From NCBI RefSeq assembly GCF_003387615.1, contig NZ_QUNS01000003.1, forward strand, positions 1 to 64,000: 64,000 nucleotides of DNA, in the 5' to 3' direction. Shown piece after piece: positions 1 through 64,000 of the stretch; within the stretch, counting starts at the first letter, position 1, and every line of letters begins with the position of its first letter. The notes under the pieces are model-generated. The model saw nothing but the letters and a program-made list of their open reading frames with translations. It searched no databases and was not told where the DNA came from. A program made the position numbers and the translations under genes. The stretch is from Tenacibaculum gallaicum (lineage in GTDB: Bacteria; Bacteroidota; Bacteroidia; Flavobacteriales; Flavobacteriaceae).

Positions 1-87
1 TATTATTATAATCAAGAAAGACCACACCAAAGTTTAAATGGTGTGCCTCCTAATATTTTTAACCAAAATTGTCAACGAATTAGTTAA
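1..87 (+). mobile_element. C-terminal end of an IS3/IS481-like transposase (cut by the window edge)
   Basis: Frame 1 is open from the window edge to a TAA at 85-87 and encodes 28 residues including the stretch QERPHQSLNGVPPNIF. The (N/Q)ERPHQSLxxxxP pattern is the usual last segment of the DDE (rve) integrase core in IS3- and IS481-type transposases, so an insertion sequence or its remnant lies just left of the window. Only the tail is visible, so neither completeness nor the exact IS family can be judged, and no terminal inverted repeat could be assigned with confidence. Confidence 0.75.
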
Positions 88-122
88 CCTTTACAATTCC
101 GAGTGATGGCGGGAAACCGTTA

Positions 123-159
123 GGTTTCTTCTTTCGTTGCACTTCAGTTCGAAATGACG
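123..159. repeat. Short repeat of the GTTCGAAATGAC family
   Basis: The segment starts GGTTTCTTC and ends GTTCGAAATGACG. It shares the right end GTTCGAAATGAC and a TTTCT-type left end with the copy inside menE (48190-48217). Repeats of this kind, with ATGAC at one end and ATTTCTC or ATTCCT at the other, recur in this window. The exact unit borders are inferred. Confidence 0.55.
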
Positions 160-173
160 TTTTAACAAAGTTT

Positions 174-198
174 GTCATTCCTGCATAGGCAGGAATCT
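174..198. repeat. 25-bp palindromic repeat, left copy flanking the GIY-YIG gene
   Basis: The unit begins GTCATTCCTGC and ends GCAGGAATCT, and contains an internal hairpin ATTCCTGC/GCAGGAAT with a 4-nt loop. Its reverse complement matches 524-548 at 24 of 25 positions. It ends 17 bp before the start codon of the GIY-YIG gene. Confidence 0.85.
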
Positions 199-215
199 CT
201 TAGAGGATATTTAAG

Positions 216-518
216 ATGCACAAAACAAATCATCAATATTATATTTATATCATCACTAATAAAAAAGATGGGGTTTTATATATTGGTGTTACTAACAATC
301 TTGAAAGAAGAATATTTGAACATAAAAACAAACTTGTAAAAGGTTTTTCTTCTAAATACAATCTGGATAAATTAATTTACTTTGAAGAATACCAATTTAT
401 TAAAGAAGCTATAAAAAGAGAGAAAAACATGAAAAAATGGAAAAGAGCATGGAAAATAAACTTAGTAATTAAAGAGAATCCTAATTGGGATGATTTAGCT
501 AAAAACTGGTATAACTAA
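216..518 (+). CDS. Small GIY-YIG endonuclease-domain protein (UPF0213/YhbQ-like)
   Basis: This is a 100-residue single-domain GIY-YIG protein. The GIY-like strand is YYIYIITN (residues 8-15), the YIG strand is LYIGVTN (21-27), then the conserved helix NLERRIFEHK with the catalytic-type Arg, and the tail EAIKREKNMKKWKR followed by NPNWDDL, typical of the small stand-alone UPF0213-like branch. The family cuts or nicks DNA, but the role of the short stand-alone members is not settled. The gene sits alone between two inverted copies of a 25-bp palindromic repeat (174-198 and 524-548), 17 bp before its start and 5 bp after its stop, and next to a transposase tail. That framing suggests gene and repeats move or are maintained as one unit; this is inference. 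Confidence 0.88.
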   Translation: MHKTNHQYYIYIITNKKDGVLYIGVTNNLERRIFEHKNKLVKGFSSKYNLDKLIYFEEYQFIKEAIKREKNMKKWKRAWKINLVIKENPNWDDLAKNWYN

Positions 519-523
519 CAAAA

Positions 524-548
524 AGATTCCTGCCTACGCAGGAATGAC
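524..548. repeat. 25-bp palindromic repeat, right copy flanking the GIY-YIG gene
   Basis: The unit begins AGATTCCTGCC and ends GCAGGAATGAC. It is the inverted copy of 174-198 with one mismatch, starts 5 bp after the GIY-YIG stop and ends 11 bp before the hutG start. Its own arms GATTCCTGC/GCAGGAATg can pair into a hairpin. Confidence 0.85.
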
Positions 549-559
549 AATACAACAAT

Positions 560-1567
560 ATGCTAACAATATTCAACGAAAAAGACATACAAGAGTTTGT
601 TGCGCCACGTGAAGGCGAAACAAAATTAGGCGAGTGCGTTGCGGTTATCGACTCTAAAAAAGACCTACAATCAGAACTTAAAAACTCCTCTGCTTCTTTT
701 GTTATTTTAGGGGTTCCAGAAGATATTGGTGTTCGTATGAATGGCGGAAATGGTGGTGCGCACACTGCTTTTGTTCCTGCTTTAAAATCGTTTTTAAACA
801 CGCAAAAAAACCAATTTATTGATGGAAAAGACATCCTAGTGTTAGGCTATTTAGATTGTTTGGACGATGTATATAGTTTTGATGTTTCTGACAGAGAAAA
901 AGGTGATTTATTAGTAAAAGCAATAGATAAAGAGCTTTCTAAGCTTATCAAAATCATTGTTAAAAGCGGAAAAACACCTATTATCATCGGTGGTGGACAC
1001 AACAATGCTTACGGAAATATTAAAGGGCTTTCTGAAGGAAAGGAGCAACCTGTAAATGTGATTAATTTAGATGCGCATACCGATTTACGTCGTTTGGAAG
1101 AGCGTCATAGTGGTAACGGATTTTCGTACGCCTTACAAGAAGGCTTTATTCAAAATTACTTTATGTTCGGGTTGCATGAAAACTACACGCCTCAATATGT
1201 GTTTGAAATGATTCATGATAGTTTAAACTTAGAGTATAATACGTTTGAAGAGTTAGAAGTGTATCACACTACTTCTTTTAAAGGCGAATTACAACGTGCT
1301 GAAAATTTTATAGAAAATACTCCTTTTGGTATCGAAATCGATTTGGATTGTGTGCAACACTTTCCTAGTAGTGCCATGACACCTAGCGGATTTACACCAC
1401 AGCAAGCACGTAGATTTACACATTATTTTGGAAAGCTACAAAATGCTTCCTATTTACACATTTGTGAGGGAGCCCCAGCAGTTGTTAAAGATGAAATAGC
1501 TAACGGGCAAGTAGGAAAATACATTAGCTACTTAATTTCTGATTTTATTAAGGCTAAGAGTAATTAA
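560..1567 (+). CDS. hutG: Formimidoylglutamase / arginase-family ureohydrolase
   Basis: This 335-residue protein belongs to the binuclear-manganese ureohydrolase family. Metal-binding motifs are GGGHNN (about residues 143-148, in place of the more usual GGDHS), NLDAHTD (about 168-174) and EIDLDC (about 259-264). Flavobacterial members of this branch are annotated as formimidoylglutamases, which split N-formimino-glutamate into glutamate and formamide in histidine breakdown. The ATG at 560 lies only 11 bp after a palindromic repeat and no other hut gene is visible, although the IS remnant suggests that the left neighbourhood was rearranged. Arginase or agmatinase activity cannot be excluded from sequence. 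Metal-site assignment is firm; the substrate is inferred. Confidence 0.8.
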   Translation: MLTIFNEKDIQEFVAPREGETKLGECVAVIDSKKDLQSELKNSSASFVILGVPEDIGVRMNGGNGGAHTAFVPALKSFLNTQKNQFIDGKDILVLGYLDCLDDVYSFDVSDREKGDLLVKAIDKELSKLIKIIVKSGKTPIIIGGGHNNAYGNIKGLSEGKEQPVNVINLDAHTDLRRLEERHSGNGFSYALQEGFIQNYFMFGLHENYTPQYVFEMIHDSLNLEYNTFEELEVYHTTSFKGELQRAENFIENTPFGIEIDLDCVQHFPSSAMTPSGFTPQQARRFTHYFGKLQNASYLHICEGAPAVVKDEIANGQVGKYISYLISDFIKAKSN

Positions 1568-1786
1568 TTACACGTTATTGCGAACCGAGATACAACAAAA
1601 CTCAATTAAAAACTTCAAGGTTTAGTTACACTGAGTTTTACGGCTTTTCTCTCTGGCTACGATACTTATAACTAGGTAAGAAATATAAAAAAAGTACGAG
1701 CATATGCTCGTACTTTTTATGGTATTAGATTTTGTATTAACCTTCATACACTACTGTATGAAGTCACTCGATACTACTGTATAGTG
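1568..1786. other. Intergenic stretch with decayed repeats and three hairpins
   Basis: After hutG the sequence GTTATTGCGAACCGAG (about 1574-1589) looks like a worn copy of the GTCATTGCGAAC type of repeat. It is followed by the perfect palindrome at 1689-1718, a hairpin CTTCATACA/TGTATGAAG at 1742-1763, and a weaker stem CTGTAT/ATACAG at 1777-1797 that runs into the next gene's stop. No coding signal was seen. Confidence 0.5.
1689..1718. terminator. Bidirectional terminator between hutG and the HU-DUF4469 gene
   Basis: A perfect 30-bp palindrome with arms AAAAAGTACGAGCAT and its complement is flanked by A and T runs on both sides. It lies between two converging genes, so it can stop both transcripts. 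Confidence 0.85.
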
Positions 1787-2491
1787 TTACGATACAGTAA
1801 GAGTATATGTAGACTCAGCTATCATAATATCCTTTAAAAATCGATCAGCACTAGAAGTAGCCTGCGTTTTAATTCTAACACGATAGTTACCCGCAGCAAG
1901 GGCAGGAGCTTGACCAATAATCTTCTTATAGCTGTTTTGAGCTAAATAAGACACTTTGGTTTCGGTACCGTCTTCGGCAACAAAATACAAACCAACCTCA
2001 GGTAAGTCACCCGCAACCTTTAAACGCAAACCATTCAGCTCAAACAATCCGTTGGCAGATAAGGTGGTATTCGTAGTTGCAGAGGTAATATCTTTTAAAT
2101 TATTAATAACCGTGTTGGTAATAGGAGCAGTTACTTTTTGTAGCGGAATATCGTCTTTAATTTCGTTGATTAACTTTCCGCTATTAAGATTTACGTGTAG
2201 CTTATGAGTTTCAGGATTAAAACCATCTTCCTCGGTATCAAAAACCCCAGAAATAGAGTACCCAATATTTAGTAAAGGTAGGTTAATGTTATCACCGTCT
2301 TCTATCGACTCGATAATTTCTTCATAGTAAGAGTTAAGCACCGCCACAATATCGGTTTTACTCACTAGGTTACGTTTGCTCAACATTTTATCAATCAATT
2401 CATCTTGATTAATAGTACGCTCTGTTAATACGCGTGCTGAGTAGTTAATTTCATCGGTTAACTTGTTTTCAATTAAATAGTACTTCATCAT
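1787..2491 (-). CDS. HU-like DNA-binding protein with C-terminal DUF4469 (Ig-like) domain
   Basis: The protein has about 234 residues when started at MMKYYLIENKLTDE; upstream in-frame codons lack family features. Residues 1 to about 120 (YYLIENKLT, TINQDELID, KTDIVAVLNSYYEEI, GDNINLPLLNIGYSISGVF) match the HU/IHF-like domain found in Bacteroidota, where the region after DIVAVL normally holds the DNA-contacting arm. Residues about 130 to 230 (LFELNGLRLKV, GLYFVAEDG, LPALAAGNYRVRIKTQ-type strand pattern) match DUF4469, an Ig-like beta fold. Family members are proposed chromosome or conflict-related DNA-binding proteins; the role here is unknown. The gene is a lone reverse-strand unit within the repeat-rich zone and ends inside a hairpin. 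Confidence 0.75.
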   Translation of the reverse strand: MMKYYLIENKLTDEINYSARVLTERTINQDELIDKMLSKRNLVSKTDIVAVLNSYYEEIIESIEDGDNINLPLLNIGYSISGVFDTEEDGFNPETHKLHVNLNSGKLINEIKDDIPLQKVTAPITNTVINNLKDITSATTNTTLSANGLFELNGLRLKVAGDLPEVGLYFVAEDGTETKVSYLAQNSYKKIIGQAPALAAGNYRVRIKTQATSSADRFLKDIMIAESTYTLTVS

Positions 2492-2572
2492 ATTGATTTT
2501 TAAATTATTTACTTTTCCTTTTGAATCCTTTTTGGGTAGTAACACTTACAATAAGAGTTACTCCTTTTAATA

Positions 2573-2600
2573 AGATTCCTCACTACTGTTCGGAATGACG
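2573..2600. repeat. Short palindromic repeat (AGATTCCT...GGAATGACG)
   Basis: This copy runs from AGATTCCTCACT to TTCGGAATGACG, the same layout as the repeats at 174-198 and 524-548 but with a different centre. A second hairpin CGTCATT/AATGACG follows at 2617-2635, so two units lie back to back in the gap before the Crp-family gene. Confidence 0.6.
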
Positions 2601-2675
2601 GTTTGCTATTAGTTTGCGTCATTTCTGTAATGACGATGCACAAAAACATTTTCTAAATACTACTTACTTTACAAG

Positions 2676-2683
2676 TATATTTG
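2676..2683 (+). promoter_or_regulatory. Promoter -7 box for the Crp/Fnr-family gene
   Basis: TATATTTG fits the Bacteroidota -7 consensus TAnnTTTG. The ATG at 2710 lies 26 bp further on, which supports that start over earlier in-frame codons; no clear -33 TTTG is visible. Confidence 0.55.
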
Positions 2684-2709
2684 CATACAGAAAAAAAAGT
2701 ATAGCCTTA

Positions 2710-3273
2710 ATGACACATCCTTTACGACAGCATATTGAAGAGATTATACCTCTAACTGATGAGGAATTTGCTTATATCCTAAGTTTTTTTCAACCTGTTA
2801 CTAAGCGTAAACATCAATACCTACTACAAGAAGGCGAAACTGCCAACAAAGAATACTGGGTGGTTAAAGGTTGTGTAAAAAGTTATTTTATTGAGGATAG
2901 CGGTAAAGAACATATTCTTCAGTTCGCTATGGAAAACTGGTGGATTACCGACTATGAGTCGTTCGTAAAACAACTGCCTGCAAAAACAGCCATTAACTGT
3001 ATAGAAGATTGTGAGCTATTGTATATCACTTATGAAAACCGTGATAAGTTAACTGCAACTATGCACAAAATAGAACGTTTTTGGGCTAAAAAAAGTAAAA
3101 TGGGCAGAATAGCTCTTCAAAAAAGAATTGTATCGCTCTTACAAAATTCTGCAAAAGAACGATACGACCAACTTTTAGAACAATACCCTACCCTTTTTCA
3201 ACGCGTTCCTAAAAAAATGATTGCTGCTTATTTAGGGGTTTCTAGAGAAACTCTTAGCAGACTTAATTCTTAG
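2710..3273 (+). CDS. Crp/Fnr-family transcriptional regulator
   Basis: This 187-residue protein has a cyclic-nucleotide-binding-like beta roll at residues about 20-115 (KRKHQYLLQEGETANKEYWV, VKGCVKSYF) and a C-terminal winged helix ending PKKMIAAYLGVSRETLSRLNS, the recognition-helix pattern of the family. The start at 2710 (MTHPLRQHIEE) follows a TATATTTG promoter box by 26 bp; earlier codons would lie upstream of that promoter. The ligand is unknown and the roll lacks the Cys cluster of Fnr. It sits directly before a tautomerase-SDR-NTF2 operon whose upstream region holds a TGTGA-N6-TCACT site, so it is the obvious candidate regulator of that operon (inference). Confidence 0.9.
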   Translation: MTHPLRQHIEEIIPLTDEEFAYILSFFQPVTKRKHQYLLQEGETANKEYWVVKGCVKSYFIEDSGKEHILQFAMENWWITDYESFVKQLPAKTAINCIEDCELLYITYENRDKLTATMHKIERFWAKKSKMGRIALQKRIVSLLQNSAKERYDQLLEQYPTLFQRVPKKMIAAYLGVSRETLSRLNS

Positions 3274-3295
3274 TTTTAGTATTTCTTATTATTTG

Positions 3296-3329
3296 TATGT
3301 GACATACATCACTTTAAATATGTGACATA
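3296..3329 (+). promoter_or_regulatory. Candidate Crp-type operator: repeated TATGTGACATA upstream of the tautomerase operon
   Basis: TATGTGACATA occurs at 3296-3306 and again at 3319-3329, 23 bp start to start, about two helical turns. The first copy is part of TGTGA-CATACA-TCACT (3298-3313), close to the classical Crp palindrome TGTGA-N6-TCACA. A -7-like box CAACTTTG follows at 3358-3365. The adjacent gene encodes a Crp/Fnr-family regulator. Confidence 0.55.
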
Positions 3330-3390
3330 GCTCCTGTGTAGAGTTGTGCTTGCATCGCAACTTTGTAGCATAATTTTAAAACATATTATT

Positions 3391-3600
3391 ATGCCTTTTG
3401 TAAATATTAAGATTACTGACGAACAAGTAACTCAAGAACAAAAACGTCAACTTATTGAAGGAACTACACAACTTTTAGTTGATGTGCTTCAGAAAAACCC
3501 TGCAACTACCCATATCGTTATTGAAGAAGTTCCTATGGGTAATTGGGGACATGATGGTAAACAATACTTAGGAACTAAAAATAAGACTCATGAAAAATAA
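3391..3600 (+). CDS. 4-oxalocrotonate tautomerase family protein
   Basis: The 69-residue protein starts MPFVNIKITDE, so removal of Met exposes the N-terminal proline that acts as general base in this family. The beta-alpha-beta layout continues through QLIEGTTQLLVDVLQKNPATTHIVIEEVPMGNWGHDGK, typical of the family. The ATG at 3391 is chosen because the catalytic proline must follow it directly; a start 45 bp upstream would bury it. The gene overlaps the next one by 11 bp, indicating one operon. The substrate is unknown. Confidence 0.88.
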   Translation: MPFVNIKITDEQVTQEQKRQLIEGTTQLLVDVLQKNPATTHIVIEEVPMGNWGHDGKQYLGTKNKTHEK

Positions 3601-4333
3601 AACCGTAATTATTACAGGAGCTTCAACGGGTATTGGTAAAGAAATTGCTAAACTTTTTATAGAAAAAGGATGCAATGTGGTAATGAATGCTTCTAACGAA
3701 GAAAATTTACGAAATGCTTATAAAGAAGTAGGAAGTCCTTCAAACGCAGCATTTCTTGTTGGAGACATTAGTAAACAGGAAACAAGTAAGCGATTAGTAG
3801 CCTTGGCTTTGGAAAAGTTTAACGCTATAGATGTGTTAATTAACAATGCTGGAATCTTTGCTCCTAAGCCTTTTTTAGAGGTTGAAGAAAGTGATTTAGA
3901 GTTGTATTGGAATGTAAATTTAAAAGGAACTTACTTTGCTTCTCAGGCTGTTATTCCTAGTATGATAAAACAAAAAAATGGAGCTATTATAAATATAGGA
4001 ACCGTTTTGGTAGATCATGCTATTGCTGGTTTCCCTGCTACTGCTCCTTTAATGAGCAAAGGCGCAATTCACGCCTTAACCAGACAACTCGCTGCTGAAT
4101 TTGGAAATGATAATATTAAAGTAAATACTATTGCTCCAGGTATTATTAGAAGTCCGTTACAAAATAAAATAGGCATTGAAGATGCTGATAGTTTAGCTGG
4201 GTTACACTTGTTAAACCGTATTGGTGAGGTAACTGATATTGCTGAAGCTGCTTACTATTTAGCTTTTTCAAATTTTGTTACAGGAGAAACTATGAATGTG
4301 GCAGGTGGACACACCGTTGGTCATGCTATTTAA
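3590..4333 (+). CDS. SDR-family protein with an unusual active site
   Basis: This 247-residue Rossmann protein has the cofactor motif GASTGIGK (residues 9-16) and NNAG (about 85-88), and ends with the usual GETMNVAGG segment. The segment that should hold YxxxK reads PLMSK (residues 153-157), so the catalytic Tyr position is Pro, and the usual Ser before it lies in INIGTVLVDH with Thr or Gly. The fold and NAD(P) binding look intact, but normal SDR chemistry is doubtful. It overlaps the tautomerase gene by 11 bp and is followed 11 bp later by an NTF2-like gene. It may be a non-catalytic or altered SDR; the pathway is unknown. Confidence 0.85.
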   Translation: MKNKTVIITGASTGIGKEIAKLFIEKGCNVVMNASNEENLRNAYKEVGSPSNAAFLVGDISKQETSKRLVALALEKFNAIDVLINNAGIFAPKPFLEVEESDLELYWNVNLKGTYFASQAVIPSMIKQKNGAIINIGTVLVDHAIAGFPATAPLMSKGAIHALTRQLAAEFGNDNIKVNTIAPGIIRSPLQNKIGIEDADSLAGLHLLNRIGEVTDIAEAAYYLAFSNFVTGETMNVAGGHTVGHAI

Positions 4334-4344
4334 AAAATAAAAAG

Positions 4345-4713
4345 ATGTATAAAGAAAATATAAAAGAGATAGAACTTTTAGTAACGAACTACTTTGAGGT
4401 TATTTTTTATGGAGATACTGAAAAACTTAAAGCATGCTTTCATAACAATACTCCTATTTATGGAGATATTAAAGGGGCAGATTATTTTAAAAGTTCTGAA
4501 GATTATATTGATGGTGTTGCTAATAGACAAAGTCCAAATGATTTAAAAGAGACTTTTAACATGAAAATCGTAGGAGTTGATATTATGGGGAAAATTGCCA
4601 TGGTAAAGTTACATGTACCTATGTTGGGTTACAATTACTACGACTACCTATCTATAACTAAAATAAGGAATGATTGGAAAATTGTAGCTAAGATTTTTAC
4701 GCATGTAGTATAA
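4345..4713 (+). CDS. NTF2-like (SnoaL/lumazine-binding-type) protein
   Basis: The 122-residue protein has the cone-shaped alpha+beta NTF2-like pattern: an N-terminal helix IKEIELLVTNYFEVIFYGDTEKL, then strands such as MKIVGVDIMGKIAMVKLHV and a final YYDYLSITKIRNDWKIVAKIFTHV. It resembles the putative lumazine-binding/DUF4440-like branch common in Bacteroidota. It is third in the tautomerase-SDR operon, 11 bp after the SDR stop, and ends before a strong hairpin. A small-molecule binding or enzymatic role is plausible but not shown by sequence. Confidence 0.8.
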   Translation: MYKENIKEIELLVTNYFEVIFYGDTEKLKACFHNNTPIYGDIKGADYFKSSEDYIDGVANRQSPNDLKETFNMKIVGVDIMGKIAMVKLHVPMLGYNYYDYLSITKIRNDWKIVAKIFTHVV

Positions 4714-4720
4714 AGATAAA

Positions 4721-4747
4721 AAACCACCGATTAAAAACCGGTGGTTT
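4721..4747. terminator. Bidirectional terminator after the NTF2-like gene
   Basis: Arms AAACCACCG and CGGTGGTTT enclose a 9-nt loop between two converging genes. Confidence 0.8.
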
Positions 4748-4777
4748 ATAAAATAATGTATTAAGGTTAGTTATTTC

Positions 4778-5650
4778 TTAGTACATGTTTTGTAATGCTG
4801 TAATATCGTTACCATTAAACTCTCCATCTTCATTAGAACTAAAGCAAGCTAACATAACTGATGTTGAATCGTATCCTGTTGGGGTACCTGATACATGGTT
4901 AGCACCAACACCAGCAGAACCTTCATTACTATTTTGTCCACAACTTTGACGGCTAAACCAATCAGTATGTCTAAACCCTACTGAATGTCCTATTTCATGT
5001 GTAATAACATGCTCGTTTACATTCGTTGAGTATCCTGATAATCCGTAGATTTGCACCCACTTATAAGGTAAACCTCCACTTGGAAAACCAGCACTACCAC
5101 CAGAACCAGAAGAACTTGGATTACGGTATACTACCATATCTTTAGTATCATAGTTGGTACCAAAACTTAATGTAAAACTAATAGACACTCCACTTAGATT
5201 ATTGTAATTATCTACTGCCCATTGAAGTGCTGTTTGCTCTTTACTAGAAAGACCGTATCCACCACCACCTGTATAGCCAATAATAGAAATATTTCTACCT
5301 TGAGATACTAGATTATTGGTTGAGTATTGACGTCCAGATTGATTTTTGTCCTTAGCTTTTGCTAAAGTGAATAGCTCTTGTTCTGTCATTACTACATCTT
5401 CTTCTAAAAATAATCGCACTTCTGAAGTTCCGTCAGGAAAGTAAAAATTATCATAACGAATATGATCTACATTTAACTCCAATTTAGCTGCAGCATCAAC
5501 AACCTCTTGAGGTACAGGTTTGAGCCCTGGATTATCGCTATATTGCAGTATAGCATCTGACTCTTTAATTTGTTCGTTTTCACTTGAACATGAGGTGAAA
5601 AATACACCTACTGACAAGCCCATAATTAGGACTAACTTTGTTTTTTTCAT
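4778..5650 (-). CDS. Secreted lipoprotein metalloprotease, M57/HEIGH type
   Basis: The 290-residue product starts with a lipoprotein signal MKKTKLVLIMGLSVGVFFTSC (lipobox FTSC, Cys21). The zinc site is ITHEIGHSVGFRHTDW (about residues 215-230), matching HExGHxxGxxH with the HEIGH signature of the dual-action metallopeptidase (flavastacin-like) family. A Gly/Ser-rich stretch and a late MLACFSSNEDGEFNGNDITALQ segment, the methionine-turn region, follow as expected. It should be a surface or secreted protease. It is transcribed alone, with about 240 bp upstream before the leu operon's terminator. Confidence 0.88.
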   Translation of the reverse strand: MKKTKLVLIMGLSVGVFFTSCSSENEQIKESDAILQYSDNPGLKPVPQEVVDAAAKLELNVDHIRYDNFYFPDGTSEVRLFLEEDVVMTEQELFTLAKAKDKNQSGRQYSTNNLVSQGRNISIIGYTGGGGYGLSSKEQTALQWAVDNYNNLSGVSISFTLSFGTNYDTKDMVVYRNPSSSGSGGSAGFPSGGLPYKWVQIYGLSGYSTNVNEHVITHEIGHSVGFRHTDWFSRQSCGQNSNEGSAGVGANHVSGTPTGYDSTSVMLACFSSNEDGEFNGNDITALQNMY

Positions 5651-5892
5651 GATATGAAGGGTTTTATAATTCGCTGTAAATCTACACTTTAGATTTAAAT
5701 ACTTAAAACAAAACTTAAAAAAATGTTAAAAAAAAGAATATTTAAACATAAAAATCATAAAGTATTAAATATTTAACAATAAAGGGTGATTTTAAACAAC
5801 TAACAAACAAGTTAACAACGACTTACAAACAAAACTTCCTTTAACCATGATAGTTAAAGGAAGTTTGCTTAATTATTTATAGCTTTTACTAC
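5651..5892. other. Intergenic region between the metalloprotease and leuB
   Basis: The stretch is very AT-rich with no ORF of note. It carries the leuB terminator (5832-5866) and, at 5780-5793, the sequence TAAAGGGTGATTTT, whose complement AAAATCACCCTTTA also occurs at 17861-17874 upstream of a small peptide gene. Both point toward the downstream gene. Confidence 0.4.
5832..5866 (-). terminator. leu operon terminator
   Basis: A 14-bp perfect stem (AAACTTCCTTTAAC and its complement) around a 7-nt loop lies 27 bp after the leuB stop. Confidence 0.85.
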
Positions 5893-7008
5893 TTATATAA
5901 TAGTACTTTGCCCCATATGTATATTTTGGAAGTTCATATCACTATCTTCTTGATTATAGATATAATCTGCTATAAAATCTCCTACTTTACTAGTGGAAAA
6001 CGGGTTTTCTGAATTGATATCTTCTGTAGTTATTCCTAATTCTAATGATTTTTGAACAGCACTCTCTATTGTATCTGCTTCAGCATGTAGCCCTAAGTGT
6101 TTTAATAATAACGCTGATGATAGTATTGATGCTAGTGGATTTGCAATATCTTTCCCTTTTGCTTGTGGAAAAGATCCATGAATAGGCTCAAACAACGCAT
6201 TTTCTTTTCCTACTGAAGCTGAGGCTAACAAACCTATAGAACCTCCTATAACACTTGCTTCGTCTGAAAGAATGTCTCCAAAAAGATTTTCTGTTAGTAT
6301 TACATCAAACTGTTTTGGGTTTAAAATTAATTGCATTGCAGCATTATCTACAAATAAGAAATCTAGTTCAACATCTGGATATTGTGTTGCCAATGCTGTT
6401 ACTGCTTTGCGCCATAACCTTGACGTTTCTAATACATTAGCTTTATCTACCAATGTTAGTTTTTTTCGTCTTTTTTGAGCTGCTTGAAAAGCTAAATGTG
6501 CCATTCGATCAATTTCTTCAACTGTATAAGAGCAACCATCAAAAGCATGCTTTCCGTCATCACTTAACTCTTTAATCCCAAAATAAATTCCTCCAGTCAA
6601 TTCTCTATAAATAACAATATCTGTTCCTTCAATTCTATCTTTCTTTAATGGTGAATTGTGAATTAAGGTATCATATGCTTTTACTGGGCGTACATTACAG
6701 AACAGCCCTAACTCTTTTCGTAAACTTAACAACCCTTGCTCTGGACGTACTTTTGCTGTAGGATCATTATCATATTTTGGATCTCCAATGGCTCCAAATA
6801 AAATAGCATCACTCTTTTTACATAGCTCAATAGTTTCTTCTGGTAACGGGTTTCCTGTTTTATCAATAGCACAAGCACCCATTAATGTTTCTGTAAATAA
6901 AAATGTATGGTCAAATACATTACCAACAGCTTTAAGCACTTTTTTTGCCTGTTCTGTTACCTCAGGTCCAATTCCATCTCCTGGTATTATTGTAATATTA
7001 TACTTCAT
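5893..7008 (-). CDS. leuB: 3-isopropylmalate dehydrogenase
   Basis: This 371-residue NAD-dependent enzyme oxidatively decarboxylates 3-isopropylmalate, the third step of leucine synthesis. Visible motifs are IIPGDGIGPEV (residues 6-16), the substrate-binding arginines in RPEQGLLSLRKELGLFCNVRPVK and YRELTGGIYFG (about 134-144), the metal-binding segment NLFGDILSDEAS (about 241-252) and EPIHGSFPQAKGKDIANPLAS. The C-terminus carries about 15 residues beyond the usual end. It is last of the leuACDB operon, 11 bp after leuD, and is followed by a strong hairpin. Confidence 0.96.
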   Translation of the reverse strand: MKYNITIIPGDGIGPEVTEQAKKVLKAVGNVFDHTFLFTETLMGACAIDKTGNPLPEETIELCKKSDAILFGAIGDPKYDNDPTAKVRPEQGLLSLRKELGLFCNVRPVKAYDTLIHNSPLKKDRIEGTDIVIYRELTGGIYFGIKELSDDGKHAFDGCSYTVEEIDRMAHLAFQAAQKRRKKLTLVDKANVLETSRLWRKAVTALATQYPDVELDFLFVDNAAMQLILNPKQFDVILTENLFGDILSDEASVIGGSIGLLASASVGKENALFEPIHGSFPQAKGKDIANPLASILSSALLLKHLGLHAEADTIESAVQKSLELGITTEDINSENPFSTSKVGDFIADYIYNQEDSDMNFQNIHMGQSTII

Positions 7009-7019
7009 CTTTTTACTTT

Positions 7020-7601
7020 TTATATCATTGTTGCTTCGAAAGCTGTTATTGTATCTTTTTTACTAATTAGAAAATCTATATCGTCATAACCATTTATCAT
7101 ACATAGCTTTTTGTATGGATTGATTTCAAAATCTACATTACCAACTGGTGTTTTAAGTTTTTGATTTTCTAAATCGACTATAATGGTTGTATCAGGTAAT
7201 TCTGTTACTTTCTTCAACAAATTTGTTAAATATTCTTTGGGAACTTGTACTGGTAATATTCCGTTATTGAGGGCGTTTCCTTTAAATATATCCGCAAAAA
7301 AACTACTGATTACTACTTTAAAGCCATAACCTGCTAATGCCCATGCAGCATGTTCTCTACTTGAACCACAACCAAAGTTATTTCCTGCTATTAAAATACT
7401 TCCTGCATAATTTGTATTGTTTAGCACAAAGTCTTTATTTAAACTACCATTTTTTTTGTAGCGCCAATCTCTAAAAACATTGTCTCCAAATCCTTCTTTA
7501 TTGGTTGACTTTAAAAAACGAGCAGGTATAATTTGATCTGTATCTATATTCTCTGTTGGTAACGGTACTGCGGTGTCTATTAGTTTAACAAATTTCTCCA
7601 T
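7020..7601 (-). CDS. leuD: 3-isopropylmalate dehydratase small subunit
   Basis: The 193-residue subunit pairs with LeuC to isomerise 2-isopropylmalate to 3-isopropylmalate. It shows [21 protein letters not shown] near the start and the family signature [17 protein letters not shown] (about residues 73-89). The start codon shares its A with the leuC TAA (TAATG at 7601), which indicates translational coupling and a fixed subunit ratio. Its length is normal for the family. Confidence 0.96.
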
Positions 7602-8983
7602 TAGTTTAATTGTTTTGTAAAGTCAGTAATTTTCCCTTCTACTGCCGTAGCTGCTGCCATTAATGGACTTGCTAAAATGGTTCTCGCTCCTTGCCCTTGA
7701 CGCCCTTCAAAGTTTCTATTTGAGGTTGACACACAGTATTCTCCTTCTGGTATTTTATCGTCATTCATTGCTAAACATGCTGAACAACCTGGTTGTCTTA
7801 ATTGAAATCCCGCAGCTTCAAAAACTTCTTGTAAACCTTCTCGTTTTATCTGTTTTGCTACTTGCTGTGAACCTGGTACCAACCACGCATTTACATTCGC
7901 TGCTTTTTGCTTTCCTTTTATATAGTTTGCTGCTACTCTAAAATCTTCTATCCTAGAGTTTGTACAACTTCCTATAAATACATAGTTAACGGGTGTATTA
8001 ATTAATGATGTTCCTTTTTTAAAGTTCATATACTGTAACGACTTTTCAAAGGAAGCATCATTAAATTGGGGAATGTTCTCTGAAATTTTTATACCCATTC
8101 CTGGGTTGGTTCCATAAGTAAGCATTGGTTCTATGTCTTCTGCCTTAAAAGTGTATTCTTTATCAAATTTTCCACTTTTATCAGTCTTTAATGTTTTCCA
8201 ATAAGCTACTTTGTTATCAAACTCGTCTCCTTTTGGTGCAAACTCACGTCCTTTTACATATTCAAAAGTGGTTTCATCAGGAGCAATCATACCTCCTCTT
8301 GCTCCCATTTCGATACTCATATTACATACGGTCATTCGTCCTTCCATAGACATTTCTTCAAATACATTTCCTGCATATTCACAAAAATATCCTGTACCTG
8401 AATTTGTCCCTAATTGTGCTATGATATACAAGATTACATCTTTAGGCAATACTCCTTTTTTCAACTTACCGTTTACAGTTACACGCAAACTTTTAGGTTT
8501 TTCTAACAACAGGCATTGACTTGCAAATACTTGGGCTACTTGACTTGTACCGATACCAAAGGCAATAGTACCAAAAGCACCATGTGTTGACGTATGGCTA
8601 TCTCCACAAACCATGGTCATCCCTGGTTGTGTTATCCCTAACTCAGGAGCCATTACGTGTACAATTCCGTTATATCGATGTCCTAATCCGTATAAAGTGA
8701 TATTGTTTTCCTTACAGTTTTTTGTTAACTGCTCTAATTGATTTCTTGATAATTCATCCTTTATTGGTAAATGTTGATTTACGGTTGGCGTATTATGATC
8801 GGCAGTTGCAACTGTTTTATCAGGTCGAGCAATTGGAATATTACGTTCTTTTAACTCATTAAATGCTTGCGGACTGGTTACTTCGTGAATTAGGTGTTTG
8901 TCTATATATAAAATTTGTGGTCCGTCTTTAACAGTATCTACTACATGCGCATCCCATACTTTATCAAATAATGTCTTTCCCAT
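7601..8983 (-). CDS. leuC: 3-isopropylmalate dehydratase large subunit
   Basis: This 460-residue aconitase-family protein carries the 4Fe-4S catalytic centre. Cluster cysteines appear in [14 protein letters not shown] (about residue 342) and in [13 protein letters not shown] (about 402-405), and substrate motifs include [13 protein letters not shown] (about 127-139). Both ends overlap neighbours by one base: TAATG with leuA at 8983 and with leuD at 7601. The arrangement and length are standard for the leucine pathway. Confidence 0.97.
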
Positions 8984-10158
8984 TAAGCTATGGCTATTTT
9001 TGAAATTTTATTAACTTGTTTCATAATCTGATGAATGTCTTCATCGATTACTTCTTTTTGTCTATCAGCAAACTGTAAGAACGTTTTATAAGCTGTATCT
9101 AACTGAATTTTAGTTAACTCGTACCCTATCTTTTTTGCACGATACGCCAAAGCTGCTCTTCCGCTTCTTGCAGTTAATACAATAGCACTTTCGATTACAC
9201 CTACATCTGCTGGATTGATAATTTCATAGGTTTCACGGTTCTTAATTACTCCATCTTGATGAATTCCTGAGCTATGCGCAAAAGCGTTTGCCCCTACAAT
9301 AGCCTTGTTAGGTTGCACAGGCATTCCCATACGTTCACGAACCATCATACTTGTATCATACAGTAACTTGGTGTTAATATCTGTTTGAAGGTTTAAGTAT
9401 GGATGCTGCTTTAAAATCATTACCACTTCCTCTAAAGCTGTATTTCCTGCACGCTCTCCTATTCCGTTGACAGTACACTCTATTTGACGCGCGCCATTAA
9501 CAGCTCCTGCAATAGAGTTTGCTGTAGCTAAGCCTAAATCGTTATGGCAATGGCAAGAAATAATTACATTTTCAATGCCTTTTACGTTGTCTTTCAGGTA
9601 TTTTATTTTTGTTCCATATTCTTCAGGCAAACAATATCCTGTAGTATCAGGAATATTCAACACTGTTGCTCCTGATTTTATAACTTCTTCACAAACTTTA
9701 GCTAAAAAAGCATTGTCAGTTCTACCGGCGTCTTCTGCATAAAACTCTACATCGTCTACAAAATTTTTAGCATATAAAACTGCCTCTTTTGCTCGTCTAA
9801 TTACTTCTTTTTTCGAAGCATTGAATTTATACTGAATATGTGAATCACTAGTACCAATACCTGTATGTATTCTAGGCTTATTAGCAAATTTTAAAGCATC
9901 TGCAGCTATTTCAATATCTTTTTTTATGGCTCTTGTTAATCCACAAACAGCAGCATTTTTAACCAATTTGGCTATTTCTTGTACTGATGTAAAGTCTCCT
10001 GGACTCGATACAGGAAAACCTGCCTCAATTACATCAACTCCTAAGAAGTCGAGTCTTTCGGCAATAACTAGCTTTTGTTGGGTATCTAATTTACATCCTG
10101 GGACTTGCTCTCCGTCTCGTAATGTGGTATCGAAAATTTGAATTTTATCGCTTTGCAT
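8983..10158 (-). CDS. leuA: 2-isopropylmalate synthase, short form
   Basis: The enzyme condenses acetyl-CoA with 2-oxoisovalerate, the committed step of leucine synthesis. The start [18 protein letters not shown] at 10158 is chosen because the promoter box CAAATGTA (TACATTTG on the reverse strand, 10189-10196) lies between it and an earlier in-frame codon. The TIM barrel shows [13 protein letters not shown] and the metal-binding [11 protein letters not shown] (about 198-208), followed by [15 protein letters not shown]. At 391 residues it lacks the roughly 120-residue C-terminal LeuA domain that gives leucine feedback control in enzymes of about 520 residues. A homocitrate-synthase relative is possible, but the operon makes LeuA the clear choice. 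Confidence 0.94.
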
Positions 10159-10188
10159 AAATCTAAATATGATTGTCAAAATAAAAAC

Positions 10189-10196
10189 CAAATGTA
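10189..10196 (-). promoter_or_regulatory. Promoter -7 box of the leu operon
   Basis: Read on the reverse strand it is TACATTTG, a TAnnTTTG match, 31 bp before the leuA ATG. A TTG about 20 bp further upstream could serve as the -33 element. Confidence 0.6.
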
Positions 10197-10290
10197 TATA
10201 TTGGCTTTTCTATCAAGCTCTTTTTTAACGGGTTAGTTACGATATCAAAACAACAAAAAACAAAAACAACACACTGAAAAACAAAAAGTT

Positions 10291-11856
10291 ATGCGTAAAC
10301 AAATTACATTCTCCAATCAACAAAATGACGCGTTGTTTGTTTTGATAAAGTCTTTATCGAAGTCAGAAAAGCGTCAGTTTAATTTATATGTTGGTCGTTT
10401 AGGGGGTAATGTAGACGCTAAATTTTTTGCACTTTTTAAATTGCTTGAAAAACAGAAAAGTTATAACGAAAAGGCTATTATAGATAGCGGTGTGGTCAGC
10501 AAACAACAATTATCTAACTTAAAAGCACATTTATACAAGCAAATACTAACTAGTCTTCGTATGAATCCTGCTCATAAAAATATTAGAATTCAAATACGTG
10601 AGCAGTTAGATTTTGCTACGGTTTTATATCAAAAAGGGCTATACAAACAGAGTTTAAAACTGCTTGATAAGGCTAAAAACATGGCAGTTGAAAATGAAGA
10701 AAAAAATGTTGCCTATGAAATTGTTGAGCTAGAAAAGGTTATTGAAAGTCAATACATAACCCGAAGTATTGATACACGTTCTGACGAGTTAACTATCCAA
10801 GCGAAAGGACTTAGCATGCAAAATGTTATCGCCAGTAAATTATCAAACTTGTCGATACAACTATACGGAACTTTATTGAAAAATGGTTATGTAAAAAATG
10901 ATGAGGAATTACAACGAGTGAATACTTATTTTTATTCAAAACTTCCTGAATATACATATGAAAACTTGGGGTTTAGAGAAAAGTTATGGTTATACAAAGC
11001 ACATTTGTGGCACAGCTTTTTAACGCAAGATTTTTTACAGAGTTATAAATATGCTAATAAATGGGTAGATTTATTTAAGCATGATACTAAGAATATTTCT
11101 TTACATCCTGTTTTTTATTTAAAAGGAAAGAACTACTTATTAGAGAGCTTATTTTTTATAAAGCATTATGATAAGTTTAAAGAAGAGCTTTCTGCTTTTG
11201 AAGAGGAAATTAAAGAGAAAAGTATTCCGCAAAATAACAATACTGAAATCTTAACTTTTCTATATTATTATGCTAACAAATTGCACTTACACTTCTTAGA
11301 GGGTAGTTTTTCTGAGGGTGAATATTTAGTGGCTATTATTAATGATAAGATTAATAGTTATAAGGATCGTCTTGATAATCATCATATCGTCGTATTTTAC
11401 TATAAAATTGCTTGTTTATACTTTGGTATGGGTAAAAACAAAGAGTGTATTTTGTATTTAAATAAAATAATTAAACCTAAAAATATTCAAGTCGCTAACG
11501 ACTTACAGTGTTTTGCTAGAGTGCTTTCTTTAATTGCTCATTACGAGTGTGGATTGGATTATGATTTGGAGCGACAATTTAAAGACACCTATCGTTTTTT
11601 ACTTAAAATGGAAAATTTACAAGAGGTCCAGAAAGAGTTTATTTCTTCTATAAAAGCCTTGGGAGATGTGTTTCCTCATCAAATAAAAAAGGAGTTAAAA
11701 AAAGTACACAGTCGCCTTAAGGTTTATGAGAATCACCCTTATGAAAAAAGAGCTTTTTTATATTTAGACATCCTTTCGTGGCTTGAAAGCAAGATTGAAA
11801 ATAAACCTGTTGCTCAAATTATTAAAGAGAAAATTGTTTGTTCTAAAAAGTGTTGA
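10291..11856 (+). CDS. Conserved helical (TPR-like) protein of unknown function
   Basis: The 521-residue protein has no signal peptide or membrane segment. It starts MRKQITFSNQQNDALFVLIKSLSKSEKRQFNLYV and then runs through many paired amphipathic helices (ATVLYQKGLYKQSLKLLDKAKNM, VVFYYKIACLYFGMGKNKECILYLNKI), the pattern of TPR-like or HEAT-like repeats. The SLSKSEKRQF start resembles a widespread Bacteroidota family without assigned function. It is divergent from leuA with about 130 bp between them, and no operon partner follows. A scaffold or protein-binding role is a guess from fold only. Confidence 0.75.
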   Translation: MRKQITFSNQQNDALFVLIKSLSKSEKRQFNLYVGRLGGNVDAKFFALFKLLEKQKSYNEKAIIDSGVVSKQQLSNLKAHLYKQILTSLRMNPAHKNIRIQIREQLDFATVLYQKGLYKQSLKLLDKAKNMAVENEEKNVAYEIVELEKVIESQYITRSIDTRSDELTIQAKGLSMQNVIASKLSNLSIQLYGTLLKNGYVKNDEELQRVNTYFYSKLPEYTYENLGFREKLWLYKAHLWHSFLTQDFLQSYKYANKWVDLFKHDTKNISLHPVFYLKGKNYLLESLFFIKHYDKFKEELSAFEEEIKEKSIPQNNNTEILTFLYYYANKLHLHFLEGSFSEGEYLVAIINDKINSYKDRLDNHHIVVFYYKIACLYFGMGKNKECILYLNKIIKPKNIQVANDLQCFARVLSLIAHYECGLDYDLERQFKDTYRFLLKMENLQEVQKEFISSIKALGDVFPHQIKKELKKVHSRLKVYENHPYEKRAFLYLDILSWLESKIENKPVAQIIKEKIVCSKKC

Positions 11857-11886
11857 TGATGATATTAGATTTATTTTTATAAAATG

Positions 11887-12234
11887 TTATTGCTTATTAA
11901 TGTAGTTTAACTTAATTCTTTCGTTTTCTTTTGTTTTAATAAAACATTCATTACCTTCTCCATTCTTTACAAGTGAATCACCTACAGATATCTAAAAAAA
12001 TAACTCTTCAGAAACTCCACATCTGGGCTCAAAAAAAGAACCATCTTTCTTTTTTAATTTTAAAGTATATACTCGATTAGTTTTTTGCTTTTCAATTAAG
12101 ATGGCTTTAAACTTCTCTCTTTTACACTTATTAAAAACACGTTCATTTGTCCCTAAATTTTTAAAATTAAACACAAAACTAGTTATAGCACCTGTAATAA
12201 GCATTGTTAAAATAAACCTTAGGCTTTTATTCAT
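11887..12234 (-). pseudogene. Small membrane-anchored protein gene interrupted by an in-frame TAG
   Basis: The first part encodes 80 residues with an N-terminal hydrophobic segment (FILTMLITGAITSFVF) and then KFKAILIEKQKTNRVYTLKLKKKDGSFFEPRCGVSEELFF, followed by TAG at 11992-11994. The same frame continues for 34 codons, ISVGDSLVKNGEGNECFIK..., to TAA at 11887. The GDSxxK sequence after the stop reads like the expected end of this type of small flavobacterial protein, so the TAG most likely broke a gene of about 115 codons. It lies next to another broken gene. Whether the 80-residue product is still made is unknown. Confidence 0.6.
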
Positions 12235-12281
12235 ATTGTGTTTTTGAGAGTTTCTGTAATTATTCTAACTATTCTTAATTC

Positions 12282-12595
12282 TTAGACAGAATCAAACCAT
12301 TCCTTACACTCAACAACCTCTATCAAATGTTTTATTGAAAAATGTTTTTGCTTTCCCCAAAATTTAAACTTATTTCTTAATAGTTTATGAAATGGTTCCT
12401 CACCAGAAAAATATCTATCAAATTCGAAGCTTGTCATATTAACATTAAAATGCCTTTAAAAATCATAAAAAAAAGTTTCTGTATCTAAGCCATCTGTCCC
12501 TATTAAATCAAACGATTCGGATATATCTATAACAATATAATATAACCTAACTTAAGCTTAATAAAATCGATAATCTCTCCTTCCACTATACTTTT
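12282..12595 (-). pseudogene. Relic of a DUF1493-like gene with frameshifts and a stop
   Basis: Reading across three frames on the reverse strand gives KSIVEGEIIDFIKLKLGY, then IDISESFDLIGTDGLDTE, then YDF-stop-RHFNVNMTSFEFDRYFSGEE, ending ...IEVVECKEWFDSV at 12282. The order GxDGxDxexF...F...F.vdm..FeFdrYFxxE is that of the DUF1493 family, small acyl-carrier-like proteins often found among contact-toxin immunity genes. At least one frameshift lies in a run of eight or nine T (about 12466-12474) and another near 12540. Only the last 51 codons (12282-12437) remain open. No intact toxin is visible nearby. Confidence 0.65.
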
Positions 12596-12612
12596 CTAAT
12601 AAAAAATACTAC

Positions 12613-13551
12613 CTAAAACAATTGCTCTTTTTTCACTTGCTGATACTCTTCTATAATTGCTTCTAACACTTCTTTTGCTGGTTTAATTTCATGAATAAGC
12701 CCTGCTACTTGACCTATTTCTAGTTCTCCATCGTCCAAGTTTCCTTCAAACATACCTCTTTTAGCTCGTGCACGCCCTAACAATTCTTTTAATTGTTCTA
12801 TGGTTGGGTTTTGTTGATATAATTCTTGAACTTCTTGAAAGAATTTGTTTTTTACCAAACGTACAGGAGCTAGTTCCTTTAACGTTAGTTGTGTCCCCCC
12901 ATCCTTTACGGCTACAATTGTTTTTTTGAAGTTATCATGCGCTGAAGATTCTATAGTCGCAGCAAAACGACTTCCTATTTGCACTCCATCTGCTCCTAAC
13001 ACCATTGCTGCTAACATTCCTCTACCTGAGCCTACTCCTCCTGCAGCTATGACAGGTATTTTAACTTGTTCCTTTACCATAGGAATTAACGTAAACGTAG
13101 TGGTTTCTTCACGTCCGTTATGACCTCCTGCTTCAAAACCTTCGCATACCACAGCATCTACTCCAGCCGCTTCTGCTTTTAAGGCAAATTTTACTGAACT
13201 CACCACATGAACTACTGTAATTCCTTTTTCCTTTAAAAAAGAGGTCCAGGTTTTTGGATTCCCTGCGGAAGTAAACACAATTTTCACACCTTCTTCAACA
13301 ATAATATCCATGATTTTTTCAATATCAGGATATAACATTGGCACATTTACCCCAAAAGGCTTATCCGTTGCTTTTTTACATTTTTGAATGTGTTCACGAA
13401 GTACTTCTGGATACATAGATCCTGCTCCAATTAATCCTAATCCACCTGCATTTGACACTGCTGAAGCTAGCTTCCATCCTGAAACCCAAATCATTCCTCC
13501 TTGAACAATTGGATATTGTATATTAAATAATTTGGTAATTCTGTCTTGCAT
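12613..13551 (-). CDS. Nitronate monooxygenase family flavoprotein (2-nitropropane dioxygenase-like)
   Basis: The 312-residue TIM-barrel FMN protein starts MQDRITKLFNIQYPIVQGGMIWVSG. FMN and active-site motifs include NAGGLGLIGAG (about 37-47), GVNVPML, CEGFEAGGHNG (the region of the catalytic His) and IPVIAAGGVGSGRGM with GADGVQIGSRF. The family oxidises nitronates; the related FabK branch reduces enoyl-ACP, and the two are hard to tell apart from sequence. The start at 13551 follows a TACATTTA -7-like box by 4 bp. The gene stands alone, just before two pseudogenes. Confidence 0.85.
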   Translation of the reverse strand: MQDRITKLFNIQYPIVQGGMIWVSGWKLASAVSNAGGLGLIGAGSMYPEVLREHIQKCKKATDKPFGVNVPMLYPDIEKIMDIIVEEGVKIVFTSAGNPKTWTSFLKEKGITVVHVVSSVKFALKAEAAGVDAVVCEGFEAGGHNGREETTTFTLIPMVKEQVKIPVIAAGGVGSGRGMLAAMVLGADGVQIGSRFAATIESSAHDNFKKTIVAVKDGGTQLTLKELAPVRLVKNKFFQEVQELYQQNPTIEQLKELLGRARAKRGMFEGNLDDGELEIGQVAGLIHEIKPAKEVLEAIIEEYQQVKKEQLF

Positions 13552-13589
13552 AGCGTAAATGTACAATCATTAAGTATGAAGCACAAAAA

Positions 13590-13610
13590 AACCTCGAAAA
13601 AATCGAGGTT
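13590..13610 (-). terminator. mnmA terminator
   Basis: Arms AACCTCGA and TCGAGGTT with a 5-nt loop are followed on the reverse strand by a run of T, 30 bp after the mnmA stop. Confidence 0.85.
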
Positions 13611-13639
13611 ATATGTTTATGTTTTTATGTGTGAAAAAG

Positions 13640-14827
13640 TTACGAAATTACACCAGAACCTAATAGTTCTTCATTTCTATACCAAGCAACAAACTGCCCT
13701 TCTTGAATAGCTGATTGTGAATTTTCAAACTCTACATAAATTCCGTTATCAACTTTATATAAAGTAGCTTTTTCTAATGGTTGTCGGTAACGAATACGTG
13801 CTTCTACCTCCATAGATTCACCAGTTTGTAAAGCTACATCTTCACGTACCCAGTGTAGTTCTTCATTTGACACAAATAACACACTTCGATACAATCCTTG
13901 GTGATTTTTTCCTTCCCCTGTATAAATAACGTTGGTATCTACATCTGTTTCAATTACAAATAGTGGTTCTTTGGTTCCTCCAACTGCTAAACCTTTACGT
14001 TGACCTTTTGTAAAATAATGTGCCCCTTGATGTTTTCCTACTACTTTTCCATCCTCGTTATTGTAAGAGAATTTCGTTGAAAAATATTCTAACTCTGCTT
14101 CTTTATTCTCAAATTCTGGAACTGGACGATTGTACTGCTCAAATTCATCTGGAATTCGAACAATATCTCCTTCTTTAGGTTGTAGTTTTTGTTGTAAAAA
14201 GTCGGGAAGTCTTACTTTTCCAATAAAACATAGTCCTTGACTATCTTTTTTATCAGCTGTAATTAAATCTGCTTCTTTTGCTATTTCACGAACTTCTGGT
14301 TTTGTCAATTCTCCAATAGGGAACAATGCTTTAGACAATTGTTCTTGTGATAATTGACATAAAAAGTATGACTGATCTTTATTGGTATCTTTTCCTGCTA
14401 ATAACTTGTATACAGGTTTTCCATCAATAATTTCTTCTGCTTTTCTACAATAATGTCCTGTAGCTACATAATCGGCTCCTAAACTTAATGCTATGTCCAT
14501 AAACACATCAAACTTAATTTCTCGATTACATAATACATCTGGATTAGGTGTACGACCTTTTTCGTATTCGTTAAACATATAATCAACAATACGTTCTTTG
14601 TATTGTTCGCTTAAATCAACTGTTTGAAAAGGGATTCCTAATTTTTCTGCAACAATCATGGCATCATTGCTATCTTCTAACCACGGACATTCATTAGAAA
14701 TGGTTACGGAATCGTCGTGCCAATTTTTCATAAATAAGCCAATAACTTCGTAACCTTGCTCTTTTAATAAATAAGCAGTTACACTACTATCTACTCCTCC
14801 TGAAAGTCCTACTACTACTCTTTCCAT
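13640..14827 (-). CDS. mnmA: tRNA-specific 2-thiouridylase
   Basis: This 395-residue enzyme adds sulfur to uridine 34 of tRNAs for Lys, Glu and Gln. The PP-loop is [18 protein letters not shown] (residues 4-21). The catalytic cysteines are in [12 protein letters not shown] (about 97-108) and [13 protein letters not shown] (about 200). A C-terminal beta-barrel with GQFVAWY closes the protein. The start at 14827 is chosen because a TAAATTTG promoter box (14846-14853) overlaps the earlier in-frame codon. It is transcribed alone and ends in a clear hairpin. Confidence 0.96.
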
Positions 14828-14845
14828 TTTATACTTTTGAAGCCG

Positions 14846-14853
14846 CAAATTTA
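14846..14853 (-). promoter_or_regulatory. mnmA promoter -7 box
   Basis: The reverse strand reads TAAATTTG, 18 bp before the ATG at 14827. Confidence 0.6.
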
Positions 14854-14978
14854 CGAAATAATAAACATTTTTATGATGGAAATAATTGATGACTTCATTA
14901 CTAAAATTGATGGACCCTGATATGGCTTAGTTTATTACCTTATTTTAGAATCTTATTTAAATTCTCTATATCTAGAGT

Positions 14979-15686
14979 TTAATTTTTAGGAATTGAAAAC
15001 GCTTCTTTTTTTCTCTTATCGGTAACAACTTCTCCATCCATGTAAAATTGCCATTTACCGTCTCTTTTACCATTTTTATACATCCCTTTTTCTTTCAAAT
15101 CCCCTTTTAAATCGTAGTATTTTCCTTCTCCTTCTAATTTACCATCAACATAATATAATTCTTCAATCATCACTCCTTCTTCAGTAAAAACCTTAGAAAG
15201 TCCATTTTTCTTACCATCTTTATAAATACTCTCTTCGGTTAATTTACCATTTCTATAGTAGTTTTTTAGCACACCGTCTAATTTACCATCAACATATTCT
15301 TCTTCTGAAAAAAGTTTTCCATCAGAAAAATAATACGTCCACTTTCCTACTCGTTTTTTTCCAATCATCCATCCTTTTGTTTTTACTTTTCCTTTTGGAG
15401 TAAAGAATTGCACAAAAGCACTATCTGACTTTACAGAAAACTCTTTAGTCATAGAAGGCACTCCGTAAGAGTTAGGCTCGTAAAAATTAAATGTTCCTAC
15501 CTCTTTTCCATTTTTAAATTCGCCTGAGTATCTTATTTTATTTTTATTATTGTTATAATACTTTTTCCATACTCCATCTCTTTTACCATTTGCATCAAAC
15601 TGATTAATTTTTTGTGTTTGTGCAGCCATTGTAAAAAAGACTGATAATAAAAGTCCTGTTGAAAATATCCTTTTTATATTTATCAT
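14979..15686 (-). CDS. Exported MORN-repeat (YwqK-like) protein
   Basis: The 235-residue protein starts with a signal peptide (MINIKRIFSTGLLLSVFFTMAAQT) and consists of repeated MORN-like units such as GKRDGVWKKYY, GKRVGKWTYYFSDGKL, GKLDGVLKNYYRNGKL, GKKNGLSKVF and GKRDGKWQFYMDG. Databases often name this group toxin-antitoxin system YwqK family antitoxin, but nothing here suggests a toxin-antitoxin pair. The start at 15686 follows a TAAATTTG box at 15708-15715 by 21 bp. It diverges from the neighbouring HEAT-like gene over 45 bp. Its role at the cell envelope is unknown. Confidence 0.8.
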   Translation of the reverse strand: MINIKRIFSTGLLLSVFFTMAAQTQKINQFDANGKRDGVWKKYYNNNKNKIRYSGEFKNGKEVGTFNFYEPNSYGVPSMTKEFSVKSDSAFVQFFTPKGKVKTKGWMIGKKRVGKWTYYFSDGKLFSEEEYVDGKLDGVLKNYYRNGKLTEESIYKDGKKNGLSKVFTEEGVMIEELYYVDGKLEGEGKYYDLKGDLKEKGMYKNGKRDGKWQFYMDGEVVTDKRKKEAFSIPKN

Positions 15687-15707
15687 GCTATAATTTCTTT
15701 TACATTT

Positions 15708-15715
15708 CAAATTTA
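15708..15715 (-). promoter_or_regulatory. Promoter -7 box of the MORN-repeat gene
   Basis: The reverse strand reads TAAATTTG; it sits in a 45-bp gap shared with the divergent gene at 15732. Confidence 0.55.
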
Positions 15716-15731
15716 CATAAACCATACCAAT

Positions 15732-16322
15732 ATGAGTATTGAATTTTTAATTTCTGTGTTAGAAAATGTTGATAACCCTGCTAGAGTAAACAGAAATAAC
15801 GCTGCAAATATTGTATTGACACAACCTGAATTAGTAAAATATTTAGTCGATATTACTTTTGATATTGATAATAAACTATCTATTAAAGCTGCTTGGGTAT
15901 TGGAATGGATTTGTACACATAATGGAATTGAACATATTACACCTTTCTTAGCTATTTTTACAAAAAATATTTCGAGAGTACATTTTGATAGTGCTGTAAG
16001 ACCTTGTGCTAAAATTTGTGAGCATTTAGCAACAGCTTTTACCTCAAAAACGACCAATAAAATAAAAAAACAATTAACCGAAACTGATATCGATTTGATT
16101 ATTGAAACTGGATTCGATTGGTTGATTACTGATCAAAAAATAGCTGTAAAAGCTTATACTATGAGTACTTTGTACTTATTTGGTTTACAAAAAAACTGGG
16201 TTCTCCCTGAGTTAGAACATCTAATTCGTACTAAAATAATTCATGAAAGTAAAGGTTGTAAAGCTAGAGGTAAAAAAATATTGGAGCTAATAGAGAAACA
16301 GAAAAACCAAAAACAATTATAA
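15732..16322 (+). CDS. HEAT/ARM-like helical protein
   Basis: The 196-residue soluble protein is mostly helical: LISVLENVDNPARVNRNNAANIVLTQPELVKYLVDITFDID, KAAWVLEWICTHNGIEHITPFL, RPCAKICEHLATAF, then a C-terminal EHLIRTKIIHESKGCKARGKKILELI. The paired-helix spacing resembles HEAT or armadillo repeats. Similar Bacteroidota proteins are sometimes mislabelled adenylosuccinate lyase, of which no motif is present. It may bind a partner protein; no function is known. Confidence 0.75.
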   Translation: MSIEFLISVLENVDNPARVNRNNAANIVLTQPELVKYLVDITFDIDNKLSIKAAWVLEWICTHNGIEHITPFLAIFTKNISRVHFDSAVRPCAKICEHLATAFTSKTTNKIKKQLTETDIDLIIETGFDWLITDQKIAVKAYTMSTLYLFGLQKNWVLPELEHLIRTKIIHESKGCKARGKKILELIEKQKNQKQL

Positions 16323-16350
16323 AACCTCAGAAGAAAAATCTTCTGAGGTT
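16323..16350. terminator. Bidirectional terminator
   Basis: A 12-bp perfect stem, AACCTCAGAAGA with its complement, and a 4-nt loop is followed by CTTTTATTATTTT, between converging genes. Confidence 0.85.
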
Positions 16351-16394
16351 CTTTTATTATTTTACAAACAACGAAATAGTTGTAGTTTATTTTA

Positions 16395-17174
16395 TTACCA
16401 TGCCCATCCTTTAGTAGATGAAACCTGATCGTTCCAAGATTTTCTCCAGAACCACCAGCCTGACATAGTATACCATTTAAGGTTAGCTATTCCAAAACCT
16501 GTGTATCCTGTTCCTTGATAGAATCCTATTACTTTTCCTCCATAACAAGAATGTTGATATAAGTATACTACAGCTTTTCTATATGAAGGTTTTGTTACAA
16601 TTAAAGAAGATAACTGATCGTTATAGCCACTTCCTACCCAATGATCTCTATAATAATAGCGATTCATTCTACTCATTCCGCTCATATATGTGTTATAATA
16701 AGCGTGTTTGTAGAAATAAAATCTTCCTGACCCATACACATCATAGCTATCACATTTAGCAGCTCTACCTTCAGTACCTACTTGATCTCCAGGGAAATTT
16801 TCAGCTACTTTCGCTCCATATTCTTGTAAGTCTTCTCCATTATCAAAAACCTTAACTTGAATATCAGTACTTCCTTCTTTTGGGTTATCAAAAAATAATG
16901 ATTTTGGAGCTCTTTCTTCATCTCCAAAGATTTCTTGAGCAAGATTCACATCTCCTTCAGCATTAACTACCTCTCCGCTTTCTTCATTATATACATAAGA
17001 CACCTTAAATTGTTTGCCGTAATAATCATAAGTGTGATTAATAGTTACTACATTTTCTTTAGCTAATTTTGCTTCTTCATTTTTCGATTCATTTTCAATT
17101 ATACTTTCGCTTTGGCAGCTAAAAAGCAATGTAAAGCACATCACTGCTATCCATAAAAAATTTTGTTTTTTCAT
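16395..17174 (-). CDS. Lipoprotein with C-terminal beta/gamma-crystallin-like calcium-binding fold
   Basis: The 259-residue product has a lipoprotein signal (MKKQNFLWIAVMCFTLLFSC, lipobox LFSC). An N-terminal half of unknown fold (to about residue 135) is followed by a Tyr/Trp-rich C-terminal domain. That domain carries GYNDQLSS (about 183-190) and WNDQVSS (about 246-252), both exact matches to the (N/D)(N/D)xx(S/T)S double-clamp calcium motif of microbial beta/gamma-crystallins, placed about 60 residues apart. The segment YLYQHSCYGGKVIGFYQGTGYT looks like a Greek-key strand pair. It is probably exposed outside the cell and binds calcium. The gene next upstream in the same direction is another lipoprotein. 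Confidence 0.8.
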   Translation of the reverse strand: MKKQNFLWIAVMCFTLLFSCQSESIIENESKNEEAKLAKENVVTINHTYDYYGKQFKVSYVYNEESGEVVNAEGDVNLAQEIFGDEERAPKSLFFDNPKEGSTDIQVKVFDNGEDLQEYGAKVAENFPGDQVGTEGRAAKCDSYDVYGSGRFYFYKHAYYNTYMSGMSRMNRYYYRDHWVGSGYNDQLSSLIVTKPSYRKAVVYLYQHSCYGGKVIGFYQGTGYTGFGIANLKWYTMSGWWFWRKSWNDQVSSTKGWAW

Positions 17175-17239
17175 TTTTTCTTATTTTTTGAAACTCTTAG
17201 TCTTTTGCTAAGAGTTTATTAGTTTGATTAGTTAGTTTT

Positions 17240-17770
17240 TTAATTTTTTACAGGTATTAAAACCTCTCCGTTCTTAAAACGTGAATAATCTACAACGTAT
17301 TTACCTGCTTGTAAAGTAATATTCGTTTTGTCTAACTTTGTTGCAACTTCTTCTCTTAGAGTTACATCTTCTGAAATAATGAAACCTTCTTCTTCTAAAC
17401 TTCTTGAAAACACTAATCGTACTGACTCGCCTTCATTTCTAAATGCTATCACTCCATTATCTTCATCATTATTTCCTTCCATAAGTTTTGAAAAAGTTTC
17501 TTTTACTTCTTCTGATGAGCCTGAACTTGCATTTCCATATACAAGTATATCTCCATAATCGTTTTTAAAACATACTCCTGGACCTGTAGTACAAGTTCCT
17601 CTACTAAAGCGCCAATCCATTACATATACCCATGGTGGGTTGTGCATACGAGCTTGTTTTACCTCTAAGTTTTTGTCGTTTAATAATTCATTTGTAGTGT
17701 CTTCTTTTTGACATGCTTGTAGCATCATAAAAGCGATACCTACAAGTACAAAGTTTTGTAGTCGTTTCAT
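17240..17770 (-). CDS. Lipoprotein of unknown function
   Basis: The 176-residue protein starts MKRLQNFVLVGIAFMMLQAC (lipobox LQAC). The mature part contains MHNPPWVYVMDWRFSRGTCTTGPGVCFKNDYGDILVYGNASSG with two close cysteines, and ends LQAGKYVVDYSRFKNGEVLIPVKN. No known domain was recognised. It is 65 bp upstream of the crystallin-like lipoprotein on the same strand, so the two may be co-transcribed. The start at 17770 is set by the signal peptide. Confidence 0.7.
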   Translation of the reverse strand: MKRLQNFVLVGIAFMMLQACQKEDTTNELLNDKNLEVKQARMHNPPWVYVMDWRFSRGTCTTGPGVCFKNDYGDILVYGNASSGSSEEVKETFSKLMEGNNDEDNGVIAFRNEGESVRLVFSRSLEEEGFIISEDVTLREEVATKLDKTNITLQAGKYVVDYSRFKNGEVLIPVKN

Positions 17771-17827
17771 AAAATAATAGTTTTCGGGGTTAATTACAGA
17801 CTCAAATATACACGAAAAACAAAACAT

Positions 17828-18037
17828 AACAATCAGGATAACAATTATTTACATCACAGGAAAATCACCCTTTAGGTAAAACTACTTTTAATCTATCTTT
17901 CCTAGTGTTGCTAAGTACATTAATTTATTTCCTATATAAATAAAGTGTTTATTCCTTTATTAAATACAGTCTAAAACCTAAATTTTCTCTTGCCTTTCAT
18001 GTATAGTTTTACCAACTTATAAATCAAAATAAAAATT
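17828..18037. other. Intergenic region upstream of the first leader-peptide gene
   Basis: No ORF is seen. The 14-bp sequence AAAATCACCCTTTA (17861-17874) also occurs upstream of the metalloprotease gene, and TTTTACCTA on its reverse strand recurs upstream of the lipoprotein at 29918-30391. The segment between about 17975 and 18010 (TTGCC...TATAG) could hold a promoter for the peptide gene. Confidence 0.35.
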
Positions 18038-18268
18038 ATGTTAAAAAAGATTTTAAAGCTAAGTGGTGTTTTAGAGTTGAACACTTTAAATCAAAAAGAA
18101 ATTAAAGGAGGTACAAACGAAAACAATGAAATTTATCCATACTTATGTTGGGATTCTGCAGTTGGAACAAGCGACAATTATCAATCAAGTATTGATGTAT
18201 CAGGCGATGGTATTGTTTGTACACCAAACGTAATAGATTCTCAAGGAACACCTATAAAAGCAGGATAG
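18038..18268 (+). CDS. Double-glycine-leader peptide (bacteriocin/RiPP-precursor-like)
   Basis: The 76-residue product starts MLKKILKLSGVLELNTLNQ and reaches KEIKGG at residues 20-25. The leader pattern, with hydrophobics spaced before a Gly-Gly, is that of peptides cut by peptidase-containing ABC exporters in Bacteroidota. Cleavage after Gly25 would release about 51 residues with two cysteines (YLCWD and IVCTP), rich in Asp, Ser and Gly. The leader resembles that of the second peptide at 24556 (MLKxI, GSVL or GVL, then QKxIxGG). No exporter or modifying enzyme lies nearby. Bacteriocin, signal or other secreted peptide roles are all open. Confidence 0.7.
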   Translation: MLKKILKLSGVLELNTLNQKEIKGGTNENNEIYPYLCWDSAVGTSDNYQSSIDVSGDGIVCTPNVIDSQGTPIKAG

Positions 18269-18271
18269 AAT

Positions 18272-18305
18272 AAAAAAGAAACGAGCCTAGGCTCGTTTCT
18301 TTTTT
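18272..18305. terminator. Bidirectional terminator after the first leader-peptide gene
   Basis: A perfect 34-bp palindrome centred on CCTAGG, with A and T runs at its ends, lies between converging genes. Confidence 0.88.
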
Positions 18306-18317
18306 ATTCTTTTATAA

Positions 18318-19148
18318 TTACCCTAAATTAGTTGGTTTACGGTATCCTTGAAAAGGCTGCTTAAGTAGCTCCTTTAAACTTGAGTTTTTTTCTTCATCCG
18401 GAAACGTATCTACTCCATACACTATTTTTTCTCTGTCCAGCTCCATGTACGTTCCTAATAATCGATCCCAAATAGAAAAAATATTCCCGTAGTTAGAATC
18501 GGTATAAGGTAATATATTATGGTGGTGTACTTTATGCATGTCAGGTGAAACAATAACGTAACTTAATACTTTGTCTAATTTCTTAGGCATTTTAATGTTA
18601 GCATGTGTTAGTTGTGTAAACACTAACGACATAGATTGATATAGCATAATTATACCTATTGGTGTTCCTACCAAAAAAACACCTAGTAATGTAAATGTAA
18701 AACGGATTACACTTTCTATTGGATGATGCCTGTTTGCAGTAGTTGTATCTACCTTATGATCAGAATGGTGCACTAAATGCACCATCCATAAAGGTTTTAC
18801 TTTGTGTTCTACTAAGTGTGCCAGATATGCTCCAAAGAAATCTAAACACAAAACTCCTAATAACACGTACAACCATAATGGCATTTTAGGAAGCCAATTA
18901 ATCAATCCAAAATCATTCGCTTGTACCCAATCTGCAGTTTTTAGTAAAAGAAAAGCCAGTGCAAAATTGATAATTATGGTAGTACCTGTAAAAAACAAGT
19001 TAGGCCATGCATGTTTCCATTTATTGTACTTAAAACCAAATAAAGGCACAGCGCCCTCCAATAACCAAAAAAAGGTTATTCCGCCTACTAAAATAATACT
19101 TCTGTGACTAGAAGGAATGGTTTCAAAATAATGTATAAGAGTTTCCAC
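18318..19148 (-). CDS. Sterol desaturase / fatty acid hydroxylase family membrane protein
   Basis: The 276-residue integral membrane protein carries the histidine clusters of the di-iron hydroxylase superfamily: HLVEH (about 111-115), HLVHHSDH (about 124-131), NRHH, and MHKVHHH (about 203-209). Hydrophobic segments near residues 15-35, 50-72 and 90-110 flank them. The family inserts oxygen into or desaturates lipids; the substrate cannot be read from sequence. It is a single gene upstream of a YkgJ-type protein gene on the same strand, 44 bp apart. Confidence 0.88.
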   Translation of the reverse strand: METLIHYFETIPSSHRSIILVGGITFFWLLEGAVPLFGFKYNKWKHAWPNLFFTGTTIIINFALAFLLLKTADWVQANDFGLINWLPKMPLWLYVLLGVLCLDFFGAYLAHLVEHKVKPLWMVHLVHHSDHKVDTTTANRHHPIESVIRFTFTLLGVFLVGTPIGIIMLYQSMSLVFTQLTHANIKMPKKLDKVLSYVIVSPDMHKVHHHNILPYTDSNYGNIFSIWDRLLGTYMELDREKIVYGVDTFPDEEKNSSLKELLKQPFQGYRKPTNLG

Positions 19149-19192
19149 TATGATATATTTTTCCTAAAAATAGAAAAAATATCCATAATAAC

Positions 19193-19708
19193 TTATTTTT
19201 TAGAACTTCCCGATTGTGGTAAACGTTTTTTTAGTTCCTCTACTATTCTATACGTAGCAGGACAAACCTCTGTGTTTTTAATAGTTAAATCCGCTATTTG
19301 AATAAACTTTTTTCGATTGGTATGTGGATACTCAGAACAAGCTTTCGGGCGAACATCATAAATAAAACAAGTATTATCTCGCTCATCTAAAAAAGTACAT
19401 GGTGCCGATTGTAGTACCATAAAATTATCTTCGTCTCTTTGTAAGTATTGATTTGTAAAATCAATCACTTTCATTTTTAGATGCTTCGCAATACGCTCTA
19501 CATCCTTTTCGGTAAATATCGGTGAAGTCGTTTTACAACAATTTGCACATTCTAAACAATCCGTACGTCCAAATTCTTCTTCATGCAACTCCTGCATCAA
19601 TAAATCCAAACGTTTGGGTGTTCTTCTCTTTAATCGTTGAAAATACTTCTTATTTTCTTGTAAAGCGTCTTTTGCTAATTTTGGTAAGTTCTCAAGGTCT
19701 TTATCCAT
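19193..19708 (-). CDS. YkgJ-family cysteine-cluster protein
   Basis: The 171-residue soluble protein carries the conserved cysteines of the YkgJ (putative zinc or iron-chelating) family: DCLECANCCKTTSP (about 72-85), APCTFLDERDNTCFIYDVRPKACSEYP (about 124-150) and a late EVCPATYRI. The start MDKDLENLPKLAKDAL at 19708 lies only 4 bp after a TACCTTTG promoter box, so the message may be leaderless. Function in the family is not established; it may bind a metal or cluster. Confidence 0.85.
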   Translation of the reverse strand: MDKDLENLPKLAKDALQENKKYFQRLKRRTPKRLDLLMQELHEEEFGRTDCLECANCCKTTSPIFTEKDVERIAKHLKMKVIDFTNQYLQRDEDNFMVLQSAPCTFLDERDNTCFIYDVRPKACSEYPHTNRKKFIQIADLTIKNTEVCPATYRIVEELKKRLPQSGSSKK

Positions 19709-19712
19709 AGCG

Positions 19713-19720
19713 CAAAGGTA
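19713..19720 (-). promoter_or_regulatory. Promoter -7 box next to the YkgJ start
   Basis: The reverse strand reads TACCTTTG followed by CGCT and ATG, which would place the transcript start at or beside the ATG. Confidence 0.55.
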
Positions 19721-19800
19721 CGAAAGCACCTTTGAAGTCTAACATTATTGTGTCTTAAAAAATCCTATGGTAAATCGTGGGAAGAAAAAATTAAAAACAC

Positions 19801-19808
19801 TAATTTTG
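19801..19808 (+). promoter_or_regulatory. argS promoter -7 box
   Basis: TAATTTTG matches TAnnTTTG, 21 bp before the argS ATG. Confidence 0.55.
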
Positions 19809-19829
19809 TGCGACAATTAAAAAGAACCA

Positions 19830-21602
19830 ATGAATATTCAATCGTTAATAGAAACGAAAGTAAAAGAAGGATTTTTAGCCTTGTATGATGTAGAAATTCC
19901 AAGTGTAGAATTTCAAGCAACCCGTAAAGATTTTGAAGGAGACATTACTGTTGTTGTCTTCCCATTACTACGATACAAAAAAGGAAATCCTGTTCAAATT
20001 GGTGAAGATTTAGGTAAGTATTTAGTTGAGAACATCAACGAAATTACTAACTACAATGTTGTAAAAGGTTTTTTAAACTTGGTAGTTGATGACTCTTTTT
20101 ACGTGAACTTTTTTAATGAAATTGCAGCTGATGCGACCTACGGTTTTGTAAAAGAAGATGAAACAGATGCTCGTATGGTAGAGTATTCTTCTCCAAACAC
20201 AAACAAGCCTTTACACTTAGGGCACGTTCGTAATGTGCTATTAGGATATTCGGTTGCTGAAATTTTAAAAGCAGCAGGACATAAAGTTTACAAAACACAA
20301 ATTATTAATGATCGTGGTATCCATATTTGTAAGTCGATGTTGGCTTGGGAAAAGTATGGAAACGGTGAAACTCCTAAAACTACAGGATTAAAAGGTGATA
20401 AACTGGTTGGAAGTTACTATGTAAAATTCGACCAAGAGTATAAAAAAGAAATTTCTGAGTTAGTTGCTGAAGGAGTTTCTGAGGACGATGCTAAAAAACA
20501 AGCTCCATTATTTTTAGAAGCACAAGAAATGCTACGTAAATGGGAAGCAGGAGATAAAGACGTTGTTGCCCTTTGGGAAATGATGAATGGATGGGTATAC
20601 AAAGGTTTCGACGTAACTTATGAAAACATCGGTGTTAACTTTGACAAATTATACTACGAAAGCAATACTTATTTATTAGGAAAAGATATTATTGAAGAAG
20701 GTCTTAAAAATAGAGTTTTCTTCAAAAAAGAAGATGGTTCTGTTTGGTGTGATTTAACTGACGAAGGACTAGACGAAAAACTAGTGTTACGTTCGGATGG
20801 AACTTCAGTATACATGACGCAAGATATTGGAACTGCCATTCAACGTTCTAAAGATTTTCCTGATGTAAACGGAATGGTGTATACCGTAGGTAACGAACAG
20901 GATTACCACTTTAAAGTATTGTTCTTAATCTTACAAAAATTAGGATACTCTTGGGCTAAACAATTATTCCATTTAAGTTACGGAATGGTAGATTTACCTT
21001 CAGGGAAAATGAAGTCTCGTGAAGGAACCGTAGTTGACGCCGACGATTTAATGCATGAAATGACGAACACTGCTCGTGAAATTTCTCAAGAATTAGGGAA
21101 GTTAGAAGGGTATTCAAACGAAGAGAAAGAGGAATTGTATAAAATTATAGGATTAGGAGCTTTGAAGTACTTTATTTTAAAGGTAGACCCCAAAAAGAGA
21201 ATCTTGTTTGATCCACAAGCATCGGTAGATTTCCAAGGAAATACAGGTCCGTTCATACAATATACCTTTGCAAGGATTCAATCTATCTTACGTAAATCTG
21301 ACTTTGATTACTCTGCTCCTGTCTCTGTAGAATTACACGAGAAAGAAAAAGAATTAATTAAGCAATTAGAATTGTATCCTGAAGTAATTCAGCAAGCAGC
21401 AAATAATTACTCACCTGCAGTAATCGCTAATTACACATATGATTTGGTAAAAGAATTCAATTCATTCTATCAAAACGTATCAATTTTAGGAGAAGAAAAT
21501 CAAGATAAAAAAGTATTTAGAGTTCAGTTGTCTAAAAAAGTAGCTGACACGATAAAATCAGCATTCAATTTATTAGGAATTCAGGTTCCTGAAAGAATGT
21601 AA
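19830..21602 (+). CDS. argS: Arginyl-tRNA synthetase
   Basis: This 590-residue class I synthetase charges tRNA-Arg. The HIGH-type motif is PNTNKPLHLGHVRN (about residues 121-134), and the KMSKS equivalent is GKMKSREGT (about 392-400). The N-terminal ArgRS add-on domain (residues 1 to about 110) and the C-terminal DALR anticodon domain (TYDLVKEFNSFYQ, SAFNLLGIQVPERM) are present. The start follows a TAATTTTG box by 21 bp. lpdA follows 33 bp after the stop. Length and motifs are normal. Confidence 0.98.
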   Translation: MNIQSLIETKVKEGFLALYDVEIPSVEFQATRKDFEGDITVVVFPLLRYKKGNPVQIGEDLGKYLVENINEITNYNVVKGFLNLVVDDSFYVNFFNEIAADATYGFVKEDETDARMVEYSSPNTNKPLHLGHVRNVLLGYSVAEILKAAGHKVYKTQIINDRGIHICKSMLAWEKYGNGETPKTTGLKGDKLVGSYYVKFDQEYKKEISELVAEGVSEDDAKKQAPLFLEAQEMLRKWEAGDKDVVALWEMMNGWVYKGFDVTYENIGVNFDKLYYESNTYLLGKDIIEEGLKNRVFFKKEDGSVWCDLTDEGLDEKLVLRSDGTSVYMTQDIGTAIQRSKDFPDVNGMVYTVGNEQDYHFKVLFLILQKLGYSWAKQLFHLSYGMVDLPSGKMKSREGTVVDADDLMHEMTNTAREISQELGKLEGYSNEEKEELYKIIGLGALKYFILKVDPKKRILFDPQASVDFQGNTGPFIQYTFARIQSILRKSDFDYSAPVSVELHEKEKELIKQLELYPEVIQQAANNYSPAVIANYTYDLVKEFNSFYQNVSILGEENQDKKVFRVQLSKKVADTIKSAFNLLGIQVPERM

Positions 21603-21635
21603 TAATTAACAAACAACAAGTAAAAAGTAAACAAC

Positions 21636-23024
21636 ATGAAATACGACGTACTAATAATCGGAAGTGGTCCCGGAGGTTATGTAACAGCTATTAGAGCTTC
21701 TCAATTAGGGTTTAAAACCGCTGTAGTTGAAAAGGAAAACTTAGGTGGAATTTGCTTAAACTGGGGATGTATCCCTACCAAAGCATTATTAAAATCTGCT
21801 CAAGTATATGACTACTTAAAACATGTTGATGAGTACGGTTTAAAGGCAGAAGCAATCGATAAAGATTTTGAAGCAGTTATTAAGCGTAGTCGTGGTGTTG
21901 CTGAAGGAATGAGCAAAGGTGTTCAATTCTTAATGAAGAAAAATAAAATTGATATCATCGACGGATTTGGTAAGGTCAAAGCTGGAAAAAAAGTTGATGT
22001 AACTGATACAAATGGTAACGTAACTGAATATTCAGCAGACAATATTATTATCGCTACAGGTGCTCGCTCTCGTGAATTACCAAGCCTGCCACAAGATGGT
22101 AAGAAAGTAATCGGTTATCGTGAAGCAATGAGCTTACCTAAACAACCAAAATCTATGATTGTTGTAGGTTCTGGTGCTATCGGAGTTGAATTTGCACACT
22201 TCTATAACTCAATGGGGACTGATGTAACTGTAGTTGAGTTTATGCCAACGATTGTTCCTGTAGAAGATAAAGATGTTTCTAAGCAAATGGAACGTTCTTT
22301 CAAAAAAGCTGGAATTAAAGTAATGACAAGTTCTTCTGTAGAAGCTGTTGATACTTCTGGTGACGGAGTAAAAGCTACCGTGAAAACTAAAAAAGGAGAA
22401 GAAATTTTAGAAGCAGATATCGTATTATCAGCAGTTGGAATTAAAACTAATATTGAAAACATCGGTTTAGAAGATGTGGGTATTATTACTGATAGAGATA
22501 AAATCTTAGTAAACGATTGGTATCAAACGAACATTCCAGGTTATTATGCTATTGGTGATGTTACACCTGGTCCAGCATTAGCACACGTTGCTTCTGCAGA
22601 AGGAATTACCTGTGTTGAAAAATTAGCTGGTTTACACACTGAAGCTATTGACTATGGAAACATTCCTGGTTGTACCTATGCTACTCCAGAAATTGCTTCT
22701 GTTGGTTTAACCGAAGAGCAAGCTAAAGAAAAAGGTTATGAATTAAAAATTGGAAAATTTCCTTTCTCTGCATCAGGTAAAGCAAAAGCTGCAGGTACTC
22801 CTGACGGATTTGTAAAAGTAATTTTCGATGCTAAATATGGTGAATGGCTAGGATGCCACATGATTGGTGCTGGTGTTACTGATATGATTGCTGAAGCTGT
22901 TTTAGGACGTAAATTAGAAACAACTGGTCATGAAGTATTAAAAGCTATCCACCCTCACCCAACGATGAGTGAAGCGGTTATGGAAGCTGTTGCCGATGCT
23001 TATGACGAAGTGATTCACTTATAA
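21636..23024 (+). CDS. lpdA: Dihydrolipoyl dehydrogenase
   Basis: The 462-residue flavoprotein reoxidises dihydrolipoyl groups of 2-oxoacid dehydrogenase complexes. It shows the FAD site IIGSGPGGYVTAIRA (residues 6-20), the redox disulfide GGICLNWGCIPTKAL (about 38-52), the NAD site VVGSGAIGVEFA (about 175-186), YAIGDVTPGPALAHVAS, and the C-terminal HPHPTMSEA with the active-site His of the partner subunit. It lies 33 bp after argS and ends before a strong hairpin. No lipoyl-complex gene is adjacent, so which complex it serves is open. Confidence 0.96.
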   Translation: MKYDVLIIGSGPGGYVTAIRASQLGFKTAVVEKENLGGICLNWGCIPTKALLKSAQVYDYLKHVDEYGLKAEAIDKDFEAVIKRSRGVAEGMSKGVQFLMKKNKIDIIDGFGKVKAGKKVDVTDTNGNVTEYSADNIIIATGARSRELPSLPQDGKKVIGYREAMSLPKQPKSMIVVGSGAIGVEFAHFYNSMGTDVTVVEFMPTIVPVEDKDVSKQMERSFKKAGIKVMTSSSVEAVDTSGDGVKATVKTKKGEEILEADIVLSAVGIKTNIENIGLEDVGIITDRDKILVNDWYQTNIPGYYAIGDVTPGPALAHVASAEGITCVEKLAGLHTEAIDYGNIPGCTYATPEIASVGLTEEQAKEKGYELKIGKFPFSASGKAKAAGTPDGFVKVIFDAKYGEWLGCHMIGAGVTDMIAEAVLGRKLETTGHEVLKAIHPHPTMSEAVMEAVADAYDEVIHL

Positions 23025-23046
23025 GATTCACAAACTTTATATAGTT

Positions 23047-23074
23047 AAAACCTCGTCTTTTTTGACGAGGTTTT
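23047..23074 (+). terminator. lpdA terminator
   Basis: Arms AAAACCTCGTC and GACGAGGTTTT with a 6-nt T loop are followed by more T and then directly by a TATATTTG promoter box. Confidence 0.9.
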
Positions 23075-23076
23075 TT

Positions 23077-23084
23077 TATATTTG
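23077..23084 (+). promoter_or_regulatory. Promoter -7 box directly behind the lpdA terminator
   Basis: TATATTTG begins in the terminator's T run and ends 3 bp before the ATG at 23088, an arrangement that predicts a very short or absent 5' leader. Confidence 0.55.
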
Positions 23085-23087
23085 AAT

Positions 23088-23540
23088 ATGAAAAAAATAT
23101 TCGCAATCTTCGTATTATTATGCTGTTTTTATTCTTGTAAAACAGAAGAAAAGAAAGCACCTGTAAATCCGCTAACAGTTCCTTTTAGTGAACGTCCAAC
23201 TCCTAAACTTCCAAATACTAATAATGTTTCTACTGGTGTTATAGGGGGTGCACATTACATATGCCCTAAAAAGTGTAAAGGAGGAACTTCAAATATTAAA
23301 GGAACTACCTGCCCTGTTTGTCAAACTCCACTTGCTCACAACCAAGGATTCCACAATACTCCAAACAAAACTTCGAATGCACCAATATCAACACCTGCAA
23401 CGCCACCCACTTCTGGGCCAAATGCAGCTGGACAATATCATTATACTTGCTCTAACGGTTGTACTGTTGGTTCAGATAATTCAGGCCAATGTAAGAGTTG
23501 CGGTGGAAAGCTAGTTCATAATGCTGCTTTTCATAGTTAA
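23088..23540 (+). CDS. Lipoprotein with two zinc-ribbon / heavy-metal-binding-like units
   Basis: The 150-residue product has a lipoprotein signal MKKIFAIFVLLCCFYSC (lipobox FYSC). Two similar units follow: YICPKKCKGG with TTCPVCQTPLAHNQGFH (about 57-90) and YTCSNGCTVG with GQCKSCGGKLVHNAAFH (about 118-150). Each has a CxxxC and a CxxC pair plus His, close to the heavy-metal-binding YxCPMHP...CPxCG pattern. A Pro/Thr-rich linker joins them. The protein is likely envelope-anchored and metal-binding. The ATG at 23088 is chosen over a TTG 6 bp upstream that lies inside the promoter box. Confidence 0.8.
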   Translation: MKKIFAIFVLLCCFYSCKTEEKKAPVNPLTVPFSERPTPKLPNTNNVSTGVIGGAHYICPKKCKGGTSNIKGTTCPVCQTPLAHNQGFHNTPNKTSNAPISTPATPPTSGPNAAGQYHYTCSNGCTVGSDNSGQCKSCGGKLVHNAAFHS

Positions 23541-23676
23541 AAAATATTTATTGATACAGTACCTTTTCAATAAAACAACAATAAAATGTCCTGTTTACTT
23601 CAGAAAGAGTAAATAGTTATTCTTAAATTCTAAAAACTAATATATTCGCTTTCCAATAATAGCACTCATTAGAACA

Positions 23677-24438
23677 ATGAGTAAACAAATAAATATGAAA
23701 AATACAATTACTCCAAAAAAACATGAAAGAGTAAATATAAATGGTCTTGAAATTTATTATGAAGTTTATGGTAAAGGTCAACCTCTTCTCTTACTACATG
23801 GTTTTACACAATCCTCTATTGCTTGGCAAAAATATATTAAAGAATACTATAATGATTTTGAAGTATACTTAATAGACCTAAGAGGACATGGAAAATCGAG
23901 TAAATTTGAAAAACAGTTTTCTGTAAGAGCTGCATCCGAAGATATTTTGTCTCTTATAAAAAAGCTTAGTATTGATAAAATTAAAGGAATTGGTTTGAGT
24001 TTTGGTGGAGATGTACTTCTTGAATTAAGTAGTATGAGTCCTGAACTTGTAGAAGCTATGGTTATTATAGGAGCTAATGGAAACTGGGATAGTCAAAATT
24101 TCCCTTCTATGCTTAATACTTTTAATTATAATAATATTGAAAAATTCCAATGGATTAGAGACTATCACGCTGGTGGAGAAGAACAAATTAAAGGTATTTT
24201 AAATCAGCTTGCTAATTATAAAATAAAACTAACAGATGAAGAACTAAAAAGGATTAAAGCTAAGACATTACTTGTTTTAGGAGATAAGGCCGAACAAATA
24301 TCTTTAGACTCCGTAGTACAGCTTCACCAAACACTTAATGATTCTCAATTATGGGTAGTTCCTAACACAGGCCATTATGCACATGATGGTGATAATAAGA
24401 CAGAGTTTTTAAGACTTTCAAAAGCTTTTCTTAAATAA
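23677..24438 (+). CDS. Alpha/beta hydrolase
   Basis: The 253-residue protein has the alpha/beta-hydrolase order: oxyanion strand LLLLHGFTQSSIAW (about 36-49), IDLRGHGKSSK, nucleophile elbow GIGLSFGGDVLLE (Ser about 109), acid in LLVLGDKAEQ (about 205-214) and the catalytic His in VPNTGHYAHDG (about 234). No signal peptide is seen. ATG codons at 23677 and 23695 are both possible starts. It lies between a metal-binding-type lipoprotein gene and a double-glycine-leader peptide gene, but no functional link is shown. The substrate is unknown. Confidence 0.88.
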   Translation: MSKQINMKNTITPKKHERVNINGLEIYYEVYGKGQPLLLLHGFTQSSIAWQKYIKEYYNDFEVYLIDLRGHGKSSKFEKQFSVRAASEDILSLIKKLSIDKIKGIGLSFGGDVLLELSSMSPELVEAMVIIGANGNWDSQNFPSMLNTFNYNNIEKFQWIRDYHAGGEEQIKGILNQLANYKIKLTDEELKRIKAKTLLVLGDKAEQISLDSVVQLHQTLNDSQLWVVPNTGHYAHDGDNKTEFLRLSKAFLK

Positions 24439-24555
24439 TCAACTGGTAGTTCTTTTCTTCTAAAAGTATGTAATTACCTTACTTTTATTACGGCTTTTTT
24501 AAAGTTTAGTTGAGACCTATTACATAAATTTATATCAACTTTAAAATTTATGATT

Positions 24556-24744
24556 ATGTTAAAAAATATTTCAAACATGGGGTCTGTCTTAAAAGCTTCT
24601 GAACAAAAATCTATTACTGGTGGAATTACTAGTATATGCCCTAGAGAAGGTTTAGCCTGTAACAATCAATATCCTTCTCCAGTACACTGTATTACTGATG
24701 TTCCATATTGCTGTGTTGATGGTTACTTTGAAAGATGCTACTAA
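24556..24744 (+). CDS. Cys-rich double-glycine-leader peptide (bacteriocin/RiPP-precursor-like)
   Basis: The 62-residue product starts MLKNISNMGSVLKASEQ and reaches KSITGG at residues 18-23. Cleavage after Gly23 would release about 39 residues with six cysteines (SICP, LACN, VHCI, YCC, RCY), an even number that suits disulfides or ring formation. The leader matches that of the peptide at 18038 in layout. ATG at 24550 is an alternative start two codons earlier. A hairpin terminator follows 27 bp after the stop, so it is a single-gene transcript. No peptidase-exporter or modification enzyme is in the window. Confidence 0.75.
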   Translation: MLKNISNMGSVLKASEQKSITGGITSICPREGLACNNQYPSPVHCITDVPYCCVDGYFERCY

Positions 24745-24770
24745 ACTTATAAAATATAAATACTTATAAA

Positions 24771-24798
24771 CCTCACCACATATTGGTGAGGCTTTTTT
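24771..24798 (+). terminator. Terminator after the second leader-peptide gene
   Basis: Arms CCTCACC and GGTGAGG with a 7-nt loop are followed by C and six T. Confidence 0.85.
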
Positions 24799-24805
24799 AT
24801 ATTTG
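24798..24805 (+). promoter_or_regulatory. Orphan promoter -7 box behind the leader-peptide terminator
   Basis: TATATTTG directly follows the terminator's T run, exactly as behind lpdA (23077-23084). The only ORF that follows is 20 codons (24811-24873), so this looks like a promoter that lost its gene. Confidence 0.4.
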
Positions 24806-24810
24806 AACTG

Positions 24811-25225
24811 ATGAGCTACCTAATTCAAATAATATTTTTCTTTAATGTAGTTGAGCGTGTCGTCCTAAAGTAGAACAATCAATTGAATACTTTTTCTCAT
24901 ACAAAGGTGTTGTTTGATACAAAGTTATTAATAAATAGAAGTTACTTTCTACTACCTTTAAAAGGTTTATTTTAAGAAAAACACACAACAAACCTACTCA
25001 TTAACAGTAAAAATTATTTAAAACCACGGATTAATCAATAAAGACAAAACAAGTTTATAATTTCGGCATGATAATTGTATTTAAGAAAACTTTAACATAA
25101 TCTACTATACTATGAAAAACTATCTACTAAACAGTTTTGCATTGAGGGGACAATTGTTATAGAAAAAGAAAAAACTCGAAGCTGCTAACTTCGAGTTTTA
25201 TTTTTATAAAATATAGATATCTAAT
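24811..25225. other. Gene-poor stretch with two very short ORFs
   Basis: An ATG ORF of 20 codons (24811-24873, MSYLIQIIFFFNVVERVVLK) follows the orphan promoter box. A second ORF of 16 codons (25112-25162, MKNYLLNSFALRGQLL) follows a weak box TATAATTTCG near 25050-25062 and is followed within 10 bp by a terminator. Neither resembles a known peptide. The second could be a short transcript with or without coding function. Nothing else was seen here. Confidence 0.3.
25171..25199. terminator. Bidirectional terminator (ettA side and the short transcript)
   Basis: Arms AAAACTCGAAG and CTTCGAGTTTT with a 7-nt loop are flanked by T runs in both directions, 26 bp after the ettA stop. Confidence 0.85.
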
Positions 25226-26917
25226 TTATCTAATTAACTTCTTGTATTTAATACGTTTTGGCATTAAATCACCTCCCAAACGTTTTTTCTTGTTTTCTTC
25301 ATAATCAGAGAAAGAACCTTCAAAGAAATATACTTGACTATCTCCTTCAAAAGCCAAAATATGCGTACAAACACGATCTAAAAACCATCTATCATGCGAA
25401 ATTACCACAGCACATCCAGCAAAGTTTTCTAAACCTTCTTCTAAAGCTCGTAAAGTATTCACATCTAAATCATTCGTAGGCTCATCCAATAATAGCACGT
25501 TACCTTCTTCCTTTAACGTCATCGCTAAATGCAAACGATTACGTTCTCCTCCCGATAAAGTATTTACCTTTTTATTTTGCTCACTTCCTGAGAAATTAAA
25601 ACGACTTAAATAAGCTCGAGAGTTTACTTGCTTACCTCCCATCATCACTAAATCTTGACCTTCTGAGAAGTTTTCCCAAATAGATTTTTCAGGATCTATA
25701 TTTGAGTGTGATTGATCAACATAGGCAATTTTTGCAGTTTCACCTACCTTAAAGTTTCCTGCATCTGGAGTTTCTTCTCCCATAATCATTCTGAAAATAG
25801 TGGTTTTACCAGCTCCGTTCGGACCAATAATCCCTACAATTCCCGCCTGTGGAAGGTTAAATTCTAAGTTTTCATATAATAACTTATCTCCATAAGCCTT
25901 AGAGACCCCAGTAGCTTCGATTACATTCGTTCCTAAACGTGGACCATTCGGAATGTAAATTTCTAATTTTTCTTCTGTTTGCTTTTGGTCTTGGCTCATT
26001 AACTTTTCATAGTTCTTCAAACGTGCTTTTTGCTTTGTTTGACGACCTTTTGCTCCCTGACGAACCCACTCTAGCTCTCGCTCTAATGTTTTTTGACGCT
26101 TAGATGCTGTTTTGCTTTCTTGCGCTAAACGTTGTGATTTTTGGTCTAACCAAGATGAATAATTTCCTTTCCATGGAATACCTTCTCCTCTATCTAACTC
26201 TAAAATCCATCCTGCAACGTTATCTAAGAAATAACGGTCGTGCGTTACAGCAATTACAGTTCCTTTATATTGTGCTAAATGATGCTCTAACCAGTGTACA
26301 GATTCTGCATCTAAGTGGTTGGTAGGCTCATCTAATAATAAAATTTCTGGTTCTTGTAATAACAAACGACATAAAGCTACACGACGACGCTCTCCCCCTG
26401 ATAATACTCCAATTTTCTTATCTCCATCTGGTGTACGTAACGCATCCATGGCTATTTCTAACTTTGTATCAAGTTCCCATGCGTTAGAAGCGTCAATTTT
26501 ATCTTGTAACTCAGCCTGTTGATTCATCAACTTTTCCATCTTGTCAGGATCAGAATACACTTCTTCTAAACCAAACATATCATTGATTTTGTTGTATTCG
26601 TCAAGGATGGCAACTGTTTCTGCAACTCCTTCTTTTACAACTTCCATCACTGTCTTATTCTCATCTAGCTTAGGTTCTTGCTCTAAGTAGCCTACTTTAT
26701 ATCCTGGAGAAAAAGTAACATCACCTTGGTAGTTTTTTTCTACCCCAGCTATAATTTTTAACAAGGTAGATTTACCCGAACCGTTTAAACCTAAAATACC
26801 AATTTTAGCTCCGTAAAAGAAACTTAAATAAATATCTTTTAAAACTTGTTTTCCTGTGCTTTGGTAGGTCTTAGAGACCTTATTCATTGAAAAAATGACT
26901 TTTTTATCGTCGCTCAT
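25226..26917 (-). CDS. ettA: Energy-dependent translational throttle protein EttA (ABC-F ATPase)
   Basis: The 563-residue soluble protein has two ABC ATPase domains and no membrane part. First domain: Walker A GLNGSGKST (about residues 42-50), signature LSGGERRRVALC (about 168), Walker B ILLLDEPTNHLD. Second domain: GPNGAGKTT (about 354-362), signature LSGGERNRLHLA and VLLLDEPTNDLD. Between them lies the ABC-F linker with HxxQYKG- and KGRQTKQKARLKNYEKL-type segments that contact the ribosome. The length and linker fit EttA, which gates the first elongation step according to energy state. A hairpin follows the gene. Confidence 0.96.
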   Translation of the reverse strand: MSDDKKVIFSMNKVSKTYQSTGKQVLKDIYLSFFYGAKIGILGLNGSGKSTLLKIIAGVEKNYQGDVTFSPGYKVGYLEQEPKLDENKTVMEVVKEGVAETVAILDEYNKINDMFGLEEVYSDPDKMEKLMNQQAELQDKIDASNAWELDTKLEIAMDALRTPDGDKKIGVLSGGERRRVALCRLLLQEPEILLLDEPTNHLDAESVHWLEHHLAQYKGTVIAVTHDRYFLDNVAGWILELDRGEGIPWKGNYSSWLDQKSQRLAQESKTASKRQKTLERELEWVRQGAKGRQTKQKARLKNYEKLMSQDQKQTEEKLEIYIPNGPRLGTNVIEATGVSKAYGDKLLYENLEFNLPQAGIVGIIGPNGAGKTTIFRMIMGEETPDAGNFKVGETAKIAYVDQSHSNIDPEKSIWENFSEGQDLVMMGGKQVNSRAYLSRFNFSGSEQNKKVNTLSGGERNRLHLAMTLKEEGNVLLLDEPTNDLDVNTLRALEEGLENFAGCAVVISHDRWFLDRVCTHILAFEGDSQVYFFEGSFSDYEENKKKRLGGDLMPKRIKYKKLIR

Positions 26918-26927
26918 TTGTTTTATT

Positions 26928-26962
26928 GTTTATAGTTTGTTGTTTGAAGTTTATAGTTTTTG
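26928..26962. repeat. Five tandem GTTTnnn heptamers left of the four-helix-bundle gene
   Basis: GTTTATA, GTTTGTT, GTTTGAA, GTTTATA and GTTTTTG follow each other without a gap, all beginning GTTT. A similar array in opposite orientation lies at 27409-27436 on the other side of the gene. Confidence 0.7.
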
Positions 26963-26965
26963 GGG

Positions 26966-27364
26966 TTACGATTTTCTGTTAAATTTTTGTCCTTTGATAC
27001 CTGAATTCCTAAGATAATACATAAAAGCTCCTATTTTGTTCTTTTCAACTTCACACATTTCAGATAATTTTTCAAATTGTTCTTTCGTAATTAATTTTTT
27101 ATCAAAAGCTCTATAGGATTGTGACTTTAGTTCTCCTGCCGAACCTTTTGCATAACTTAAAAAATTATGAAACTCACTATTTCCATCTCTATCAAAACCT
27201 TCTGCAATATTATCCATTATTGACCCAGAACTCCTTTCCATTTGATCTTTTAAGCTATAATTCTTTGATAAGTTAGATTTTAGAAAGAGTTCTTCAACAT
27301 ATTGACAAATCAACCTTCCTCTTTGCCAAACCTCTAAATCTTCAAACTTTTCAATCTTTCCCAT
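26966..27364 (-). CDS. Four-helix-bundle protein of the S23 / 23S rRNA intervening-sequence (IVP) family
   Basis: The 132-residue protein matches the IVP family: FEDLEVWQRGRLICQYVEELF at the start, the conserved LKDQMERSSGSIMDNIAEGFDRDGNSEFHNFL core (about 43-75, typical form RxxxSIxxNIAEGxgR), and LKSQSYRA-type third helix. Family members form pentameric four-helix bundles, are often encoded within 23S rRNA insertions or as scattered solo genes, and have no firm function. Here it stands alone between ettA and a small membrane protein, flanked by inverted arrays of GTTTnnn heptamers. That framing suggests an element-like origin (inference). Confidence 0.88.
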   Translation of the reverse strand: MGKIEKFEDLEVWQRGRLICQYVEELFLKSNLSKNYSLKDQMERSSGSIMDNIAEGFDRDGNSEFHNFLSYAKGSAGELKSQSYRAFDKKLITKEQFEKLSEMCEVEKNKIGAFMYYLRNSGIKGQKFNRKS

Positions 27365-27408
27365 AATTTGGTTTTATAATTTCATGATTTGAAGTTTGAT
27401 TAGAACTT

Positions 27409-27436
27409 ATCAACAAATAAACTACAAACCATAAAC
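27409..27436. repeat. Inverted heptamer array right of the four-helix-bundle gene
   Basis: On the reverse strand it reads GTTTATG, GTTTGTA, GTTTATT, TGTTGAT, continuous and in the 7-bp period of the array at 26928-26962 but pointing the other way. Confidence 0.6.
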
Positions 27437-27442
27437 TTATTT

Positions 27443-27625
27443 TTAAACTCTTCCTTTTAAGGCGTTAAACACCCATGCATTAGCAAAAAAACCTAAACCA
27501 ACAGCACCAAAACCATATCCGGCTATTTCATCGTACTTAAATACTGCTAAACATATAAGTAAAATCCCCATTAATACCATTATAAGCGTTGCCCAACCTA
27601 GGACAGTGTTTTTGTTCATTGCCAT
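27443..27625 (-). CDS. Small CAL67264-type membrane protein
   Basis: The 60-residue protein has two hydrophobic segments (GWATLIMVLMGILLICLAVF and YGFGAVGLGFFANAWVF) joined by a short KYDEIAG turn and ends NALKGRV. This matches a short, strongly conserved flavobacterial membrane protein family named CAL67264, without known function. Met3 is an equally good start. It ends 78 bp before the four-helix-bundle start, with the heptamer array between them. Confidence 0.75.
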   Translation of the reverse strand: MAMNKNTVLGWATLIMVLMGILLICLAVFKYDEIAGYGFGAVGLGFFANAWVFNALKGRV

Positions 27626-27708
27626 AATTTACTTTTTTCAAAAAAATGTGAGCTACAAATATCGGTAATTATTTAGACTTATTCATGCTCTTAATCTTAA
27701 TACATATA

Positions 27709-27738
27709 AAAAAAGTCTTGCTATAGCAAGACTTTTTT
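27709..27738 (-). terminator. fadH terminator
   Basis: A perfect 30-bp palindrome, AAAAAAGTCTTGCTA with its complement, lies 24 bp after the fadH stop. Confidence 0.88.
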
Positions 27739-27761
27739 AGTGATTTTAAATTTATATAAAA

Positions 27762-29852
<2,091 letters not shown>

Positions 29853-29864
29853 TTACCACATAAA

Positions 29865-29897
29865 AAAAAGACCCTACACTAAGTATAAGGTCTTTTT
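29865..29897 (-). terminator. Terminator after the Ile-rich-tail lipoprotein gene
   Basis: Arms AAAAAGACC and GGTCTTTTT enclose a 15-nt loop, 21 bp after the stop at 29918. Confidence 0.7.
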
Positions 29898-29917
29898 AAA
29901 ACTGTTCAGTTATTTTA

Positions 29918-30391
29918 TTACCACCAAATGATTATAATTAAACCATTTGAACATATTATAATTATTATAATTCTAACTTTTGTTCCATCGTTTAATTCAG
30001 CCTCAAATCTATAAACTGGTTGCCTTTGAAATTCATGTGGTACTTGTATTACATTACCATCGTCCATTCTATGTTCAGCCAAACCTATACCAGAAAATTC
30101 ATCTTTTACAATACGATAGCTTTTTAATTCTTCTTTTTTAAGATTTCCTTTCTCTAAAAATAAGTCTAAAGTAGGTTCTTTAACTCCTTCTGGATTCATT
30201 GGGTATTCATCCGCTTTGACTACTCCGTAATCTTCATGATAATCTAATTTAAGATCATCTGCGGATTTTGCAGCCTTAGCATCTACTGCTTCTGTTTGAG
30301 TTTCACCTGGCAGTACAGTTTCTTCATTTTGACATGATGTAAATACCATAAAAAAGATACTTACAAACATTAGGTTTTTTAAAGTCTTCAT
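29918..30391 (-). CDS. Lipoprotein with an isoleucine-rich hydrophobic C-terminus
   Basis: The 157-residue product has a lipoprotein signal MKTLKNLMFVSIFFMVFTSC (lipobox FTSC). The mature part is acidic and charged (AVDAKAAKSADDLKLDYHEDYGVVKADEYP), then VPHEFQRQPVYRFEAELNDG. It ends KVRIIIIIICSNGLIIIIWW, an unusual tail of ten isoleucines around CSNG. Such a tail could be a short membrane hairpin or a strand pair. No family was recognised. It is a lone gene with a terminator. Confidence 0.65.
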   Translation of the reverse strand: MKTLKNLMFVSIFFMVFTSCQNEETVLPGETQTEAVDAKAAKSADDLKLDYHEDYGVVKADEYPMNPEGVKEPTLDLFLEKGNLKKEELKSYRIVKDEFSGIGLAEHRMDDGNVIQVPHEFQRQPVYRFEAELNDGTKVRIIIIIICSNGLIIIIWW

Positions 30392-30518
30392 AAAATTTAG
30401 TTTGGGTTAATTAATCAACCCAAATATATCTTAACCCTATTTAGAAACTTATAGGTAAAAGGTTATTTATTATATAAGGAAAACACCTTAATTTGATGAG
30501 GAGAGTAGCTCTTTTTTA

Positions 30519-30821
30519 TTATCGTACTATTTTCAATTTTTGAATCATTTCTGGAGAAAGAGAGTTAGCATACACTCCATAAGCATCAACTAAAACTCCT
30601 TTAACACCTGTGTTTGTTTGAATTGCATACACAACAGAATTGTCTCCTGCGCTACTCATTCCTTCAAATCGATATATCTCAACTACTTCAAAGAAATCTG
30701 GAGAGAAAATTTCTTGAGTATTTTTACTCTCTATTTCTTTTTCTCTCAAATTAAAATCAAGAGTAAATCCTCTTTTCTTTAAACCATTTAATGCTTCCGA
30801 AAGTGTATCGTATGTATACAT
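30519..30821 (-). CDS. Conserved small protein of unknown function
   Basis: The 100-residue soluble protein starts MYTYDTLSEALNGLKKRGFTLDFNLREKEIES and contains FEVVEIYRFEGMSSAGDNSVVYAIQTNTGVKGVLVDAYGVYANSLSPEMIQKLKI. Such proteins are widespread in Bacteroidota and are sometimes called phosphoribosylpyrophosphate synthetase, but nothing in 100 residues supports that activity. It probably folds as a small alpha+beta domain. No operon partner is evident. Confidence 0.7.
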   Translation of the reverse strand: MYTYDTLSEALNGLKKRGFTLDFNLREKEIESKNTQEIFSPDFFEVVEIYRFEGMSSAGDNSVVYAIQTNTGVKGVLVDAYGVYANSLSPEMIQKLKIVR

Positions 30822-30903
30822 AATTTTTATCGTTTCACTTTCTTAAAAGGTACAATATTTAAACTAGACTTCCTATTAATTTCACATATAAATGTAAAAT
30901 AAA

Positions 30904-31341
30904 TTACCTTATTTTATCTAGTAAATCACTAAGTTGAGTGGCTTCTTCTTCTGTTAAATTATCAATAAAACCTAAATGTAAATTATCATCTATTGCTTTT
31001 AATAGCTCTTTTCCTTGCTGGGTAATACTTATATAAACTACTCTTCTATCATGTTCACATCGTACACGGTCTATTAAGTTTTTCTCGTACAGTTTATCCA
31101 TTAGTCTTGTAGCATTAGGAGCTCGTTCAATCATTCTGTCTTTTATTGTTTGAACTTTTATAGCTTCTTTAGCTCCTCTTAAAATACGAAGAATATTAAA
31201 TTGTTGTGGTGAAATACTGTATTGTTTAAAAAACTCATTTTCTTTACTACTTATCCAATTAGCAGTATACTTAATATTGATAAACGCTTTCACTTTATCA
31301 TTTGGAAATTTTGAATTGATGTCTTTTGAAATATCTCCCAT
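30904..31341 (-). CDS. MarR-family transcriptional regulator
   Basis: The 145-residue protein has the MarR winged helix: QFNILRILRGAKEAIKVQTIKDRMIERAPNATRLMDKLYEKNLIDRVRCEHDRRVVYISITQQGKELL (about residues 47-115), with N- and C-terminal helices for dimerisation. It lies downstream of, and in the same direction as, a redox-stress gene cluster (31401-33770), with a heptamer-like spacer between. It may regulate that cluster; a second MarR-type protein is encoded divergently at 33930. The ligand is unknown. Confidence 0.88.
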   Translation of the reverse strand: MGDISKDINSKFPNDKVKAFINIKYTANWISSKENEFFKQYSISPQQFNILRILRGAKEAIKVQTIKDRMIERAPNATRLMDKLYEKNLIDRVRCEHDRRVVYISITQQGKELLKAIDDNLHLGFIDNLTEEEATQLSDLLDKIR

Positions 31342-31350
31342 TTTTTTTTG

Positions 31351-31371
31351 GTTATTAGCTGTTAGCTACTA
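31351..31371. repeat. Three tandem heptamers (GTTATTA, GCTGTTA, GCTACTA)
   Basis: Seven-base units follow each other in the gap between the glutaredoxin-like and MarR genes. They share G1, T6 or T3 and A7. The array is short, so chance is possible, but it parallels the arrays at 26928, 27409 and 54941. Confidence 0.4.
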
Positions 31372-31400
31372 GCCTTTTTTATTATTTAATTAAAATAAGG

Positions 31401-31649
31401 TTACCCTTTTAACTTTAAGTCTTGCATCAACTTATTAAACGTATCTGATGAAGGTGTTAAATACACTTCATCATCAACAAATAAAGTTGGATACTTTACT
31501 TGCCCTTCATACAGTTCTTTGCTGTGTTCTTTTGCTTCTTCATTTATAGAAACATCTTTGTACTCAAACGGTACTTCTGCAGATTTTAGAAAGTTTTTAT
31601 ATGCAACCGTATGTGCATGTCCTTTTCTACCGTATAAAACTATCTTCAT
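31401..31649 (-). CDS. Glutaredoxin-like protein lacking active-site cysteines
   Basis: The 82-residue protein keeps the glutaredoxin layout: MKIVLYGRKGHAHTVAYKNFLKSAEVPFEYKDVSI, then VKYPTLFVDDEVYLTPSSDTFNKLM with the cis-Pro (YPTLFVDD). The position of CPxC reads HAHT, so both redox cysteines are absent. It therefore cannot act as an ordinary thiol-disulfide enzyme; binding of a metal through the two His is a speculative alternative. A TATTTTTG promoter box (31675-31682) precedes the start at 31649 by 25 bp, which supports this start. It follows the redox-stress cluster. Confidence 0.75.
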   Translation of the reverse strand: MKIVLYGRKGHAHTVAYKNFLKSAEVPFEYKDVSINEEAKEHSKELYEGQVKYPTLFVDDEVYLTPSSDTFNKLMQDLKLKG

Positions 31650-31674
31650 TTTAACTTTCTTATTTTTTAGAATA

Positions 31675-31682
31675 CAAAAATA
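31675..31682 (-). promoter_or_regulatory. Promoter -7 box of the glutaredoxin-like gene
   Basis: The reverse strand reads TATTTTTG, 25 bp before the start at 31649. Confidence 0.5.
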
Positions 31683-31745
31683 CAAAAACAACATTTATAT
31701 ACCAAGGAATATAAATTATTTACAAATACTGAAAAGGAATTTTTA

Positions 31746-32027
31746 TTACGCTAAAACATCTGAATATTCTGACTTTTTATCAAAAACTGATTTAGCAAAT
31801 GGGCATAATGGAAGGATTTTAATGTTTTGAATTCTAGCAAACTCTACAGAAGCTGCTACTAACTTATAGCCTACTCCTTTTCCTCGTAAACTATCTCCAA
31901 CTTCAGTATGGTCAATAATTAATTTATCTTCACCTGCCCAAGTATATGTCATTAAACCATCTCTATTTCCATCAACTTCAATAAAGAACTCTCCTTTCTT
32001 GCCATTATCTTCTTGCTGTATTTTCAT
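31746..32027 (-). CDS. Short GNAT-family N-acetyltransferase (YjdJ type)
   Basis: The 93-residue protein is of the short GNAT type. It shows MTYTWAGEDKLIIDHTEVGDSLRGKGVGYKLVAASVEFAR, in which RGKGVG is the acetyl-CoA pyrophosphate loop, followed by KILPLCPFAKSVFDKKSEYSD, the LCPFA signature of the YjdJ/GTLF1-like branch. The substrate is unknown. It starts 2 bp after the CDGSH protein gene and ends the tightly packed part of the redox-stress operon. Confidence 0.88.
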   Translation of the reverse strand: MKIQQEDNGKKGEFFIEVDGNRDGLMTYTWAGEDKLIIDHTEVGDSLRGKGVGYKLVAASVEFARIQNIKILPLCPFAKSVFDKKSEYSDVLA

Positions 32028-32029
32028 AA

Positions 32030-32461
32030 TTATCCTTTAAATTCAACTTTTACATGTGTACCGTCACAATACGGTTTATTATGAGAAGCTCCGCACCTGC
32101 AAAAAGCAGTTGTTTTATTTTTCTTTTCTGTTCTTCCATCTGGATTCGTAACATGCAGAGTTCCGTAGATTAATAAAGGTCCGTTTTCTAATGCTTCTAC
32201 TTTAGTTTCTGTGTGAGCTGCAGCTTGACTACCTTCCTTTTTTGAAATGTATGATAAAGCTCCTGATGGGCATTCTTCTACTTGCATTTTTATTCTTTTT
32301 GTAGTTGCTCCATCCATGTTAATCCATGGTCTATTTTGCGGATTGAATACTTGTAACAAGCCTTTCCAACATTTTTTTGAGTGAATACATTTATTTGGCT
32401 TCCAAACTACAGTTACATCATCATTACTATATTTTTTCACAATCTCCTTTGCTTCTGACAT
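32030..32461 (-). CDS. Fe-S protein: divergent 4Fe-4S domain plus CDGSH-type domain
   Basis: The 143-residue protein starts with a mono-cluster ferredoxin-like region (WKPNKCIHSKKCWKGL, EECPSGAL, residues 20-78) and ends with a CDGSH-type site CRCGASHNKPYCDGTH (about 121-136), which binds a 2Fe-2S cluster through three Cys and one His. The pair occurs together in many bacterial proteins linked to redox stress. It lies 18 bp after the FMN reductase gene and 2 bp before the GNAT gene on the reverse strand. Confidence 0.9.
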   Translation of the reverse strand: MSEAKEIVKKYSNDDVTVVWKPNKCIHSKKCWKGLLQVFNPQNRPWINMDGATTKRIKMQVEECPSGALSYISKKEGSQAAAHTETKVEALENGPLLIYGTLHVTNPDGRTEKKNKTTAFCRCGASHNKPYCDGTHVKVEFKG

Positions 32462-32479
32462 ACTATATATATTTTATGT

Positions 32480-33010
32480 TTATACTGCTTTAAGGAAAGT
32501 TGTAACTGCTTCTTTTATTTTTTGATTAAACTCTTCATTTACAACACTTCCGTTTTTAAAGTTATCATAAAATTTTGGTAAAGAAAAATTAGCTATAACA
32601 TTTGCTCCTATATGCGGAAATCCATTTTTAGCAATTTCCATAGCCGATGCTCCTCCTCTAGCCCCTGGAGAGGTTGATAATAATAACAGAGGTTTATTGT
32701 GCCATACTTTTTGCTCTATACGCGACATCCAATCTATTATATTTTTAAATGCTACAGTAAAATTTCCATTATGTTCTGCTAACGATATAACTATACCGTC
32801 TGCCTCTTTAATTTTTTCTAGAAACTTTGCTGCATTTTCTGGAATACCATTCTCCATTTCTTCATCGACTCCATACATAGGTAATGGATAATTATTTAAA
32901 TCTAATATCGAAACTTCAGCCTCTTGTTGTAAACCTGATGCATATATTACTAATTCTTTATTTATTGATTTTTTACTGTTACTACCCGCGAAAGCGATTA
33001 TTTTTTTCAT
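32480..33010 (-). CDS. NAD(P)H-dependent FMN reductase family oxidoreductase
   Basis: The 176-residue flavodoxin-like protein starts MKKIIAFAGSNSKKSINKELV, with the FMN phosphate loop GSNSKKSIN (about 9-17). It continues with LNNYPLPMYGVDEE, ISLAEHNGNFTVAFKNIIDWMSR (the SxxEYNgsxpaxlKNxiDW family pattern, about 76-98) and STSPGARGGASAM. It should reduce flavins or quinone-like compounds with NAD(P)H. It starts one base after the OsmC stop, in the same operon. Confidence 0.92.
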   Translation of the reverse strand: MKKIIAFAGSNSKKSINKELVIYASGLQQEAEVSILDLNNYPLPMYGVDEEMENGIPENAAKFLEKIKEADGIVISLAEHNGNFTVAFKNIIDWMSRIEQKVWHNKPLLLLSTSPGARGGASAMEIAKNGFPHIGANVIANFSLPKFYDNFKNGSVVNEEFNQKIKEAVTTFLKAV

Positions 33011-33421
33011 TTATGTTGTTATTTTTGTATCAATTTCTGTTGCTCCTTTCACCATTTTAGCTACGGGACATTTGCCTGCTATTTCTAATAATTTAGTACG
33101 TTGCTCATCAGTAACTTCTTTTTCAAAAGAAATTTCTTCTACTAATGATTTTTTAATTCCTTCAGAAGTTAACTGTTCCTTTTGACTAACATTTACTGTT
33201 ATTTTTCCTAATTCCCAGCCTTTTCTTTCTGCATACATACGTAAAGTGATAGAAACACACCCCCCAATTGCAGTGAGTAAATATTCTACTGGGGTGGGTC
33301 CGTTATCGTCTCCTCCTTTATCTAAAGGTTCGTCGATAACTGTAAAATGATTCCTCATTTTTGCTTCTGCTAAGTAATTTCTATCAGTTAAAGTAACAGT
33401 TGCTGTTGGGTTATTGCTCAT
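33011..33421 (-). CDS. OsmC/Ohr-family peroxiredoxin-like protein
   Basis: The 136-residue protein has the OsmC fold with the two cysteines of the family: LTAIGGCVSITLRMYAERKG (Cys about 55) and AGKCPVAKMVKGATEI (Cys about 117). Members reduce organic hydroperoxides. It overlaps the DoxX-like gene by 11 bp and is followed directly by the FMN reductase gene, so it is part of one transcription unit. Confidence 0.92.
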   Translation of the reverse strand: MSNNPTATVTLTDRNYLAEAKMRNHFTVIDEPLDKGGDDNGPTPVEYLLTAIGGCVSITLRMYAERKGWELGKITVNVSQKEQLTSEGIKKSLVEEISFEKEVTDEQRTKLLEIAGKCPVAKMVKGATEIDTKITT

Positions 33422-33770
33422 TATATTTTTTACTATAAATATACGAAACTATTAATAGTACTAGTGCAATTGCAGCCCCTGTTTGTTCTCCATCTCCAAT
33501 CATAAGATGAGCAAAAAAAGCAAGAATAAAAGCAAAGAAAAAACCTGCATATGCCCATTCATTTAAAAACTTCCCTCTTAAAAACCACAAGGCTATTACC
33601 CCTAATAATTTAGCTATTGCATACGGATAAATAATATATGTTGGATACCCAAAAGCTGTAAACATTTTAGCTACCTCAGCATGATTAAAAAAATACATTC
33701 CTGCAGAAAAAAACATTAATAATGTTAATAATCCTGTAGCTACATAAAAAATAATTTTGTTTTTTTTCAT
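33411..33770 (-). CDS. DoxX-like membrane protein
   Basis: The 119-residue protein has four hydrophobic segments: FYVATGLLTLLMFFSAGMYFF, YPYAIAKLLGVIALWFL, WAYAGFFFAFILAFFAHLMIG and AAIALVLLIVSYIY. The arrangement and the KMFTAFGYPTYIIYPYAIAKLLGVIAL segment fit the DoxX-like family. The start MKKNKIIFYV at 33770 is set by a TATATTTG promoter box at 33795-33802; an earlier in-frame codon lies upstream of that box. It is first in the redox-stress operon. DoxX-like proteins act at the membrane in sulfur or oxidative stress; the exact role is unknown. Confidence 0.85.
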   Translation of the reverse strand: MKKNKIIFYVATGLLTLLMFFSAGMYFFNHAEVAKMFTAFGYPTYIIYPYAIAKLLGVIALWFLRGKFLNEWAYAGFFFAFILAFFAHLMIGDGEQTGAAIALVLLIVSYIYSKKYNEQ

Positions 33771-33794
33771 TTTACTTGTTGTTAAATTTCTGTA

Positions 33795-33802
33795 CAAATA
33801 TA
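33795..33802 (-). promoter_or_regulatory. Promoter -7 box of the DoxX-OsmC redox operon
   Basis: The reverse strand reads TATATTTG, 24 bp before the start at 33770. Confidence 0.6.
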
Positions 33803-33893
33803 TGAAAAATATTTTATTATTTTCCATGGTATATATTATCTAGGGATTTATTTAAAATAACGTGAGTTGCTCTAAAACAAAAAAACATATATA

Positions 33894-33901
33894 TATATTT
33901 G
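33894..33901 (+). promoter_or_regulatory. Promoter -7 box of the MarR-GNAT gene
   Basis: TATATTTG lies 28 bp before the ATG at 33930. With the reverse-strand box at 33795-33802 it makes a divergent promoter pair about 90 bp apart. Confidence 0.6.
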
Positions 33902-33929
33902 CATTTATATAAGCACTTATATTTTAATT

Positions 33930-34889
33930 ATGGATGTATTAAAAGGTTTAGGAGAAATTGGTTTAGGTTCAAGGTTAAAAAGAACTAGTGATTACATGAT
34001 GCGTGAAACACAATTGGTATATAATGAATTTAATATTGATTTTGATCCTTATTTATTTCCAACTTTTAAAATTATTAAAAATAAAGATGGTGTTACCAAT
34101 ACTGAGATTACCAATAACTTAAAAACATCGCAGCCTGCCACAACTCAAGCTATTAATAAGCTTCATAAAAAAGGACTTATCATCCTTAAAGAAGACAAAT
34201 TGGATAAGCGGAAAAAAATTGTTTTTGTTTCTAACAAAGGAAAGCAACTCATAGAGAGTATCACTCCTATTTGGAATGGTATTGAACATATTTTAAAAGA
34301 GTATACAAGTATAAAATCTGATTCACTAACTGAACTTATAAATAAGTTAGAGACTAAGTTTAATGAAAAGTCCTTCAGCAAAGCTATTATAGAACACATA
34401 AAAATGAATACAACAAAAAACACAGTAGCAATTACCACATTTAAAGAAGAGTATAGCACTTCTTTTTATGATTTGAATATTGAATGGTTACAAACATTTT
34501 TCTACGTAGAACCTTATGATAAGGAAGTTTTGAGTAATCCTCATACATATATTATTAACAAAGGCGGACATATTTTCTTTGCAAAATTGAATAATGAAGT
34601 TGTAGGTACTGTTGCTTTGATGCCCATGGAAGAACCTAATGTTTATGAATTGACAAAAATGGCTGTTTCTCCGAAACACAGAGGTTATAAAATAGGACAA
34701 CAGCTGATGCAGCATTGCATTGAGTTTGCTAAAAACAACCTCTTTAACAAATTAGTACTATACTCTAATACTAAACTTGAAAATGCTATTTACATTTATA
34801 GAAAATTCAGTTTTTTAGAAATTCCTGTAGAAGAAGGCTGTCCTTATGAGCGCTGTAATATTAAAATGGAACTAAAAACAAAGTCTTAA
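33930..34889 (+). CDS. MarR-type HTH and GNAT acetyltransferase fusion
   Basis: The 319-residue protein joins a MarR winged helix (residues about 35-110; NKDGVTNTEITNNLKTSQPATTQAINKLHKKGLIILKEDKLDKRKKIVFVSNKGKQL) to a C-terminal GNAT domain (about 165-315) with the acetyl-CoA loop VSPKHRGYKIGQQLM and NKLVLYSNTKLENAIYIYRKFSF. Such fusions are known as bifunctional regulator/acetyltransferases. It is divergent from the DoxX-OsmC redox operon, so it may control that operon and modify a small molecule or protein linked to it (inference). A cupin gene follows after 2 bp. Confidence 0.9.
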   Translation: MDVLKGLGEIGLGSRLKRTSDYMMRETQLVYNEFNIDFDPYLFPTFKIIKNKDGVTNTEITNNLKTSQPATTQAINKLHKKGLIILKEDKLDKRKKIVFVSNKGKQLIESITPIWNGIEHILKEYTSIKSDSLTELINKLETKFNEKSFSKAIIEHIKMNTTKNTVAITTFKEEYSTSFYDLNIEWLQTFFYVEPYDKEVLSNPHTYIINKGGHIFFAKLNNEVVGTVALMPMEEPNVYELTKMAVSPKHRGYKIGQQLMQHCIEFAKNNLFNKLVLYSNTKLENAIYIYRKFSFLEIPVEEGCPYERCNIKMELKTKS

Positions 34890-34891
34890 TA

Positions 34892-35278
34892 ATGTGTGAT
34901 ATGGATACAACTCAAACAATTAATATTCAAAAAGAAGCTGAAAAGTTAAAAGATTACTTTTCTCCTAAAATAGTTTCTGAAGTTAACAATGAATATGTCA
35001 AACTCGCTAAAATTAAAGGAGAAGATATTCCGTGGCATAATCACGAAAATGAGGATGAGCTTTTTTATATTATTAATGGAAACCTTTTAATGGAAATTGA
35101 AAATCAACCTAATTTTACAATGAAAACAGGAGATTTATACGTAGTTCCTAAAGGTATCAATCACAGAGTTAGCTCTTCTGAAGATTGTTTAATTATGCTT
35201 ATTGAAACAAAATCTACCAAACATACTGGCGAGATAATAACTCCTATCACAAAGTCAATTGATAATCAAAAGTATTAA
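34892..35278 (+). CDS. Cupin-domain protein
   Basis: The 128-residue protein shows both cupin motifs: IPWHNHENEDELFYIINGNLLMEIE (metal ligands His-x-His and Glu, about 48-72) and GDLYVVPKGINHRVSS (about 84-99, the second His). It starts 2 bp after the MarR-GNAT stop, so the two are co-transcribed. ATG at 34901 is another possible start. The metal and ligand are unknown. Confidence 0.88.
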   Translation: MCDMDTTQTINIQKEAEKLKDYFSPKIVSEVNNEYVKLAKIKGEDIPWHNHENEDELFYIINGNLLMEIENQPNFTMKTGDLYVVPKGINHRVSSSEDCLIMLIETKSTKHTGEIITPITKSIDNQKY

Positions 35279-35334
35279 CGTATCATCATAAAAAACATAC
35301 ATTAATCTTTATTAAAATTATAACATTTAAAAAA

Positions 35335-35365
35335 AGAGGTAGTTCCTTAAAAAACAACTACCTCT
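35335..35365. terminator. Bidirectional terminator after the cupin gene
   Basis: A 10-bp stem AGAGGTAGTT/AACTACCTCT with an 11-nt loop lies between converging genes. Confidence 0.85.
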
Positions 35366-35378
35366 CCTTTAATAGATA

Positions 35379-36674
35379 TTACTTATTCCAATAAACTGAA
35401 GTTTGTCCGTATTGAAAGTGAATAGGCACTAGCGAAGGATCTCTTTGGAACATATACAGCTCATGAGGTGGTTTTTCAAATAACATAATAATATCTGAAC
35501 CTCCAAATCTAAATTTACCAAACTCTTGGCCTTTTACTACTGTTTGCCCTTGTAGTTCTGTATACATATCTACACCAGAAACCTGACACATTCCTATTGG
35601 TAAAATAGCAACCTTTCCTACTTCAGTACCCGCATCCATAATTACTAATCCTCTAGCTTGTGAAAACTCATATCCGTTTTCTCCACCATCAGGAGCATCA
35701 AACTGCCCATCAGCTGCTGTTTCAACATTCAAATACACTTTTCCTTCCACAGGAAGAATTTCTAAAATTTTTCCACTAACTGGTGTATGGAAACGATGAT
35801 AATCAAAAGGACTTAAGAAATAATGAATAAATGTACCTCCATAAAAACTTTCTCCATACTTACTAAACTCCAACAACTCATCTACGCTACCAATAGTATG
35901 TGTTCCTTTCAACGTAATTTTATCTACATTCCCTTTTTTATCAATTGGATAATATGCTTTAAAAGTACAATCTGCAGGAGAAACAATAGTCGTATTATTA
36001 TTTGGATCCGCTATAGGACGTAAAGGAGAAATTCCCGTTTTAGGATCCGCATGATTAAATTCTCTATAAAAAAATTGATTGAACGTTTTCCAACTACTTT
36101 CATTATCAGAATACAAAGGAAAATTATAAACACTTTCACCTTGATCATTTTTATCATCTTTAAACGATTGTAAAGTTTCGTCTGTTAAAGAAGCTTCCGT
36201 ATCTAAGAAAGTTCCCCAAGCATTTGCAAAACTCACTAACCAATTAGCAAACTCAGGATAACTTTGCATCGTTTTTCCTTCTGAATCTGTTTGATCAATT
36301 AACCAATAGGATTGACAAAGTAAATCGTATACTTTTTGATTGTATCCGTTTTTAGTTCCATCACTTGTCCAAGCATTAGGATATTCTGGATCTCTACTTT
36401 CATTGGGAACCATCTGTACATAAATGTCTAAGTAGTCATAATATGCAGCGACGGTTTCTGGCCATCCTTTTCCTTTAAACTCTTTATCAATTGCTTTGTA
36501 AAGATCTTTATTTAAAGGCGGTATGGTTTTATCTGGGCTTCCATTTTTTGATAATTCTACCGCTTTTTTTAATGAATCTCCAAGACTTTTTGCCATTGCT
36601 GGATTACCATCTAAAATACTTTTTAGCTGTTCAACAACTGCTTTATGGGTTTCAATAGTTGTACCTGTTTCCAT
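35379..36674 (-). CDS. Phosphatidylserine decarboxylase family protein of the long, PsiD-like type
   Basis: The 431-residue protein has an N-terminal helical domain (to about 200) and a C-terminal PSD domain. The PSD part shows FLSPFDYHRFHTPVSG (about 282-297, with the catalytic His) and GKFRFGGSDIIMLFEK (about 385-400), where GGS is the self-cleavage site that yields the pyruvoyl group. The domain order and the segments SSWKTFNQFFYREF, ILPIGMCQVSGVDM and FGGSD resemble the PSDC-PSD proteins that include the fungal tryptophan decarboxylase PsiD, not the compact membrane-bound Psd. There is no membrane anchor. It may decarboxylate an amino acid rather than phosphatidylserine. It is transcribed alone. 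Confidence 0.82.
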   Translation of the reverse strand: METGTTIETHKAVVEQLKSILDGNPAMAKSLGDSLKKAVELSKNGSPDKTIPPLNKDLYKAIDKEFKGKGWPETVAAYYDYLDIYVQMVPNESRDPEYPNAWTSDGTKNGYNQKVYDLLCQSYWLIDQTDSEGKTMQSYPEFANWLVSFANAWGTFLDTEASLTDETLQSFKDDKNDQGESVYNFPLYSDNESSWKTFNQFFYREFNHADPKTGISPLRPIADPNNNTTIVSPADCTFKAYYPIDKKGNVDKITLKGTHTIGSVDELLEFSKYGESFYGGTFIHYFLSPFDYHRFHTPVSGKILEILPVEGKVYLNVETAADGQFDAPDGGENGYEFSQARGLVIMDAGTEVGKVAILPIGMCQVSGVDMYTELQGQTVVKGQEFGKFRFGGSDIIMLFEKPPHELYMFQRDPSLVPIHFQYGQTSVYWNK

Positions 36675-37115
36675 AATTAGTTAAGTTTTTTAATAATTCC
36701 TACTCTTTTATTAGAGGTTTTTCGGATACCACCTGTCCAAATAAAAATTGATTATAGCTAATTAAATATCTTGTCATTACTTTACAGATATTTGACATTC
36801 CTAAAAACTCTGATAAAGCAACCATCATTAATCATACTATCAGATTATTCAAATTTGAAAAATTTATCCATTAATCTCAGAGAAAAACCCATAAGCATAT
36901 GATTTTCAAACACAAAAGCAGTAATTCTAGTAATAAAAAATAGGTTAATTATGTCTTATAACAATATAGATGGTATTTAAAGTAATTATTTCCATTAAAA
37001 AAACTCCACTTGTACAAGTGGAGTTCTACTTCAAAACAACATAAAACTATGTAACTAAAAAAGAAGAAAATTTAAAATTTTTATACAGTTAAAAACAACT
37101 GCATTACTTAAAAAA
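36675..37115. other. Intergenic region between aceA and the PSD-like gene
   Basis: The 441-bp stretch is AT-rich without a plausible ORF. It holds the aceA terminator (37002-37025) and, near the PSD-like gene, a small CTC/GAG hairpin around 36701-36716. No clear TAnnTTTG box was found. Nothing else was recognised. Confidence 0.4.
37002..37025 (-). terminator. aceA terminator
   Basis: A perfect 24-bp palindrome, AACTCCACTTGT with its complement, is followed on the reverse strand by a T run. Confidence 0.85.
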
Positions 37116-38747
37116 TTAAGCAACTACAGGCGCTCTTTGTAGTTCTACTTTATTTTCATTTTTAACTTCAAATTGATTAGACGTATTTTTTCCTCCTCCC
37201 GCTTTTAATGCCATCTCTCCTCCAAAAAATGTTTTGTGATCATCTCCTAAATCAGAACCTGCCATTCGTTGGTGTTTTACACACGATACACCTTTTCTAA
37301 TTTCTTGTCGTTGTACACCTTTTACATATGCTAACATCCCTTCTTCTCCAAAGTAACCTTGAGTTAAGTCGTTCATATGTAATGCTGTTGTGTGATACGT
37401 TGGTAGCGTAATTAGGTGATGAAAAATTCCCGCTTCTCTTGCTCCATCTATTTGGAAAGTACGGATTTTATCATCTGCTCTGTGACACAATTCTGTACCA
37501 TCATAAACTGCATTCATTAAATTATTTCTGTCGTATCCTGTCATGTTTTCGCCTTCAGCAACCATTTCGTCGTATACTTGGTTACGGAAGTTTAACGTCC
37601 AATTAAATGATGGTGAGTTGTTGTATACTAATTTTGCATTTGGTACTACTACTCTCACTCTATTTACCATGTTTGCTATTTGTCCTACATGAGGTGTAGG
37701 TGTTTCAATCCATAATAAATCTGCTCCGTTTTGTAAGCTTGTTATGCAATCTAACACAACCCTGTCTATATTCGTTCCTTCTCTAAACTTATACAACCCG
37801 TTTGCTAAACGTACAGGACGTACTAGCTTTCCATCGCGTTTTAATAACACATCATCTTCTCTTGCTTCATCAATCGTAATTTCTTCTGCTTCTACAAATG
37901 CTAAATATTGAGAGGCTAAATCTCCTGATTCTTGACTCACCGGTAATTTTTGAGTTAATCCTGCTCCTTCTGAATCGGTTCTTGCAACAATAACTCCGTC
38001 TTCAACACCCAACTCTAAGAAAGCATATCGGATTGCATTTAATTTTGCTATAAAATCTTCATGTGGTACAGTTACTTTTCCATCTTGATGTCCGCATTGT
38101 TTCGCATCTGAAACTTGATTTTCTATCTGAATGGCGCAAGCACCTGCTTGAATCATCTTTTTCGCTAATAAATACGTTGCTTCTTCATTTCCAAAACCTG
38201 CATCAATATCTGCAATAATTGGCACTATATGTGTCTCGAAATTATCAATTTCACTCTGTACATCTTCTCCGTTTTCTAACCTTCGGAATAAATCGTTTAA
38301 TTCAATAGCGTCTGCCTGACGTAGAAAGTCATAAATTTCTTCAATCAATGATGGTACTGCTGTTTTTTCATGCATTGATTGATCTGGTAATGGTCCAAAC
38401 TCTGAACGTAACGCAGCTACCATCCACCCTGAAAGATACAAATAGCGTTTACTTGTTGTCTTATGATGTTTTTTAACCGCAATCATTTTTTGTTGCGCCA
38501 CAAACCCGTGCCAACATCCTAAAGACTGTGTATAATTAGATGAGTCTGCATCATAAGCTGCCATATCTTTACGCATAATAGTAGCGGTATACCTAGCAAT
38601 ATCTAAACCTGTTTTAAAACGGTTTTGCGCTACCATTCTAGCAGCATTTTCTGGAGAAATTGAGTTCCATGTCGTTCCGTACTTTTCTTTTAACTTTTTC
38701 ACAGTTTGTAAAGCAGAACTATAATTAGCGTGTGCTAAATTTTTCAT
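37116..38747 (-). CDS. aceA: Isocitrate lyase (long form)
   Basis: The 543-residue enzyme splits isocitrate into succinate and glyoxylate. It shows SGWMVAALRSEFG, PIIADIDAGFGNEEATYLLAKKMI (metal-binding Asp, about 177-200), the catalytic cysteine region DAKQCGHQDGKVTVPHEDF (about 211-229), VIVARTDSEGA, LLWIETPTPH and NNSPSFNW. The consensus KKCGH appears as KQCGH. Its length matches the roughly 530-residue forms rather than the 430-residue E. coli form. It lies 81 bp after aceB with an imperfect hairpin between, so the two form an operon. Confidence 0.95.
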   Translation of the reverse strand: MKNLAHANYSSALQTVKKLKEKYGTTWNSISPENAARMVAQNRFKTGLDIARYTATIMRKDMAAYDADSSNYTQSLGCWHGFVAQQKMIAVKKHHKTTSKRYLYLSGWMVAALRSEFGPLPDQSMHEKTAVPSLIEEIYDFLRQADAIELNDLFRRLENGEDVQSEIDNFETHIVPIIADIDAGFGNEEATYLLAKKMIQAGACAIQIENQVSDAKQCGHQDGKVTVPHEDFIAKLNAIRYAFLELGVEDGVIVARTDSEGAGLTQKLPVSQESGDLASQYLAFVEAEEITIDEAREDDVLLKRDGKLVRPVRLANGLYKFREGTNIDRVVLDCITSLQNGADLLWIETPTPHVGQIANMVNRVRVVVPNAKLVYNNSPSFNWTLNFRNQVYDEMVAEGENMTGYDRNNLMNAVYDGTELCHRADDKIRTFQIDGAREAGIFHHLITLPTYHTTALHMNDLTQGYFGEEGMLAYVKGVQRQEIRKGVSCVKHQRMAGSDLGDDHKTFFGGEMALKAGGGKNTSNQFEVKNENKVELQRAPVVA

Positions 38748-38789
38748 AATTTTGTAATTGATAAGGTTATTAATTTTTATTGATAACTC

Positions 38790-38821
38790 GCCCTCTTGAA
38801 TGTTGCCGCATTTTTGAGGGC
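38790..38821. other. Hairpin between aceB and aceA
   Basis: GCCCTC (38790-38795) can pair with GAGGGC (38816-38821) around a 20-nt loop. On the reverse-strand transcript there is no U run after it, so it is more likely a processing or stability element than a terminator. Confidence 0.4.
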
Positions 38822-38828
38822 TTTTCTT

Positions 38829-40424
38829 CTATAGATATTTATACGCTGGTAACGTTAAGAACTCTACAAATTCTTTGCTTAAAATCAACTCATCAAATAA
38901 TTGAATAGCTAAGTCAAATTTTCCTTTGTTATATCTGTCCTCACCTACATAACTTTTTATTTTTGTAATCTCTTCTTTTTTAAATTGCTCATACATTCCT
39001 CCAGTAAATGTTCTACCGTCTTCTAACATTACACTTTTATGCAACCATTGCCATACTTGCGTTCTAGAGATTTCAGCAGTTGCTGCATCTTCCATCAAAT
39101 TATACAAAGCAGCAGCTCCTTGCCCCATTAACCAAGATTCTACATATAAAATTCCAACATTTATGTTGTCTCGTATTCCTTTTTCAGTAATAGTACCTTC
39201 CGGTAATTCAACTAAATTTTCTTCAGAAATAAATAAGTCTTCTAACTTTTTATCTATCTGGTTAGCATTTGGCATTGCTTCATTAAAAACATCCATCGCA
39301 ACCTCTACTAATCCTGGGTGTGCAACCCAAGTTCCGTCATGTCCATTTTTTACTTCTTGCTCTTTATCGTTCTTCACTTTTGCAAAGGCTTCTTTATTTA
39401 GCTCATCGTTGTTCTTTACTGGAATTTGTGCTGCCATTCCTCCCATAGCATGTACACCTCGTTTATGACACGACTGAATAACTCGTAACGAATAGGCTTT
39501 CATAAACGGACTGCTCATGGTTACTTGTGAGCGATTTGGTACTATAAAATTGGTATGGTTTCTAAACTTTTTAATGTATGAGAAAATATAATCCCAACGA
39601 CCACAGTTTAATCCCGCCATGTGATCTTTTAACTCATAAATAATTTCATCTAACTGAAAACTTGCAGTAATTGTTTCAATCAACACTGTCGCTTTAATTG
39701 TTTTTTGTGGCACCCCTAAGTACTCTTGAGCAAATACAAAAACATCATTCCACCAACGTGCTTCTTTATAATGCTCTAGTTTAGGCAAGTAAAAATAAGT
39801 TGCACTCCCCTTCTCTTGTAAGGTTTTGATATTATGAAAAAAGTACAGACCAAAATCAACCAAAGAACCAGACATTTCTACGCCATCAATCAACAAATGT
39901 TTTTCGTTTAAGTGTAACCCTCTTGGTCTTACTAACAAAGTAGCTACCTTGTCTTTTAACTCATAAGTTTTATCTTTTGCAGCGTTGTAAAATGAAATTG
40001 TTTTAGTTACTGCGTCTCGTAAATTTACTTGACCATCTAAAATGTTTTGAATGGTAGGTGAATTGCTATCTTCAAAATCTGCCATAAACGTTTTTGCACC
40101 AGAATTTAACGCATTGATAATCATTTTACGTTCAACAGGTCCTGTGATTTCTACTCTTCTATCCAACAAGTCTTCTGGCAACGTAGCACACACCCAATCA
40201 CCCTCTCTAATTTCTTTAGTTTCTAAAGGGAAGGTTGGATTATTACCTGCGTCAAAATACGCTTGTTCGATTTCTCTTTCAGCTAACAATTGAAGTCTTT
40301 GGCTATTAAACTTTTCTTGAAGCTGTATTAAAAATACTTTGGCTTCATTAGTTAGAACACTTTTATACTTGGTTTGATCAAAACCTACACATTGAATTTC
40401 TTTTGCTAAAACATCTTGATTCAT
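38829..40424 (-). CDS. aceB: Malate synthase A
   Basis: The 531-residue enzyme joins glyoxylate and acetyl-CoA to malate. Family segments include GDWVCATLPEDLLDRRVEITGPVERKM, MADFEDSNSPTIQN (about 114-127), RPRGLHLNEKH (catalytic Arg, about 166), the acetyl-CoA pocket TVLIETITASFQLDEIIYELK, GLNCGRWDYIFSYIK with metal ligands, and AMGGMAAQIPV. It is the first gene of the glyoxylate shunt operon with aceA, and diverges from the RamB-like regulator over a region with a perfect 14-bp palindrome. Confidence 0.96.
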   Translation of the reverse strand: MNQDVLAKEIQCVGFDQTKYKSVLTNEAKVFLIQLQEKFNSQRLQLLAEREIEQAYFDAGNNPTFPLETKEIREGDWVCATLPEDLLDRRVEITGPVERKMIINALNSGAKTFMADFEDSNSPTIQNILDGQVNLRDAVTKTISFYNAAKDKTYELKDKVATLLVRPRGLHLNEKHLLIDGVEMSGSLVDFGLYFFHNIKTLQEKGSATYFYLPKLEHYKEARWWNDVFVFAQEYLGVPQKTIKATVLIETITASFQLDEIIYELKDHMAGLNCGRWDYIFSYIKKFRNHTNFIVPNRSQVTMSSPFMKAYSLRVIQSCHKRGVHAMGGMAAQIPVKNNDELNKEAFAKVKNDKEQEVKNGHDGTWVAHPGLVEVAMDVFNEAMPNANQIDKKLEDLFISEENLVELPEGTITEKGIRDNINVGILYVESWLMGQGAAALYNLMEDAATAEISRTQVWQWLHKSVMLEDGRTFTGGMYEQFKKEEITKIKSYVGEDRYNKGKFDLAIQLFDELILSKEFVEFLTLPAYKYL

Positions 40425-40487
40425 ACTATTTTATTTTTTTCTTATTGATTGACAGTTCAATATTAAAAAAAAGAACTCGAACAAAAA

Positions 40488-40501
40488 AGCGAACGTTCGC
40501 T
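40488..40501. promoter_or_regulatory. Candidate operator palindrome in the aceB-regulator gap
   Basis: AGCGAACGTTCGCT is a perfect 14-bp palindrome. Its right part TTCGCTAA (40496-40503) recurs at 40532-40539, 36 bp away and just upstream of the regulator's -7 box. Placement between divergent aceB and the RamB/ScfR-like gene suggests binding by that regulator. Confidence 0.55.
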
Positions 40502-40531
40502 AAATATATTAAATTTACTAATTTTTATTAA

Positions 40532-40539
40532 TTCGCTAA
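40532..40539. promoter_or_regulatory. Second TTCGCTAA half-site
   Basis: TTCGCTAA repeats the right half of the palindrome at 40488-40501 and ends 6 bp before the regulator's -7 box, a position suited to autoregulation. Confidence 0.45.
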
Positions 40540-40545
40540 TTTTTA

Positions 40546-40553
40546 TACCTTTG
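40546..40553 (+). promoter_or_regulatory. Promoter -7 box of the RamB-like regulator
   Basis: TACCTTTG matches TAnnTTTG. It contains the TTG at 40551, which argues against that TTG as the start codon and for TTG at 40581. Confidence 0.55.
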
Positions 40554-40580
40554 AATTACGAATCTTTTAATAAAAACATC

Positions 40581-42059
40581 TTGGAAGAAGAATATATCAG
40601 ATTAGTTTTCGGATTAAAATTGAAGCAAATACGCACAGATAAAGACCTATCACTCTTTGGATTAGCCAAACTAACAGGTTTATCAAAATCGTATTTAAAC
40701 GAAATTGAGAAAGGAAAAAAATATCCTAAAACCGATAAAATTGTTATTCTTTCTGAGAAGTTAGAAGTGCCTTACGATCATCTGGTATCCTTAAAGTTAG
40801 ATAAAAACCTAGCTCCTATCGGTGAAATTTTACAGTCTAAAATTTTGAAAGAGATTCCGCTTGACTTATTTGGTATTAAAGAAAACAACCTAATTGATAT
40901 TATTGCTAATGCCCCTGCTAAGGTGAATGCGTTTATTAGTACTATTATTAAAATATCTCAAAACTATAATTTAACAAGAGAAAGTTTTTTTCTTGCTGCA
41001 TTGCGTTCATACCAAGAAGCTCACAACAACTATTTTGAAGACATTGAAACAAAGGTTACCGATTTCATCAAAGCATATCAAATAAATCCAAATGCTCCTA
41101 TTACTTCAAAAGACTTAGAGGAGATTTTAATTGAAGAATATGGTTACACCATAGACAGTGAAGAGTTATCAAAACATCAAAAGTTATCTGAACTGAGAAA
41201 CATCTACATTCCAAAAAACAAGACGCTACTAATATATAATGATATAAACGAAGCTCAGAAAACATTCATTTTTGCTAAAGAGATAGCCTACAATTATCTA
41301 CAAATAGAAAACAGATTATACACTTTTCCATGGATAAAGTTTGAAAGCTTTGATGAAGTATTAAACAATTTTATTGCTTCTTATTTTGCTGGTGCTTTAA
41401 TTATCCCGAAAGGTGATTTAATTCAAAAACTAACACAGCTTTTTTCTTTAAAAACCTGGCAACCTTTACAGTTGCATAAAATTATTAGAAGCTATAATTG
41501 TTCTGATGAGACATTCTACCAACGTTTAACTAACATCTTACCAAAACACTTTAACATTAAAAATCTTTTCTTTTTACGTTTTACACATAAAGAAGGCTCT
41601 CCTATACATAGACTATCCAAAGAACTACATATTACACAACAACAATCTCCACATGCTAATCGCAACAATGAGCATTATTGTAGAAGGTGGATTGCCATTA
41701 AAACAATACAAGATTTAGAAGTTTCAGAAGAAAAAAATTCGGCTTACGGAATTCAAATATCATCGTACGAAAACTCTCAAAAGGAATATTTAGTATTATC
41801 TGCAGCTACTGCTGATCCTTTTAAGGATAAGATTAATCGCAGTGTGAGTATAGGCATGTTGCTTTCTCCACATTTAAAACGCAAGCTTCATTTTTTTAAT
41901 GAAGATACTTTCACTAAAAAAACAGTTGGTATTACCTGTGAAACTTGTGCTGTACAAAACTGTAATGAACGTGTAGCTGAACCGTATATTTTACTAAAAC
42001 AATCTAGAAACAAAGAAATAGAAAAAACTGTTGAAAACATCATTCAATCGTATAGGTAA
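40581..42059 (+). CDS. XRE-family regulator with degenerate IrrE-like region and DUF2083-type C-terminus (RamB/ScfR-like)
   Basis: The 492-residue protein starts with an XRE helix-turn-helix (YIRLVFGLKLKQIRTDKDLSLFGLAKLTGLSKSYLNEIEKGKKYPK, residues 5-50). A middle region AQKTFIFAKEIAYNYLQIEN sits where the HExxH of IrrE-type peptidases would be, but reads AKEIAY. The C-terminal part carries a Cys set (GITCETCAVQNCNERVAEP) typical of the DUF2083 branch. This is the plan of RamB and short-chain-fatty-acid regulators that control aceA/aceB or propionate genes in other bacteria. It diverges from aceBA. There is no nearby ATG: TTG at 40581 is chosen because the alternative TTG at 40551 lies within the -7 box. 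Confidence 0.85.
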   Translation: MEEEYIRLVFGLKLKQIRTDKDLSLFGLAKLTGLSKSYLNEIEKGKKYPKTDKIVILSEKLEVPYDHLVSLKLDKNLAPIGEILQSKILKEIPLDLFGIKENNLIDIIANAPAKVNAFISTIIKISQNYNLTRESFFLAALRSYQEAHNNYFEDIETKVTDFIKAYQINPNAPITSKDLEEILIEEYGYTIDSEELSKHQKLSELRNIYIPKNKTLLIYNDINEAQKTFIFAKEIAYNYLQIENRLYTFPWIKFESFDEVLNNFIASYFAGALIIPKGDLIQKLTQLFSLKTWQPLQLHKIIRSYNCSDETFYQRLTNILPKHFNIKNLFFLRFTHKEGSPIHRLSKELHITQQQSPHANRNNEHYCRRWIAIKTIQDLEVSEEKNSAYGIQISSYENSQKEYLVLSAATADPFKDKINRSVSIGMLLSPHLKRKLHFFNEDTFTKKTVGITCETCAVQNCNERVAEPYILLKQSRNKEIEKTVENIIQSYR

Positions 42060-42117
42060 ACACCTTGTTTTATACGTCCTTTTTCTTATTTTAGCACACG
42101 CAAACAAATAACTTACC

Positions 42118-43761
42118 ATGGATCTTAACTTCAACAAAAACGAAGACCACAATAAACTTTTAGTATCAGATTTACGTAGACGCTTTGCCAAAGTTAAATT
42201 AGGTGGCGGACAAAAACGTATTGACAAACATCATGAGAAAGGAAAATTAACCGCTCGTGAACGTATTGATTATTTATTAGACAACAAATCTAACTCTATT
42301 GAAATCGCTGCTTTTGCAGGTGAAGATATGTATCAAGAGCACGGAGGATGTCCTTCAGGTGGTGTGGTTGTAAAAATGGGATATGTTAGTGGTAAGCAAT
42401 GTATTGTTGTTGCTAATGACGCTACGGTAAAAGCGGGTGCTTGGTTCCCTATTACAGGAAAGAAAAACTTAAGAGCTCAAGAAATAGCTATTGAAAATAA
42501 ATTGCCAATTATTTACTTAGTAGACTCTGCTGGTGTATACTTACCAATGCAAGATGAGATTTTTCCTGATAAAGAACACTTCGGAAGAATTTTTAGAAAT
42601 AATGCTGTAATGAGTAGCATGGGAATTACTCAAATTGCTGCCGTTATGGGAAGTTGTGTTGCTGGTGGTGCTTACTTACCAATTATGAGTGATGAAGCGC
42701 TTATCGTAGATAAAACAGGAAGTATTTTCTTAGCGGGTAGTTATTTAGTAAAAGCAGCTATTGGTGAAACTATTGATAACGAAACGTTGGGTGGAGCAAC
42801 TACGCACTGTGAGGTCTCTGGTGTTACCGATTACAAAGCGAAAGATGATAAAGATGCTTTAGACACTATTAAAAATTTAATGGACAAGATTGGAGATTAT
42901 GACAAAGCTGGATTTAACCGAAAAGAGGCTTTTCCTCCAAAAGAAAATGAAGACGATATCTTCGGAATTCTACCAAAAGCTCGTAATGAGCAATACGACA
43001 TGATGGAAATCATTAAACGTTTAGTAGATAATTCTGAATTTGAAGAATATAAGGCTGGTTATGGTCAAACAATTATTACCGGTTATGCTCGTATTGATGG
43101 ATGGGCTGTTGGTATTGTCGCCAACCAGCGTAAAATTGTAAAATCAAAAGGCGTTAAAACAAAACCTAGCGAAATGCAGTTTGGTGGGGTGATTTATAAC
43201 GATTCAGCCGATAAATCTACACGATTTATTGCCAATTGTAACCAAAAGAAAATACCGTTAGTTTTCTTACAAGATGTTACTGGATTTATGGTAGGAAGCA
43301 AATCTGAACACAGCGGTATTATTAAAGACGGAGCTAAAATGGTGAATGCCGTAAGTAACTCTGTAGTTCCTAAATTTACGGTAGTTATAGGTAACTCTTA
43401 TGGAGCAGGAAACTATGCTATGTGTGGTAAAGCCTATGATCCACGTCTTATTTTCGCATGGCCAAGTGCTGAATTAGCGGTAATGAGTGGAGCTTCTGCT
43501 GCAAAAGTATTGTTACAAATTGAAACAGCTGCTTTAAAGAAAAAAGGCGAAAAAATTACTCCTGAAAAAGAAGCGGAATTATTCGATAAAATAAAATCGA
43601 GATACGATAATCAAATATCTCCATATTATGCTGCGGCAAGAATCTGGACAGATGCAGTTATCAACCCACTAGATACTAGAACTTGGATTTCTATGGGAAT
43701 TGAAGCTGCTGACCACGCACCTATTGAAAAGAAATTCAATTTGGGAGTTTTACAGGTTTAA
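42118..43761 (+). CDS. Acyl-CoA carboxylase carboxyltransferase (beta) subunit
   Basis: The 547-residue crotonase-fold carboxyltransferase has GGGQKRIDKHHEKGKLTARERIDYLLD (residues 32-58), the acyl-CoA pocket segments VDSAGVYLPMQDEIFPD (about 139-155) and GSCVAGGAYLPIMSDEAL, and the biotin-side segments FLQDVTGFMVGSKSEHSGIIKDGAKM and NSYGAGNYAMCGKAYDPR, ending WTDAVINPLDTR. Length and motifs fit propionyl- or methylcrotonyl-CoA carboxylases. No biotin-carrying alpha subunit is adjacent, so the substrate stays open. It begins 58 bp after the RamB-like gene in the same direction, which suits a role in short-chain acyl-CoA use. Confidence 0.9.
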   Translation: MDLNFNKNEDHNKLLVSDLRRRFAKVKLGGGQKRIDKHHEKGKLTARERIDYLLDNKSNSIEIAAFAGEDMYQEHGGCPSGGVVVKMGYVSGKQCIVVANDATVKAGAWFPITGKKNLRAQEIAIENKLPIIYLVDSAGVYLPMQDEIFPDKEHFGRIFRNNAVMSSMGITQIAAVMGSCVAGGAYLPIMSDEALIVDKTGSIFLAGSYLVKAAIGETIDNETLGGATTHCEVSGVTDYKAKDDKDALDTIKNLMDKIGDYDKAGFNRKEAFPPKENEDDIFGILPKARNEQYDMMEIIKRLVDNSEFEEYKAGYGQTIITGYARIDGWAVGIVANQRKIVKSKGVKTKPSEMQFGGVIYNDSADKSTRFIANCNQKKIPLVFLQDVTGFMVGSKSEHSGIIKDGAKMVNAVSNSVVPKFTVVIGNSYGAGNYAMCGKAYDPRLIFAWPSAELAVMSGASAAKVLLQIETAALKKKGEKITPEKEAELFDKIKSRYDNQISPYYAAARIWTDAVINPLDTRTWISMGIEAADHAPIEKKFNLGVLQV

Positions 43762-43777
43762 AAGCACAGGAAGTAGC

Positions 43778-45769
43778 ATGAAAAAAAGAGTGTTTTGGGG
43801 CATTATTGCCCTTGTTATTGGCTTTGTTATCTATCAAGTTTATATTTTCACCTTATCTGAGAATGATAATATCAAGTCTATTTACTTAGTTCCTGATGAT
43901 GCTGTTTTTATAGTTGATACTGAGAGACCTATTGACACTTGGGATGAAATAAGCTCAAGTGAAATTTGGACGCATCTTCAAACAAATCAACAAATCAATA
44001 AACTATCTGAAGGTATAAATAGTTTAGATGAAACTTTTAAAGCAAAAAAGGAAATTTTCGATTTTATTGGAGAACGTAATCTGGTTATTTCTGTACATGT
44101 ATTCAGCCCTAAAAAATATGGTTTGTTATACATTGCTGATTTACAAAAGTTTTCCAAACTTATTTTTCTAAAAAGAGCTATAAGCAATTTAGCAGGTGAA
44201 GATTATAAAGTAACTAAACGTGTATATAAAGAGCATGAAGTTATAGAACTGTATAATAAGAAAACAAGAGAAACGCTACATCTTTCCTTTATTAAAAATC
44301 AGGTTATAGCTTCCTATACTCATCTTCTAGTTGAAAAGTCAATAGACCAATACTTAAATCCTGTTATTGGACGTGATCTTAACTTTTTAGAAATAAAAAA
44401 GAAAACAGATACTGATGGTTTTTTCAATATTTATTTACAACATAAATACCTAAAAGACTATTTAAATTGTTTTACCAGTTCTAGCAATTTAGATTTCTTA
44501 AATAAAGAAACATTTTTTTACTCGGGGTTAGACATTTCAATTATAGAAGGCGTTATAGTTCAAGCTACAGGCTTTACAAATGTTGACAGTAACTCACAAA
44601 CCTACCTAAAAGTATTACAAAAGTCTGGAGTTGGTAAACGTAGCGTTGCTAAAATAGCTCCAAAAAACACTTCTTTATATCTTAGTTTTGCTTTTGATGA
44701 CTTCAAAACTTTTAATCGTAATTTAGAGAAACTTCAACAAGAAAATCCTGCTGATTTTAAAATGTATTCTGATCAACTAACAATGATTGAGGATAAACTA
44801 GATATTAAAGTGTCTAAACATATTTATAGTTGGATTGGAAGTGAAATAGCTTTGATTCATTTTAATACTGAGCTCTCAAAAAACAAAAAAGATATCGCTG
44901 CTATTATTAAAGCTGATGATATTGATGATGCTAAAGAAAACCTTCAGTTCATTCTTTCTAAAATTAAAGAAAATACTCCTTTAAAGTACAAACAAATCAA
45001 TTATAGAGGCTACCCTATTAACTTTTTTGACCTTAAAGGATTCTTTAAAATGTTAGCAGGAAACATGTTTTCTAAAATGGACAAACCTTACTTTACAATT
45101 ATTGATGATTTTGTAGTTTTTAGTACCAGTCCAAACACTATTAAAGAAATTATTAATAATCATTTAATAGGGTATACACTTGAAAGTTCAGAAAAATTCG
45201 ATGATTTTAATTATCATTTTGAAAAGAAATCTAGTGTATTTGCTTACGTAAACACACCTAACTCCTACAAAGACCTTTTAAGTTTGGTTGATAACAAAAC
45301 TCGACGTGAACTCCAAAAGAATAAACCATATATCACTTGTTTTTCTCAAATTGGCATGCAACTAATTGCTTCTGATGAGTTGTTTGAAAGCAATATTTCT
45401 CTTGTTTATGAAGATCCTAAAAACATTGATATAAACACTAAAAAAGACAAAAAATTAAGAGAGAAACTACTATTAGAGTTAGCTCCTTATAAAGATTCTA
45501 CACGTACTCAAAATTCAACAACATTTTTTAAGCTTCCGCCAATACACCCTTCAGATTTAAGTGCTAAGTCATACAAAGAGTTTTATAAAAACGGACAATT
45601 AAAATTTGAAGTTGATTTAGAGGATGGTTTAAAAGATGGCTCTTATAAGTCCTATTATGAAAACGGAAATATAAAAGTTAAAGGACATTATAAAAATGAT
45701 AAGCAAAAAGGCACTTGGAAAGCTTACAATGAACAAAAAGGTGATGTAATTTTCAAAAAACATTTTTAA
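43778..45769 (+). CDS. Membrane-anchored protein with C-terminal MORN repeats
   Basis: The 663-residue protein starts with one membrane anchor (MKKRVFWGIIALVIGFVIYQVYIF), followed by a large domain without recognised motifs (residues about 30-590; PDDAVFIVDTERPIDTWDEI, IAAIIKADDIDDAKENLQFIL). It ends with MORN-like units KEFYKNGQLKFEVDLEDGLKDGSYKSYYENGNIKVKGHYKNDKQKGTWKAYNEQKG. The large part resembles DUF3352-type envelope proteins only loosely. It begins 16 bp after the carboxylase stop. The start at 43778 is set by the membrane anchor. Function unknown. Confidence 0.7.
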   Translation: MKKRVFWGIIALVIGFVIYQVYIFTLSENDNIKSIYLVPDDAVFIVDTERPIDTWDEISSSEIWTHLQTNQQINKLSEGINSLDETFKAKKEIFDFIGERNLVISVHVFSPKKYGLLYIADLQKFSKLIFLKRAISNLAGEDYKVTKRVYKEHEVIELYNKKTRETLHLSFIKNQVIASYTHLLVEKSIDQYLNPVIGRDLNFLEIKKKTDTDGFFNIYLQHKYLKDYLNCFTSSSNLDFLNKETFFYSGLDISIIEGVIVQATGFTNVDSNSQTYLKVLQKSGVGKRSVAKIAPKNTSLYLSFAFDDFKTFNRNLEKLQQENPADFKMYSDQLTMIEDKLDIKVSKHIYSWIGSEIALIHFNTELSKNKKDIAAIIKADDIDDAKENLQFILSKIKENTPLKYKQINYRGYPINFFDLKGFFKMLAGNMFSKMDKPYFTIIDDFVVFSTSPNTIKEIINNHLIGYTLESSEKFDDFNYHFEKKSSVFAYVNTPNSYKDLLSLVDNKTRRELQKNKPYITCFSQIGMQLIASDELFESNISLVYEDPKNIDINTKKDKKLREKLLLELAPYKDSTRTQNSTTFFKLPPIHPSDLSAKSYKEFYKNGQLKFEVDLEDGLKDGSYKSYYENGNIKVKGHYKNDKQKGTWKAYNEQKGDVIFKKHF

Positions 45770-45792
45770 TTGCAATTTTTTATAGCATTAGT

Positions 45793-45800
45793 TACATTTG
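45793..45800 (+). promoter_or_regulatory. yebC promoter -7 box
   Basis: TACATTTG matches TAnnTTTG, 26 bp before the ATG at 45827. Confidence 0.55.
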
Positions 45801-45826
45801 CCAAGCAAAATTAAAACAGCATACAC

Positions 45827-46549
45827 ATGGGAAGAGCATTCGAATTTAGGAAAGCAAGAAAGATGAAACGTTGGTCAGCCATGGCTAAAACCTTTACCCG
45901 TATTGGTAAAGATATTGTAATGGCAGTTAAAGAAGGAGGTCCCAACCCCGAAACCAATTCTCGCTTACGTGTAATAATTCAAAATGCGAAGGCTGCCAAC
46001 ATGCCAAAAGACAATGTTGAGCGTGCTATTAAAAAAGCATCTGATAAGAATACTGAAAACTATAAAGAAGTATTATTTGAAGGATATGCCCCACATGGAA
46101 TTGCTGTTTTAGTAGAAACTGCTACTGACAATAATAACCGTACTGTTGCTAATGTACGTGCTGCTTTTAACAAGTGTAACGGAAATTTGGGAACTTCTGG
46201 TTCAGTTTCTTTTATGTTTGACCATGTGGTTAACTTTAAAGTTAAAGAAGATTCATTAGGAATGGACTTAGAAGAATTTGAAATGGAAATGATTGACTTT
46301 GAAGTAGAAGAAGTATTTGCCGACGAAGAGGATAGTTCGGTAATGCTTTATGCTCCTTTTGAACAATTTGGTGCTATTCAAAAATATTTAGAAGAAAACA
46401 ATATAGAAATTCTTTCTTCTGAGTTTGAACGCATTCCAACAACTACTACAGCTATTTCTGATGAGCAAAAGGAAGAAGTAAACAAACTTTTAGAAAGACT
46501 TGAAGAAGATGATGACGTGAATAATGTTTATCATTCAATGGAAGAATAG
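45827..46549 (+). CDS. yebC: YebC/PmpR family (TACO1-like) protein
   Basis: The 240-residue protein begins MGRAFEFRKARKMKRWSAMAKTFTRIGKDI, has NSRLRVIIQNAKAANMPKDNVERAIKKA (about 41-68), VLFEGYAPHGIAVLVETATDNNNRTVANVRAAFNKCNGNLGTSGSV and a final LERLEEDDDVNNVYHSM. This is the full YebC pattern. Family members act in translation of difficult stretches or as DNA-binding regulators, and the exact role varies. It has its own promoter box and is followed 8 bp later by a small membrane protein gene. Confidence 0.95.
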   Translation: MGRAFEFRKARKMKRWSAMAKTFTRIGKDIVMAVKEGGPNPETNSRLRVIIQNAKAANMPKDNVERAIKKASDKNTENYKEVLFEGYAPHGIAVLVETATDNNNRTVANVRAAFNKCNGNLGTSGSVSFMFDHVVNFKVKEDSLGMDLEEFEMEMIDFEVEEVFADEEDSSVMLYAPFEQFGAIQKYLEENNIEILSSEFERIPTTTTAISDEQKEEVNKLLERLEEDDDVNNVYHSMEE

Positions 46550-46557
46550 ATTGATCC

Positions 46558-47049
46558 ATGATGGACACCCCCCTTCTAATAGACATACTCAAAACAGTTG
46601 TTACTGCTTCTTTATTTTATATAGGAATCTATTATGCAATGAAAAGATTCTATAATGGAGAGAGTATGAAATTAGGTAAAGAATTTACTTATAAGCATCG
46701 AGAAAATATCAATAATTTCATCGACAAGTTGAGACAATTTGAAGAAGAAGCCTATCTTATAAATAAAAATAGTAAACTATTAAGTGGAAAAGAAAAAGAC
46801 GATGAAATAGCCTTACTATTAAATAAGCTTATGACCGAACATTATAAATTGCATGTGAATGGAGACCTTGATCAAGCTGAGATTGATGAATTTGAAAAAA
46901 TTATAATAACTCAAAGAGATAATATTAAAGAAATTGCAAACGGTTCCAAAAATATAAACGACAGTGATATGTGCAAGTTAGATATAATTAAAATATCAAA
47001 TAATACACAAAGTAAAGTAGGGGACATAATCTTAGAAAATTTTAAATAA
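46558..47049 (+). CDS. Small membrane-anchored helical protein
   Basis: The 163-residue protein has an N-terminal membrane helix (LIDILKTVVTASLFYIGIYYAM) and a cytosolic part rich in charged helices (RENINNFIDKLRQFEEEAYLINK, AEIDEFEKIIITQRDNIKEIA). No domain was recognised. It starts 8 bp after yebC and ends before a terminator, so it is probably co-transcribed with yebC. Function unknown. Confidence 0.65.
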   Translation: MMDTPLLIDILKTVVTASLFYIGIYYAMKRFYNGESMKLGKEFTYKHRENINNFIDKLRQFEEEAYLINKNSKLLSGKEKDDEIALLLNKLMTEHYKLHVNGDLDQAEIDEFEKIIITQRDNIKEIANGSKNINDSDMCKLDIIKISNNTQSKVGDIILENFK

Positions 47050-47070
47050 ATAATATCTTTTATACCCAAT

Positions 47071-47102
47071 AAAAATCCAACGATAAAAATCGTTGGATTT
47101 TT
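47071..47102 (+). terminator. Terminator after the yebC operon
   Basis: Arms AAAAATCCAACGA and TCGTTGGATTTTT with a 6-nt loop are followed by more T and a TATATTTA sequence, much like the terminator-promoter joints at 23064 and 24785. Confidence 0.85.
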
Positions 47103-47136
47103 TTATATATTTATCACAACCAAACTTCTCACTATT

Positions 47137-47739
47137 ATGATTTTCTACGGAACTAAAGGAGCACATTTACACAGCGAAAAAATTAGTGGTGTAAAATGTA
47201 ATCACTGCGAACAGCAAAACACTCACACCATTAGTATTTTTGGTAAATACTTTTACATTTATTGGATTCCTATTTTTCCTATAGGTAAAAAAGGTGTCTC
47301 TGAATGTAATCATTGTAAAGCTACTTACGAACGTAAAAACATGAGCGAACAATTAAAGTTAGCTCACGACAATGTAAAACGAAATGCAAAAACTCCATTT
47401 ACACATTGGATAGGTTCTTTATTAATGGGAGCAATAATTCTCTTCGGAATCTATTCTGTACAACAACACGGTAAAGATGTTGTTACCTATATCAATGCTC
47501 CTCAAATAAATGACATAATTGAATATAAATCATCAGACAACGCTTATTCTACCGTAAAAGTAACAAACGTCACTACCGATTCTATTTTCTTTGTGGCTAA
47601 TTCTATGGAAATAAGTAGAAAAAGTAAACTTTATAAAATAGACAAAGAAAAAAACTATACTGCTGAACGATTCAGTATGAGTTTAACTGATTATAAAAAA
47701 GCTTTTGATGACAAGAAGTTTTTAGATGTTGATAGATAA
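47137..47739 (+). CDS. Membrane protein with N-terminal zinc ribbon
   Basis: The 200-residue protein carries CNHC (residues 21-24) and CNHC (about 51-54) separated by hydrophobic strands (FGKYFYIYWIPIFPIGKKG), a zinc-ribbon arrangement common in small Bacteroidota membrane proteins. One membrane helix follows (WIGSLLMGAIILFGIYSV, about 88-105) with a roughly 95-residue outer domain behind it. It converges with menE, whose stop is 4 bp away. Function unknown. Confidence 0.75.
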   Translation: MIFYGTKGAHLHSEKISGVKCNHCEQQNTHTISIFGKYFYIYWIPIFPIGKKGVSECNHCKATYERKNMSEQLKLAHDNVKRNAKTPFTHWIGSLLMGAIILFGIYSVQQHGKDVVTYINAPQINDIIEYKSSDNAYSTVKVTNVTTDSIFFVANSMEISRKSKLYKIDKEKNYTAERFSMSLTDYKKAFDDKKFLDVDR

Positions 47740-47743
47740 AAAA

Positions 47744-48796
47744 CTATAAATTCACTAAATCCAATGTCTTTTTACGTTGGATTTTTTTTGTTTCGGTTTC
47801 TATGAACTCATCCACAAAATAAACTTCTTTTGGAACTTCATACTTAGAGAGTTCTTTAAGCTTTCTTACTTCTTTTAAAGTGACATTCTTTTCCTCTCCT
47901 TCAATTACTAAAATTAGCTTCTCCCCTAACCTTTTATCTGGAATACCGATTACAAAGAAACGGTTAATGATTATTTTAGAGAGTTTTTCTTCTATTTTTT
48001 CTGGATGAAGCTTAACTCCCCCAGAATTAATTACATTATCATAACGTCCTAACCATTCAAATTCAGTTTCTGATATTAAACGAACAACATCGTTTGTAAT
48101 TATTTTTTCTGAAGAAACTTTTAAGGCATCAATAACCAAACAATTACGATTATCTTGGGACAGTTTTACGTTTGGTAATGTTTTATAGTGAGATTTCTCT
48201 CTATCGTTCGAAATGACATTATTTAGCTTTTTAACAGCAATATGTGTTATTGTTTCTGTCATTCCGTAAGTCGTGAGAACTTCAGTGGATAAATTTTGAA
48301 TTGCTTCAATTAAATCGTTTTCCACAACACCGCCACCTACTATGAGTTTCTTTATTTTAGGTATTTCTCCCAAAGAACTTCGTAATTGTAAAGGTACCAT
48401 CGCAGAAAAATCATATTCTTTCTTGATTTCAACTTTAGAAGTTGGAGCGACTACATCAATATTCCACCCTAAGGTAAGTGCCCGTACTAACATCATTTTT
48501 CCTGCAATATAATCAGTTGACAAGCACAATAAAGCTGTAGTATTTTCTTCTAAGTCAAAAAAAGTTCCTGTAGCTTTAGCTGAGTTTATCATAAACTCTT
48601 TTTTTAACGAAATTGGTTTTGGCTTCCCTGTAGAGCCTGATGTTTGCACTACGACAAAATCATCAGCACTAAACCAATCCGATAAAAATTGATATATGGA
48701 ATCGTTTATAGTCTTCGAAAAAGTTAATAATTCATCTTTCGAAGAAAAAGATACTCCGTTCAACTGAAAACTATTATGAAAGGCTAGGTTCTTCAC
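47744..48796 (-). CDS. menE: o-Succinylbenzoate-CoA ligase, short Bacteroidota form
   Basis: The 350-residue AMP-binding enzyme activates o-succinylbenzoate in menaquinone synthesis. Motifs are VVQTSGSTGKPKPISL (about 47-62), STDYIAGKMMLVRAL, YGMTETITHIAVKKL (about 173-187) and the hinge WLGRYDNVINSGGVKLHPEKIE, with the final PKEVYFVDEF and K near TKKIQRKK. Its length is usual for the group. Residues about 194-203 (VISNDREKSH) are encoded by a copy of the GTTCGAAATGAC repeat family (48190-48217), inserted in frame in a surface-loop region. It is last in the menA-MBL-SRPBCC-menC-CPBP-menE cluster. Confidence 0.9.
   Translation of the reverse strand: MKNLAFHNSFQLNGVSFSSKDELLTFSKTINDSIYQFLSDWFSADDFVVVQTSGSTGKPKPISLKKEFMINSAKATGTFFDLEENTTALLCLSTDYIAGKMMLVRALTLGWNIDVVAPTSKVEIKKEYDFSAMVPLQLRSSLGEIPKIKKLIVGGGVVENDLIEAIQNLSTEVLTTYGMTETITHIAVKKLNNVISNDREKSHYKTLPNVKLSQDNRNCLVIDALKVSSEKIITNDVVRLISETEFEWLGRYDNVINSGGVKLHPEKIEEKLSKIIINRFFVIGIPDKRLGEKLILVIEGEEKNVTLKEVRKLKELSKYEVPKEVYFVDEFIETETKKIQRKKTLDLVNL
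48190..48217. repeat. Short interspersed repeat inside the menE coding region
   Basis: The segment GAGATTTCTCTCTATC-GTTCGAAATGAC has the same ends as the intergenic repeats in the first 2.6 kb. It keeps the reading frame of menE and supplies about nine to ten codons. Confidence 0.65.
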
Positions 48797-48812
48797 TTTG
48801 TTCAGAATAGTT

Positions 48813-49733
48813 TTATGATTCTTTAGTTATTTCTGGTTTTTCTATGTTACCAAATAGTTTTTCTTTCCAGTTTCTCCAACCATATTTTTTTTGTAATATT
48901 ATAATATATAGTGGGTAAATTAAAAATACTGGAATTATCATTTGAAACACTAAATTAGGTTCTGAATAATCAATAAACAAAGCATCTGTTTGAAAAACTG
49001 CCCAGTTTGAAGCTACCAAAACTGCGGCTGCAAAATTATTAGCCGCATGTATCCCTAAAGCTAATTCTGTCCCTTCATCTAACAATGTAATGATTCCGAA
49101 TAAGAAACCTGTTCCGATATAAAAGCCCATAATTCCGTAGCCTAATTTGGATACTTCTGGGTTTAAAATATGCATTAAACCAAACAAAACAGAAGTTATA
49201 ATTAAAGGCAACCATCTTGTCTTACTTAAAACCCCAAACCCTTGCATTAAATAACCTCTAAACAGTAATTCTTCTAAAGATGTTTGAATTGGAATTAAAA
49301 TAATACAAATCACCAGTAAAATAAAAAATGGAACAGGTTTAAAATTCCACACAAAATCTTCTGGTGCTAATAAGTAACCTATAAAAAGAAAAAAAACAGT
49401 AACCAAAAACCAGGTGATAAACCCATAAAAAAAACGGTTCAAATCTACTTTTTTTCTACTCGTTATTAATGAAGTAATTGATCGTTGGTGTAAGAACTTT
49501 ACAAATATTAACAATAATACCATTAATACTGCGAATGGTATTAGGTTTTCAAGTAAAAAAATATTTTTATCTCCTTGAAAGTTAACAGTTTGTTCCATTA
49601 ACTCACTATATACTTCTGGCAGTAAAAAATAAATGGAAAAGTTTAGTATAAATGGTGACATTACTACCAAAATTGTTAGCAACCATCTCCACCAGCTATT
49701 TTCTCCTTTATATGCTTGTTGTATAAAATTCAT
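48813..49733 (-). CDS. CPBP-family (CAAX protease-like) intramembrane protease
   Basis: The 306-residue protein has about eight membrane helices and the family motifs SLEELLFRGYLMQGF (EExxxR, about 153-167), a FGLMHILNP His motif (about 184-192) and the third motif GIHAANNF (about 227-234). Families of this type cut prenylated or other membrane proteins; in many bacteria the substrate is unknown. It lies between menC and menE with short gaps (2 and 16 bp), so it is transcribed with menaquinone genes. Confidence 0.88.
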   Translation of the reverse strand: MNFIQQAYKGENSWWRWLLTILVVMSPFILNFSIYFLLPEVYSELMEQTVNFQGDKNIFLLENLIPFAVLMVLLLIFVKFLHQRSITSLITSRKKVDLNRFFYGFITWFLVTVFFLFIGYLLAPEDFVWNFKPVPFFILLVICIILIPIQTSLEELLFRGYLMQGFGVLSKTRWLPLIITSVLFGLMHILNPEVSKLGYGIMGFYIGTGFLFGIITLLDEGTELALGIHAANNFAAAVLVASNWAVFQTDALFIDYSEPNLVFQMIIPVFLIYPLYIIILQKKYGWRNWKEKLFGNIEKPEITKES

Positions 49734-49735
49734 TG

Positions 49736-50773
49736 TTAAATATTAAAGTGCCAGTTTTTCTTCGTGTTATACCCTAAACTTCCGTTTGCAACTTCTAACG
49801 GACTTTCAAAGTTATTGGTAAACAAACTTCCTGTTCCTAAACCTTGAGGTAATGGATTTTTCAATGTGTACGTCCATTGTGCTATTGCATTTAACCCAAT
49901 ATTACTTTCTAAAGCACTGGTTATCCAATTACCTGCTTTGTGATTAGACGCTATCTTAATCCATTCGCTACTTCCTTGAAAACCTCCTACCAAACTTGGT
50001 TTTAAAATGATGTATTGTGGTTGGATAGTAGCAATGCATTTTTCTTTTTCTTCGGAAGAAAAAACACCTATCAATTCTTCATCTAAAGCTATTGGTAATG
50101 GCGTTTTTTTACATAAACTAGCCATTTCTTGCCACTGCCCTTGTTTTATAGGTTGTTCTATAGAGTGTAATTCTAACTCAGATAACCTTTGTAGTTTTTC
50201 TAAAGCGTTTTCAGGTAAAAATGCTCCGTTAGCGTCTACTCGTAATTCTATTTCTTTGGCTGAAAATTCTTTTCGGATAGATTGCAACAATTGTATTTCC
50301 GTATCAAAATCAATCGCTCCAATCTTCATTTTAATTGTTGTGAAACCTTGCTGCAACTTATTTTTTATTTGCTCTTGCATAAAGGCTTTATCTCCCATCC
50401 AAATTAATCCATTGATTGAAATCTGCTGTTTTCCTTCAGTTAATTCTGATGGAAATAACTCAAATGGTGTTTTGCTTTCTAAGGACAAGAATGCTTGTTC
50501 CAACCCGAATTGTATCGACGGAAACTCAATGAGTTCAGTTAACAATTTTTCTAAGTCTACATTAATATTGTTACATGCCCATTGTAGTTTTTCTTCATAG
50601 TCAGGTCTATCATCAACACTTAATCCGCGAAATAAACCACACTCTCCAAAACCTTTTTTCCCTTCTTTTTCTAAAATTAAAAACCAGGTTTCTTTAGTTC
50701 TTAAAACTCCACGAGAAGTTCCGCTAGCTTGTTTAAAATTCAGTAAGTATTTGTGGTAGTTAGCTTTTATCAA
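49736..50773 (-). CDS. menC: o-Succinylbenzoate synthase
   Basis: The 345-residue enolase-superfamily enzyme dehydrates SHCHC to o-succinylbenzoate. It shows TTIKMKIGAIDFDTE (the KxK acid-base motif, about 143-157), LRVDANGAFLPENA (metal Asp, about 174-187), LHSIEQPIKQGQW, PIALDEELIG and the second catalytic Lys in YIILKPSLVGGF (about 255-266), then an SALESNIGL segment. It lies between the SRPBCC gene and the CPBP protease gene with 11 and 2 bp gaps. Confidence 0.92.
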   Translation of the reverse strand: MIKANYHKYLLNFKQASGTSRGVLRTKETWFLILEKEGKKGFGECGLFRGLSVDDRPDYEEKLQWACNNINVDLEKLLTELIEFPSIQFGLEQAFLSLESKTPFELFPSELTEGKQQISINGLIWMGDKAFMQEQIKNKLQQGFTTIKMKIGAIDFDTEIQLLQSIRKEFSAKEIELRVDANGAFLPENALEKLQRLSELELHSIEQPIKQGQWQEMASLCKKTPLPIALDEELIGVFSSEEKEKCIATIQPQYIILKPSLVGGFQGSSEWIKIASNHKAGNWITSALESNIGLNAIAQWTYTLKNPLPQGLGTGSLFTNNFESPLEVANGSLGYNTKKNWHFNI

Positions 50774-50784
50774 TTGTAAATGTA

Positions 50785-51303
50785 TTAGTTGTGAGCTTCG
50801 GAAGCTTTTTTAAAGTTTTCTAAATATTGTTGACTCATTTTTTTTAGTGCTCCTTTAAAGTATGGAAATAAACAACTCATTATATACGACTCACTAGTAC
50901 AAGTAGATGTTTGTAATATTTTAGTAGCGTTTCCTTTTGAAATAAATACATAATCATCTGTTTTTAACATGTTTTCAGCATCAAAATGAAATGTAATTTG
51001 TTCGTTTTCTTTATACTCCAATATTTTTTCAGTCATGGTGACTAATTTGCCTTGGTTTTCAACTACTATTTTATAGGTACTTCCTATTTTATTAGGTTTT
51101 TCTTCTAAGGTTTCTATCGATTTTACTTCCGGCATCCATTGTTGCATCAATTCAACGTTTTGAAAATCAGCAAAAACTTTGTCTATTGGTTTATTGACTT
51201 CTACCTTTGTGGTATATACAACTTCTTGCACCACTAACCCTGTTAAAAAAAACGCAAGAATTAAAACAGTTATGACTCCTAAAATTATCTTGATTGTTTT
51301 CAT
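50785..51303 (-). CDS. SRPBCC-fold (START-like) membrane-anchored protein
   Basis: The 172-residue protein has an N-terminal membrane helix (IIKIILGVITVLILAFFLTGLVV-like, residues 4-25) and then an SRPBCC lipid-binding fold: VEVNKPIDKVFADFQNVELMQQWMPEVKSIETL, the usual start of the fold, ending YFKGALKKMSQQYLENFK. It probably binds a hydrophobic ligand at the membrane. It sits in the menaquinone cluster between the MBL hydrolase and menC. Ligand unknown. Confidence 0.82.
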   Translation of the reverse strand: MKTIKIILGVITVLILAFFLTGLVVQEVVYTTKVEVNKPIDKVFADFQNVELMQQWMPEVKSIETLEEKPNKIGSTYKIVVENQGKLVTMTEKILEYKENEQITFHFDAENMLKTDDYVFISKGNATKILQTSTCTSESYIMSCLFPYFKGALKKMSQQYLENFKKASEAHN

Positions 51304-51330
51304 GTATATATTACTGAATAAAAAGTTTAC

Positions 51331-52008
51331 TTAAATAGTTATTGTTTGTCCAATTTCTAAAATCATCAATTCTTTTTTTGCTTGATTAAATTTTTCTTTA
51401 GCCTCTTCTGTATTTATTTCTATTGGTGGAAAGGTATTAAAGTGACATCCTATTACTTTATCACAAATTACTAAATCGCTAGCTATGATAGCATCATCAA
51501 CTCCCATTGTAAAATTATCTCCTATTGGAAATATAGAGGCTGTTAAATTGGTTGACATCGGTATTAATTGCATATCCATTGTTACCGCTGTATCTCCTGA
51601 TATGTATAATGATTTTTCTCCTGCGGTAATTACGAACCCACCAGGTTGCCCTCCATAGCTTCCATCTGCAAACGAAGAGGTATGAATTGCGTTTACATAT
51701 TTGGCTGAAAAGGTATCATTAGTATAAGTACCTCCATGATTTACTGAGTGTCCTTTAAGTTTTTTTACTTCATAATAAGTTACAATCTCATAATTTGAAA
51801 CAATTATAGCTCCAGTTCTTTCTGCAATACGCTCTACATCTAATACATGATCTTGATGTGCATGCGTAAGTAAAATATAATCTGCTTTTACTTGATCTAC
51901 GTCTATATTTGAAGCTAAAGGGTTTCCTGTAATAAAAGGGTCAATTAGTACGTGTGTTCCGTTAATTTCAATTCCAAAACATGCATGACCATAAAAAGTG
52001 ATTTTCAT
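51331..52008 (-). CDS. Metallo-beta-lactamase-fold hydrolase (UPF0173 type)
   Basis: The 225-residue protein carries MBL metal motifs: YGHACFGIEINGTHVLIDPFI (residues 5-25), LTHAHQDHVLDVERIA (HxHxDH, about 47-62), GGQPGGFVI and YISGDTAVTMDM (about 134-145), then IGCHFNTFPPI. This matches metal-dependent hydrolases of the UPF0173 group. Its place inside the menaquinone cluster of Bacteroidota is recurrent, but its substrate is unknown; a thioesterase-like step is conceivable (inference). Confidence 0.9.
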   Translation of the reverse strand: MKITFYGHACFGIEINGTHVLIDPFITGNPLASNIDVDQVKADYILLTHAHQDHVLDVERIAERTGAIIVSNYEIVTYYEVKKLKGHSVNHGGTYTNDTFSAKYVNAIHTSSFADGSYGGQPGGFVITAGEKSLYISGDTAVTMDMQLIPMSTNLTASIFPIGDNFTMGVDDAIIASDLVICDKVIGCHFNTFPPIEINTEEAKEKFNQAKKELMILEIGQTITI

Positions 52009-52033
52009 AAACTGATTTTTTTTGTTAGTAAAA

Positions 52034-52948
52034 TTACAAAATTTGACCTAGTCCAAATAAAATTGAAAATAAAAAGGTGCTCAGCGCTACTTTTTTAAGT
52101 TCAGCATCTAACAATGCTTCTTCTTTATTTTTATACACAAAAAATAGGTGTTTTACTAGAGGAATATAGGCTATGACAAACAAGAATTGATATGGTGATT
52201 GAAACTTGATTACCGTATACAATAGTGCAAATATAAAAGACACTACAATTAGAAAGTAATGATACAGTTTTGCAGACTCTGCTCCCATTTTTACAACTAG
52301 TGTGTTTTTTCCTGATTTAGCATCGTTTTCTCTATCTCGCATATTGTTTAAATTTAATACTGCAGTACTTAATAGTCCAACAGTGATTGCTGGCAAGAAA
52401 ACAATAAAGTTTAGTTGTTTAGTGTATAAAAAGTAGGTTCCTGCTACTGCTAATAATCCGAAGAAAACAAAAACAAAAACATCTCCAAACCCGCTATAAC
52501 CATAGGCTGATTTCCCTACGGTATATTTTATAGCAGCAACAATAGAGGCTATTCCTAATCCGAAGAAAATTACCGAGTATAAAAAATCATCTTTTCCAAA
52601 AGAAACATAAATCAATAGCAGTGCAATAACCAATGTAATGATTCCTGTTACTAACATCGCATTTTTCATTTGCCTTGGGGTAATAACTCCAGACGACACC
52701 ATGCGTGCTTCTCCATCTCTATTATCGTCAGTTCCCTTTATACCATCTCCATAATCATTCGCAAAATTAGATAATACCTGAAAACCGATTGTTGTGAGTA
52801 TTGCTAACCAAAAAATCGGAGATTCTAATAAGCTTATCGTACTGTCTGCATACAATACGCTATTAAATCCTAAAAATGCTCCAACAATAATGCCTGAGAC
52901 GGACAACGGTAAGGTGCGTAAACGTGCTGCTTTTATATAGTTTTTCAT
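52034..52948 (-). CDS. menA: 1,4-Dihydroxy-2-naphthoate prenyltransferase
   Basis: The 304-residue UbiA-type membrane enzyme attaches the prenyl tail in menaquinone synthesis. It begins MKNYIKAARLRTLPLSVSGIIVGAF and carries the first Asp-rich motif NFANDYGDGIKGTDDNRDGE (about 64-83) and the second in NLNNMRDRENDAKSGKNTL (about 200-218), with about eight membrane helices. The start at 52948 is chosen because a TATCTTTG promoter box (52966-52973) and a terminator (52989-53017) lie upstream; an earlier in-frame codon would be ahead of that promoter. It leads the men cluster. Confidence 0.93.
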   Translation of the reverse strand: MKNYIKAARLRTLPLSVSGIIVGAFLGFNSVLYADSTISLLESPIFWLAILTTIGFQVLSNFANDYGDGIKGTDDNRDGEARMVSSGVITPRQMKNAMLVTGIITLVIALLLIYVSFGKDDFLYSVIFFGLGIASIVAAIKYTVGKSAYGYSGFGDVFVFVFFGLLAVAGTYFLYTKQLNFIVFLPAITVGLLSTAVLNLNNMRDRENDAKSGKNTLVVKMGAESAKLYHYFLIVVSFIFALLYTVIKFQSPYQFLFVIAYIPLVKHLFFVYKNKEEALLDAELKKVALSTFLFSILFGLGQIL

Positions 52949-52965
52949 TGAAATAATATGATTTC

Positions 52966-52973
52966 CAAAGATA
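52966..52973 (-). promoter_or_regulatory. Promoter -7 box of the menA-menC-menE cluster
   Basis: The reverse strand reads TATCTTTG, 17 bp before the menA ATG and behind the terminator at 52989-53017. Confidence 0.6.
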
Positions 52974-52988
52974 AGTTTTTTAGACATA

Positions 52989-53017
52989 AAAAAAGGAAAG
53001 CTCAGCTTTCCTTTTTT
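52989..53017 (-). terminator. Terminator between a lipoprotein gene and menA
   Basis: A 14-bp stem AAAAAAGGAAAGCT/AGCTTTCCTTTTTT with a single-base centre lies 19 bp after the lipoprotein stop. Confidence 0.85.
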
Positions 53018-53036
53018 CTTAAAGTATATGAGTAGT

Positions 53037-53441
53037 TTACTTATTTACTACAGCATCAAAACCTACTTTTGTTCCAGGTTTATCTATAAAATATTCTTTT
53101 TTATCCACCAAAACGTTATCTCTGAGTATTTCCATTGTTATTGTATAAACACTAAAATTATCTGTAGCTTTATCTTCGTATTCAAAAGCTAAGTTAGCTG
53201 CAAAGTTGATTTCATCTGTATAAGATTTCTTGTAAGGAAAAACATTAGTTGTTGTAGTGTTATCATACTTAAAGAAACCTGATTCTAGAAAAACAGTTTT
53301 AATTCTTCCATTATTATCATTACTCGTACTTGTAATATTAAATGTTATTGTTGAAACCGCTCCATTTCCGTCAAGAGAGAAATCAGTATCATCACATGAC
53401 GTTAATAAAACTAAGCATAAAAAGGTAAAAAGGTATCTCAT
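53037..53441 (-). CDS. Small lipoprotein, paralogue 1
   Basis: The 134-residue product has the signal MRYLFTFLCLVLLTSC (lipobox LTSC). The mature part is beta-rich: FPYKKSYTDEINFAANLAFEYEDKATDNFSVYTITMEILRDNVLVDKKEYFIDKP. It is related to the neighbouring lipoprotein at 53592-54041 in the PYxKxxxxEixxxxxxxFxY pattern and the following strand order, so the two look like an old tandem duplication. Function unknown. Confidence 0.7.
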   Translation of the reverse strand: MRYLFTFLCLVLLTSCDDTDFSLDGNGAVSTITFNITSTSNDNNGRIKTVFLESGFFKYDNTTTTNVFPYKKSYTDEINFAANLAFEYEDKATDNFSVYTITMEILRDNVLVDKKEYFIDKPGTKVGFDAVVNK

Positions 53442-53486
53442 TCTTTTATTTTTTTGAATTATTTTTCACAAACTTACTACAAAGAA

Positions 53487-53516
53487 AAAAGTGTACTACT
53501 CTCGTAATACACTTTT
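53487..53516 (-). terminator. Terminator after lipoprotein paralogue 2
   Basis: Arms AAAAGTGTACTAC and GTAATACACTTTT pair on the reverse-strand transcript with one G-U pair. Confidence 0.7.
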
Positions 53517-53591
53517 AAGAAAACTTTATATTTATAGGTAACAAATCTATTCTTTTTAAGAAAAATTTAGAGATAGAATTAAAGGAAAGTA

Positions 53592-54041
53592 TTAGTCTTC
53601 AAAGTATTCTTTAAAATCAAATGAAATACTTGCGGTATCATCTGGTTTAGCTATTGCTTTAGTAGTCTCTACTTTTAACTCCCCCTCTACAAACATTTTT
53701 AAGGTAACATCATATGCTACAAAAGATTCATATTCTGCTATTGATTCTAAAACTGTTCTATCCTGATAAGAAAAAGTAGCCTTTGTATAATAGCTCACCT
53801 CCTGATTTATAGTTTTATCATAAGGTAAATTAGCATTTCCTTCACTTTTACTATAAAAACTTATTTCTCCAATAGAACCATCATTTATTTCTTTTATTAA
53901 AATGGAGTTGTGTTGTTCTTCAGTTGCTACTACAAACCTTACATCGAGATTTAATGGTTCTTTTTCCCAAGGTTCTGTATTTTTTGTACAAGAGTTTAAT
54001 ACTAAAGTTGCCACAACTAAATAAAGTAGTTTTTTCATCAT
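53592..54041 (-). CDS. Small lipoprotein, paralogue 2
   Basis: The 149-residue product has the signal MMKKLLYLVVATLVLNSC (lipobox LNSC). The mature part has LPYDKTINQEVSYYTKATFSYQDRTVLESIAEYESFVAYDVTLKMFVEGELKVETTKAI, which follows the same strand order as the lipoprotein at 53037-53441. It ends in an acidic tail (DFKEYFED). Both genes have their own terminators. Function unknown. Confidence 0.7.
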   Translation of the reverse strand: MMKKLLYLVVATLVLNSCTKNTEPWEKEPLNLDVRFVVATEEQHNSILIKEINDGSIGEISFYSKSEGNANLPYDKTINQEVSYYTKATFSYQDRTVLESIAEYESFVAYDVTLKMFVEGELKVETTKAIAKPDDTASISFDFKEYFED

Positions 54042-54091
54042 AATTATTTTTTGAGTTAGACTTTATCTTTTTTCAATTTTTATGCCAAAAA

Positions 54092-54120
54092 AAAGCGTAT
54101 TACAAAATGTAACACGCTTT
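54092..54120 (-). terminator. Terminator of the Fe-S oxidoreductase gene pair
   Basis: Arms AAAGCGTATTAC and GTAACACGCTTT pair on the reverse-strand transcript with one G-U pair, 26 bp after the stop at 54146. Confidence 0.75.
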
Positions 54121-54145
54121 CTTACCACTAAATATTTTATTTAAC

Positions 54146-54925
54146 TTATAGGTTATTAGCTTCCGCAATTAACTCTGCAATATCTTTTACTTGTATTTGC
54201 GATTCTTTTTCTTTGAATTTTACACCATCAGTCATCATTGTATTACAGTAAGGGCATCCAGTAGCTATAATTTGTGGATTCGTTTCTAGTGCATCTTCTG
54301 TACGTAACACATTGATATCTTTATCTCCTTTTTCTGGTTCTTTAAACATTTGTGCTCCTCCAGCACCACAACATAATGCCGTTGATTTATGACGTTTCAT
54401 CTCAGTCATCTTAACCCCTAAACGACGAATTAATTCACGTGGACTTTCATATACATCATTTGCGCGACCTAAATAACATGGATCGTGATATGTTAAACGT
54501 TTTCCATTTAAGTTTTCATCTTCGATGATTAAACGCCCTTCTTTGATTAACTTGCTTATATATTGTGTATGGTGATACACTTTATACTTCCCTCCTAATT
54601 CTGAATATTCATTTTTAAGTGTATTGAATGAATGCGGATCACACGTAACAATCGTTTTTACTTCGTAAGCATTTAAAACTTCAATGTTAGTAACAGCTTG
54701 CATTTGAAATAAAAATTCATTTCCTGCTCGCTTAGCTGCATCTCCTGTTGAGCTTTCTTCTATACCTAATACTGCAAAATCAACTCCTGCTTGTTGTAAT
54801 ATTTTTACGAAGGCTCTTGTTATTTTTTTTGCTCTATCATCGTAACTCCCTGCAGCTCCTACCCAAAACAACACTTCTGGTTGTTTTCCTTGAGCCATCA
54901 TTTCTGCCATTGTTGGTACTACCAT
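54146..54925 (-). CDS. Heterodisulfide-reductase-like CCG-domain protein (soluble half of an EtfD-like oxidoreductase)
   Basis: The 259-residue protein has two CCG-type cysteine motifs: a degenerate first one around VTCDPHSFNTLKNEY with YHDPCYLGRANDVYESPRELI (about 148-170), and LCCGAGGAQMF (about 190-200) with ATGCPYCNTMM (about 223-233). This is the HdrB/GlpC/LutA pattern that binds an Fe-S centre. It is encoded just after a membrane 4Fe-4S protein (54997-56316). Together they equal the fused EtfD of actinobacteria, which passes electrons from ETF or acyl-CoA dehydrogenation to menaquinone (inference). Confidence 0.88.
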   Translation of the reverse strand: MVVPTMAEMMAQGKQPEVLFWVGAAGSYDDRAKKITRAFVKILQQAGVDFAVLGIEESSTGDAAKRAGNEFLFQMQAVTNIEVLNAYEVKTIVTCDPHSFNTLKNEYSELGGKYKVYHHTQYISKLIKEGRLIIEDENLNGKRLTYHDPCYLGRANDVYESPRELIRRLGVKMTEMKRHKSTALCCGAGGAQMFKEPEKGDKDINVLRTEDALETNPQIIATGCPYCNTMMTDGVKFKEKESQIQVKDIAELIAEANNL

Positions 54926-54940
54926 AAATTGTGATTTTTT

Positions 54941-54989
54941 GAATTATAACTTACGATTTATTACTTATTCGTAGTTCATAATTAGTCAT
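54941..54989. repeat. Seven degenerate heptamers between the two Fe-S oxidoreductase genes
   Basis: Consecutive 7-mers GAATTAT, AACTTAC, GATTTAT, TACTTAT, TCGTAGT, TCATAAT and TAGTCAT share T at position 4, A or C at position 2 and T or C at position 7. The array fills most of the 71-bp gap between the genes. Confidence 0.5.
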
Positions 54990-54996
54990 TAAAAAA

Positions 54997-56316
54997 TTAT
55001 TCTTCGTCTTTCCAGTTTAATCTATCCATTTGACTATACTGCCAAGGTGCTCCGTTATTTTCAATATTGGTCATCATCATATTTAACTCTTGCGGAGCTG
55101 CTGATTCTTCCATTACTAAATAACGACGCATATCCATAATAATGGATAATGGATCGATACCAATAGGACATTCTTGTACACAAGCATTACAACTTGTACA
55201 TGCCCATAATTCTTCTGGAGTAATATAATCGTTTAACAACTGCTTACCATCATCTTTAAACTCTCCTCCATTGGCATCAATATTTTTTCCTACTTCTTCT
55301 AAACGATCACGTGTTTTCATCATGATAGCACGTGGAGACAATTCTTTTCCTGTTAAGTTTGCAGGACAAGATGATGTACAACGCCCACACTCAGTACACG
55401 TATAAGCATTCATCAACTGTACCCAATTTAAATCGGTTACATCCGATGCTCCAAATTTCTCTGGTTCTCCTTCGTCCTCTCCTTCTTCAGGCATTGCATA
55501 CGGATCAGCATCTGGGTCCATCATCATTTTTACTTCTTTTGTTACTGCTTCAAGGTTGTTAAACTGTCCTTTTGGTTTTAAGCTTGCAAAAAACGTATTT
55601 GGAAAAGCTAACAAGATATGCAAGTGCTTAGAATAGTATAAATAATTTAAGAAAATCAAAATTCCTACAATATGTAACCACCAAGCTGTTTTTTCGATAG
55701 TATGTAATGCTTCTGGCGAATATCCGTCGAACCAAGGCGCTATAAACTGTGATACTACATTTCCTACTCCTGCTTCTTGAAAAGGAACATCTGTTGCATT
55801 CATTACTAAGAATAAGGTCATTAATACCATTTCAAAATATAAAATGATATTACCATCATTTTTAGGCCAGCCTTCCATTTCTTTGTTCCAAAAACGTTTT
55901 ACTTTTTCAATATTTCTACGGAACCAAAAAATTGTTACTGCCACAAACACTAGCAACGCTAACACTTCGAAATTACCAATTAAGAATCCGTATAAAGTAT
56001 CTCCTATAATTGGTTGAAAAACACGGTGGGTACCTAATAATCCATCAATAACAATTTCTAACATTTCGATATTGATTAAGATGAACCCAACATACACAAC
56101 AATATGTAAAATACCTGAAACTGGACGGCGTACCATTTTATATTGCCCTAAAGCTATTTTTGCCATATTTTTCCATCGCTCAGGTTTTCTATCTGTTCTA
56201 TCTACGTCTTTTCCTAATTTGATGTTTCGTATTAGCTTACGAACATTCATTACAAAATACCCTATACCTGCAATTAAAATAATTGCAAAAAAGAGGTTTG
56301 GCAAGTAATTCTCCAT
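54997..56316 (-). CDS. Membrane-anchored 4Fe-4S oxidoreductase (membrane half of an EtfD-like system)
   Basis: The 439-residue protein has an N-terminal part with about six membrane helices (residues 1 to about 240; PNLFFAIILIAGIGYFVMNV, SGILHIVVYVGFILINIEMLEIVIDG, similar to NarI/DsrM-type heme-binding domains) and a C-terminal part with two 4Fe-4S motifs, CTECGRCTSSCPANLTGKE (about 307-325) and CTSCNACVQECPIGIDP (about 375-391). It is followed by a separate CCG-domain gene, so the fused EtfD layout appears split over two genes. It should move electrons to or from menaquinone. Confidence 0.9.
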   Translation of the reverse strand: MENYLPNLFFAIILIAGIGYFVMNVRKLIRNIKLGKDVDRTDRKPERWKNMAKIALGQYKMVRRPVSGILHIVVYVGFILINIEMLEIVIDGLLGTHRVFQPIIGDTLYGFLIGNFEVLALLVFVAVTIFWFRRNIEKVKRFWNKEMEGWPKNDGNIILYFEMVLMTLFLVMNATDVPFQEAGVGNVVSQFIAPWFDGYSPEALHTIEKTAWWLHIVGILIFLNYLYYSKHLHILLAFPNTFFASLKPKGQFNNLEAVTKEVKMMMDPDADPYAMPEEGEDEGEPEKFGASDVTDLNWVQLMNAYTCTECGRCTSSCPANLTGKELSPRAIMMKTRDRLEEVGKNIDANGGEFKDDGKQLLNDYITPEELWACTSCNACVQECPIGIDPLSIIMDMRRYLVMEESAAPQELNMMMTNIENNGAPWQYSQMDRLNWKDEE

Positions 56317-56401
56317 TGTCTTTAATTATTTTTTACTCTATTTATACCTATTACTTCTTCAGTTTTTAAGAGATTATAGAATATTTTAGTCGTTGTTTTG
56401 T

Positions 56402-57364
56402 TTAGTTACTGCTGTTACTTTGATTATTTTCCTCGTTGTATGGTTTTGGTTTTTTACCGAATAACGAAAAATGTACAAATCGTTTTGGGTTCAATTTCAT
56501 TTCTCTTAACAATTCTTCTAATTCTTTTGATGCATTTGTTAAATTAGTGTACATCTTTTCATCAGTCATTAACTTTCCTAAAGTTCCTTTTCCTGATTTC
56601 ATGTTCGCTAGTAAACCATTAACATTTACCAAAGTTGCTTCAAGTTTTTTAACCGACTCTCCTAAATTAGTTGTTGCTAAATCTTCAGATACTTTTGAAA
56701 AATTGTCTGTAATTTTTTTTGTGTTTGCAAAGGTCGTATTTAAGTTTTCTTTATTATCTACCAACAATGTATTTACTGAGGCTAATGTCTTACGCACATC
56801 ATATATAGTACCCTCTAACCCTAAAATACTTCTATTTAAACTTTTACGAGATTTTTCATCTAATACTTGATTAAAACCTATTAATAAAGAGTCTGCTCCA
56901 ACCAGAACATTCTCTAGTTTTGCCTGAATAGGATTCAATTTTTCACCTACTGATGAAAATATATCTGATTCAACTTCTCCTTTTAAAAAGTCTCCTGATT
57001 TGGCTATTTCTCCGTCATATTTAGGAACAATTGCTAAACTTTGCCCCCCCATTAAACTTGCTGAATAAATTTTAGCAATACTGTTTTTGGAAAAATTAAA
57101 GTCAGTATCTAATGAAATCTTCACAATTAAGTTCCCCTTTTTATCTGGGTTTCCATTAAAGCGAATTTCATCTACCTTACCAACCTTTAATCCATTAATA
57201 GTTACCGAACTTGCCTCGTTAAGACCATTAATATTATTGTACTCTACAAAAAAGTGTCTTGCATTAGCACTGAACAAATCTTGTCCTTTTAAGAAGTTAT
57301 ACCCCCAAATAAACAGTGCAATAATAACTACAGCAACAATTCCTGTTTTTAGTTCTTTAGACAT
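56402..57364 (-). CDS. MlaD-family (MCE) lipid-transport protein
   Basis: The 320-residue protein has one N-terminal membrane helix (TGIVAVVIIALFIWGYNFL) and an MCE domain (about 38-115): HFFVEYNNINGLNEASSVTINGLKVGKVDEIRF, SLMGGQSLAIVPKY. A long C-terminal coiled region follows (NTLLVDNKENLNTTFANTKKITDNFSKVSEDL, LEATLVNVNGLLANMKSGKGTLGKLM). It should bind phospholipids as the periplasmic subunit of an Mla-type transporter. It lies 65 bp after the amidase and 85 bp before the Fe-S protein gene; the ABC partners are not in the window. Confidence 0.92.
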   Translation of the reverse strand: MSKELKTGIVAVVIIALFIWGYNFLKGQDLFSANARHFFVEYNNINGLNEASSVTINGLKVGKVDEIRFNGNPDKKGNLIVKISLDTDFNFSKNSIAKIYSASLMGGQSLAIVPKYDGEIAKSGDFLKGEVESDIFSSVGEKLNPIQAKLENVLVGADSLLIGFNQVLDEKSRKSLNRSILGLEGTIYDVRKTLASVNTLLVDNKENLNTTFANTKKITDNFSKVSEDLATTNLGESVKKLEATLVNVNGLLANMKSGKGTLGKLMTDEKMYTNLTNASKELEELLREMKLNPKRFVHFSLFGKKPKPYNEENNQSNSSN

Positions 57365-57429
57365 AAAATATATTTATACGAGCGAAAATAATAATAATTT
57401 TGCGAGTATAAATATAGAATACCTCTAAA

Positions 57430-58605
57430 TTAACGGTTTTTCAATGCTTCTTTAATTGAAATTCTTTTTCCATTTTTAAAAGCTACCACCCAAGCATCTT
57501 TATATCCTTTGCTTCTTACTTTTGGTAAAACCTTTTTTATTCCTACCAAACTTGATGAGTTTCCATAGTAATATTTATAGTAATTATCTATAAATAAAGA
57601 CTCAACATTTTCTAATCCTTTAAAACTGTTTGTTGATAATTTTTTTCTTGATGCAGCTATTTGTACTCTAAACACAACACCTGTTGATACTAATGTTGGT
57701 GATGTTTTTTCTTTTTTGACAATTTGCTTAAGTTTCTCTTTTTTTATAACTGGGGTAGGAACTTCCTCTTCCACTAATGGTGCATTAACTGTTAAGGTTT
57801 CGCTAATTGTATTTAACTTTAATCGTTCAAAGTACTTTCTTATTGCTTGAGCTATTGACTTTGCCATTCTAATCTGCCCTTTTCTAGAGTTTAGAAATTT
57901 ACCTTCATTTTTATTAGTCAAAAAACCTAACTCGATTAAAACACTCGGCATAACTGTTTCTCTTAGTACTAAAAAATTTGCTTGTTTTACCTTTCTATTA
58001 TTTCTTTTTATTGCCACAAAATTATTTTGAACTATACCTGCAACTCCTAAACTATTTTCTAAGTTTTCTTCTTGAAGTACAGACAAACCAATTACTGATT
58101 CTGGTGAGTTCGGATCATAATCATAATTCTGTTTATAATTATCCTCTAATAAAATTACCGAGTTCTCTTTTTTAGCTATTTCTAGGTTTTCTTTATTTCC
58201 ACTTAAACCTAAAACAAAAGTACTTGCCCCATGCGGATCTGATCTCCTAAAAGCATCACAGTGAATAGATACAAATAAATCTGCTTTTTTATCATTTGCT
58301 ATTTTAGCTCGGTTGTGCAACTCCACAAAAACATCTTTTTTGCGAGTATAAACTACTTGTATATCTTTTGAAGTTAACAACTCCTTACCTACATCTAATG
58401 CTACTTTTAAGGCTATGTTTTTTTCTCTAAAGCCATTCCCTAAGTTCCCAGGGTCTTTTCCTCCATGACCAGCATCTAGAACAACAGTATATTTTTTTTG
58501 AGCTGAAACCGATAATATTCCCCCATACAAAACAGTAAAAAAGGATAGAATGATTAAGCTTACTTTTGAGATATTATATTTACGGAAATTTAAGAATTGC
58601 ATCAA
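57430..58605 (-). CDS. N-acetylmuramoyl-L-alanine amidase (AmiC-like) with a SPOR-like C-terminus
   Basis: The 391-residue exported enzyme starts with a signal segment (VSLIILSFFTVLYGGILSVSAQ) and has an Amidase_3 domain: VVLDAGHGGKDPGN (zinc His, about 41-54), NIALKVALDVGKELL, VFVELHNRAKIAN, LFVSIHCDAFRRSDPHG (zinc His, about 111-127) and VLIELGFLTNKNEGK with the catalytic Glu (about 223). The end (VFRVQIAASRKKLS...YYKYYYGNSSS...DAWVVAFKNGKRI) looks like a SPOR-type peptidoglycan-binding fold. It should split septal peptidoglycan. It diverges from lptD and leads an amidase-MlaD gene pair. Confidence 0.92.
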   Translation of the reverse strand: MMQFLNFRKYNISKVSLIILSFFTVLYGGILSVSAQKKYTVVLDAGHGGKDPGNLGNGFREKNIALKVALDVGKELLTSKDIQVVYTRKKDVFVELHNRAKIANDKKADLFVSIHCDAFRRSDPHGASTFVLGLSGNKENLEIAKKENSVILLEDNYKQNYDYDPNSPESVIGLSVLQEENLENSLGVAGIVQNNFVAIKRNNRKVKQANFLVLRETVMPSVLIELGFLTNKNEGKFLNSRKGQIRMAKSIAQAIRKYFERLKLNTISETLTVNAPLVEEEVPTPVIKKEKLKQIVKKEKTSPTLVSTGVVFRVQIAASRKKLSTNSFKGLENVESLFIDNYYKYYYGNSSSLVGIKKVLPKVRSKGYKDAWVVAFKNGKRISIKEALKNR

Positions 58606-58696
58606 TAAAATTTAACTATTTTTGGTTTTTAAAATATAGGCATTCAAATAACACGCCAAAGTTTTTAAATATAACACAAAAATAGTATTAATAATA

Positions 58697-61399
58697 TTGC
58701 GAGCAAATCCAACTTACATACTTTTAGCTTTCTGTCTTTTTTGTTTTCAATTAAGTACTGCACAAGAATTTGGCAAGAAAGGTATTACTCCTCAAAAAAC
58801 TAGCAAAGACTCTATATTTACTAGTCCTAAAGACACTTTAATAGGTTTAAAAAGCAATGCTCTTATTAACAAAAAAAGAGATACTGTTGTTAACGATTCT
58901 ATTAAACCAAAAGAAGTAATTGACGGTATTATTACTCATGATGCTGAAGATTACACCATACAAAACGCCAAAGACAAAACAATTACCCTATATAATAAAG
59001 CCCAAGTAACATATACTGACATTGACTTAAAAGCTGGAATTATTATTCTGGATTATAAAAACAATATGGTATATGCTAAAGGTATAAAAGATAGCACAGG
59101 GTATCATCAAAGACCTCAATTTAAGCAAGGAGGACAAGAATCTGAACAAGACTCTATTCTTTTTAACTTTAAAACTAAGAAAGCTTTAGTTTATGGTGTT
59201 AAAACAAATCAAGCAGGAATTATTACTTATGGAGAAAAAACAAAACGGGTAAATGACTCTACTATTTATATGCGTCGATTGCGTTTTACTACTTCAAAAA
59301 AGAAAATTCCAGATTATTATATTCAAACAAATAAAGCAAAACTAGTTCCTGGTAAAAAGATTATTGTTGGTGGTAGTAATTTAGTATTGGCAGACGTTCC
59401 TACTCCTGTATATTTACCGTTTGCATATTTTCCTTTAACAGATAAAAGAACTTCAGGGTTTATTATTCCTTCTTGGGGAGAAAGTAATAATCAAGGTTTT
59501 TTTATGCAAAATGGAGGATACTATTTTGCTTTAAGTGACTACTTTGATTTAACCGTATTAGGAGATTTATATACCAATGGTAGTTGGGGATTAAATGCTT
59601 CCTCTAACTATTATGTTCGTTATAAATTTAGCGGAAACTTTAGTGTTCGTTTTGAAAATATTATTAGAGGTATACGTGGTTTAAGCGATTATCAAAAGTC
59701 CACCAATTTCAACCTTAGATGGAGCCATAGTCAAGATTCTAAGGCGAGTCCAAACTCTCGTTTTTCTGCTTCTGTTAACTTAGGTAGTAGCAAGTATTAT
59801 CGTCAATCTTTAAACGAATTTAATAGTTCTCAGTTCTTAAACAACACGTTGAGTTCATCTATTTCATACTATAAAAATTTTGTAGGTACTCCTTTTAATG
59901 TTAGCGTAACTGCTACTCATTCGCAAAATACCAATACAGAATCCATTACTATGACGCTTCCATCATTACAACTTAATATGGATCGTATTTATCCTTTTGC
60001 TGGAAAAGGTGGAATTAAAAAGAACCCTATTCAAAAAATGGGTATTAATTATAGTATGCAAGGTCAATATCAAATTAATACCACAGATGACGAGTTTTTT
60101 ACTGCTAAAATGTTTGAAACGGCAAAAAAAGGTATACAACATAATTTAAGCACCAATACCAGTTTAAAAGCTTTTAAATATTTTACATTATCACCTAGTG
60201 TGAATTATAAGGATGTTTGGTACTTTGATCAAATTAAAAAGCGATACGACCCTACTGCTATAAACAGTGATGGTAATTTAGGAGCTGCAGTTAACGATAC
60301 TATTAGTGGATTTACTAGATATAATGAATATAATTTTGGAGTTTCTTTATCTACAAACATCTACGGTACATTTAACTTTAAAAAAGGTCGTTTAAAAGCA
60401 ATTCGTCATACAATTAGACCCTCTATTTCTTACGGATATCGTCCTAATTTTGCTAATGATCATGATTTAACAATTCGCCAAAGTTCTGATCCAAATGATC
60501 TATTAACCTACTCTCCTTTTGAAGGAGGTATTTATGGAACACCAGGAAGTGGAGTTTCAAATTCTATCGGTATTTCCGTAAACAATGTTTTAGAGGCTAA
60601 AGTAGCACCGAAAGACCCTGACAGTGATGAAGAGGATAAAAAAATCACCATTCTTAACAATTTAAACTTTAGTACAAGTTATAACATAGCTGCTGATAGT
60701 TTACGCTGGTCTCCTGTGAGAGCAAATGCTGGTACGCGTCTTTTTAAAGACAAGCTAGCTTTAAACATGAATGCTACTTTTGATCCGTATCAAGTAAACA
60801 GCAAAGGACAAAGAATAAATAAGTTTAACGGTAGTCTCCTTAGAATGACTAATTTGGGGGTAACAGCTAATTATTCCATTTCTAGTAAAGATTTTGAAAA
60901 GAATAAAGATGGTGAAGATGACGCTGACAACAAAAATGGAAATGGCGCACAGGATACACCAGATGTTTTTGGAGAAGGTATAGGCTCTACTAATGGGTTT
61001 CCTAACAACACCAATAACAAAAATAAAGAAGGCGAAACAAAAGAAACAGAACTCTACAAAGCCAAAATACCTTGGACTCTTAATTTAGCTTACAGTATGA
61101 GTTATACGAATAACGGATTAACAAGCCAAATAGGTAATAATACGTTAATGTTTAGTGGTGATGTAGAACTCTCCCCTAAATGGAAAGTTGGTTTTTCTTC
61201 TGGTTATGATGTTAAAGACAATGCTTTTACTTATACTAGATTAAACTTTTCAAGAGATTTAGATAGCTGGCGATTTAATTTTAACTGGACTCCTTTTGGT
61301 GTTAACTCTTCTTATAATTTCTTTATTGGGGTGAAGTCTTCAGTATTGAGCGATTTAAAATGGGATAAAAACAAACCACCAGATAGAGTATTATTTTAA
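58697..61399 (+). CDS. lptD: LPS-assembly outer membrane protein LptD
   Basis: The 900-residue protein begins with a signal peptide (PTYILLAFCLFCFQLSTAQ), has an N-terminal OstA/LptA-like region (KDKTITLYNKAQVTYTDIDLKAGIIILDYKNNMVYAKG, about 95-145, and YIQTNKAKLVPGKKIIVGGSNLVLADVPTPVYLPFAYFPL, about 208-250) and a long beta-barrel built of alternating aromatic strands. It inserts LPS into the outer leaflet. The start is a TTG at 58697, as no ATG lies ahead of the signal peptide. A low-complexity acidic Asn-rich loop (NKDGEDDADNKNGNG) interrupts the barrel near residue 740. ridA follows 46 bp later. Confidence 0.9.
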   Translation: MRANPTYILLAFCLFCFQLSTAQEFGKKGITPQKTSKDSIFTSPKDTLIGLKSNALINKKRDTVVNDSIKPKEVIDGIITHDAEDYTIQNAKDKTITLYNKAQVTYTDIDLKAGIIILDYKNNMVYAKGIKDSTGYHQRPQFKQGGQESEQDSILFNFKTKKALVYGVKTNQAGIITYGEKTKRVNDSTIYMRRLRFTTSKKKIPDYYIQTNKAKLVPGKKIIVGGSNLVLADVPTPVYLPFAYFPLTDKRTSGFIIPSWGESNNQGFFMQNGGYYFALSDYFDLTVLGDLYTNGSWGLNASSNYYVRYKFSGNFSVRFENIIRGIRGLSDYQKSTNFNLRWSHSQDSKASPNSRFSASVNLGSSKYYRQSLNEFNSSQFLNNTLSSSISYYKNFVGTPFNVSVTATHSQNTNTESITMTLPSLQLNMDRIYPFAGKGGIKKNPIQKMGINYSMQGQYQINTTDDEFFTAKMFETAKKGIQHNLSTNTSLKAFKYFTLSPSVNYKDVWYFDQIKKRYDPTAINSDGNLGAAVNDTISGFTRYNEYNFGVSLSTNIYGTFNFKKGRLKAIRHTIRPSISYGYRPNFANDHDLTIRQSSDPNDLLTYSPFEGGIYGTPGSGVSNSIGISVNNVLEAKVAPKDPDSDEEDKKITILNNLNFSTSYNIAADSLRWSPVRANAGTRLFKDKLALNMNATFDPYQVNSKGQRINKFNGSLLRMTNLGVTANYSISSKDFEKNKDGEDDADNKNGNGAQDTPDVFGEGIGSTNGFPNNTNNKNKEGETKETELYKAKIPWTLNLAYSMSYTNNGLTSQIGNNTLMFSGDVELSPKWKVGFSSGYDVKDNAFTYTRLNFSRDLDSWRFNFNWTPFGVNSSYNFFIGVKSSVLSDLKWDKNKPPDRVLF

Positions 61400-61445
61400 A
61401 ACATTAAATATTTGGCAAAATTTTTAATCCAGAAACTTAACAAAA

Positions 61446-61826
61446 ATGAAAAAAATAATTACAACTGATAAAGCCCCTGCCCCAATTGGCCCATATAATC
61501 AAGCGGTACTTAGTGGGAATACTTTATACACTTCTGGACAAATTGCGATTAATCCTGAAACCGGTGATTTAGTTTTAGATTCTATTGAAGTAGAAACACA
61601 ACAAGTAATGCTAAACATGAAAGAGGTATTAGCCGCTGCTGGCATGACATTTGAAAATGTTATTAAAACTTCTATTTTTATTTCAGACATGCATAACTTT
61701 TCAAAAATTAATGCTGTTTATGGTGAATATTTTAACGATGCTACTGCTCCTGCTCGTGAAACTGTGGAAGTTGCTAACTTACCTAAGTTTGTAAATGTTG
61801 AAATTAGTATGATTGCTGTTAAATAA
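61446..61826 (+). CDS. ridA: RidA-family enamine/imine deaminase
   Basis: The 126-residue protein has the RidA pattern: DKAPAPIGPYNQAVLSGNTLYTSGQIAINPETG (residues 8-40), VLAAAGMTFENVIKTSIFI and the C-terminal APARETVEVANLPKFVNVEISMIA with the catalytic Arg (about 105). It hydrolyses reactive 2-aminoacrylate and related imines. It follows lptD by 46 bp and may be read from the same transcript. Confidence 0.95.
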   Translation: MKKIITTDKAPAPIGPYNQAVLSGNTLYTSGQIAINPETGDLVLDSIEVETQQVMLNMKEVLAAAGMTFENVIKTSIFISDMHNFSKINAVYGEYFNDATAPARETVEVANLPKFVNVEISMIAVK

Positions 61827-61913
61827 TAGTTTTTTAAAAAAATGTTTTTTATCTGACGATATCACTTCTTTAAAACAACGGGTACTTTAACCATTATGAG
61901 CAATGCAAAACAA

Positions 61914-62537
61914 ATGAAAAGAATTTTAACTCTAGTAGTATTGACAATTTTCACTGTTAATCTTCAAGCCCAGAAAAAGGAAAATACGAAAACAGCCTTA
62001 ATATTAATTGACATTCAAAATGATTACTTTCCAAATGGAAAAATGGAACTCTCACAACCTGAAAAAGCAAGTTTAAATGCTAAGAAAGTTTTGAATGAAT
62101 TTAGAAGTAAAAAACTTCCTGTTATCCATATTCAACATAAATCAACTCGCTCTGGTTCTTCTTTTTTTATTCCAAAAACTCAAGGTGTGGAGATTCACAA
62201 AAACGTGAAGCCAATAGACGGGGAAAATATAATAACCAAACACTTTCCAAACAGTTTTAGAGAAACAGAATTGCTGAAAATTTTAAATGAAATAAGAGTA
62301 GAAAAGTTAGTGATTTGTGGAATGATGACACATATGTGCGTGGATGCAACAACAAGAGCAGCCAAAGACTTTGGTTTTGAATGTATTGTTATTGGAGATG
62401 CTTGTGCAACCAAAGATTTAGAAGTAAATGGAGAAAATGTAAAAGCTAGCGAAGTTCAAAAATCTTTTCTAGCCGCCTTAGATTATTATTATTCAGACGT
62501 ATTGACAACTGAAAATTTTCTTAAAAACCATAAATAA
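61914..62537 (+). CDS. Exported cysteine hydrolase of the isochorismatase family
   Basis: The 207-residue product starts MKRILTLVVLTIFTVNLQAQ, a clear signal peptide, when Met at 61914 is used; an ATG 18 bp upstream would add MSNAKQ. The mature protein has the catalytic triad: Asp in ALILIDIQNDYFP (about 29), Lys in IITKHFPNSF (about 104) and Cys in VICGMMTHMCVDATTRAAKD (about 137-140). The family hydrolyses amides or vinyl ethers such as nicotinamide and isochorismate. An exported member is unusual. The substrate is unknown. Confidence 0.85.
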   Translation: MKRILTLVVLTIFTVNLQAQKKENTKTALILIDIQNDYFPNGKMELSQPEKASLNAKKVLNEFRSKKLPVIHIQHKSTRSGSSFFIPKTQGVEIHKNVKPIDGENIITKHFPNSFRETELLKILNEIRVEKLVICGMMTHMCVDATTRAAKDFGFECIVIGDACATKDLEVNGENVKASEVQKSFLAALDYYYSDVLTTENFLKNHK

Positions 62538-62583
62538 GCGTTATACACAAGACAAGGGGCGAAACGTTTTAATAAGTTACCAT

Positions 62584-62613
62584 AAAAAGAGAAACAATTA
62601 TGTTTCTCTTTTT
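62584..62613. terminator. Bidirectional terminator between the hydrolase gene and mgsA
   Basis: A 12-bp stem AAAAAGAGAAAC with its complement and a 6-nt loop lies between converging genes. Confidence 0.88.
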
Positions 62614-62625
62614 ATTTATAATCTT

Positions 62626-62988
62626 TTAAATTGCTTTAATTAATAATTCTGCGGTAGATGGGTTTGTAGCTAACGGTACATCATGCACATCACACAAACG
62701 CATTAACATTGAAATATCTGGTTCGTGTGGGTGCTTTGCTAAAGGATCTCTAAAAAACAATACCATTTGACATTTCCCTTCTGCTACTCTACCAGCAATT
62801 TGTGCATCACCACCAATAGGTCCTGATAAAAATTTTGTTACTTCAAAACCTGCTTTTTCTGCTTTCTCCCCTGTTGTTCCCGTTGAAATTAACTGAACAC
62901 TTTTTTTACGTAAAACTTCTTTGTGTTCATTTAAAAACTGAACCATTTCAGCTTTCATTCCATCATGTGCTATAATTGCTATTTCCAT
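62626..62988 (-). CDS. mgsA: Methylglyoxal synthase
   Basis: The 120-residue enzyme turns dihydroxyacetone phosphate into methylglyoxal, bypassing lower glycolysis when phosphate is short. It shows IAHDGMKAEMVQF (residues 6-18), the phosphate loop STGTTGEKAEKAG (about 36-48), SGPIGGDAQIAGRVAEG (catalytic Asp about 61) and FFRDPLAKHPHEPDISMLMRLCDVHDVPLATNPSTAE. It lies just downstream of gapA on the same strand with a terminator in between, so two glycolytic-branch genes are neighbours. Confidence 0.95.
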   Translation of the reverse strand: MEIAIIAHDGMKAEMVQFLNEHKEVLRKKSVQLISTGTTGEKAEKAGFEVTKFLSGPIGGDAQIAGRVAEGKCQMVLFFRDPLAKHPHEPDISMLMRLCDVHDVPLATNPSTAELLIKAI

Positions 62989-63007
62989 AAAATAGTGTTT
63001 AAAAAAA

Positions 63008-63030
63008 TATTCCCGCTAAAAGCGGGAATA
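63008..63030 (-). terminator. gapA terminator
   Basis: A 10-bp stem TATTCCCGCT/AGCGGGAATA with a 3-nt loop is followed on the reverse strand by seven T. Confidence 0.9.
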
Positions 63031-63055
63031 CAATATTACAAAATATTTTATGTTT

Positions 63056-64000
<945 letters not shown>

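Follow-up and report, generated by a model that had tools for sequence, protein, structure and literature searches.

Introduction

Ssn, a GIY-YIG enzyme of Neisseria, reportedly cuts only single-stranded DNA, at a dispersed repeat (NTS). The work, by Chenal, Veyrier and colleagues (Nature Communications, 2025), reportedly describes a pairing of GIY-YIG nuclease and repeat, with many Ssn homologues that have sites of their own.

A group of repeats known by the tag CGTC (also TGTC) is treated by Di Nocera et al. (2013, PMC3733652). In that paper, head-to-head dimers predominate among CGTC-tagged REPs, which include dRS3 of the Neisseriae and the rickettsial RPE-4 and RPE-6 and of which members from Bacteroidetes are listed. 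The paper presents these REPs as apparently without a dedicated transposase and leaves it possible that other transposases mobilise them; in it, no tyrosine transposase gene is flanked by such repeats and other transposase classes are linked with them only fortuitously. GIY-YIG has 0 occurrences in the main text of PMC3733652. In the REPIN/RAYT system, inverted REP doublets have been proposed as the replicating unit, and the repeat class is found in the flanks of the enzyme gene, according to Bertels and Rainey (2011, PMC3116915). Among the literature matches listed, which cover few subscription papers, no title or abstract start joins GIY-YIG with REPs, and the passages of PMC10928387 that mention GIY-YIG, palindromic and 'rayt' do not join GIY-YIG to REPs.

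Results

A GIY-YIG gene boxed by inverted tagged hairpins

We analyzed a stretch of 64,000 nucleotides of Tenacibaculum gallaicum (contig NZ_QUNS01000003.1, positions 1 to 64,000), here called the window. Near its beginning lies a unit that we read, with a probability of roughly 75%, as a REP-nuclease cassette, in which the gene of an Ssn-like GIY-YIG endonuclease is boxed by its own head-to-head, outward-tagged REP hairpins. The left TGTC-tagged hairpin occupies 172..201 on the + strand (core unit 174-198; stem ATTCCTGC/GCAGGAAT, loop ATAG), and its inverted copy on the right occupies 521..550 on the - strand (core unit 524-548). Both tags point away from the GIY-YIG gene, which runs from 216 to 518 on the + strand (100 codons, stop 516-518). 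The preliminary description had claimed two near-identical inverted 25-bp hairpin units framing such a gene, and its coordinates, spacing and folding were confirmed: the core units share 24 of 25 bases, the single mismatch falling in the tetraloop, and they lie 17 bp before the ATG and 5 bp after the stop. The inverted repeat extends over 172-201 and 521-550 (93% over 30 nt). In each unit a TGTC tag accompanies a stem of 8 bp closed by a 4-nt loop, within the structure described for CGTC-tagged REPs (CGTC/TGTC tag, stem of 8-9 bp, loop of 4-5 nt). Alone, as DNA on the tag-first strand, each unit folds at -7.7 kcal/mol, and none of 200 shuffles did as well for either unit (z -4.9 and -5.4); on the opposite strand of the left unit, 1 of 200 did. 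The whole cassette, a head-to-head REP pair with the gene inside, spans 172..550 (no strand assigned), with ends that are approximate to the base because at filled sites the repeats are accompanied by a few to ~25 additional bases.

When the whole 3.42-Mb genome was searched for the 25-bp unit with up to 3 mismatches, only two sites were found, both boxing the GIY-YIG gene, and a reversed-pattern control gave 0, so the pair is not a product of chance. With these two copies alone, the repeat is not dispersed in the window's genome as CGTC-tagged REPs are; the pair is thus a REP-like unit, and the term REP in its strict sense applies to the relatives.

No known RNA family reached its gathering threshold over positions 1-1800. 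The flanking hairpins could instead serve the small gene and its operon in transcription or RNA stability rather than be nuclease sites, since short stable hairpins stand on either side of an ORF within an operon and REPs are often discussed as RNA elements. However, the stems lack a T run after them when read along the gene, hairpins of this class are also found as dimers that contain no gene, and the outer GTC tag is kept while the class changes with the protein clade; we therefore consider an RNA role of this kind very unlikely.

The product of the gene has a GIY-YIG domain (PF01541, E 6.3e-18), and Y11, Y22, G24, R32, H36 and E69 are invariant in 23 of 23 aligned sequences, so that the domain, the tyrosines, the central Arg and the Glu in the C-terminal part that mark the GIY-YIG superfamily are all present. 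The Arg and Glu of the motif are as given in PMC1564403. The gene is intact and under purifying selection, with dN/dS of 0.04-0.10 in three comparisons among the hut-site orthologues of the window's genome, G027 and G343. A fold model of the protein has a pLDDT of 93, and neither it nor a domain search revealed a second domain in the 100 residues. The closest solved structures by profile and fold are those of UPF0213-type proteins (PDB 1zg2, 1ywl): 1zg2 was the best match both by sequence profile (E 6.8e-5) and by Foldseek (E 2.1e-3, probability 1.00, 27% identity), a search in which the protein model gave no match at E 0.001 or better; a resemblance to Slx1 was also seen. We know of no repeat association of UPF0213-type proteins.

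By protein, the closest named relatives are those of Tenacibaculum sp. 1_MG-2023 (99%) and T. caenipelagi (96%). We take the window enzyme to resemble the Ssn nucleases of Neisseria, and a relative in N. gonorrhoeae that is 43% identical to it, and that lies flanked by or amid CGTC hairpins, is a candidate Ssn counterpart. Carriage by phages found no support: a search of 50,697 phage records gave 0 matches at E 1e-5, and narrow patterns confirmed no relative of the protein on viral contigs. As in the Ssn family, where a cognate palindromic repeat occurs in the same genome, matching repeats flank the gene and its relatives; these are predicted enzyme sites, and the hairpin repeat is probably the sequence that the enzyme of the enclosed gene recognises. 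Elsewhere in the window's genome, contig C1 holds two more GIY-YIG genes ~6.5 kb apart (L136 and L141), each boxed by a different palindrome class (GTCATTTCGA and GTATCGAGA); the protein match of L136 contains one stop.

An insertion between hutI and hutG

A hutG-like gene of the arginase family follows the cassette at 560..1567 (+); it is the host gene 3' of the insertion and lies outside the cassette. In 78 genomes of the genus, 19 hutG loci were found: three carry the cassette (the window's genome, G027 and G343), one a remnant, one another element, 12 are empty and two are non-comparable (other DNA lies upstream of hutG at 2 of the 19). In the 12 empty loci, hutI ends 1-5 nt upstream of hutG, a gap measured by script at 10 of them and by eye from the sequence at G034 and G341. 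The remnant, in G022, is a decayed gene with one altered repeat adjoining hutG, and the locus of G347 holds a different tagged element together with an apparent right-hand scar of the cassette. The cassette is thus an insertion between two genes of histidine breakdown. The empty sites contain no repeat, so here the cassette did not insert into a copy that was already present. With regard to insertion sequences and MITEs, the cassette has inverted repeats, contains no transposase domain, and shows no target duplication visible by eye at the hut site.

The absence of a repeat from the empty hut site also bears on the idea of a homing-endonuclease-like gene, which would cut an uninterrupted cognate site and be copied in by repair. 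GIY-YIG enzymes include homing endonucleases, and the protein gave a weak PADLOC HEase match (E 0.0011) and a match to a group I intron endonuclease model below that model's cut-off. Nevertheless, the element keeps its repeats on both sides, whereas a homing insertion splits its site, and the 100 residues leave only a single recognisable domain. Homing is, in our judgment, highly improbable.

Filled and empty species fall into one group of seven in the hutG tree (support 100/100), and within it the empty G324 stands among filled species with weak support (81/75), so that gain, loss and allelic exchange are not separated.

A transposase tail beside the unit had been pointed out in the preliminary description. 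Positions 1-87 (+) do encode the C-terminus of a transposase, presumably of IS3 type, by a match to the end of an integrase core that falls below Pfam's cut-off (rve_3, E 3.7e-5), but this piece stands at the first bases of the contig and is a separate insertion outside the unit. It was rejected as a part of the cassette on account of its contig-edge position and of locus L300 (Tenacibaculum sp. 1_MG-2023, 99%-identical protein), where the gap from the hutI stop to the hairpin is 116 bp, too short to accommodate an IS. Between the IS end and the cassette, positions 96..159 (no strand assigned) hold part of a second, different tagged repeat element that ends ...TTCGAAATGACG; by eye, a fuller copy of this type of element lies in the 116-bp gap of L300. 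Single tagged hairpin-like repeats of other classes occur elsewhere in the window at 2574-2599 (-; GTCATTCCGAAC...GGAATC) and 48192-48217 (-; GTCATTTCGAACG...GAAATC), and a perfect, gapless 15-bp inverted repeat at 1689-1718 (AAAAAGTACGAGCAT and its complement) has a terminator-like appearance 3' of hutG.

A second site upstream of hemL, and sites shared between species

A hemL match was present in 70 of the 78 genomes, and a GIY-YIG gene was found upstream of hemL in 4 of the 30 loci examined. The gene is split over two frames in G332, and G060, which belongs to another genus, also has it, flanked on either side by similar DNA. Some hemL sites without the gene carry head-to-head pairs of other classes (by eye). 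The gap upstream of hemL (L270-L299) has the look of a hot spot, several species having head-to-head pairs of differing repeat classes there (by eye).

Orthologous insertions are common to G021, G028 and G035, to G009 and G030, to G214 and G264, and to G015 and G060, the last of another genus. Because sites are so often orthologous between species, movement is rare, and these shared insertions are largely inherited. These shared sites also fit an alternative in which single-stranded DNA in natural transformation or repair is the substrate of the nuclease, the repeats are its sites, and the cassette and the dimers spread through ordinary homologous exchange of the DNA around them rather than moving by themselves; a role of this kind is reported for Ssn, the family member in Neisseria. 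The position of the empty G324 among filled species is what allelic exchange would also give (support only 81/75), and the 43%-identical N. gonorrhoeae relative lies amid CGTC hairpins, a class equated with dRS3 in PMC3733652. On the other hand, since the empty hut site carries no repeat, repeat-to-repeat recombination cannot have placed the first copy there. Moreover, several species have, at different sites, long dimers whose interior is conserved, and these, together with a preference for the head-to-head arrangement (see below), are what a mobile unit leads one to expect. We regard this alternative as a serious possibility that is nonetheless somewhat improbable.

Matching hairpins box related GIY-YIG genes in several phyla

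Boxing by matching tagged hairpins was found for many related GIY-YIG genes, in several phyla. In the 59-genome set, 35 of 89 small GIY-YIG genes had an inverted repeat across the gene with a score of at least 14, compared to 0 of 83 shifted windows; the 89 loci were taken from among the matches listed, with UvrC-length frames and several fragments (L210, L211, L214, L215 and further L202 copies) omitted. Of 80 relatives from named genomes, 73 were far enough from contig ends to be testable, and these had outward-tagged hairpins on both sides in 41 cases (0 of 201 control window pairs), on one side in 24, in other orientations in 3 and none in 5. With no tag required, the flanks held 144 strong hairpins, 107 of them with an outer GTC, and 532 control windows held 32, with 4 outer. 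Among the boxed loci are some from Ignavibacteria, Deltaproteobacteria and Moraniibacteriota MAGs. Of the 80 named loci, at least 10 also occur in the other genome set (for example, L301 = G343 and L303 = G015), and the two sets are therefore not independent.

Among records of a plasmid collection, 12 of 34 matches were examined and 9 of the 12 scored at least 14 (Neisseria, two in Sinorhizobium, Shinella, Aeromonas, Azospirillum, Novosphingobium, Sphingobium and Planktothrix), while the 11 possible controls all scored 8.5 or less; the other three had no strong pair, with nothing in Rhizobium tumorigenes and Photobacterium and a score of 12 in Spirosoma. One plasmid-borne family member, 56% identical, lies at 792-1076 of L246 (Planktothrix agardhii plasmid p1) between a gene for an MmeI-type restriction enzyme and the DISARM gene drmA.

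For 29 close-clade loci, a script called 16 as head-to-head on both sides, one of which (L011) is apparently spurious, and by the script's motif the other 13 were one-sided, in other orientations or without hairpins. Two complete dimers enclose the gene in G021 and G035, where it is not inside a single one and the nearest tags point inward, and in G028 it lies beside one dimer. Upstream of the GIY-YIG gene in L228 and L224, the loop of a tagged hairpin seems to contain a further palindrome, as though a repeat had landed inside an existing one (by eye).

Palindrome class follows protein clade, and the repeat tracks the gene

Within the genus, palindrome class follows protein clade. Seven classes, named after the flanks were seen and then assigned by motif scan, required 6 changes, the minimum possible, on a tree of 49 proteins, compared to a shuffled mean of 32.4 with 0 of 200 shuffles as low; the tree holds the 49 of 89 loci with one label, the 40 unlabelled or over-long ones being dropped, and near-copies inflate tests of this kind. 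The GIY-YIG genes thus show the match of enzyme clade to repeat class that is expected of REPIN/RAYT systems. One genome, G009, has five such GIY-YIG genes, each adjoining its own palindrome class, and paralogues that differ in class within a single genome speak against common inheritance of the surroundings as the whole explanation.

Across 249 genomes of the family (window's genome included), the repeat tracks the gene, imperfectly. All 20 genomes that have a close gene (E<=1e-36) carried it, as did 66 of the 229 without one. Of several thresholds tried in the copy-number and dimer counts, at least 3 copies gave 17 of 20 genomes with a close gene and 27 of 229 without (Fisher p 6e-12), a p-value that overstates the case since related genomes are not independent. 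In the set of 59 genomes, the repeat of the window's class occurred in 20, with up to 27 copies. The preliminary description had asked whether repeats are enriched only in genomes with the gene: they are enriched, but not exclusively, as 11 of the 249 genomes have at least 10 copies and no protein match at E 1e-28.

Gene-free dimers and the search for a transposase

The predominance of head-to-head dimers reported for CGTC-tagged REPs was also seen in the relatives. In the 12 genomes with fully listed places (the partly listed G026 was left out), neighbouring copies no more than 200 bp apart were head-to-head in 17 cases, tail-to-tail in 0 and tandem in 1. At up to 400 bp, with gene cassettes included, there were 20 head-to-head, 1 tail-to-tail and 4 tandem pairs, and looser matching gave one tail-to-tail pair (L080). 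Among dimer regions chosen because neighbouring copies were visible there, the long dimers (n=11, 129-156 bp, most 140-142), compared between species as well as between sites, had an interior in common in 37 of 55 cases (z above 4), and the short ones (n=10, 65-78 bp) did so in 1 of 45. No gene origin of the long-dimer interior was apparent by tblastn (best E 0.08), and no convincing remnant of a GIY-YIG gene was seen in a cluster of repeats in G020 (280,200-281,200), where the best match had E 0.009 over 24 residues.

Another transposase, of the Y1/RAYT type or some other, might move hairpins and cassette in trans, with the GIY-YIG gene as a passenger. Y1_Tnp matches were indeed found in 24 of the 59 genomes, including the window's, and mobilisation by other transposases is left possible in PMC3733652. 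Of the 20 genomes with the repeat, 9 nevertheless proved to be without a match to Y1_Tnp, the one family covered by the search, and these include G021, G028 and G020, which are rich in copies; six of the nine (G001, G011, G020, G021, G022 and G028) are at least 97% complete. Furthermore, the only two copies in the window's genome both box the GIY-YIG gene, a passenger is not expected to match seven palindrome classes clade by clade, and in PMC3733652 such repeats flank no gene for a tyrosine transposase, while their links to other classes are described as fortuitous. Movement in trans is therefore, in our view, very unlikely.

Discussion

The window units and their relatives resemble the CGTC-tagged REPs, as described in PMC3733652, in their TGTC/CGTC tag, 8-bp stem, 4-nt loop and head-to-head dimers, and differ in that a GIY-YIG gene is attached here, whereas no associated transposase gene is reported there. 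The cassette shares with REPIN/RAYT (the REPtron) its layout, with the repeat class flanking an enzyme gene, and its inverted doublets; however, the flanked gene encodes a GIY-YIG enzyme rather than a Y1 tyrosine transposase, and the tag is CGTC/TGTC rather than GTAG. A REP/RAYT-like logic with a GIY-YIG enzyme, as suggested in the preliminary description, was borne out by the match of clade and class, the tracking of gene and repeat over 249 genomes, the head-to-head dimers and the empty sites, which were found at hutI-hutG (12 of 19 loci) and upstream of hemL. A copy number unrelated to the gene and a lack of empty sites, which would have spoken against that idea, were not what we observed.

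Both the window's unit and the Ssn/NTS system, as reported, combine a small single-domain GIY-YIG enzyme with a palindromic repeat, dispersed in the case of Ssn. The window gene is boxed as an insertion with empty sites and without another copy of the repeat in the genome, as read from the sequence. The suggestion that the unit could be an undescribed minimal mobile element is only partly right, because a GIY-YIG and repeat pairing was reportedly described for the Ssn family in 2025. Tagged REPs, too, were already known, from Di Nocera et al. (2013, PMC3733652).

Taken together, our results point to the GIY-YIG gene as the natural partner of the CGTC/TGTC-tagged REPs that were reported without a dedicated transposase. 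From the comparative patterns, a pairing of enzyme and repeat is very likely, and cutting of single strands by the enzyme is likely. The protein would bind its own repeat as a single-stranded hairpin and cut at or beside it. A hairpin-ended single strand might be cut, for example, on the lagging-strand template or in DNA that is taken up, and repair by the host might then cause the dimer, with or without the gene, to be lost, copied or captured at new sites. GIY-YIG enzymes hydrolyse DNA, and to our knowledge they do not form the covalent DNA-tyrosine link used by RAYT enzymes, so rejoining would fall to the host.

We infer that the nuclease may move the unit, and it might spread or prune the repeat, as the preliminary description proposed, although enzyme-driven mobility is, to us, a little short of an even chance: the lack of dispersed copies in the window's genome, the 11 repeat-rich genomes without a close gene and the shared old sites were counted against it. 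More tentatively still, the CGTC/TGTC REPs across phyla might be a GIY-YIG-driven mobile system, in which the boxed hydrolytic single-strand nuclease of ~100 residues (~380 bp) would be the smallest autonomous element and the gene-free head-to-head dimers its non-autonomous derivatives, moving without a transposase by means of cut strands and host repair.

The comparative data tie repeats of the CGTC/TGTC type, class by class, to one small nuclease family, with both filled and empty sites. This tie and these sites open the question to a direct test with a single protein and one 30-nt oligonucleotide. Should the nuclease drive movement, the selfish spread of palindromes would have evolved twice, with unrelated enzymes, and the REPIN lifestyle would have arisen a second time. 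Even without such a role, the pairing would help to explain why the repeats persist and where the nuclease could cut incoming or replicating single-stranded DNA.
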